Shown: piece by piece, positions 1 through 32,276 of the stretch
How positions within the stretch are numbered: position 1 is the stretch's first letter
Layout of the letters: the number at the start of each line of letters is the position of its first letter
DNA from: an uncultured delta proteobacterium
GTDB taxonomy: Bacteria; Desulfobacterota; Syntrophia; Syntrophales; Smithellaceae
Length of the DNA stretch: 32,276 nucleotides
Direction of reading: 5' to 3'
NCBI GenBank assembly: GCA_903907985.1
Contig: CAIVQG010000016.1
Coordinates: 1-32,276 of the forward strand
Made by a program: the position numbers and the translations under genes
The notes under the pieces: model-generated
What the model was told of the DNA's origin: nothing
Database searches by the model: none
The model's input: the letters and a program-made list of their open reading frames with translations, nothing else

Positions 1-137
1 AGGCTATTCTGGTCAGCGGTTTTTCGGAAACCGATCGAGTCAAGAAGGCTCAGCAACTGGGAGCCGGTGCCTATGTCAAAAAGCCCTATATAATGGAAAG
101 GATCGGCGTGGCCATCCGGGATGAACTCATGCGGTAA
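1..137 (+). CDS. C-terminal end of a response-regulator receiver domain, probably of a hybrid histidine kinase (partial)
   Basis: The reading frame is open from base 3 and stops at TAA 135-137, leaving 44 residues. They match the last third of a CheY-like receiver domain. LVSGF is the beta4 strand with the conserved Ser/Thr position. GAGAYVKKPY carries the invariant Lys-Pro of beta5, and a final amphipathic helix follows. The fragment resembles the C-termini of the two complete hybrid kinases in this window (SSGYSVEG...QKPV and CTGYSEHV...MKPY). It is therefore probably the end of such a kinase, but a stand-alone response regulator cannot be excluded because the gene starts upstream of the window. 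Confidence 0.8.
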   Translation, partial: AILVSGFSETDRVKKAQQLGAGAYVKKPYIMERIGVAIRDELMR

Positions 138-418
138 TCTGCGGCCTTACAAATGGTAATGTTGCCAGCGTAACCGGCTCAGTTTTTATTTAGTTGTAGA
201 TGTTATCGATGGCCAGAAAATTAATTTCATTTTGTATTTAGTAGAAGTACCATAAAATGCAAATTATTTTTCCCGCCTTAATACGGTTACGAAAATTATT
301 CCGCGCTGATCACGAAAACAGTTCAGGATATAGAATATCTTGCTGCTGATAATGCCAGTGCTCACCAGATTTATCTTAAAGACGGCCAACAATTTAATCT
401 CTGGATTGCTAAATAAAC
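138..418. other. Intergenic stretch with a possible short coding relic
   Basis: About 280 bases separate the receiver-domain gene from the end of hbd. No ribosome binding site with a credible gene is visible, and no clear GC-rich hairpin with a T tract. On the plus strand, 282-416 is open for 44 codons without an ATG and has protein-like composition (ending QIYLKDGQQFNLWIAK). It may be the worn C-terminus of a lost gene or chance. The stretch is AT-rich compared with its neighbours. Confidence 0.4.
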
Positions 419-1276
419 TTATTTGCTATAATCGTAGAATCCTCTGCCGGTTTTCCTTCCCAGATATCCGGCGTCAACATATTTTTTCAAAAGCGGACAA
501 GGCCTGTATTTGGAATCACCAAATCCGTTATGCAGAACATCCATAATGGCATAGCAGGTATCCAGGCCGATCAGGTCAGCCAACGCGAGCGGCCCCATGG
601 GATGGTTCATGCCCAGCATCATAATATCGTCGATGGCCTTGGGAGTTCCTACCCCTTCAAAGAGGGCATAAACCGCCTCATTGATCATGGGCATCAAAAT
701 TCGATTGGCGACAAAACCCGGAAAATCGTTGCATTCTACGGGAACCTTGCCGAACTGTTTACTTAAGGTCTCAGTGGTATTATATGTTTCCTGGGAGGTG
801 GCCAGTCCCCGGATGATCTCAACAAGCTTCATCACCGGCACGGGATTCATGAAGTGCATCCCGATAACCAATTCCGGACGTTTGGTGGCGCCGGCGATTT
901 TCGTAATCGGTATCGAAGACGTATTGGTCGCCAGAATCAAACCTGGTTTACAGACTTCATCGAGTTTGCGGAAGATGTTCAGCTTCAGGTCTTCCCTTTC
1001 CACGGCGGCTTCCACAACAAAATCGGCATCCTTCATGTCTTCCAGATTCGTGCTTTTCTTAATCCGACCAAGAATTTCCGTCTTCTGATCAGCAGTCAAT
1101 TTATCTTTGGCCACCAGCCTGTCCAGATTTTTAGTAATCGTATCCAGACCCTTTTCCACAAATTGATCCGCGATATCGTTCATGATGACATGCAAACCGC
1201 CAATCTGCGCCGCAACCTGCGCAATCCCGTTGCCCATCTGACCGGCGCCGATAATACCGAAAGTTTTGATATCCAT
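419..1276 (-). CDS. hbd: 3-hydroxybutyryl-CoA (3-hydroxyacyl-CoA) dehydrogenase
   Basis: 285 residues, the usual length of the short single-function family. It interconverts 3-hydroxybutyryl-CoA and acetoacetyl-CoA with NAD(P)H in the cytoplasm, a step of beta-oxidation or butyrate-type metabolism. The N-terminal Rossmann fold shows GAGQMG at residues 10-15. Ser120 in TNTSS, His141 in [10 protein letters not shown] and Glu153 are the expected substrate-binding residue and catalytic His-Glu pair. The C-terminal helical dimerisation domain ends in [11 protein letters not shown]. The ATG is preceded by GGAGG at a normal distance. It lies 68 bases behind carB on the same strand, so co-transcription is possible although the two functions are unrelated. 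In a syntrophic or fermenting anaerobe the enzyme would serve fatty- or aromatic-acid oxidation; this role is inferred. Confidence 0.95.
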
Positions 1277-1344
1277 TTTTCCCCTCCGCTATACCCTTAA
1301 TCAGGCAAAATGGTTATTTTGCCCGCGGGTCAGCTCATATCTTA

Positions 1345-4300
1345 TTATTTTATTTCTGCATGATAGCTCTGCAAAGATTTAGCGCGGCCGTGTCCCTGGC
1401 GGAAAGCGGCTATTCCCTTCGCCGCCGCCACCGCTGCCGCCAATGTCGTAATATAAGGAATCTTAAATTTAATGGCGGCCTTGCGAATGTAAGAATCATC
1501 GTATTTGCCGAGTCTGCCCACAGGCGTATTGATCACCAGTTGAATCTCACCGTTTTTAATGGCATCGACTATATTGGGCCTTCCTTCGTGCATTTTTAAA
1601 ATGTGTTCAGCGGCAATTCCCTGACTGATCAGGTATTTATGGGTCCCTTCCGAGGCCTTGATTTTAAATCCCATCTTCTGAAAGGCGTGGGCAACTTCCA
1701 GAAAGCCGCCTTTATCCTTTTCCCCCGCCGTAATCAGCACAGTACCCTCTCCGGGAAGAGACTGCTGGGTTGCCTCCTGTGCCTTATAATAGGCCAGGCC
1801 GAAGGAATCGGCCAGACCTAGAACTTCACCGGTAGAGCGCATTTCCGGCCCCAGAATCGGATCGACTTCCTGATACATATTGAAGGGGAAAACTGATTCC
1901 TTAACGCCGAAATGATGAAAAGATTTTTTCTTTAAATTCAGATCACCCAGTTTTTTCCCCAGCATTACCTGTGTGGCCAGACGGGCCATGGAAATATTGC
2001 AAACTTTGGAAACTAGCGGTACAGTGCGCGAAGCGCGGGGATTGGCCTCCAGAATATAAACAACGTCATTGGCAATGGCATACTGAATGTTCATCAAGCC
2101 GACAACGCCGAATTCCACAGCAATTTTTCGAGTATATTCTTCAATTGTCTCTATGTGCCTTGTGGAAATACTGATGGGCGGAATAACGCATGCGGAGTCG
2201 CCGGAATGAACTCCGGCCAGTTCAATGTGCTCCATCACTGCCGGGACAAAGGCGTCGGTGCCGTCGGAAATGGCATCTGCTTCCGCTTCGATGGCGTTTT
2301 CCAGAAACTTATCGATTAGAATCGGCCGCTCCGGTGTAACGTCGACGGCCGCATGGACATAACGTTTGAGCATTTCTTCATCATGCACCACTTCCATGCC
2401 GCGCCCTCCCAGCACATAAGATGGACGCACCATCAGTGGGTAGCCGATGCTGCCCGCGACTTTAAGTGCTTGATCCAGGTTGCTGGCCATGCCGGATTTG
2501 GGCATGGGAATACCGAGCTTGTCCATCATCATCCGGAAACGGTCGCGGTCTTCGGCTAGATCGATGGTTTCCGTCGAGGTGCCGATAATTTTGACACCTG
2601 CTTTGGCCAGATCCGCGGCGATGTTGAGAGGCGTCTGGCCGCCGAATTGAACGATTACGCCTTCCGGCTTTTCCTTTTCATAAATGCTTAATACATCTTC
2701 CACCGTCAGTGGCTCGAAGTACAATTTATTGGATGTATCATAGTCGGTGGAAACGGTTTCCGGGTTACAGTTAACCATGATGGATTCAATGCCTTCATCG
2801 CGCAGGGCAAAGGCCGCGTGCACGCAGCAGTAGTCAAATTCTATGCCCTGGCCGATGCGGTTGGGTCCGCCACCCAGAACCATGATTTTGCGGTTGGCGC
2901 TGACGCCGACCTTATCTTTCGCATTGTAGGTGGAGTAATAATAAGCCGCGTTTTCCACACCGCTGACCGGCACCGCGTCCCAGCTCTCGGCAAGGCCGGC
3001 GGCAAGCCGCTGCTTGCGGATGTCTTCTTCTTTTTTACCCAGAATCTGCGCCAGGTAGCGGTCGGCAAACCCGTCCCTTTTTGCTGCAAGCAGCAGATCG
3101 TCCGGTAGAGCTTTGCCCTTGCCGGCAAGAATCTTTTCTTCCATCTCTACCAGTTCCTTCATTTGTTCAATGAACCACTTTTTGATGTAGGTTCTTGCCC
3201 AAAGGGCTTCTACCGTAGCGCCCTTGCGCAGGGCCTCATACATGATGAATTGCCGCTCCGAGGACGGTTCAGAGAGCATCTCCATCAGTTCATCGAGTGA
3301 TTTTGTGTTAAAGTCTTTTACAAAGCCCAAGCCGTAACGTTTTTTCTCCAGGGAACGAATCGCCTTTTGCAGAGCTTCCTTATAATTTTTACCGATACTC
3401 ATGACTTCGCCGACGGCACGCATCTGCGTACCCAGCTTGTCGATCGCACCGGGGAATTTTTCAAAATCCCAGCGGGAGAATTTTACCACAACATAATCGC
3501 CGGACGGCGTGTATTTTTCCAGCGACCCGTCGCGCCAGTATGGAATTTCATCCATCGTAATGCCCGTTGCCAGGATAGAGGAAATCAAGGCAATCGGAAA
3601 ACCGGTTGCCTTCGAAGCCAGCGCAGAAGAACGCGACGTGCGGGGATTGATCTCAATGACGACAACGCGGTCTGTTTTGGGATCATGAGCAAACTGTACA
3701 TTAGTTCCGCCGATAACCTGAATCGCTTCGACAATGTCGTAAGAATATTTTTGCAGACGCTTCTGGAGATCTTCGGAAATGGTCAACATCGGAGCAGTAC
3801 AGTAAGAATCACCGGTATGCACCCCCATGGCATCAACATTTTCAATAAAGCAGACTGTGATCATCTGATTTTTAGCGTCGCGCACGACTTCCAGTTCCAG
3901 CTCTTCCCAGCCGATGACGGATTCTTCAATCAGAATCTGTCCGATCAGACTGGCGGATATACCCCGGCTGGCAATGAGCCGCAGCTCTTCGAGGTTATAC
4001 ACAATGCCACCGCCCGTGCCACCCATTGTGTACGCCGGACGGACAACCACCGGATAGCCGAGTTTGGCGGCAATCTTTTCAGCTTCTTCCACGGTTACAG
4101 CCGGTTCGCTATTAGGCATATCAATGCCGAGATTCTTCATGGTTTCCTTGAAGGCAATCCGGTCTTCACCGCGTTCGATGGCATCGACCTGCACACCGAT
4201 TACCTTCACATTGTGCTTCTGTAAAACACCCATCTTGTGAAGTTCGGACGTCAGGTTCAAGCCGGTCTGGCCGCCCAGGTTGGGCAAAATCGCATCCGGT

Positions 4301-4545
4301 TTTTCATTTTCAATTATTTCGGTAATCGTTTGAGCATTGAGCGGTTCAATATAAGTGACATCCGCCATGCCCGGGTCAGTCATGATGGTTGCCGGGTTGG
4401 AATTCACCAGCACTATTTGATACCCGAGTTTACGCAGCGCCTTGCAGGCCTGAGTTCCCGAATAATCAAATTCGCAGGCCTGCCCGATGACGATAGGGCC
4501 GGAACCAATAATTAAAACCTTCTTAATATCTGTGCGTTTTCCCAT
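1345..4545 (-). CDS. carB: Carbamoyl-phosphate synthase large subunit
   Basis: 1066 residues, close to the E. coli CarB length of 1073. It makes carbamoyl phosphate from bicarbonate, ammonia delivered by the CarA glutaminase, and two ATP, feeding pyrimidine and arginine synthesis. The two homologous ATP-grasp halves are both visible. The first begins VLIIGSGPIVIGQACEFDYS. The second begins about residue 555 with VLGGGPNRIGQGIEFDYCC, and each contains its own RPSYV/RPAYT and NPR motifs. An allosteric methylglyoxal-synthase-like domain occupies about residues 935-1066. The start MGKRTDIKKV is the family norm, with AAGGG upstream. carA is not in the window; CarB here is followed by hbd rather than by other pyrimidine genes, so the small subunit must lie upstream or elsewhere. 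Confidence 0.98.
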   Translation of the reverse strand: MGKRTDIKKVLIIGSGPIVIGQACEFDYSGTQACKALRKLGYQIVLVNSNPATIMTDPGMADVTYIEPLNAQTITEIIENEKPDAILPNLGGQTGLNLTSELHKMGVLQKHNVKVIGVQVDAIERGEDRIAFKETMKNLGIDMPNSEPAVTVEEAEKIAAKLGYPVVVRPAYTMGGTGGGIVYNLEELRLIASRGISASLIGQILIEESVIGWEELELEVVRDAKNQMITVCFIENVDAMGVHTGDSYCTAPMLTISEDLQKRLQKYSYDIVEAIQVIGGTNVQFAHDPKTDRVVVIEINPRTSRSSALASKATGFPIALISSILATGITMDEIPYWRDGSLEKYTPSGDYVVVKFSRWDFEKFPGAIDKLGTQMRAVGEVMSIGKNYKEALQKAIRSLEKKRYGLGFVKDFNTKSLDELMEMLSEPSSERQFIMYEALRKGATVEALWARTYIKKWFIEQMKELVEMEEKILAGKGKALPDDLLLAAKRDGFADRYLAQILGKKEEDIRKQRLAAGLAESWDAVPVSGVENAAYYYSTYNAKDKVGVSANRKIMVLGGGPNRIGQGIEFDYCCVHAAFALRDEGIESIMVNCNPETVSTDYDTSNKLYFEPLTVEDVLSIYEKEKPEGVIVQFGGQTPLNIAADLAKAGVKIIGTSTETIDLAEDRDRFRMMMDKLGIPMPKSGMASNLDQALKVAGSIGYPLMVRPSYVLGGRGMEVVHDEEMLKRYVHAAVDVTPERPILIDKFLENAIEAEADAISDGTDAFVPAVMEHIELAGVHSGDSACVIPPISISTRHIETIEEYTRKIAVEFGVVGLMNIQYAIANDVVYILEANPRASRTVPLVSKVCNISMARLATQVMLGKKLGDLNLKKKSFHHFGVKESVFPFNMYQEVDPILGPEMRSTGEVLGLADSFGLAYYKAQEATQQSLPGEGTVLITAGEKDKGGFLEVAHAFQKMGFKIKASEGTHKYLISQGIAAEHILKMHEGRPNIVDAIKNGEIQLVINTPVGRLGKYDDSYIRKAAIKFKIPYITTLAAAVAAAKGIAAFRQGHGRAKSLQSYHAEIK

Positions 4546-4570
4546 TTTTTTACCCTTTTATCCTTCCGGT

Positions 4571-4702
4571 TTATTTTATTATTTTATCGTAATTACTCAG
4601 GTAGATAGGCTGAAGGCCATTATCATCCACAAAATAAAGACGTGTCAGCGTATCTAATCGTTTTGGGTCTTGTGCGATCGCTTCTGTTTTTTTACCTTCA
4701 GT
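4571..4702 (-). other. Short open stretch downstream of queF, possible coding relic
   Basis: Between queF and carB, the minus strand is open for 43 codons from just after a TAG (4703-4705) to TAA (4571-4573). The translation has balanced, protein-like composition (for example TRLYFVDDNGLQPIYLSNYD), but there is no ATG and no ribosome binding site. In the same frame just before the TAG there are further plausible residues (YSGIWVEGK). It may be the worn end of a gene, or chance. I do not recognise a family. Confidence 0.2.
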
Positions 4703-4733
4703 CTATTTCCCTTCAACCCATATGCCCGAGTAG

Positions 4734-5138
4734 TTATTTTTTATATTCCGCATCAACCGTTATTCCGATCCCACCACGGACAGCAAATTCCGCACTTACT
4801 TTGCACCAGCGCGGTTTCAATGCGGCAACCAAATCATCAAGGAGCATGTTGGTCAAATGTTCATGAAAAACACCTTCGTTACGGAAAGACCATAAATATA
4901 ACTTCAGTGACTTTGATTCGACAATTTTTTTATCCGGAACATACTGTATTTTTATTTTCGCATAATCCGGCTGGCCGGTCATTGGGCAGACACAGGTAAA
5001 TTCTTCCGTCTGTAATGTAACCGTGTAGTTACGGTCCGAGTGGTGATTGGGAAAAGTCTCAAGTTTTTTGACTGGTTGAGTTGTTTTGCCCAGCAACGTT
5101 AAATCGGATAAATCGTCTTTCTTTGTGCCCTTGGCCAT
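4734..5138 (-). CDS. queF: NADPH-dependent 7-cyano-7-deazaguanine reductase (preQ0 reductase)
   Basis: 134 residues, the short single-domain form of QueF. The enzyme reduces the nitrile of preQ0 to the amine of preQ1, the last free-base step before queuosine is inserted in tRNA. Cys51 in VCPMTGQPDYAKI is the covalent catalytic cysteine with its downstream Asp58. ESKSLKLYLWSFRNEG at 74-89 is the QueF signature that binds NADPH, followed by FHEH. I place the start at the internal ATG (MAKGTKKDD), preceded by GGAG. The frame stays open for 22 codons further upstream, but that part is Cys/Phe-rich and unlike the family. The gene is divergent from the zinc-ribbon gene. No preQ1 riboswitch consensus was found in its leader, only a simple hairpin. 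Confidence 0.95.
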   Translation of the reverse strand: MAKGTKKDDLSDLTLLGKTTQPVKKLETFPNHHSDRNYTVTLQTEEFTCVCPMTGQPDYAKIKIQYVPDKKIVESKSLKLYLWSFRNEGVFHEHLTNMLLDDLVAALKPRWCKVSAEFAVRGGIGITVDAEYKK

Positions 5139-5160
5139 AGTTTTTATCTCCGTACAAAAT

Positions 5161-5186
5161 TGTTCTTTGTGCTTACAGAAAGAACA
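5161..5186. promoter_or_regulatory. Perfect 8-bp inverted repeat in the queF leader
   Basis: TGTTCTTT (5161-5168) and AAAGAACA (5179-5186) form an 8-bp perfect inverted repeat around a 10-base centre, 23 bases before the queF start and in the divergent spacer shared with the zinc-ribbon gene. It could be an operator or an mRNA hairpin. It does not fit the preQ1-I riboswitch pattern I know. Confidence 0.35.
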
Positions 5187-5287
5187 GGATAATTTCAAGA
5201 ACATTCCTTGGCGGATGAAAAATATTATTCACCATCGAAATTGCTTTTGTGCTAGATTTACAGACATTAACTTCAAGGAGGCAAACA

Positions 5288-5470
5288 ATGACTGAAACTA
5301 ATGCCAACATTCCAGAAAATACATGGAAATGCAGCAATTGCGGCAATACATTGGTTGCGGCGCAGCCGCCGGAGAACTGCCCCGTCTGCCAACAAAAATG
5401 CACCTTTCTGAATGTCACCTGCTATGAACCGGACTGCGGTTTTACCGGTATGGACAAAAGGCTGAAATAG
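5288..5470 (+). CDS. Small rubredoxin-like / zinc-ribbon protein
   Basis: 60 residues, starting at the ATG behind a strong AAGGAGG. After a short polar N-terminus it has WKCSNCGN (Cys15, Cys18) and ENCPVC (Cys31, Cys34), the CxxCG...CPxC pair seen in the rubredoxin-like domain of rubrerythrins and in small zinc ribbons. Three further cysteines (38, 45, 50) follow in QQKCTFLNVTCYEPDCG and could form part of a second site. There is no rubrerythrin di-iron domain. The metal (Fe or Zn) cannot be read from the sequence. In anaerobes such proteins are often linked to electron transfer or oxidative-stress defence, but no role is shown here. It is divergent from queF and is followed by a candidate terminator. 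Confidence 0.8.
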   Translation: MTETNANIPENTWKCSNCGNTLVAAQPPENCPVCQQKCTFLNVTCYEPDCGFTGMDKRLK

Positions 5471-5489
5471 AATTAACTGCCATTCCTTT

Positions 5490-5553
5490 ATAATCATTGA
5501 TAATTATTTACCGCTTTCGATCCTGTTCCCTATTCGCTCAATGATTATTTTTT
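5490..5553 (+). terminator. Candidate terminator after the zinc-ribbon gene
   Basis: ATAATCATTGA (5490-5500) and TCAATGATTAT (5538-5548) are perfect 11-base inverted copies, followed by a run of six T (5548-5553). The stem is AT-rich and the loop is long (37 bases), so termination would be weak. It also lies just ahead of the hydrolase gene, so an operator role is possible. Confidence 0.4.
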
Positions 5554-5577
5554 ATTAATTTTCGGAAATATTTATTC

Positions 5578-6390
5578 ATGATACGCATTAAAGTAGCTGA
5601 CTTGGCAGTGGATAAGGAACTATCGGCACACAGGAAATTTGATTATCCTCTTCTCTTTATCCACGGAGCCGGAGTAAATACTGAATATCTAAAAAATTAC
5701 ATCAACTTCTTCTCCGGCGCGGGATGGGATTGTTACGCTCTTAATTTGCGTGGTCATGGTCCCAGCGATCCCGGTGCCAGACTGGAAATACTCACTCTTG
5801 AAGACTATGTGGAAGATGTAAATAAAGTACGCCGAGCTCTGGATATCGAGAATTGCGCTCTCATCGGGCACAGCATGGGCGGATTAATTGCACTGAAGAC
5901 AAATGAAGGTTCGGATAAAATTAAAGCCCTGGTTTTGATCGCCAGCGCTCCGCCAAAAGGCGTTAAATTCGAATTTAAGAAAAATATGACTTTAGTGAGA
6001 ATTGTCCTGCGGGGGATCTGGAATTCCCTAAGAAAGAAATCCACTAAGCCGAGCTTTGCCATTGCCAGGAAAACCGTGTTGAACAATCTCGAAGGAGCCA
6101 CGAAAACGGCCATGTTCAATATTATGCAGCCTGAATCTTTAGTTGTCAGCCGCGAGATCGGCAAAGGGTATCCGATTGCTGTTGATAAAATTCGCAGCCC
6201 CAAACTGGTTATCGGCTGCAAAAAGGATGCAGTAACCCTCGAAAAGATGGAAGCAAAAATCGCCCAATTTATCAAGGCGGACAAATACATTGCCTACGAA
6301 CAATTCGCTCATATGATTATGGTGGAGCAAGGCTGGGAAAAATCAGCGGAAGATATTCGGGACTGGCTGGCAGCGTCAGTAAAAAATTAA
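5578..6390 (+). CDS. Alpha/beta-fold hydrolase
   Basis: 270 residues of the alpha/beta-hydrolase superfamily. The oxyanion-hole segment is LLFIHGAG (His29-Gly30). The nucleophile elbow is GHSMGG with Ser99. A late Asp in GCKKDAVT (about residue 221) and His in FAHMIM near the C-terminus complete a plausible catalytic triad. NLRGHGPSD is the usual strand-4 loop. A lid region rich in Lys/Arg lies about residues 130-175. No signal peptide is visible, so it should be cytoplasmic. Substrate cannot be told: esterase, lipase-like or C-C hydrolase are all possible. The ribosome binding site is weak (GGAAA). It stands alone, convergent with prfC. Confidence 0.9.
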   Translation: MIRIKVADLAVDKELSAHRKFDYPLLFIHGAGVNTEYLKNYINFFSGAGWDCYALNLRGHGPSDPGARLEILTLEDYVEDVNKVRRALDIENCALIGHSMGGLIALKTNEGSDKIKALVLIASAPPKGVKFEFKKNMTLVRIVLRGIWNSLRKKSTKPSFAIARKTVLNNLEGATKTAMFNIMQPESLVVSREIGKGYPIAVDKIRSPKLVIGCKKDAVTLEKMEAKIAQFIKADKYIAYEQFAHMIMVEQGWEKSAEDIRDWLAASVKN

Positions 6391-6443
6391 AAGTAATTTC
6401 ATCTTTGCCGTCTCGAGGATGGAAATATCATTTTCGGGGTATT

Positions 6444-8030
6444 TTAATTTTTTTCCATTGTCTTGAGGAACGTGATTTGCGGCCATTCTTCCATCGTATG
6501 GGCCAGACGCCAATCGTTCAAGGCCAGATAAACCAAATTGCCTTCCGTATCGAGCGCCAGGTTGGTATGGTGTTTCTTCTGGAAATCTTCCATTTTTTTA
6601 GCATCGGATGAAGTCACCCAGCGGGCGGCAGCATAATCAGTCTTTTCATAATCGGCATAGACACTGTATTCATCTTTGAGCCTCGCCATGGTAACATCAA
6701 ATTGCAGGATACCGACAGCACCCAGGATATTGTCCGAACCCCACAACGGCTTGAAAACCTGAATCGCACCTTCTTCGGACAGCTGAATCAAACCCTTCTG
6801 CAAATGCTTGATCCGCAGTGGGTCTTTCAGGTGTACGCGGCAGAAATGTTCCGGGGCAAAGTGCGGAATGCCGGTGAATTTAAGCGGCTCTTTGAGCGAA
6901 AAGGTGTCGCCGATCTTGATGGTGCCGTGATTATGAATGCCGATAATATCTCCCGGATAGGCTTCTTCAATATTGGTCCGATCCTGCGCCATAAAGATTG
7001 TCGCATTGGACAAACTGACTTCTTTGCCGAGGCGATGCTGCTGTACCTTCATGCCCCGCTGGAATTTACCCGAGCAAATACGCAGAAAAGCGATGCGGTC
7101 ACGGTGCGCCGGATCCATATTGGCTTGGATTTTAAAGACAAAGCCGGAGAAATCATCTTCATCGGGGGACACAATCCTTGTTATAGTAGGCCGCGGCACG
7201 GGCGCCGGAGCAATCTCGACAAAAGCTTCCAACAGTTCCTTCACTCCGAAATTATTGATGGCGCTGCCGAAGAACACCGGCGTCTGGCTGGCCTTCAAAT
7301 ATTCCTTGTGATCAAAGGGATTGGCCGCACCCTCCAGCAGTTCAATTTCCTCTCTAAGTTCTGCAGCCTGGCTGCCGAGAAGCTCGTCGAGCAGCGAGTC
7401 GGATAGATCTTCTATAATCACGCCTTCATCGGAGCGGCGGCTTTTGCCGGGAGTAAACAGATGCAATGTTTTATTATAGAGATTATAAACACCTTTGAAA
7501 CGCTTGCCCATTCCAATCGGCCAGGAAAGCGGCGAACATTCAATTTGCAGTTTATCTTCGATATCCGCCAGAATATTCAGCGGCAAGAGGCAATCGCGGT
7601 CCATTTTATTAATAAAAGTTATGATCGGCGTATTGCGCAGACGGCAAACATCCATCAGTTTCTGGGTCTGCGTCTCCACTCCCTTAGCGCCGTCAATTAC
7701 CATTAACGCGCTATCCACGGCGGTAAGCACACGGTAAGTATCTTCGGAAAAGTCCTGATGGCCGGGAGTATCCAGCAGGTTGATTTCGCAGCCCGCATAC
7801 TCAAACTTCATTACCGACGAAGTGACGGAGATGCCACGCTCTTTTTCAATGGACATCCAGTCGGAGAGCGCATGTTTGGATGCTTTGCGTGCTTTCACCG
7901 CTCCGGCCATTTGAATAGCGCCGCCGAATAACAACAGTTTTTCGGTCAGCGTAGTTTTCCCCGCATCGGGGTGGCTGATAATGCCGAAGGTTCGGCGGCG
8001 TTCAATTTCTTTCAGTAATTGCTTGCTCAA
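6444..8030 (-). CDS. prfC: Peptide chain release factor 3
   Basis: 528 residues, the normal RF3 length. RF3 is the translational GTPase that recycles RF1/RF2 from the ribosome after peptide release. GTPase motifs are G1 HPDAGKTT (20-27), G3 DTPGH (87-91) and G4 NKMD (141-144), with GISVTSS as the switch I region. The opening [18 protein letters not shown] is typical of RF3 and separates it from EF-G. The C-terminal half has the RF3-specific domains ending [20 protein letters not shown]. The start is a TTG: no in-frame ATG lies between it and an upstream stop, and the N-terminus matches family length. It lies with MBL-fold and typA genes on the same strand, with gaps under 80 bases. Confidence 0.97.
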
Positions 8031-8107
8031 AACGATCTCTTTATTTTTAAATTATTTCCAACAGACACAAAAGATACTGACCACAAATCAAAAATATTAG
8101 CACCTCA

Positions 8108-9076
8108 TCACTGTACCGTATAAACTAAAATATCACCATCCTGCTCTTCTTTGATTATACCTTTATCCTTCAGATCCAGCAAGTGGACATAGGTTTCGTT
8201 TAAAGCCAGAAACTTGTCAAAATCTGGCAAATCATTGCCGAAGACTCCCAGAGCAACCTGAAAAGCAGTTTTTGGTGTTGTGCCAAGGCACTGGAGAACC
8301 AACTGCGTTCGTTCAGCATGATGGACGTGTAGCTCCTGAACACGCGCCTGCACATTTCCCATAACATTGCCATGACCGGGATATATTTTCCCGACAGGCA
8401 AACTGGCAACTTTATCCAGAGATGCTAAAAAGTTTTCAAGCGGCCGGAAATCTTCGTCAAACAGATCAGGGCTCAAGTTGGGAGTTATGTGCGGCAAAAC
8501 CGTATCCCCGGAAAGCAAAATACCTTCCTTGCGGAAACAATAACAAATATGGCCATTGGAGTGTCCGGGAGTAAAGATAGATTCAAATTGCCACGCGCCA
8601 AATTCCCTTATTTCATTGGGCTGCAAACAGTAATCACCTTTAAATTGTGCAACGATATTACGCGTGGCACTGAACACTTCAATCGTATTATCAACTTGAT
8701 GTTCGGAGAGACCATGGGACAGATAAAATTTCTTCATCTTCAGAATCAATAAATCCGTTTGGGAATAATTCCGGTTGGATTCATCAGCCGCTGCGGAAAG
8801 ATGAATTATCGCTTCCGATTCTTTTTTAATCAATCCGGCCATGCCGCAATGATCACCATGGGAATGAGTTATATAGATAACCCGAACCGACTCTATATCC
8901 TGCCCGATACTTTCCAGATCCTTTTTCAGCAGATCAAAAGAGCCGCTGATATCAAGGCCGGTATCAAAAAGAGCAACTTCTTTGTTATGCACCAATGCGT
9001 ATACATGCACATGATTAAGCCGAAAAGACATGGGCAGAGTAATACAATAAAAGTTATTGGAAATTTGATTAATCAA
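8108..9076 (-). CDS. Metallo-beta-lactamase-fold hydrolase with C-terminal winged-helix-like tail
   Basis: 322 residues of the MBL superfamily (glyoxalase II / LACTB2-like group). The metal ligands are complete: HSHGDH at 71-76, His172 in TPGHSNGH, Asp191 in LLSGDT and His235 in YPGHGNVM. The last 80 residues form a small helical, winged-helix-like domain as in LACTB2-type hydrolases and nucleases. No signal peptide is present. The start codon is TTG; the first 15 residues (ISNNFYCITLPM) belong to the MBL fold, so the later ATG at residue 16 would cut the domain. Sitting between two translation GTPases suggests an RNA-related role, but thioester or lactone hydrolysis is as likely. The substrate is unknown. 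Confidence 0.9.
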   Translation of the reverse strand: MINQISNNFYCITLPMSFRLNHVHVYALVHNKEVALFDTGLDISGSFDLLKKDLESIGQDIESVRVIYITHSHGDHCGMAGLIKKESEAIIHLSAAADESNRNYSQTDLLILKMKKFYLSHGLSEHQVDNTIEVFSATRNIVAQFKGDYCLQPNEIREFGAWQFESIFTPGHSNGHICYCFRKEGILLSGDTVLPHITPNLSPDLFDEDFRPLENFLASLDKVASLPVGKIYPGHGNVMGNVQARVQELHVHHAERTQLVLQCLGTTPKTAFQVALGVFGNDLPDFDKFLALNETYVHLLDLKDKGIIKEEQDGDILVYTVQ

Positions 9077-9144
9077 GTTCTTATTATCTTCAGAATATTA
9101 GTATAAGTGATTTCAGCCCGGCATCACACTTTTGCACCAAGCTG

Positions 9145-10968
<1,824 letters not shown>

Positions 10969-11066
10969 AGGTTTAATTTCTCATCTCTTCTTTTCTGTGT
11001 TGGTTTTCGGAATTAATCTCGGTGGAAATTGAACCAATTTTAATTTGGGATGGCCAAAACACTTTT

Positions 11067-11095
11067 TTTATATAAATTCATATCTTCCATAACAA
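11067..11095 (-). promoter_or_regulatory. Candidate sigma-70-type promoter for typA
   Basis: On the minus strand TTGTTA (11095-11090) and TATAAA (11072-11067) are separated by 17 bases, about 100 bases before the typA start. It is a match to the consensus by eye only. Confidence 0.4.
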
Positions 11096-11125
11096 AAAGA
11101 CTTGCATTTGACCAGCTATTTCTTT

Positions 11126-11177
11126 AGGAGCCGTTACCAAATAACCTGTTCTATTTCTCAACTTCGTTACGGCTCCT
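11126..11177. repeat. Inverted repeat AGGAGCCGT/ACGGCTCCT
   Basis: AGGAGCCGT (11126-11134) and ACGGCTCCT (11169-11177) are perfect 9-base inverted copies 34 bases apart. They are GC-rich in an AT-rich spacer. A T run (TAATTTTTT) follows only about 13 bases later, so it is not a standard terminator. It could be a hairpin, an operator or the ends of a lost small element. Confidence 0.4.
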
Positions 11178-11273
11178 TATGCCGGTTGCTATAATTTTTT
11201 AATCATATTGATTTTGAACAACGGCTTAGCCTTACTTAACCTGGGGAAAACTGATTTCGTGGATTTGTTTCCA

Positions 11274-11303
11274 TTGACATGGAGCGCATCTCTCGTTTAT
11301 ATT
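11274..11303 (+). promoter_or_regulatory. Sigma-70-type promoter for the transglutaminase-like gene
   Basis: TTGACA (11274-11279) is an exact -35 box and TATATT (11298-11303) a good -10 box, 18 bases apart. The start codon is 33 bases beyond the -10 box, with GGAGA before it. Confidence 0.65.
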
Positions 11304-11335
11304 GTTCCACACTTTAGACAACTGGAGATATTCCT

Positions 11336-13030
11336 ATGAAAAAGATTGCTGGTTTAATATTCTTAGGTATGGCGGCATTAGCAGCTCCCAGCTTTGCTGA
11401 AAATTTTATCGTGAAAGGTGATATGGCTTCGACAATTCATTATGAGTTGCAGCACCAGATTACCGCCGGCGATGCCATGCGCAAATTGTCTTTGAGCTTT
11501 GTTCTGCCTCAGAGCTTCGAATCCCCAACTTATAGCCAGCAGATAACCAACTTGAAAATATCGTTTTCTCCAGAAGCACAGGATAGAAAAACATCAACAG
11601 ATGCTCGCGGCAATAGTACGATTCTTGCTACCTGGACAAATGTTCCCGATAAAGTTAATGCTATTATTTCTTTTGATGCGGCCAACCATACCGGATTGAA
11701 GCTTCTCGAAACGGATGCGCCTTTTCCACTGACGAACCTTTCTTCCGATATGGCCGACTATTTAAAGGCTACGGCGCAAGTGCAGTCGGATAATCCGGAA
11801 ATTCGCAAGTTGTCTTTGCAGTTAACAAAAGATGTAAAAACCCAATTTGATGCCGTACAGCGGGTTGTTTCCTGGGTAGTAGATAATGTGCGCTACGTCA
11901 GCCCTCCGGCACAGTACGATGCCGTTTATTCTCTGGAATCGGGTAAAGGAAACTGTCAGAATTTTTCGCATCTGGCCGCAGCTCTTTTGCGTTCAGTGGG
12001 TGTTCCGGTGCGTATTGTCAACGGGGTTACTTTGAATCAACCTTTTGATATAAAATGGGAAAAAGGAACGCTGACTTTTAAAATGGGGCAAGGCCGACAT
12101 TCCTGGATTGAAATATGGTTCCCCGATAAAGGATGGGTGCCTTACGACCCGCAAAATATGCAGCTTTTCGTTTCCAACCGTTTTGTCCGCATTGAAGTTG
12201 GTGTAGATAATAACGAAACAAAAAATGACGGTTTAGTGCGCTGGTCACAAGCGACTGACGCCCGTACCAAACCAAAACTGCAGGAAACAATTGATGCTAA
12301 CTTTATTTCCGATTCCGTTAAATTTCAGGGAACCCGCCAGAGTTACGGACCGAAGAATTTGCTTCTAGGACCCGGCGTAAAAGCTGAGTTTAAGAAAATT
12401 GCCATGATTCCTCCGCCACCACCCGTTGTCATTCCGGAAGACCAAAAGAAATTACTGCGCTTTTTAGTTCCCTTTGTTTACGGTAATCTGGATTTCCCGG
12501 AAGATATTGATTTTGCTTTTCCCCGTTCCACCACCGCATCCGGCGCTAATAACTATGAAATGTCCCGCAATTTTCTGGTGGAGACAGCCGAATATGTAAC
12601 AACCAAAGCAACACAGTATGCGCAAGTTGTTGTTTTAAAGCAGCCGCTGAAACTGCAAAAAGTTGCCCTGGCCCTGCATAAATTCGGTGGCGAAGGCTGG
12701 CTGTGGGCCGATATTTTTCAAGATGATCAGGGCAAGCCTGGTACACCTCTCTATACAAGTGAGATGATCAACCTGGATCACCTTTCCCTGAAGCCCGGTT
12801 ACCGCTGGGTCAATTTTGATTTCAAGAAAGATTCCCCTGTTTTAATGCCCGGTTCTTACTGGATAGCGCTGGGTTTTTCCGGCAGCCCGATTATTAATTG
12901 GTTTTATACTTATGGCAAACCGGTAGGCCCCGTCTACGGAACCCGCTATAAAGGTGTTTTTCAGGATGATTGGAGCGGGGCGCTCAGTTATGAATTTAAC
13001 TACCGGGTTAGGGGGTTGACGGTAAAATAG
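11336..13030 (+). CDS. Exported transglutaminase-like (cysteine-protease fold) protein
   Basis: 564 residues. The N-terminus (MKKIAGLIFLGMAALAAPSFA) is a clear Sec signal peptide with likely cleavage after Ala21, so the protein is periplasmic or secreted. Residues 25-150 are a beta-rich N-terminal domain. The transglutaminase-like core at about 155-275 has the full triad: Cys207 in GKGNCQNF, His255 in GRHSWIEIW and Asp271 in PYDP. A Pro-rich linker (IPPPPPVV, 358-365) leads to a C-terminal domain of about 190 residues that I do not recognise; it contains WLWADIFQDDQGKPG and WVNFDFKKDSPVLMPGSYWIAL and looks like a beta-sandwich, carbohydrate-binding-like fold. Bacterial members of this superfamily are usually peptidases or transamidases. 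The substrate is unknown. The gene stands alone with its own promoter. Confidence 0.88.
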   Translation: MKKIAGLIFLGMAALAAPSFAENFIVKGDMASTIHYELQHQITAGDAMRKLSLSFVLPQSFESPTYSQQITNLKISFSPEAQDRKTSTDARGNSTILATWTNVPDKVNAIISFDAANHTGLKLLETDAPFPLTNLSSDMADYLKATAQVQSDNPEIRKLSLQLTKDVKTQFDAVQRVVSWVVDNVRYVSPPAQYDAVYSLESGKGNCQNFSHLAAALLRSVGVPVRIVNGVTLNQPFDIKWEKGTLTFKMGQGRHSWIEIWFPDKGWVPYDPQNMQLFVSNRFVRIEVGVDNNETKNDGLVRWSQATDARTKPKLQETIDANFISDSVKFQGTRQSYGPKNLLLGPGVKAEFKKIAMIPPPPPVVIPEDQKKLLRFLVPFVYGNLDFPEDIDFAFPRSTTASGANNYEMSRNFLVETAEYVTTKATQYAQVVVLKQPLKLQKVALALHKFGGEGWLWADIFQDDQGKPGTPLYTSEMINLDHLSLKPGYRWVNFDFKKDSPVLMPGSYWIALGFSGSPIINWFYTYGKPVGPVYGTRYKGVFQDDWSGALSYEFNYRVRGLTVK

Positions 13031-13034
13031 CATT

Positions 13035-13061
13035 AATCGGGGAATTTAAATTTCCTCGATT
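13035..13061. terminator. Candidate bidirectional hairpin between convergent genes
   Basis: AATCGGGGAA (13035-13044) pairs with TTCCTCGATT (13052-13061) over 10 bp with one G-U pair and a 7-base loop. It sits just after the transglutaminase stop and before the convergent Fe-S gene. There is no strong T tract, so termination would be modest. Confidence 0.45.
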
Positions 13062-13090
13062 CCGAGTCTATAGGTGGAGTTAATTGTCAC

Positions 13091-13792
13091 TCATTTCCGG
13101 CCATAGGGACAAACATATAAACACAAGCCGCAAACAGCTTCCTTTTCTTTTTGCTTCAGCGCCTCAAAATACTGATCACATTTTTCAGCCTGATAACGCA
13201 TCTCGCGCGGTTCTTCGTTTTTAAACGGCCTTCCCGTAAACGCATGGATAGGGCATATTTTCACACATTCATCACATTCTCCGCATTTTTCATCCAACGG
13301 TTCTCCTGTTGGTTGCAGGAGAGCATCGGTGAGAATGGAGACAAAGCGCACTCGCGGTCCATGCTCCGGAGTAATCAATAAGCAATTCTTGCCAATCCAG
13401 CCTAATCCGGCCAGATGAGCTCCCGTTTTGTGCGAAAAAGAAGCGCATATTTTTTCATCATCAACTCTTTCGGCAGCAGGCAGGGGCAGCACTTTAAAAC
13501 CCATTCGTTGAATGCGGTTACTCAAACGGGAAGCCGCGAAATCAAGCCTCTGATTGATTATCTCATAGGCATGTTTATAGTTTAAACGGACGGCATAGTC
13601 GGCGCGACGGGGTAAAGAATCAACTGCAGCATGCGGTAGAACTATGCCCAGCGAGATGCAATAGGGATAGCCCCGGACAATTTCACCTCCTTGAGCGAGG
13701 ATGACATCAGTTGCACAATTTAAATCGGCGACACCAAAATAATCAATACTCTCCAGCAATGATGCTTCTTTCAAGGTTTCATTTAAGTTCAT
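13091..13792 (-). CDS. QueG-like double 4Fe-4S cluster protein
   Basis: 233 residues, related to the iron-sulfur half of epoxyqueuosine reductase (QueG). SHKTGAHLAGLGWIGKNCLL at 120-139 is the typical QueG-family segment. The ferredoxin-like part has Cys170, 173, 176 and 180 (CGECDECVKICP), Cys205, and Cys221, 224 and 228 (CGLCLYVCP), enough for two 4Fe-4S clusters. It lacks the C-terminal extension of full QueG (about 350-380 residues), so I do not call it queG. Many anaerobes carry such short paralogues with no assigned substrate. Its ATG directly follows the TAG of the HD hydrolase gene, and GGGGAGG inside that gene is its ribosome binding site, so the two are translationally coupled. Confidence 0.85.
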   Translation of the reverse strand: MNLNETLKEASLLESIDYFGVADLNCATDVILAQGGEIVRGYPYCISLGIVLPHAAVDSLPRRADYAVRLNYKHAYEIINQRLDFAASRLSNRIQRMGFKVLPLPAAERVDDEKICASFSHKTGAHLAGLGWIGKNCLLITPEHGPRVRFVSILTDALLQPTGEPLDEKCGECDECVKICPIHAFTGRPFKNEEPREMRYQAEKCDQYFEALKQKEKEAVCGLCLYVCPYGRK

Positions 13793-14365
13793 CTATGCCT
13801 CCCCGACGGCTGAATCCTTTTCTTGCGCCAGTTTCTTTTGTGCATCGGCCAGTACTTCATCAAAATATATTTCCAACTTTACATTTACACCGCGCAGACC
13901 GGCAATGACAGCATCAGCCCATGCCAAATAATCAACCCTTCTTTGACAGGACCAATTCCGTGGCGGAAAATTGGCGATATCGCTGATATTGCAAATTTTG
14001 TCGGCCAGCTTTAATTGCCTAGCGCGGTCCGAAAGAAGGGACGACTTCTCAATCTGCTTGAGCTTTCTTTCCTGCTTCGGCAAACTCTTGTCGTCAGTGA
14101 CTTCCAGAATAAGTGCCAGAATATCATCTCCGAAATTAAGGCGGATTTCCTCAGGTGTGGTATTTGTGTCTTCAATAGTGTCATGAAGAAGTGCACCAAC
14201 GATCGTGGTAATGTCGTAGATCTCACCGATAGTCCATAAAACATTGGCAACTTCAATGGGATGGTTGATGTAAGGCGAAGCCCGTTCATCTTTCCGGCGG
14301 TGATTACGGTGTTTTTCCGCGGAGAAATTCAACGCTTTCAAAAATAAGGAAATGTCATTGTGCAA
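13793..14365 (-). CDS. Small HD-domain hydrolase of the SpoT/MESH1 (alarmone hydrolase) type
   Basis: About 190 residues, a stand-alone version of the RelA/SpoT hydrolase domain. Key residues from the chosen start are His35 in YINHPIEVA, His61-Asp62 in ALLHDTIEDT with Glu65-Asp66, and Asp122 with Asn126 in KLADKICNISD. These are the metal and substrate positions of (p)ppGpp and MESH1-like hydrolases. There is no synthetase, TGS or ACT domain. I chose the TTG start at 14365 because AAAGGAG lies 8 bases before it and the family begins near ALNFSAEKHR; an in-frame ATG at 14395 lacks a ribosome binding site. The likely reaction is removal of the 3' pyrophosphate of (p)ppGpp or a related phosphatase activity, by homology only. 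Its stop abuts the start of the Fe-S gene. Confidence 0.88.
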   Translation of the reverse strand: MHNDISLFLKALNFSAEKHRNHRRKDERASPYINHPIEVANVLWTIGEIYDITTIVGALLHDTIEDTNTTPEEIRLNFGDDILALILEVTDDKSLPKQERKLKQIEKSSLLSDRARQLKLADKICNISDIANFPPRNWSCQRRVDYLAWADAVIAGLRGVNVKLEIYFDEVLADAQKKLAQEKDSAVGEA

Positions 14366-14682
14366 AACATTATCTCCTTTATGGCAATTTACCATAATTA
14401 GGAAATCTATGCAAAGAATCCTGCTAACGTTGCAATTTTCTCTTTTTACGAGGTCAGTCTGCATTGCCGGTTAGGCAGTATTCTCTTTATAGGTTAAATT
14501 TTATTATTTTCAACCGAAGCTTTTGATGATTGTGCCTGTTTTATGTGAAGGGTACAAGCAGCCATGATTCCTCAGACCACGCACCACGGCGTCTTCCCGT
14601 CTATCTTTTTATCTTGACTTTATGGAGGAAGTGATCTTTAAAATTTACCTACCATCCTACAGAAGGAAGTGAGGAACAATAT
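14366..14682. other. Divergent intergenic region between the HD hydrolase and exported-protein genes
   Basis: About 317 bases. The ribosome binding site of the HD gene (AAAGGAG, minus strand) and an AAGGAAG for the plus-strand gene lie at the two ends. A weak plus-strand promoter candidate is TTGACT (14614-14619) with an AT-rich box 17 bases later. Nothing else is recognisable. Confidence 0.4.
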
Positions 14683-15270
14683 ATGAGACTTAAAAGCTCA
14701 ATGATTTTTTTTGCTATTGTCGGAATGATGTTGTTTTTTACGCAACTAAATTCAACAGCGTTAGCTTTTGACAATATTTCTGATTTTATTCTCAAGGTAA
14801 ACCCCGGCGCGCAGGCTTCAGCAATTCCCGAAGATTTTTTGCGATCCGGCAGTGATGACGAATATGGTTATGCTTACGAAGGTTATATAGACGGCTATAA
14901 AATAATCTGCCGGACAAAAAACGGTCGGGTTAAATCAGTGCATGCGCAAAAGGAGTTTAATACGGCGGATCTCAGTGCACAACATGCTTACAATAATATT
15001 TTGGGGAGTGTGTTGAGCAAGTTGATGAAAAAATACAACGGTACGTTATTTATTGAAAAGGGCAGGGGAGAAAGCACTGATAAAATGCCCTATGAGTTTG
15101 GCGAGTACTGTTATTATACGGCCCTCCGCGGTGAAGGAAAAACAATCAAGACCAAAGAGTTTAATTTAGGTTTCTGGTTTGATCTGGGTATCTGGAAACG
15201 TTGCGATAACGATAAGTATAATAGCTCCAATCCCGGCAAAGTAATAATAGAATTTAAACCAGCAAATTAA
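14683..15270 (+). CDS. Exported protein of unknown function
   Basis: 195 residues I do not recognise. The first 28 residues (MRLKSSMIFFAIVGMMLFFT...STALA) form a typical signal peptide, with likely cleavage after STALA before FDN, so the mature protein is about 167 residues and probably periplasmic or secreted. It is rich in Tyr, Lys, Asp and Gly, with a Tyr/Gly/Asp-rich stretch at 56-72 (DDEYGYAYEGYIDGY). Three cysteines (in IICRTK, EYCYYT and KRCDN) could form one disulfide. There is no lipobox and no transmembrane segment after the signal. A good ribosome binding site (AAGGAAG) precedes the ATG. It is convergent with a decayed adaptor gene, and context gives no hint of function. Confidence 0.8.
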   Translation: MRLKSSMIFFAIVGMMLFFTQLNSTALAFDNISDFILKVNPGAQASAIPEDFLRSGSDDEYGYAYEGYIDGYKIICRTKNGRVKSVHAQKEFNTADLSAQHAYNNILGSVLSKLMKKYNGTLFIEKGRGESTDKMPYEFGEYCYYTALRGEGKTIKTKEFNLGFWFDLGIWKRCDNDKYNSSNPGKVIIEFKPAN

Positions 15271-15279
15271 AAGCCTGAA

Positions 15280-15790
15280 CTATTTCCGAGCGCAAATCCA
15301 TGTACCGTCGCTGATTGTATCAGCGGGATGGACTACTACCTTTTCGTTTTCCTGCAAACCGGAGATAATTGCTGTCCTTAAGCTATTTCTCTGGCCGGCT
15401 TGAATTAAGCGCTTGCGGGCATTTGCTTTTTCGGAAGTAAAGACGGCCCAGTCATGTCCTACACGGAAAAGAGCACTGGTGGGTACTTGCAGCACATTTT
15501 TGCCCTCCCAGACAACAAAATGCGCTTCCAGTCGGTAAGCGTCGCCCAGTGCGCGCCATATTTCAATAGGTGATGTAATATCAGCAATAACTAATACTCT
15601 TTGTTCTTCCACGCCCAGGCTTGATATTTTGGTAAAACCGCCCGGTTCGACAATCCGCACAGTTCCTGCAAGCGTTCCCTCGCCACGCTCTCCTTTTCGA
15701 TAGCAGCATTCAGGGTGGCCCCGGCGGTCGTAATGGTCACTTCCGCTTCCGCGCGGCTGCGGGGATCAATGACAAACGATGATTGTGGCA
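15280..15790 (-). pseudogene. Remnant of an HlyD/RND-type efflux membrane-fusion protein gene
   Basis: Two pieces of one membrane-fusion protein lie in different frames. The upstream piece (about 15790-15660) reads SSFVIDPRSRAEAEV...ATLNAAIEKESVARERLQEL, typical of the entry into the alpha-helical hairpin of adaptors of the DPRxRAEAE type. The downstream piece (15660-15280) reads RIVEPGGFTKISSLGVEEQRVLVIAD and continues through LQVPTSALFR to the C-terminus, the beta-barrel and membrane-proximal part of the same family. The remaining hairpin and lipoyl half are missing, consistent with an internal deletion that joined the pieces out of frame near 15660. The N-terminal 80-100 residues are missing too: the remnant runs straight into the 3' end of the kinase gene. 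No partner RND pump or outer-membrane gene is in the window. Confidence 0.8.
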
Positions 15791-15829
15791 CAGTCTCTGT
15801 GGCGAGATGGCAGGAGTGTCGCCGGGAAA

Positions 15830-17788
15830 TTAACCGGGATCCAGAATTTCCCGGACTTTCTTGGCCAGAGAGTTCATTTTGACGGGCTTCTGAATAAATC
15901 CCTTGCATCCCCTTTCGAGGATTTGTGTGGCCTGACCCTCGACACTGTAACCACTCGACAGGAGAACCTTGACCTCCGGATTGATATCTTTCAAGCGATC
16001 GAATGTATCACCCCCGCTGATTCCCGGCAGGATCATGTCGAGAATGACCAGATCGATCTTGCGCCATTTTTCCATATAAACGGCGAATGCCTCTTGTCCG
16101 CTTCCGGCTAGATAGACATGATAGCCAAGGCTTTCCAGCATTTCCTTGGACACCCTGGCCACTACCTCCTCGTCATCAACAACGAGAATTGTTTCCGTTC
16201 CCCGGGTGGCAGTGGTGAATGATTTTTTATCCTCAATCGGCGTCTTCAGGGATGCGGGCAGATAGATGATGAAGGTTGCCCCTTTTCCCGGTTCACTCTC
16301 GATATTGATATATCCGCCATGGTTCTTAATGATCCCGTAAGCAGACGCGAGACCCAGGCCGGACCCCCGACCTTTTTCCTTGGTCGTGAAGAAGGGATCG
16401 AATGCCCTCTGCTTTGTGGCCTCATCCATGCCCACACCGGTGTCCTGGACGGACAGACGAACATAATCTCCCGGGGGAATCGAATAAATTGTCGAATGGC
16501 TCTCTCCGAGAACAATATTGGCGCTTTCCAGAGATAAATCACCACCCGTCGGCATGGCTTGCCCGGCGTTGACTAACAGATTCAGCAGAACCTGCTCGAT
16601 TTGTCCTCTGTCCACTTCCACGCTCCAAAGGTTATCTTGCAATTGCCATTGAATACTGATCTCTTTTTTTGTCCGGCCGAACAGTTGTGTGACCTTGGTG
16701 ACGAGTCTATTCAGATTCGTCGGCAGCAGCTCGTATTTACCGCCGCGGGCAAAACCCAGCAGCTGTCGTGTGAGTTCCGCTCCGCTCTGGACCAGCTTTT
16801 CAATGCCACTGAGCTTCTCGTATCGGTCATCTGCAGAGTCTGTCTTCAGCATGGCCAAAGACGCATAACCCTGAATGCCCATAAGAATGTTATTAAAATC
16901 ATGAGCTATACCTCCCGCCAGGGTCCCGAGGGCATCCATCTTCTGGGCTTGCAGAAATTGTTCTTCGAGTTTTTTTCGATCCGAAATATCAATCAGGGAG
17001 GCTACGCTTTGCATCGTTTCCTGCATCAGATCAACTCTGATTAGAGTGTCCTTAGTCTGACCGCTTTTGGTTACGATCTGCGAGAAATACTGTTTGGGAG
17101 CGGCATCCGGCTGTTGTCTCCGGAGGTCATGATAGCCGATCATTCTGTCCCGATGTGTTTCTTTTATCAATTCCATCCACAGCATGCGACCTTCGAGTTC
17201 CTGTTTCGAGAACTCAGTCAGTTTTTCAAATTCATCATTCACCAGGGAGATGCGTTTGTCCTTCTCCAGAATGACCATCGCCGTGCCGGTATTCTCAAAA
17301 ATTCTCCGGTAACGGCTTTCGGATTCACGTAGCGCCGCCTCGGCCTGCCGGCGTTGGGTGATGTCATAAAGATAGATGATAAAGGTTTTGTTGCCCTCGG
17401 TGTCAATTGAGGATACCGAAACCTCCACAGGACACACCTGTCCATCCGGTAGAATGACACTGGATTCATGTCTTGCCGGCACCTGTTCTTCCCGTTCTCG
17501 CTGCCGATAGTAATTAATAAGCCTTTTTTGATCATCCGGATGGACAAATTTCGTGATCCTCTCACCCAAAATATCATTCAGATTGTTTATGCCGAGTGTT
17601 TGCATAATTTTAGAATTGGCATACACAAAATTACCATCGCAGACGGCAACAACACCGTCACTGGAATGTTCCAGTGCAGTCCGGTAAAGTTCCTTTTTTT
17701 GCTTCTCTGTCCTCAGCAGTTCCTGGCCTGCGGCCAAAGCCTGACGCAAATTATCCAGATCAGCCTCGGCTGTGTTCATTCCCTTCAT
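15830..17788 (-). CDS. Cytoplasmic hybrid histidine kinase (PAS-PAS-HisKA-HATPase-REC)
   Basis: 652 residues from the chosen ATG (MKGMNTAEAD), with GGGGAG upstream; the open frame extends 22 codons further but looks non-coding. A short coiled-coil leads to PAS domain 1 (about 34-148, ending YDITQRR) and PAS 2 (about 152-275, ending IDISDRKK). The dimerisation/phosphoacceptor box [11 protein letters not shown] has His296. The ATPase domain shows an N box (NLLVNAGQA), G1 (DTGVGM) and G2 (GRGSGLGLA). The C-terminal receiver (532-652) has the acidic DDE at 538-540, phosphoacceptor Asp584 and Lys634. No transmembrane segment is present, so it senses a cytoplasmic signal. No output regulator is adjacent; it lies downstream of the chemoreceptor gene on the same strand. 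Confidence 0.93.
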   Translation of the reverse strand: MKGMNTAEADLDNLRQALAAGQELLRTEKQKKELYRTALEHSSDGVVAVCDGNFVYANSKIMQTLGINNLNDILGERITKFVHPDDQKRLINYYRQREREEQVPARHESSVILPDGQVCPVEVSVSSIDTEGNKTFIIYLYDITQRRQAEAALRESESRYRRIFENTGTAMVILEKDKRISLVNDEFEKLTEFSKQELEGRMLWMELIKETHRDRMIGYHDLRRQQPDAAPKQYFSQIVTKSGQTKDTLIRVDLMQETMQSVASLIDISDRKKLEEQFLQAQKMDALGTLAGGIAHDFNNILMGIQGYASLAMLKTDSADDRYEKLSGIEKLVQSGAELTRQLLGFARGGKYELLPTNLNRLVTKVTQLFGRTKKEISIQWQLQDNLWSVEVDRGQIEQVLLNLLVNAGQAMPTGGDLSLESANIVLGESHSTIYSIPPGDYVRLSVQDTGVGMDEATKQRAFDPFFTTKEKGRGSGLGLASAYGIIKNHGGYINIESEPGKGATFIIYLPASLKTPIEDKKSFTTATRGTETILVVDDEEVVARVSKEMLESLGYHVYLAGSGQEAFAVYMEKWRKIDLVILDMILPGISGGDTFDRLKDINPEVKVLLSSGYSVEGQATQILERGCKGFIQKPVKMNSLAKKVREILDPG

Positions 17789-17894
17789 GCGATCATGTCT
17801 CCCCGACGAAAAAAAATAGCTGCGCCCTATAACACAAACAAAAGAAATCTGCATGATTTTTTTTCGCTAGCGGGGAAATGGGATTAACGATAAG

Positions 17895-17952
17895 CTTTCA
17901 TTCTGGGTATAAATATTAAGTAATGTGCTGTTATTTAAACCCAGAATGAAGG
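17895..17952. repeat. Long interrupted inverted repeat between chemoreceptor and kinase genes
   Basis: TTCATTCTGGGT (17897-17908) and ACCCAGAATGAA (17939-17950) are perfect 12-base inverted copies. Inside them, after one A-A mismatch, TAAATA (17910-17915) pairs with TATTTA (17932-17937), leaving a 16-base loop. Outside, one G-U and one C-G pair extend it to 17895/17952. Neither side has a T tract. It could be an mRNA hairpin, an operator or the remains of a small mobile element. Confidence 0.65.
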
Positions 17953-17984
17953 AAGATGTCTGAAGAGATTATTTTATAATTATT

Positions 17985-19169
17985 TCAATGTGATGAGATC
18001 ATTTTAACTGGACGGCCATCCGTGCTGCCGGGTCTGTTGATTCTTTGCACTGGTTTGCGAGTATCATTGGCCCGTTGAGCTTCGGCTTTTTGACCCGTGG
18101 CCATGATGATCTCCTCACCGAGGATCGGTTTGACGGTTTCCACAAGGTCGCTGATTGTGACTATCTGATCCTTGATGCTTTCTGTGATTGCTGCAAATTC
18201 CTCGGCGCCGGCGGCATTCTGCTGGACAACTTTATCCATCTCCGCTACGGCGTGGGTAATCTGGTCTATTCCCTGAGCCTGTTCATGAGAAGCTACGGCC
18301 ACCTGCCCGATCAACTCAGTGACATTGAATGCAATTTCCCTGTTTTTGGAAAGTTCATCATTGATCTGTCCGAAGAGGGCCGATGCCTGCCGCGTCTTGC
18401 CGGTGGAATCGGCGATAAGGTCTTCCGTTGTCTTGGCGGCATCGGCAGAACGCAGGGCCAGGTTTCTAACTTCTTCCGCCACGACCGAGAATCCCGCACC
18501 GGCCTCGCCCGCCCGGGCGGCTTCAACGGCCGCGTTCAATGCCAGCAGATTTGTTTGAAAGGCTATTTCATTGATGGTCTTGATGATTTTGGCAGTTTCC
18601 TCACCGGCCTGGACGCTGGCCAGGACTACGTTGTGCATCTGGGTCATCTTGTCCGCTACTAGCTCAAAGCTTTCCCTGGCGTCCTTGGACATCAAGGTAT
18701 TAGCCTTGCCCGCATTCTCAGCATTCTGGGCTGTCATGGAAGACATTTCTTCCAGAGATGCCGACGTTTCTTCTATGGCTGCCGCCTGCTCTCTGGCTCC
18801 TTCCGCCAGAGCTGTGCTAGTGGATATCATTTGTTCCGTGCCCGTGAGCACCTGGTCGATTCCCGTCAAAATGCCGTAGAACGAGGACAGAATCGGGATC
18901 GCTTTCTGTTTGGCAATAAAGATGAATGAGCTCACCAGGAGGGCACCGGCTAAAAATATGCCAACCGCGGCCCATAGCAGCGAATTTGCTGCCTCCATCC
19001 GGCCAAGGATATAAAAAATAATTGAGTCAAGGATGATAACCGGGATGACCACGGCGTACATCTTAGTCGGTCGATGCTTTCCGTAAAGAATCCGTAAACC
19101 GCCTAATCCGACAGCCATTATGCCGGCTAATATTCCCATCAGTCCCAGTACCTCAAAGACAACTTCCAT
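17985..19169 (-). CDS. Methyl-accepting chemotaxis protein without a periplasmic sensor domain
   Basis: 394 residues from the ATG preceded by GGGGAGG. Three closely spaced hydrophobic segments (about 4-28, 38-56, 63-86) take the place of the usual sensor domain and HAMP. The signalling domain fills the rest, with the receptor tip EIAFQTNLLALNAAVEAARAG and GFSVVAEEVRNLA that docks CheA and CheW. A methylation-helix segment rich in Glu/Gln (EQAAAIEETSASLEEMSS) precedes it. No CheB/CheR-binding pentapeptide is seen at the C-terminus, which is Lys/Arg-rich instead. Its input is unknown: possibly a membrane-state or partner signal. It lies upstream of the hybrid kinase with a 196-base gap holding a long inverted repeat. 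A small ATCAAA/TTTGAT inverted repeat (19183-19198) precedes it. Confidence 0.92.
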   Translation of the reverse strand: MEVVFEVLGLMGILAGIMAVGLGGLRILYGKHRPTKMYAVVIPVIILDSIIFYILGRMEAANSLLWAAVGIFLAGALLVSSFIFIAKQKAIPILSSFYGILTGIDQVLTGTEQMISTSTALAEGAREQAAAIEETSASLEEMSSMTAQNAENAGKANTLMSKDARESFELVADKMTQMHNVVLASVQAGEETAKIIKTINEIAFQTNLLALNAAVEAARAGEAGAGFSVVAEEVRNLALRSADAAKTTEDLIADSTGKTRQASALFGQINDELSKNREIAFNVTELIGQVAVASHEQAQGIDQITHAVAEMDKVVQQNAAGAEEFAAITESIKDQIVTISDLVETVKPILGEEIIMATGQKAEAQRANDTRKPVQRINRPGSTDGRPVKMISSH

Positions 19170-19300
19170 AGTATCCTCCCCAATCAAATTGGTTTGATAA
19201 GATATTGCTTTTCGAAAGCGGGAATATAGGGAAGTCCCGTTCTTATGTCAATTGTTTTTAATGATGTTATGCAGATGTGTGATACTGGGGCAGGTCGCGC

Positions 19301-19873
19301 TCATCTACTTTTAACTACAAACCGCCACAGCGCCTCGCGGTGTTCCTTTTTTGCGTAATCAATACCTATTCTGGGTGTGGCGGTAATTCTTTTTGGCGGA
19401 ATAATTTCATAATCTTCCAACCACAATTCTTGGCCACAGGCTAAATCCCAACCGTTCAATGATTTATCAATCCCGAACGCCTGACAGAGCTTGGCCGGGC
19501 CATTGGTCAGCTCTGCTCCTTTTTTCTTCCTGCGGGCTTCCATTTCGGCAATGCCGGCAAGAGGCAAAACCGCCCGAATCAACACAGCGCAGGGATTACC
19601 TTCTTTTTCCGTGACCAGGTTAAGCAGATAATGCATACCATAGGTAAAATAAATGTAAGCATGTGCGGGAGGACCAAACATGACGGCATTGCGCGGCGTT
19701 TCGCCACGGTGCGCATGGCAGGCGCTGTCGCTTTTCCCGCAGTATGCTTCAGTTTCCACGATCATTCCGCTTAATTCGACACCGTTGACCGGACGTACCA
19801 ATTTCCCCCCTAACAGAGCACGGGCAACTTGCAGCGTATCGCGATCATAAAATTCTCTGTGCAATATAGGCAT
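19301..19873 (-). CDS. mpg: 3-methyladenine DNA glycosylase (AAG/Mpg family)
   Basis: 190 residues, normal for bacterial AAG-type glycosylases. The enzyme removes alkylated and deaminated purines such as 3-methyladenine and hypoxanthine to start base-excision repair. MIVETEAY at 37-44 contains the catalytic Glu42 and the base-stacking Tyr44. HRGETPRNAVMFGPPAHAYIYFTYGMHYLLN follows the family pattern closely, and LTNGPAKLCQAFGID is the second conserved block. It is unrelated to E. coli Tag or AlkA. The ribosome binding site is weak. It lies 92 bases beyond asd on the same strand, behind a hairpin, so it may have its own transcription. Confidence 0.95.
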   Translation of the reverse strand: MPILHREFYDRDTLQVARALLGGKLVRPVNGVELSGMIVETEAYCGKSDSACHAHRGETPRNAVMFGPPAHAYIYFTYGMHYLLNLVTEKEGNPCAVLIRAVLPLAGIAEMEARRKKKGAELTNGPAKLCQAFGIDKSLNGWDLACGQELWLEDYEIIPPKRITATPRIGIDYAKKEHREALWRFVVKSR

Positions 19874-19922
19874 AATCAGTCAAGCATTTTCGGAAAAAAA
19901 GGAGATTAATAAATGAATGAGC

Positions 19923-19960
19923 GAAGCCGCGGCTTAATGAAAAGCCGCAGCTTCCTTTTT
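19923..19960. terminator. Hairpin between asd and the glycosylase gene
   Basis: GAAGCCGCGGCTT (19923-19935) pairs with AAGCCGCAGCTTC (19942-19954) over 13 bp with one C-A mismatch and a 6-base loop. On the plus strand it is followed by CTTTTT. On the minus strand, downstream of asd, the following bases are only moderately T-rich. It most likely ends asd transcription and could stop antisense transcripts too. Confidence 0.6.
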
Positions 19961-19965
19961 GATGG

Positions 19966-21045
19966 TTAAATGAGTTTCAGATAATATTTCACCAGATATT
20001 CCGCTGTTTGCAGAGCACCTTTGGCCGCGCCCAGTTTGGTGTTATGGGCCAGGCACACGTATTTGATCCCGTTTTCAATGATCGGGTCTTTACGGATCCG
20101 TCCGACAGTTACGGTCATGCCGCCGCCTTTTTCCCGATCCATGCGTGGCTGCGGGCGGAAAGGATCATCGGTCACGTCAATCAGATGTTTCGGTGAACTG
20201 GGCAGGTTAAGCTCCGCAAATTCTTTGCCGTAATTTAGCATCGCCTTTTTAACATCTTCGGGAGTACAGGGCTTGATTGTTTGTACAAAAGCGCAAACAA
20301 TGTGGCCATCGATTACCGGCACGCGGGTACAGGTGGCAGTAATCCCGAAAGCAGCATTTTGAATTGTTTCGCCGGTGAACTTGCCCAGAATTTTTTGCGG
20401 TTCAGTTTCCACTTTGGGTTCTTCGCCCGGTATATAAGGAACAACGTTTTCCATCATATCCATCGCAGACAGTCCCGGAGTTCTTCCGGCGCCGGACATT
20501 GCCTGCAGCGAAGTCATGACCACCTGCTTCACGCCGAATGCATCCCGAATAGGTTTCAAAGAAACAACGAGTCCGGCAATGGTGCAGTTAGACTTAGGCG
20601 ATATAAAGCCTTTCCAGCCGCGGTTTTTTTGCTGAACAGCGAGCAGTGCGGCATGATCCATATTTACACCGCCGACCAGAATCGGTGTGTCGAATTCATA
20701 GCGAAACGCCGAAGCTGTACTGATTACCGGCGTCGTGCGGGCATATTTCGGCTCTAATTCTTTAGCCGGTCCGGCATCCATAGTGGAGAAAATAATGTCT
20801 ACCGAAGTAGGATCGAAGGCAGATGCATCTTCTACCGGCATATTCCCGATCTCTGCGGGCAGTTCTTCCGTACACCACCAGCGTGATGAACCGTTGGCAT
20901 CTTTCAGCGCTTCGCGATAATTTTTCCCGGCGGATCGCTCGGAAGCCGCCAGCTTCGTAATTTTAAACCAGGGATGACCAATTAAACTGACAATCGCTTG
21001 CTGACCCACAATCCCTGTTGCGCCAACTATGGCAATTCTTAACAT
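19966..21045 (-). CDS. asd: Aspartate-semialdehyde dehydrogenase, archaeal/fungal-like type
   Basis: 359 residues. It reduces aspartyl phosphate to aspartate semialdehyde with NADPH for lysine, threonine, methionine and diaminopimelate synthesis. The N-terminal VGATGIVGQ (residues 7-15) binds NADP. Cys154 in SPKSNCTIAG is the active-site nucleophile and His248 in VPVIDGHIV the catalytic base. The SNCTIAG and QAMSGAGRTPG segments and the GGGMTVTVGRIR block match the archaeal/fungal branch, which is distinct from the E. coli and typical Gram-positive branches. The assignment to branch is by motif only. The ATG has GGAGG before it and lies 27 bases after ribF, so the two are probably co-transcribed. 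Confidence 0.95.
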   Translation of the reverse strand: MLRIAIVGATGIVGQQAIVSLIGHPWFKITKLAASERSAGKNYREALKDANGSSRWWCTEELPAEIGNMPVEDASAFDPTSVDIIFSTMDAGPAKELEPKYARTTPVISTASAFRYEFDTPILVGGVNMDHAALLAVQQKNRGWKGFISPKSNCTIAGLVVSLKPIRDAFGVKQVVMTSLQAMSGAGRTPGLSAMDMMENVVPYIPGEEPKVETEPQKILGKFTGETIQNAAFGITATCTRVPVIDGHIVCAFVQTIKPCTPEDVKKAMLNYGKEFAELNLPSSPKHLIDVTDDPFRPQPRMDREKGGGMTVTVGRIRKDPIIENGIKYVCLAHNTKLGAAKGALQTAEYLVKYYLKLI

Positions 21046-21072
21046 TGAACTATTACCTCCAAATAAATTTCC

Positions 21073-22017
21073 TTATACTTTCTTTTCCATATTATTAATT
21101 AAGATAGCTCTAACTTTCTCCACATCCGCGGCTATCTGTTGCTTCAACATTTCGGGACCGTCAAATTTGACAATATCCCGCAACTTCTCCACAAATAAAA
21201 TATTTATTCTTTTGCTCCGGACATCTCCTGCGAAATCAAGCAGGTGAGCTTCGAACGTAAAAGTATAATCGGAAAACGTCGGCTTAACTCCAATATTTAA
21301 AGCCGCCATATAGCATTTCCCTTCCAGTTCGGCAAAAGCAGCATAAATGCCGGGTGGCGGCAGCAATTCTTTGTCTGGTTCCAGATTGGCCGTGGGAAAA
21401 CCAAGTCCTGTTCCCCGCCCCCTGCCGGAAACTACAATTCCTGCAATATTGTGCCACCTTCCCATAAACTTGAATACGGAGCTCACATCACCTTGCAGAA
21501 TTAAGTTGCGAATTAAAGTGCTGCTGATAATATCGGTTCCCACTTTAAAAGCGTCAACCACTTCCACAGCAAAGCCCAGTTTCGCTCCGGAAGAAATCAA
21601 ATAATCACTGTTACCCTGTTTGGCCTGGCCGAATGTGTAATCATGGCCGACAATAACTTTTTTAACTTCCAGCTTCTGCGTTAGGAAGCCATAAACAAAT
21701 TGTTCGGCGGTAATTTTCGAATATTCCGGCGAAAAAGGGATTACCAGCGTTCCGTCAACTCCGCAATTGTCCAGAAGTTTAAGTTTTTCAGCTAAAGTGG
21801 TAATTAGATAAAAAGGCCGGATATTGGGATGCAGGATCATTTTCGGATGAGGATCAAAGGTAATAACCAGCGATTTTGTCGAGGCGTCCCGGGCTTCTGT
21901 TGCCAACTTACGGCAAATGAATTGATGGCTTAAATGCACGCCGTCAAAATTACCAATCGTGACAAAGGAACCGCGAAAATCTTCCGTAATATTTTCAATA
22001 CCTTTAAATACAATCAT
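21073..22017 (-). CDS. ribF: Bifunctional riboflavin kinase / FAD synthetase
   Basis: 314 residues, the standard RibF length. It converts riboflavin to FMN and then FAD. The N-terminal nucleotidyltransferase domain has GNFDGVHLSHQ at 22-32 and ITFDPHPK, followed by ISSTLIRNL. The C-terminal riboflavin-kinase domain starts about residue 180 with GRGRGTGLGFPTANL and contains GIYAAFAEL and ALNIGVKPTF. All expected motifs are intact. The ribosome binding site is weak. It is the first gene of a short minus-strand group with asd, and is divergent from the tRNA-Leu gene, 116 bases away. Confidence 0.97.
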   Translation of the reverse strand: MIVFKGIENITEDFRGSFVTIGNFDGVHLSHQFICRKLATEARDASTKSLVITFDPHPKMILHPNIRPFYLITTLAEKLKLLDNCGVDGTLVIPFSPEYSKITAEQFVYGFLTQKLEVKKVIVGHDYTFGQAKQGNSDYLISSGAKLGFAVEVVDAFKVGTDIISSTLIRNLILQGDVSSVFKFMGRWHNIAGIVVSGRGRGTGLGFPTANLEPDKELLPPPGIYAAFAELEGKCYMAALNIGVKPTFSDYTFTFEAHLLDFAGDVRSKRINILFVEKLRDIVKFDGPEMLKQQIAADVEKVRAILINNMEKKV

Positions 22018-22092
22018 AAGTTTCTCATAAGTAAATTTTTAGTTAGCGTGCTACCATAACATTTTGGTAATTAAATTCAACATCATTTTATC

Positions 22093-22120
22093 TTGACAAG
22101 AAGGCACTGATCGTTATAGT
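22093..22120 (+). promoter_or_regulatory. Promoter of tRNA-Leu
   Basis: TTGACA (22093-22098) and TATAGT (22115-22120) are 16 bases apart, ending 13 bases before the mature tRNA. This is the expected layout for a stable-RNA promoter. Confidence 0.75.
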
Positions 22121-22133
22121 TCATCGCCTGCAT

Positions 22134-22220
22134 GCCGAAGTGGCGGAATTGGTAGACGCGCTAGGTTCAGGGTCTAGTGGGTGTACGCCTGTCCGGGTTC
22201 AAGTCCCGGCTTCGGCACCA
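22134..22220 (+). tRNA. tRNA-Leu (anticodon CAG)
   Basis: 87 bases with a 7-bp acceptor stem GCCGAAG/CTTCGGC, a D arm with GGTAGACGCG, an anticodon loop TTCAGGG reading CAG (decodes CUG), a long variable arm as in class II tRNAs, a T arm with GGTTCAAGTCC, and an encoded CCA end (22218-22220). It stands alone with its own promoter and terminator. Its 3' end could serve as an integration site, but no second copy of that end was seen in the window. Confidence 0.97.
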
Positions 22221-22231
22221 TTAAAAAACCG

Positions 22232-22260
22232 GGCGCAATCTTTTATGGATTGCGCCTTTT
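22232..22260 (+). terminator. Rho-independent terminator of tRNA-Leu
   Basis: GGCGCAATC (22232-22240) and GATTGCGCC (22248-22256) form a perfect 9-bp stem with a 7-base loop, followed by TTTT. It begins 11 bases after the CCA end. Confidence 0.88.
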
Positions 22261-22383
22261 CATTTTGCGCCGGGTTTGATATTGTGGAATCGCTTTAAAA
22301 ATGATTAGAAGGTAGATCAATGCGGTAGCAATACTTTTGAACCAGTAACACCCAAAGCAAAGAAATATTTTCCTCCGGAGCGG

Positions 22384-22872
22384 ATGTTATTGATGAAGAA
22401 ATGGTATACGAAAGAAGTAAGGGCTTATTGTAAAATATTATTCCTGCTGACCTTTTCCATTTTTCTGATGTCTTGTGTAAGCTGGGTAATGCAAGCGCCA
22501 TCCTTTGCCCTGCGAGGAATTACTCTCCGGCCCATCTCCTTTACGGAAATGAATCTGCTCTTCGATCTCGATGTGCAAAATCCCAACAGTTTTGACCTGA
22601 CATTTAAATCTTTGGCATACACCGTTTATCTGCAAAATGAGGAAATCGGCAATGGCCATCTGGAGAAGGAGTTATTGATCCCCTCCTCCTCAATAACGCG
22701 CATACAAGTGCCAGTCGTGGCCGGATTCAAAGACTTCAGCGGCAGCCTGAAGGCAATTTTAACAAAGGCAGACCTGCCTTATAAAATTGAAGGCAAAGCC
22801 ACTGTCAAAACAGCATTTGGCAGCCGCCAATTTCCTTTTTCTAAGGAAGGACTGCTCAATGCGAAAAAGTAG
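22384..22872 (+). CDS. LEA14-like (water-stress/hypersensitive response domain) lipoprotein
   Basis: 162 residues. After a basic N-terminus and a hydrophobic stretch, FLMSC at 27-31 is a lipobox, so Cys31 should be lipidated and the protein anchored in the periplasm or outer membrane. The mature part matches the LEA type 2 / WHy fold: FDLDVQNPNSFDLTFKSLAYTVYLQNEEIGNG is the hallmark NPN segment, followed by beta strands with VPVVAGF and YKIEGKATVKTAFGSRQFPF. In bacteria these proteins are linked, by family only, to desiccation or stress. A second in-frame ATG lies at 22393; both have only modest ribosome binding sites. Confidence 0.88.
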   Translation: MLLMKKWYTKEVRAYCKILFLLTFSIFLMSCVSWVMQAPSFALRGITLRPISFTEMNLLFDLDVQNPNSFDLTFKSLAYTVYLQNEEIGNGHLEKELLIPSSSITRIQVPVVAGFKDFSGSLKAILTKADLPYKIEGKATVKTAFGSRQFPFSKEGLLNAKK

Positions 22873-23021
22873 AGTGTAAGCACACGAAGGGTTGTTTTCT
22901 CATTCCCGCAGAAACGCAACTGTAGGCCATCATTGAACAGCAGGACTCATTTATCAGAAACACAACATTATTTTCTGGTCTTGTGGAAAATAATCAACGA
23001 AACGATAAAAGAAGGAATCGC

Positions 23022-24941
23022 ATGTTGCACCGGGGAATAATCAGGGCAGGCAAAAAATGGCTGGATGGGTTTTGGCCCAGAAAAGAACTGACAGAGTTTA
23101 AGGATCTCGATGGTTGGCGGATATACTACATCGGGATTATTCGCTCCATTGCCTTAATCGCTCTCCCTATAGGATTTGCCTTTTCAATTCCAAACTTTGT
23201 TGCCCAGGGGAATTATGGATTGATCGCATTTGAAGTTGGCGTCATCATATTAATTGCTCTGATGTCACGCATTCGTTACACGACCTTATCTATTAAAATT
23301 TTTTTTATAATGTTTTATGGATTGATGCTGACATTTATTATCACGCTCGGTCCTTTATATGCGCGTGCGGGCTGGGTGGTTATGTGCGTTGTCGGTGCCG
23401 CCTTTCTCTTTGGGGTCCGTGCCGCCATCATCACCACCTCTATTAACGCCGTTTTGCTGATGCTCTTGTACTGGCAGGTTGGTCCGCACCTGCGGGCCTG
23501 GGCCTCTGTCTATTCGGAACACTTTGCCACATGGATCATGTTTGTCGTGAACATTTCTCTCGTCTCCCTGTTCGCAAGCCTGCCGGTGGGTTTGCTCCTG
23601 AATCAAATGAACAGGCTGTTGATTAATGAACGTGATTTGCACATGCAACTTGCCTCGGAGTCCGAGGTTCTGCAATCAATTAACACAGCACTCCGCAATG
23701 AGATTGCCGAACGCCAAAAAACCGAGGAAGAGAAAAAGCACCTTCAGACCGATCTGGCTCAGGCCCAGAAAATGGAAGCTGTGGGGACGCTGGCGGGCGG
23801 CATTGCTCATGACTTCAACAATATCCTTTCAGCAATTATCGGCTATTCAGAGCTGGTCCTGAACGACACAGCGGTTTCCGAAAAAACCAGACAAAAAATC
23901 ATCGAGATTCTTAATTCCGGCGAACGTGCCAAAGCGCTGGTCAATCAGATTCTGGCCTTCAGCCGCAAGGCCGAAATTCGTATTGCGCCTCTCGAACTTA
24001 AAGAAGCGATCTCGGAAGCATTGAAAATGATGCGTTCATTGATCCCGGCCAACATCACCATTGAACAAAATTATGCCGCTTCCGGCCTGGTTTTGTCGAG
24101 CTCGACTTATATCCATCAGATCATTATGAATTTATGTAGTAACGCCATCCATGCCATGGAGAACGATGGCGGTGTGCTGGAAGTTTTTCTCACACGAGAG
24201 CAGATCGACGCGCAGTCAGCGGCTGGCGAGTTGCGTCTTCCGGCAGGATCATACCTAAAAATGACAATCAGCGATACCGGTCAGGGCATGATCCCCGAGG
24301 TTGCCGCCCGCGTTTTTGAACCTTATTTTACCACTAAGGAAACCGGACGGGGAACGGGGCTGGGACTTTCGGTGGTACACGGTATCGTCAAAAGCCACGG
24401 TGGAGCTATTGCCTGCCGTAGCACAGCGGGAATAGGAACCTCATTCGAAATCTATTTTCCGGAGATGGAAGACCGGCGGAAGCAGGAGGACTCCCGTCAA
24501 GAGGAAGCAATGCCCACGGGTACGGAAACCATCCTCTATGTCGATGACGAACCCATGTTGTGCGATATAGCCAGTGAAATGTTAGAGAGTCTGGGATATC
24601 AGGTGGTCGGTAAAACTAGCAGCGTTGAAGCTTATGATCTCTTTATCGTTGAGCCACAACGATTTGCTGCCGTCATTACTGATATGAGCATGCCGCAGTT
24701 AACCGGTGATAAGCTCGCCCAGAAAATTCTCGCATTGCGACCAGACACGCCCATTATTGTCTGCACCGGATACAGTGAGCATGTCTCCGGCGAGGATGCT
24801 GCCCGGCTGGGCGTCCGGGAATTTCTGATGAAACCCTACAAAATGCCTCAACTTGCCTATGCAGTCCGCCGGGTCATTGACGGCAATTCTTTTGCCCAAA
24901 AGCACAAACCGCAACACGTTAAAGATATTTTCCGGGAATAG
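23022..24941 (+). CDS. Membrane-bound hybrid histidine kinase
   Basis: 639 residues from the ATG at 23022, chosen because AAGGA lies 5 bases before it; the frame is open to a GTG at 22983 without a good ribosome binding site. Six or so hydrophobic segments between about residues 36 and 196 form a membrane sensor module with no large periplasmic loop. A coiled coil (200-250) leads to [11 protein letters not shown] with phosphoacceptor His263. The ATPase domain has NLCSNAIHAM, DTGQGM and GRGTGLGLS. The C-terminal receiver has DDE at 508-510, Asp554 and Lys604. There is no PAS domain. The signal is unknown and no response regulator gene is adjacent. It is convergent with the ligase gene. Confidence 0.92.
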   Translation: MLHRGIIRAGKKWLDGFWPRKELTEFKDLDGWRIYYIGIIRSIALIALPIGFAFSIPNFVAQGNYGLIAFEVGVIILIALMSRIRYTTLSIKIFFIMFYGLMLTFIITLGPLYARAGWVVMCVVGAAFLFGVRAAIITTSINAVLLMLLYWQVGPHLRAWASVYSEHFATWIMFVVNISLVSLFASLPVGLLLNQMNRLLINERDLHMQLASESEVLQSINTALRNEIAERQKTEEEKKHLQTDLAQAQKMEAVGTLAGGIAHDFNNILSAIIGYSELVLNDTAVSEKTRQKIIEILNSGERAKALVNQILAFSRKAEIRIAPLELKEAISEALKMMRSLIPANITIEQNYAASGLVLSSSTYIHQIIMNLCSNAIHAMENDGGVLEVFLTREQIDAQSAAGELRLPAGSYLKMTISDTGQGMIPEVAARVFEPYFTTKETGRGTGLGLSVVHGIVKSHGGAIACRSTAGIGTSFEIYFPEMEDRRKQEDSRQEEAMPTGTETILYVDDEPMLCDIASEMLESLGYQVVGKTSSVEAYDLFIVEPQRFAAVITDMSMPQLTGDKLAQKILALRPDTPIIVCTGYSEHVSGEDAARLGVREFLMKPYKMPQLAYAVRRVIDGNSFAQKHKPQHVKDIFRE

Positions 24942-24974
24942 ATGAACAATGATCTTGGGTATTGATACAGGTAG

Positions 24975-26282
24975 TTACATTTTCCGTTTATCAATTACCC
25001 TGCTCGCCTTACCTTCAGATCGCTGGAGCGATTTTGGCTCCACAAGCTTGATTTTTGCCGTGATCCCCAGGTAATCTTTCATATCTTTTAAAATCATCTT
25101 TTCGAGCTTCTGCAAGACCTTCACTTCGTCGGCATTAGCAAACTGGCTTTCCGTAACTTCGACCTGGACCTCCAACGTATCAAGAGTGCCTTCACGGTCA
25201 ACAATCAGTTGATAATGTGGTTCGAGGCCTTTGATGCCGACCAGCACGGCCTCGATCTGGGAAGGAAAGACATTGACGCCCCGGATGATGAGCATATCGT
25301 CGCTGCGGCCCATTACGCGGTCCATGCGGTAAGATGTCCGGCCGCACCGGCAGGGTAATGGATACAGACGGGAAATATCGCGGGTCCGGTAACGGATCAG
25401 GGGAAAGGCTTCCTTGGTGATAGTTGTAAAGACCAGTTCGCCCTGTTCACCGGGAGGGAGAACCTCACCCGTTTCCGGATTGATGGTTTCCACCAGGAAA
25501 TGATCTTCGAAAATATGCATGCCTTCCTGTGCGTCGCTGCATTCCATGGCGACTCCCGGTCCCATGATTTCGGAAAGGCCGTAGATATTCATAGCTTTAA
25601 TATCAAAAGCTTTTTCAATTTCCTGGCGCATTTGTTCGCTCCATGGTTCGGCGCCGAAGATACCAACCCGCAGGTTCAGAGAGCGCATATCGATACCCAT
25701 GGCTTGTCCCTGTTCCGCCAGATTCAGGGCATAAGAAGGAGTGCAGCAGATTGCCGTCGGGCCAAAATCCTGCAGAATCATGAGCTGCCGTTTGGTGTTG
25801 CCGCCGGACATGGGGATAACGCTGGCCCCGAGCTTTTCCGCTCCGTAATGAAGTCCCAAGCCACCCGTAAACAGTCCGTAACCATAAGCATTATGGATTA
25901 CATCATTCTTTGTTAGGTTGGCGGCAACAAGACAGCGCGCCACCAGTTCCGCCCAAGTTTCGATATCACGCTTCGTATAGCCGACGACTGTAGAACGGCC
26001 TGTTGTTCCCGAAGATGCGTGCAGGCGGACAACACTGCTCATGGGCGTGGCAAATAAGCCAAAGGGATAATTGTCCCGTAAATCCTGTTTGGTGGTAAAG
26101 GGGAATTGTTTGAGGTCAGAAAGAGATTTGATGTTATCCGGAGATACACCCGCTTTGTCAAAGGACTTTTTATAGAAACCGACACAGTGATAGACACGAT
26201 TAACAACTTGCTGTAATCGCTTTAATTGTAATGCTTCCAGGGCTTCCCTGGGTAGTGTTTCATATTCCTCATTGTAGATCAT
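24975..26282 (-). CDS. paaK: Phenylacetate-CoA ligase-type adenylate-forming enzyme
   Basis: 435 residues, the usual PaaK length. Such enzymes activate phenylacetate or related aryl acids with ATP and CoA to the acyl-CoA. ASSGTTGR near residues 89-96 is the ATP-binding P loop. [19 protein letters not shown] and the [22 protein letters not shown] segment are typical, with the RCGR cysteines characteristic of PaaK. The C-terminal domain has MIIKG-like [17 protein letters not shown] and ends with a Lys-containing [10 protein letters not shown] that supplies the acyl-adenylate lysine. Anaerobes carry several paralogues and the true substrate here is uncertain. No other phenylacetate gene is adjacent. 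An AGGAG lies before the ATG. Confidence 0.92.
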
Positions 26283-26401
26283 CCGTCCCGTTCTCCTGTA
26301 GATATATTTATTATCCTATAGCATAAGCTGAAATAGCAGAGCAAGGAGCAAACAATAATATTAATCACCTGCACCTCATAATTTTCAGTAATGTTATTTC
26401 C

Positions 26402-26430
26402 TTGACACCAAAGTCTTTGCTCCATATACT
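26402..26430 (+). promoter_or_regulatory. Consensus-like promoter for the emrAB pair
   Basis: TTGACA (26402-26407) and TATACT (26425-26430) are exactly 17 bases apart, about 75 bases before emrA. It is the strongest protein-gene promoter seen in the window. No clear operator was found beside it. Confidence 0.75.
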
Positions 26431-26504
26431 CAGCACATTCTGGATAGGTATTTGGAATAAACAAAATAAATACAGTATCTTGCAAGGGTAAATCCGGAGC
26501 ATAT

Positions 26505-27587
26505 ATGAACGATGTGGTAAATAAGTTTAAAGGTCGCTTAGGGCTGATTTTCCTGGCAGTGGCTATTGTTGTTATAGCTGGCGGATTTTACTTTTTTCAG
26601 CGTTATCGAACTACACACGTTTCCACTGACGACGCCTATGCCACGGGAAGAATACATGTGGTGGCTTCCAAAGTTCCCGGGACAGTCAAGACGTTGCTGG
26701 TTAAGGACAACCAGTTTGTTAAAGAGAAAGATGTGTTGCTGGAGATTGATGATCAGGACTACAGTGTAAAAGTGAGAGAGTCTGAATCTACTGTGGGGGC
26801 TGAAAAAGCCAGGCTTGAGGAAATAGGCTCGCGCACTGAAGTTGCCCGTAAACAGCTTACGGAATTTAATTTCCGAATGGAATCAGCCCGGGCAAATCTC
26901 CGACTTGCGGATGTTAATCTCCAACAGTCTCAGACTGATTTAAAACGCATGGAACGTCTCTTTGCCAATAAAATCATTGCTGAAGAACAATACGACAAAG
27001 CAAAAACTGCTTATGAAGGCGACCTTGCCCGTGCGCAGTCGGCGCGTGAGCAATTTGGCCAGGCCAGGGCTGCCTTGGAAACTCAAAATGCTTTGATTAA
27101 GCAGATGGCAGCAGCACAAATATCACAAAAATCATCCGTGAGACAAAAACAAGAAACGCTGGAAGCTGATCGCTTGAAAAAAAGTTATACGTCGATTTAC
27201 GCGCCTTCGTCTGGGTATGTGACAAAGAAATCGGTCGAAGCGGGCAATCAGATTCAGGCTGGTCAGCCTCTGATGGCCTTGGTACCGCTTACCGATGTCT
27301 GGATTATTGCCAATTACAAGGAGACTCAACTGGAAATGGTAAAGTCCGGACAGAAGGTGGTGGTTAAAGTGGATTCTTATCCCGGAAAGAAATTTTACGG
27401 TAAAGTGGAGAGTATTATGGCCGGAACGGGGGCGGCTTTTTCGCTTTTCCCACCGGAAAATGCAACCGGAAATTATGTCAAAGTCGTGCAGAGAATTCCC
27501 GTTAAAATTGTTCTTGATGCCGGCACCGATCCGGATAAGCTACTGCGGGTCGGCATGTCTGTGGAACCGACTATCATAGTGGAGTAA
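26505..27587 (+). CDS. emrA: EmrA-type membrane-fusion (HlyD family) protein
   Basis: 360 residues. A single N-terminal transmembrane helix (about 12-31) is followed by the family opening THVSTDDAYATGRIHVVASKVPG, then a lipoyl half, a long alpha-helical hairpin (about 85-220, coiled coil) and the second lipoyl half (SIYAPSSGYVTKKSVEAGNQ). The beta-barrel segment includes VWIIANYKETQLEMVKSGQ. It links the EmrB inner-membrane pump to an outer-membrane TolC-like channel in drug or toxic-compound efflux. No TolC gene and no MarR/TetR regulator gene is in the window. GGAG precedes the ATG at 5 bases. emrB follows after 9 bases. Confidence 0.95.
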   Translation: MNDVVNKFKGRLGLIFLAVAIVVIAGGFYFFQRYRTTHVSTDDAYATGRIHVVASKVPGTVKTLLVKDNQFVKEKDVLLEIDDQDYSVKVRESESTVGAEKARLEEIGSRTEVARKQLTEFNFRMESARANLRLADVNLQQSQTDLKRMERLFANKIIAEEQYDKAKTAYEGDLARAQSAREQFGQARAALETQNALIKQMAAAQISQKSSVRQKQETLEADRLKKSYTSIYAPSSGYVTKKSVEAGNQIQAGQPLMALVPLTDVWIIANYKETQLEMVKSGQKVVVKVDSYPGKKFYGKVESIMAGTGAAFSLFPPENATGNYVKVVQRIPVKIVLDAGTDPDKLLRVGMSVEPTIIVE

Positions 27588-27596
27588 TCAATCCTT

Positions 27597-29132
27597 ATGG
27601 CGAGACCGATTGATAAATGGATCGTCGCTCTTACCGTGATGCTGCCCACACTAATGGTTATTATTGATACATCCGTTGTCAATGTGTCGCTGGATCACAT
27701 TCGTGGCAGCCTTTCCGCCGGTATCGACGAAGCGACCTGGTCCATCACTTCTTATCTCGCTGCCAATGCCGTCGTTATTCCGATGACGGGATGGCTCAGC
27801 CGCTTTTTTGGCCGTAAGCGCTTTCTGATCTTTTCTGTATTGCTGTTTACCGGTAGCTCTCTTCTTTGCGGTCTGGCCTGGAATATTCAGAGTCTGATTT
27901 TCTTTAGAGTGCTGCAGGGTTTAGCCGGTGGTTCATTGCAACCAATTTCTCAATCCATTTTACTGGAAACATTTCCTCCGGCTCAGCACGGCACTGCTAT
28001 GGCTATTTTTGGTATGGGCACAATGTTCGGCCCCATCATGGGTCCGCTCATGGGTGGATGGATAACGGATAACTGGTCCTGGCACTGGATCTTTTTTATT
28101 AATATTCCTATCGGCATTATTTCGCTTATCATGTCTCTCTGGTTCATCCGCGATCCTCATTATATGAAGCGTAACGTCACTTCTATTGACTATTGGGGAC
28201 TCACGCTGCTCAGTGTATGGGTGGGCTGCCTGCAGATGGTCCTCGACAAAGGACAGCGGGAAGATTGGTTTGCTTCTGATTTCATCCTCATTCTGACAAT
28301 AATTGCCATAGCGGCTTTCATTCTTTTCATATTTGTTGAGCTTACCGCCGATCACCCAATTGTGGATTTGAGAATTTTTCTGAGCTATTCGTTTTTGTCG
28401 GGCAATATTGTCATCTTCTTTGTCGTTGCCGGTCTTTTCGGCAGCATTATTCTTTTGCCTATCTATCTGCAAAGCCTGATGGGTTATACCGCGTCGCTGG
28501 CCGGGATGATTCTTGGCCCGGGAGGGATTGCCATTTTTCTGGTTATGCCGATCGTCGGCTGGCTGATTACGGTGGTGAATCCCAAACTGATTGTTGCTGT
28601 AGGTCTTGTTATTTTTGCTTATGCCAATTATGTAATGAGCGGATTTAATATGTCGGCTGATTTCATGTCGATCATATGGCCGCGTGTCATCATGAGCGTA
28701 GGCTTGGGCATGGTTTTCATACCTTTGACCACACTATCGTTATCCAGCATTCCCAAAGAAGAAATGGGCAATGCAACATCTATTTTTAATCTCGTGAGAA
28801 ATCTTGGCGGAAGCGTTGGTGTGGCATTTGCGGCAACAATGTTATCCCGAGGAACACAGATTCATCAGGCTTATCTGAGTGAACATATAACATTATTTGA
28901 CTTGGATTACTTGCGCGCTGCCAGTCAGTCGGCTCAACTTCTGTCACAGAAGGGAATGGATCCGGTAACGGCCGAACAGGGTGGGGCCGGCATCATTTAT
29001 AATGAACTTCTCAGACAGGCGTATATGCTGTCCTTTAATGATGTGTTTTTTGTTCTGGCAATCATGATGCTTTGCATGCTGCCCTTCATACTGTTTATTC
29101 GCCATGTTGATCATAGCGCTGTAAAGCCGTAA
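27597..29132 (+). CDS. emrB: EmrB/QacA-type multidrug efflux MFS transporter (DHA2 family)
   Basis: 511 residues with about 14 hydrophobic segments, the DHA2 drug:H+ antiporter layout. The opening WIVALTVMLPTLMVIIDTSVVNVSL with Asp in the first helix, GWLSRFFGRKRFLIFS (motif A) and GMGTMFGPIMGPLMGG (motif C of antiporters) are clear. It works with EmrA to expel lipophilic compounds. GGAG of its ribosome binding site overlaps the emrA stop, so the two genes form one operon. It is convergent with the iron-sulfur gene after it. Confidence 0.95.
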   Translation: MARPIDKWIVALTVMLPTLMVIIDTSVVNVSLDHIRGSLSAGIDEATWSITSYLAANAVVIPMTGWLSRFFGRKRFLIFSVLLFTGSSLLCGLAWNIQSLIFFRVLQGLAGGSLQPISQSILLETFPPAQHGTAMAIFGMGTMFGPIMGPLMGGWITDNWSWHWIFFINIPIGIISLIMSLWFIRDPHYMKRNVTSIDYWGLTLLSVWVGCLQMVLDKGQREDWFASDFILILTIIAIAAFILFIFVELTADHPIVDLRIFLSYSFLSGNIVIFFVVAGLFGSIILLPIYLQSLMGYTASLAGMILGPGGIAIFLVMPIVGWLITVVNPKLIVAVGLVIFAYANYVMSGFNMSADFMSIIWPRVIMSVGLGMVFIPLTTLSLSSIPKEEMGNATSIFNLVRNLGGSVGVAFAATMLSRGTQIHQAYLSEHITLFDLDYLRAASQSAQLLSQKGMDPVTAEQGGAGIIYNELLRQAYMLSFNDVFFVLAIMMLCMLPFILFIRHVDHSAVKP

Positions 29133-29175
29133 TTTCCTATATTTCACCAATAAAAAAAGCAGCATCTTATCAAAT

Positions 29176-30309
29176 TTATTTTCTCTTGGGCGGAATCCTT
29201 ACTATCCTTTCGCCTTCAATCATTGATATCGCATTTTGCGGGCAGAAGTGCGCGCACACCCCGCAGCCGATGCAGAGTTCTTCCTTCCTGCGGGCCTTTT
29301 TATCGTCGTTTAAATAAGCCGCATAGGTATGGCATTCTTTTACACACTTACCACAGCCGATGCAGAGCTCGTCGTTAACCATGGATAAAAAATTGGTCGC
29401 GTTAGTCATAGGGGCGATCATGTTATCAATTCCGTTGGCGCAGCAGCATCGGCAACAGTTGCAAATGCTGGTTTCTTCCTTGCTGGTATCGAAATTGGGA
29501 TGATAGGCCTTATGCACAAGTCCGGCTTCCTCAGCCCGCTTTAAAACACTCAATGCCTCATCTTTGGTAATCATCCGGGAAAAACCCTGCTCCGACGTAA
29601 ATTTCGCCGATTTGCCGAAAGTGAAGCAGGTCTCCCGGTCATCAGTTTGTTTACAGTGCGTTCCTGCCAAATCTTTATAATGACGGCAGAAACAATGACC
29701 CAGCGCAATCTCGTCAAATTTTAAAATAAGTTCCTCAACCTTTTGAGAAGGAACAATTCTGTCCATTGCTGTTCCCAGGTCCTTATTTATTATTATTTTG
29801 ACCGGTTCATTTTTTGGTTTGTTTTCTAAAACCGGCACGGTTCTGTCTATCGGCGGGGCGGTCATCAGAAAAGGGATCAGCGAATCATAATTTTCCTGAA
29901 GCATGCTTTGCAAATCCCCGAACATTTTATTGAACAAGGAATATATCTCCATGTTCCGGTCATTTTTCTCTAATTTACCCATGAAATTGTATTCAAAAGT
30001 TCCGACGTTCAACAGCGGCAGTAATCGAAAAACCATAATCCCCTTGCTGTTGGGCTGATTAAATATAACGCCCCTGCCGGCCAGGTCCTTTACTTTTTGG
30101 GTGATTTCTTCTTCCGCTAATCCGCTCGACAGTTTTAACTGCTCCATGGTCTGGGATTTTTTATCGTTGAAAGAAGCAATAAAATCCACTTCGTCTTCCA
30201 TAATAAAAAATTTTAAAAGCTTGATCAGAGTATCGTTAACAGTAACCGGCGTTCCTCCGGCTTTGCTGATGATGTCACCAGCTTTTCTGTATTTTTCATC
30301 AATATTCAT
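29176..30309 (-). CDS. Multi-cluster 4Fe-4S protein with N-terminal winged-helix-like domain
   Basis: 377 residues. Residues 1-110 have a helical, winged-helix-like pattern (MEQLKLSSGLAEEEITQKVKDL) with no cysteine. The middle part has GHCFCRHYKDLAGTHC (Cys206, 208, 219), Cys228 and a dense CNCCRCCCANG at 283-292. The C-terminal 70 residues carry two ferredoxin clusters: CIGCGKCVKEC (316-326) and CIGCGVCAHFCP (346-356). The total suggests two ferredoxin clusters plus a further metal or cluster site. The ferredoxin part implies electron transfer; the N-terminal part suggests a DNA- or protein-binding role, but this is inference. No partner oxidoreductase is adjacent. GGAGG precedes the ATG at 7 bases. 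I recognise the type from anaerobes but no assigned function. Confidence 0.85.
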   Translation of the reverse strand: MNIDEKYRKAGDIISKAGGTPVTVNDTLIKLLKFFIMEDEVDFIASFNDKKSQTMEQLKLSSGLAEEEITQKVKDLAGRGVIFNQPNSKGIMVFRLLPLLNVGTFEYNFMGKLEKNDRNMEIYSLFNKMFGDLQSMLQENYDSLIPFLMTAPPIDRTVPVLENKPKNEPVKIIINKDLGTAMDRIVPSQKVEELILKFDEIALGHCFCRHYKDLAGTHCKQTDDRETCFTFGKSAKFTSEQGFSRMITKDEALSVLKRAEEAGLVHKAYHPNFDTSKEETSICNCCRCCCANGIDNMIAPMTNATNFLSMVNDELCIGCGKCVKECHTYAAYLNDDKKARRKEELCIGCGVCAHFCPQNAISMIEGERIVRIPPKRK

Positions 30310-30704
30310 ATTTATTCCTCCGAATTTTATTGAGAATCATTTGATAAGCAGCCGCTGAGGCCAATGAAAACAAATCTTCTACATCAATAACTATGCTTGA
30401 TAATGTTTTGTTTTCGCTGGCACGCAGTATAGGGGGGCTGTTTTTGCTTGTCAATGAATATTGCATGTCAAATGCAGACTTGACCCGTCACTTTATTATG
30501 ATATGATGATCTTCAATGTGGGGAGGCTGAGCGAAAGTATATATGATTTCAATCCCTTCGTTTAGCGTCAGCGAAAAAAGCCACTCAGGTTCCCCTGCTG
30601 CCATCTATCGCCAAGATGCAGCTTCGTCGTTCTGCAGTCAATATGATGTTTCAAAGTAGCTTGACACTGAAATTAGCTGCTATGCAGACTTGGAGGATAC
30701 AGCA
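30310..30704. other. Intergenic region upstream of the CHASE-domain kinase gene
   Basis: About 395 bases with no convincing gene. It contains a promoter candidate (30480-30507) and two copies of ATGCAGACTTG (30472-30482 and 30682-30692), one overlapping that promoter and one just before the kinase ribosome binding site. A 38-codon open frame starts at 30543, but its ribosome binding site is too far away. The leader between promoter and kinase is about 190 bases and has a weak potential to fold (GCTGA/TCAGC). No known riboswitch was recognised. Confidence 0.5.
30480..30507 (+). promoter_or_regulatory. Candidate promoter for the CHASE-domain kinase
   Basis: TTGACC (30480-30485) and TATGAT (30502-30507) are 16 bases apart on the plus strand, about 200 bases before the start codon. 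Confidence 0.5.
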
Positions 30705-32276
30705 ATGAAAACCTCTATGAGGCGGGGGAATGCCGAAAGAAAAAAAGTTCTTCCAATTGTTGCAGGGCTCAGCACGGCTTTGTTGCTATTATGTACCTCG
30801 TTGGTAATCATCTTCTCTGATCAGCAGAGACAATTGCAGTCAGAGCGCCTTAAGGCCATTCAACAGATGAGCATAGTTCGCGCCCACCTGGAAGGTGCCC
30901 TGAATTCCAAGCTTCAATTAACCAAGTCCTTTGTCTCCTTCATTGCTATAAATGGCGATATCTCGCATGAATTATTCCAGACTGTGTCTGCTGGATTGGT
31001 CGGAAAAGACCCGATGATCAGGAATATTACCTTGTTGAAAAAAACTGTCATCATCGATACCTATCCGATAAAGGGCAACGAAAAGGCCATCGGTGTCGAC
31101 CTCTCCAAAATCCCCGTGCAGAGGGATACTGTGTTGAAAGCCATCAATACTCGACAGGCGGTTATTGCCGGTCCCGTCAAGCTGGTGCAGGGGGGTGTCG
31201 GGATTATCTATCGGGTTCCCATTTTTCTAACCCCGCGGGGGAAATCCATGGGAAGCGGTGCTTACTGGGGACAGGTCAGCATGGTTATTATGCAGAACGT
31301 CCTGTTTGCAGAAGCCGGCATCAGCGATGAATCAGTCCGGTTAAAATATGCTATCCGCGGCCGGGATGGTCTTGGGTCGAAAGGGGCAATCTTCTGGGGC
31401 GATGAAAATATTTTTCTGTCTAGTCCCGTAATTCTTGATGTGGTCATGCCCGGCGGTGCCTGGCAAATTGCGGCAGTACCAGCGAACGGCTGGAACTCTC
31501 ACAAAGGATTGACATGGTTCTTTATATTTCTCGGGGCGATGATTTCATTGTTCGCAGGATGGATGGTATGGTCATTACTCAAAAACAGAGAAGCCCTCCA
31601 GCAACAGCTGCACATACAACAATCGCTCATGGAAGACCTGAAAGAGGAACGCCATAAAGCCAGGGAAAGTGAATCCAATTACCGCAGCGTCATTGAGAAC
31701 ATCCAGGATGTCTTCTACCGTACTGATACCCAAGGCAATCTCATTATGGCCAGCCCCAGTTTTGTAACTCTCCTTGGCTATGAATCCCTCGACGACTGCC
31801 TTGGCCGACCCATTGGTGAAGCATACTATTACAATCCGAAGAAACGCACCGAATTCATCAGGGACATTCAAGGTAAGGGAAGCGTCACCAATTATGAAGT
31901 GGTTTTGAAAAGAAAGGACGGCACACCCGTCACTGTGGAAACAAACAGCCATTACTGCCTAGACGAAGCAGGGAATATTGCCGGCATCGAGGGAACATTC
32001 CGTGACATCACCGAACGCAAGCAAGCGGAAGAGGAGCGCGGAAAGCTTGAAAACCAGCTGATCCAGGCCCAGAAGATGGAGGCCATCGGGACATTGGCCG
32101 GCGGCATCGCCCATGACTTCAACAACATTCTCAGCGGCATTATGGGCTATTCGGAAATCAGCCTGAAGGCGGTGCAGGACCAACCGAAAGTCCACCAAAA
32201 TATAGAACAGGTGCTCAAGGCCGCCGAACGGGCAAAAGAACTGGTACAGCAGATCCTTGCCTTCAGCCGCAATTCC
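30705..32276 (+). CDS. CHASE-PAS histidine kinase, cut by the window end
   Basis: The frame starts at ATG 30705 (GGAGG 8 bases before) and is still open at the window end, giving 524 residues. A transmembrane helix at about 15-38 and another at 268-291 enclose a periplasmic CHASE domain: [20 protein letters not shown] and [19 protein letters not shown] are typical of it. A PAS domain follows (about 325-440, ending FRDITERK). [11 protein letters not shown] has phosphoacceptor His470. The ATPase part and any receiver lie beyond the window. It shares the H-box and the preceding [11 protein letters not shown] with the two complete kinases, so the family has expanded here. The periplasmic ligand is unknown. 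Confidence 0.92.

Follow-up and report, generated by a model that had tools for sequence, protein, structure and literature searches.

A stand-alone winged-helix, Cys-rich and ferredoxin protein that is probably akin to the N-terminal part of the putative isoprene reductase IsrA

The gene at 29176..30309 of the window (the whole stretch of DNA that was analysed, 32,276 nucleotides) encodes a protein of 377 amino acids in which a winged-helix N-terminus is joined to a Cys-rich core and two ferredoxin cubane motifs. We propose, with modest confidence, that it is a stand-alone form of the cluster V module of IsrA with a 2[4Fe-4S] domain of its own, acting as a reductase or electron-transfer component that is possibly nickel-dependent. 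The data are accounted for most simply by a stand-alone cluster V module that has a ferredoxin domain of its own, and a redox enzyme or electron-transfer protein is more likely than a gene regulator. The features on which the argument draws are these:

29176..30309, minus strand: whole gene, an open reading frame with an ATG start and 377 aa; its full-length orthologues are 72-90% identical.
30426..30454, minus strand: sigma-70-like promoter, TTGACA-N17-TATACT, with 11 of 12 consensus bases.
30022..30234, minus strand: winged-helix domain, residues 26-96, with AlphaFold topology H-H-E-H-H-E-E and matches to TrmB and 6cmv profiles.
29977..30003, minus strand: post-wing segment, residues 103-111, with G103, E106 and M110 conserved in 57 members.
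29422..29751, minus strand: Cys-rich alpha/beta core, residues 187-296, with six universal residues (206, 208, 228, 283, 285, 290) among its ten Cys.
29686..29694, minus strand: CxC pair C206-F-C208, invariant in 72 of 72 rows and the probable counterpart of IsrA Cys180-x-Cys182.
29440..29463, minus strand: CNCCRCCC, residues 283-290, in which C283-x-C285 is the probable counterpart of IsrA Cys254-x-Cys256.
29242..29364, minus strand: 2[4Fe-4S] ferredoxin domain, C316 to C356 (Pfam Fer4 2.6e-12, Fer4_21 1.1e-10).

The motifs picked out by the first-pass annotation are all present in the translated reading frame (GHCFCRHY at residues 204-211, CNCCRCCC at 283-290 and two copies of CxxCxxCxxxC), and they are not chance occurrences, as eight of the core Cys and all the ferredoxin Cys are invariant in an alignment of 57 stand-alone members of the family (alignment A4, with the short, wing-less relatives L113 and L114 left out). 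The two ferredoxin clusters that it had named are borne out by both motifs, C316-x2-C319-x2-C322-x3-C326 and C346-x2-C349-x2-C352-x3-C356, by the Fer4 score and by the invariance of all eight of these Cys in the 57 members. Fer4-type domains were the only ones above cut-off in Pfam, NCBIfam likewise recognized just the ferredoxin end (approximately residues 310-363), and neither Fer4_20 nor an FAD/NAD(P)-binding domain was found by Pfam before the reading frame stops at 377 aa. The likeness to 2[4Fe-4S] ferredoxins (Fer4, Fer4_21) is confined to residues 310-363, the window protein being longer by about 300 N-terminal residues. An AlphaFold model with 19 sequences as input had a mean pLDDT of 66 overall, and Foldseek with the whole model returned ferredoxins on top and MarR-type regulators just at E 0.04-0.1.

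The dense CNCCRCCC segment had been described as unlike normal ferredoxins, and the conservation of the core supports an unusual Cys arrangement. Along with Cys from the two motifs, the core contains C219 and C228, and the residues that are invariant in the 57 members are C206, C208, C219, C228, C283, C285, C286 and C290. Adding L113 and L114 gives 59 rows, in which C206, C208, C283, C285, C290 and the ferredoxin Cys are kept in all 59, C228 in 58, C219 and C286 in 57 each, C289 in 55 and C288 in 50 (8 rows have Asp). A further set of 72 rows, made of the 57 stand-alone members and 15 flavoprotein fusions without L113 and L114, leaves six universal core Cys (206, 208, 228, 283, 285 and 290), followed by C219 (71 rows), C286 (68), C288 (61) and C289 (55); R209 and the six Cys are common to all 15 aligned fusions. 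L113 and L114 are themselves relatives of 298-310 aa with a diverged core and no winged helix (L113:5661-6557, L114:5817-6749); judged by eye, one of them has a B12-type radical SAM-like gene as its neighbour and the other an FAD oxidoreductase-like gene.

Our searches gave no usable match of the core to a known fold: no Pfam family was above cut-off for 59 core segments (residues 186-306), the core profile matched no meaningful PDB chain, and with the core predicted alone, a weak model (pLDDT 66) in which a known fold may go unrecognized, the best Foldseek E was 0.22 and VIA gave one chain at Z 2.8. Matches of the core to PPR proteins (E from 3.5e-6) were discarded, as they span a single helical stretch of some 27 residues and none of the domains reached the threshold by itself. 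The CxCR motif is shared with the catalytic subunit of ferredoxin:thioredoxin reductase (FTR; PF02943), where it takes the form CPCRHY within the Cys pattern CPC-CPC-CHC, and 32 of 40 related genomes are positive for FTR beta subunits. An FTR-like thiol reductase was rejected, hhalign against 19 FTR proteins giving 1.6% probability with the Cys motifs unaligned; this comparison used 19 of 20 fetched loci and an FTR profile that is narrow (Neff 2.2).

IsrA is a putative isoprene reductase of 901 aa from Acetobacterium wieringae, encoded with HypA and HypB in the isr operon that is induced by isoprene, and the evidence for its activity is proteomic and does not come from purified enzyme (Kronen et al., 2023; PMC10134865). 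In that paper IsrA is modelled with four cubanes and a fifth, six-Cys site, 'cluster V', which includes Cys180-x-Cys182 and Cys254-x-Cys256 and is seen by the authors as a possible nickel and substrate site, who detected no domain within residues 1-270. The same operon encodes a 350-aa '4Fe-4S ferredoxin' (VUZ27135.1, ENOG4105DQ9) that increases with isoprene, is predicted to carry one cubane and aligns to IsrA over its first ~270 aa; the authors observed no association of it with HypA/HypB, and among 988 IsrA homologues the values given are 0.73 for HypA, 0.56 for HypB and 0.40 for DUF5692 (PMC10134865). The last of these was named in just one paper found in our literature search, PMC10134865.

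The kinship of the window family with IsrA would run through IsrA-like fusions. In the phylum of Clostridium, some family-profile matches (E down to 1.9e-66) lie inside open frames of ~900-960 aa, and in the three fusions examined with Pfam (L241, L311 and L312) the module is followed by Fer4, Fer4_20 and Pyr_redox_2, the fused flavoprotein part being GltD-like (FAD/NAD(P)H). Two proteins of the window's own taxonomic family have this plan, L241 by Pfam and L242 by sequence. Gene order in a Clostridium is HypB, fusion, HypA, DUF5692, and across the 13 fetched stretches with fusion loci (8 genomes of that phylum) HypA and/or HypB was present in 12 and DUF5692 in 9. From their domain plan and neighbours, the ~900-aa fusions probably belong to IsrA-like clade 9, and by way of them the CxC pairs 206/208 and 283/285 would be the counterparts of the IsrA pairs. 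The six Cys that are invariant across the 57 stand-alone members and 15 fusions equal the published Cys6 site in number and in having two CxC pairs (PMC10134865); the earlier suggestion of a further cluster or metal in the CNCCRCCC segment is in line with this model, and the matching pairs are invariant.

As described there, IsrA and its clade 9 homologues have an N-terminal ~270 aa with two CxC pairs and then a ferredoxin cubane, as does the window protein, and relatives of both are linked to HypA, HypB, TetR and DUF5692. The window protein differs in having no Fer4_20 or FAD/NAD(P) domains, more Cys in CNCCRCCC, a second ferredoxin motif directly behind the first and a locus of its own without HypA/HypB. 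It has the plan published for the isr 'ferredoxin' (about 350 aa, an IsrA-like first 270 aa and a C-terminal ferredoxin), with two motifs where one cubane is predicted for VUZ27135.1. New here are the findings that the stretch of IsrA 1-270 type consists of a winged helix and a Cys core, that six Cys are universal in the aligned relatives and that stand-alone copies are numerous and widespread. Whether the family had already been characterized can be answered by half: IsrA has proteomic evidence, but no characterized stand-alone member was found in open-licence PMC full text, where the stand-alone family was named nowhere but as the isr 'ferredoxin'; it is unnamed in the parts of PMC9765523, PMC12583861 and PMC11247825 that were available.

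The first-pass annotation saw in the N-terminus the helical pattern of a small DNA-binding domain, and as a fold this was right. The structure prediction it had suggested returned a winged helix over residues 26-96, and not its absence, with pLDDT block means of 81-94 for residues 21-100 and supporting matches to winged-helix profiles. Of the 57 members, 34 matched Pfam TrmB with E values of 1 or lower, the best being 1.3e-6; the window's own N-terminus alone matched no Pfam model in that range, and the N-terminal profile matched PDB 6cmv, an Lrs14-like regulator, at E 5.1e-7. Also among the matches were PDB 4ch7, a NirD-like protein (E 0.019), and, for 10 of the 57 members at E up to 1, the Pfam NirD-like HTH. 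Siroheme decarboxylases are enzymes, and in view of the NirD-like matches the winged-helix fold need not bind DNA. The fold of residues 26-96 is held in common with TrmB, Lrs14, MarR and ArsR regulators, from which the window family is set apart by its added Cys core and ferredoxin part, a wing that is not basic and the existence of enzyme fusions.

A redox- or metal-sensing transcription regulator, in which the wing would bind DNA and the clusters would sense redox, oxygen or nickel, is for us an unlikely explanation, even though the N-terminal profile is nearest to winged-helix regulators, there are several paralogues per genome and the gene is often alone, apparently with its own promoter. 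The TTGACA-N17-TATACT site is probably the gene's own promoter; its region has 5 promoter-like sites against a shuffle mean of 4.1, and by eye a like arrangement is seen in 11 of 20 aligned upstream regions, the window's among them. No common palindrome was seen in these 20 regions, which align poorly (L105 gave no upstream region and was left out); this may speak against a regulator, and autoregulation was rejected as a candidate on the same result. Mean wing net charge may likewise count against DNA binding, being -0.84 in the 57 members (residues 38-97; -2 in the window protein) compared with +1.96 in 26 MarR and +0.79 in 14 ArsR proteins of related genomes, although the controls overlap widely with the family and the spans are not quite equal, that of ArsR being extended by 18 residues. 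These controls were the best-scoring matches with a locus, 26 of 52 for MarR and 14 of 23 for ArsR. The sole N-terminal positions at least 90% conserved in the 57-member N-terminal alignment are G103, E106 and M110, the first two being kept in 15 of 15 flavoprotein fusions and M110 in just 6 of 15. Top conservation thus lies after the wing and not in the recognition helix, which again counts against a regulator, with the proviso that paralogues with different targets would vary in that helix too. That the module also occurs fused to enzymes, an NAD(P)H/FAD oxidoreductase in some cases and an acyl-CoA synthetase in another, is a further point against such a role.

Across the window's phylum, 148 of 296 genomes matched the family profile at E 1e-20 or better, as did 53 of 199 genomes of the phylum of Clostridium at 1e-25, some of the latter with fusions or the core and ferredoxin part only; the per-genome counts are lower bounds, the best few candidates in each having been scored. 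Its closest relatives that carry a name suggest that the window's genome is a Smithella/Syntrophaceae-like MAG. This genome alone has eight places that match across the Cys core, the gene itself included, and 18 of the 51 genomes sampled from the window's taxonomic family, the window's included, have a full-length copy that is at least 72% identical. One paralogue in the window's genome (L108:5573-6637, contig C12) has a single in-frame stop about a third of the way along, an open relative of it being found at L259 in the same genus; the stop reflects either real decay or an assembly error.

Beside the window gene, at 24975-29132, lie an HlyD/MFS pair and a CoA ligase (Pfam AMP-binding; phenylacetate-CoA-ligase-like by eye), and histidine kinases are also nearby by eye; no HypA/HypB, hydrogenase or flavoprotein gene is beside it, and neither the HlyD/MFS pair nor the ligase shows a connection with the proposal made here. 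Neither a conserved operon partner nor a conserved whole neighbourhood was found across the family loci. A link to acyl-CoA metabolism, suggested by fusions and clusters, was rejected because such neighbours were no commoner than in control windows (acyl-CoA dehydrogenases at 3 of 71 family loci and in 4 of 40 control windows, ligases at 5 of 71 and in 4 of 40). A number of individual loci may be recorded. At L243:2017-4620 a member follows a complete acyl-CoA synthetase (AMP-binding and C-terminal domains) in a fused protein of 868 aa, and at L245:1787-5456 a family gene lies tightly between HGD-D (2-hydroxyglutaryl-CoA dehydratase type) and BadF-type ATPase genes, a position in which an electron donor would fit. 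The family gene at L152:5112-7525 adjoins amine-oxidase-type flavoprotein and ferrochelatase genes, and L154 has a neighbour of the same cluster as this ferrochelatase. Loci L253, with three family genes, and L259, with four, are near acyl-CoA dehydrogenases and a thiolase-like protein (by eye for L259), the L259 genes being also near a molybdopterin oxidoreductase.

The genomic-neighbour survey recommended by the first-pass annotation found HypA/HypB beside some relatives, but neither at the window gene nor family-wide. Within 5 kb of a family gene, HypB was present at 12 of 71 loci and HypA at 9 of 71, as against none of 40 control windows, one of which (L297) itself contains a family gene; the 71 loci are the 79 fetched less 8 in which a simple ORF caller gave no family gene. 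In the window's taxonomic family, HypA or HypB was within 5 kb at 13 of 35 family loci and in none of 22 control windows, and in other taxonomic families of the phylum at none of 36 loci and in none of 18 control windows. These counts overstate independence, as some family loci were picked for several family matches and the genomes are related. The absence from all 36 loci outside the window's taxonomic family indicates that the linkage is lineage-bound, not family-wide. Loci of non-redundant orthologues had HypB nearby in 6 of 17 cases and lacked it in 11, several of them on short contigs. In the tree, HypA/HypB-linked members fall in several separate clades, and the window protein lies in a well-supported 20-row clade (100/98) with five linked rows.

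Viewed from the HypA side, 38 of 51 genomes of the window's taxonomic family contain 62 HypA genes over the cut-off. A family match is within 5 kb of 35 of these, or of 32 when matches starting after residue 230 are excluded, three neighbours resting on matches confined to the last part of the core plus the ferredoxin region. Hydrogenase or HypD genes adjoin 15 of the 62, none of which is also beside a family match, and 12 are beside neither, the family list being partial. HypD was found in 15 of the 51 genomes, and 16 have an [NiFe]-hydrogenase large subunit that passes the cut-off; in 23 of the 38 HypA genomes neither HypD nor a large subunit passing the cut-off was found. In the window's genome one HypA belongs to a hydrogenase operon and the other to a run of overlapping genes in the order paralogue, TetR, HypA, HypB. 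In the phylum of Clostridium, HypA or HypB was present in 2 of 8 fetched stretches with a stand-alone family gene (L334, one of 20 fetched loci, showed no family gene), and at none of five loci of a clostridial subgroup of ~430 aa, from which it follows that nickel need not be general. No HypA/HypB was present in the 8.0 and 5.4 kb fetched for the fusions L241 and L242 of the window's family.

Of the two functions first offered, a multi-cluster electron carrier comes nearer than a redox-sensing regulator, as the FAD/NAD(P)H and acyl-CoA synthetase fusions, the non-basic wing and the lack of a common upstream palindrome all lean that way. In its plain form, with one or two more cubanes in the core, no catalysis and no nickel, such a carrier is possible if on balance improbable. 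The eight core Cys of the 57 stand-alone members would be enough for two [4Fe-4S], the position of the L245 relative would suit an electron donor, and HypA/HypB are lacking at all 36 loci from the phylum's other taxonomic families; against this, six Cys alone are universal once fusions are included, and the presence of HypA/HypB near relatives in the window's taxonomic family and near clostridial fusions is a hint that the metal is not iron alone. That the HypA/HypB-adjoining members are nickel carriers or stores for another enzyme, and not redox proteins, would account for a Cys-rich core with such neighbours; we regard it as highly improbable, as two ferredoxin motifs that storage does not need are kept in all 57 members and the examined fusions have FAD and NAD(P) domains that are needless for storage.

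Under the stand-alone cluster V proposal, an outside low-potential donor (ferredoxin or flavoprotein) would reduce the two cubanes at residues 316-356, from which electrons would pass to a metal cluster held by core Cys 206, 208, 228, 283, 285 and 290, with Cys 219 and 286-289 as possible extra ligands. The data themselves show the architecture, the conserved set of Cys, the relationship to the IsrA-like fusions, and the linkage of HypA/HypB both to relatives in the window's taxonomic family and to the fusions. We infer that this core cluster is present and redox-active and that electrons flow in this direction; from it they may go to a substrate that is thereby reduced, the role put forward for cluster V in IsrA, or to a partner protein. 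The winged helix would serve for packing or docking. Nickel may be delivered to the core site by HypA and HypB, whose genes adjoin those of a number of relatives, and here we speculate: the case for nickel is a guess that draws its genomic backing from one taxonomic family and the fusions, and C=C bond reduction by the family is likewise conjecture. A broader and rather doubtful extension is that the family makes up a large unrecognized class of nickel-iron-sulfur reductases in anaerobes. HypA/HypB would mature them in a role apart from hydrogenases, and the paralogues would act on different unsaturated substrates. The six-Cys core would then be the catalytic site and would have at least three electron inputs, namely its own cubanes, a fused FAD/NAD(P)H domain and partner proteins.

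If the proposal of a stand-alone cluster V module is right, a site suspected as the active centre of an isoprene reductase would occur in half the genomes sampled from the window's phylum and in about a quarter of those from the phylum of Clostridium, counting fusions and partial matches. The retention of HypA in the 23 of 38 genomes in which no [NiFe] large subunit or HypD was found would then be explained as well. The small stand-alone members may purify more easily than the 900-aa IsrA, and the question of nickel in cluster V would thereby become directly testable.
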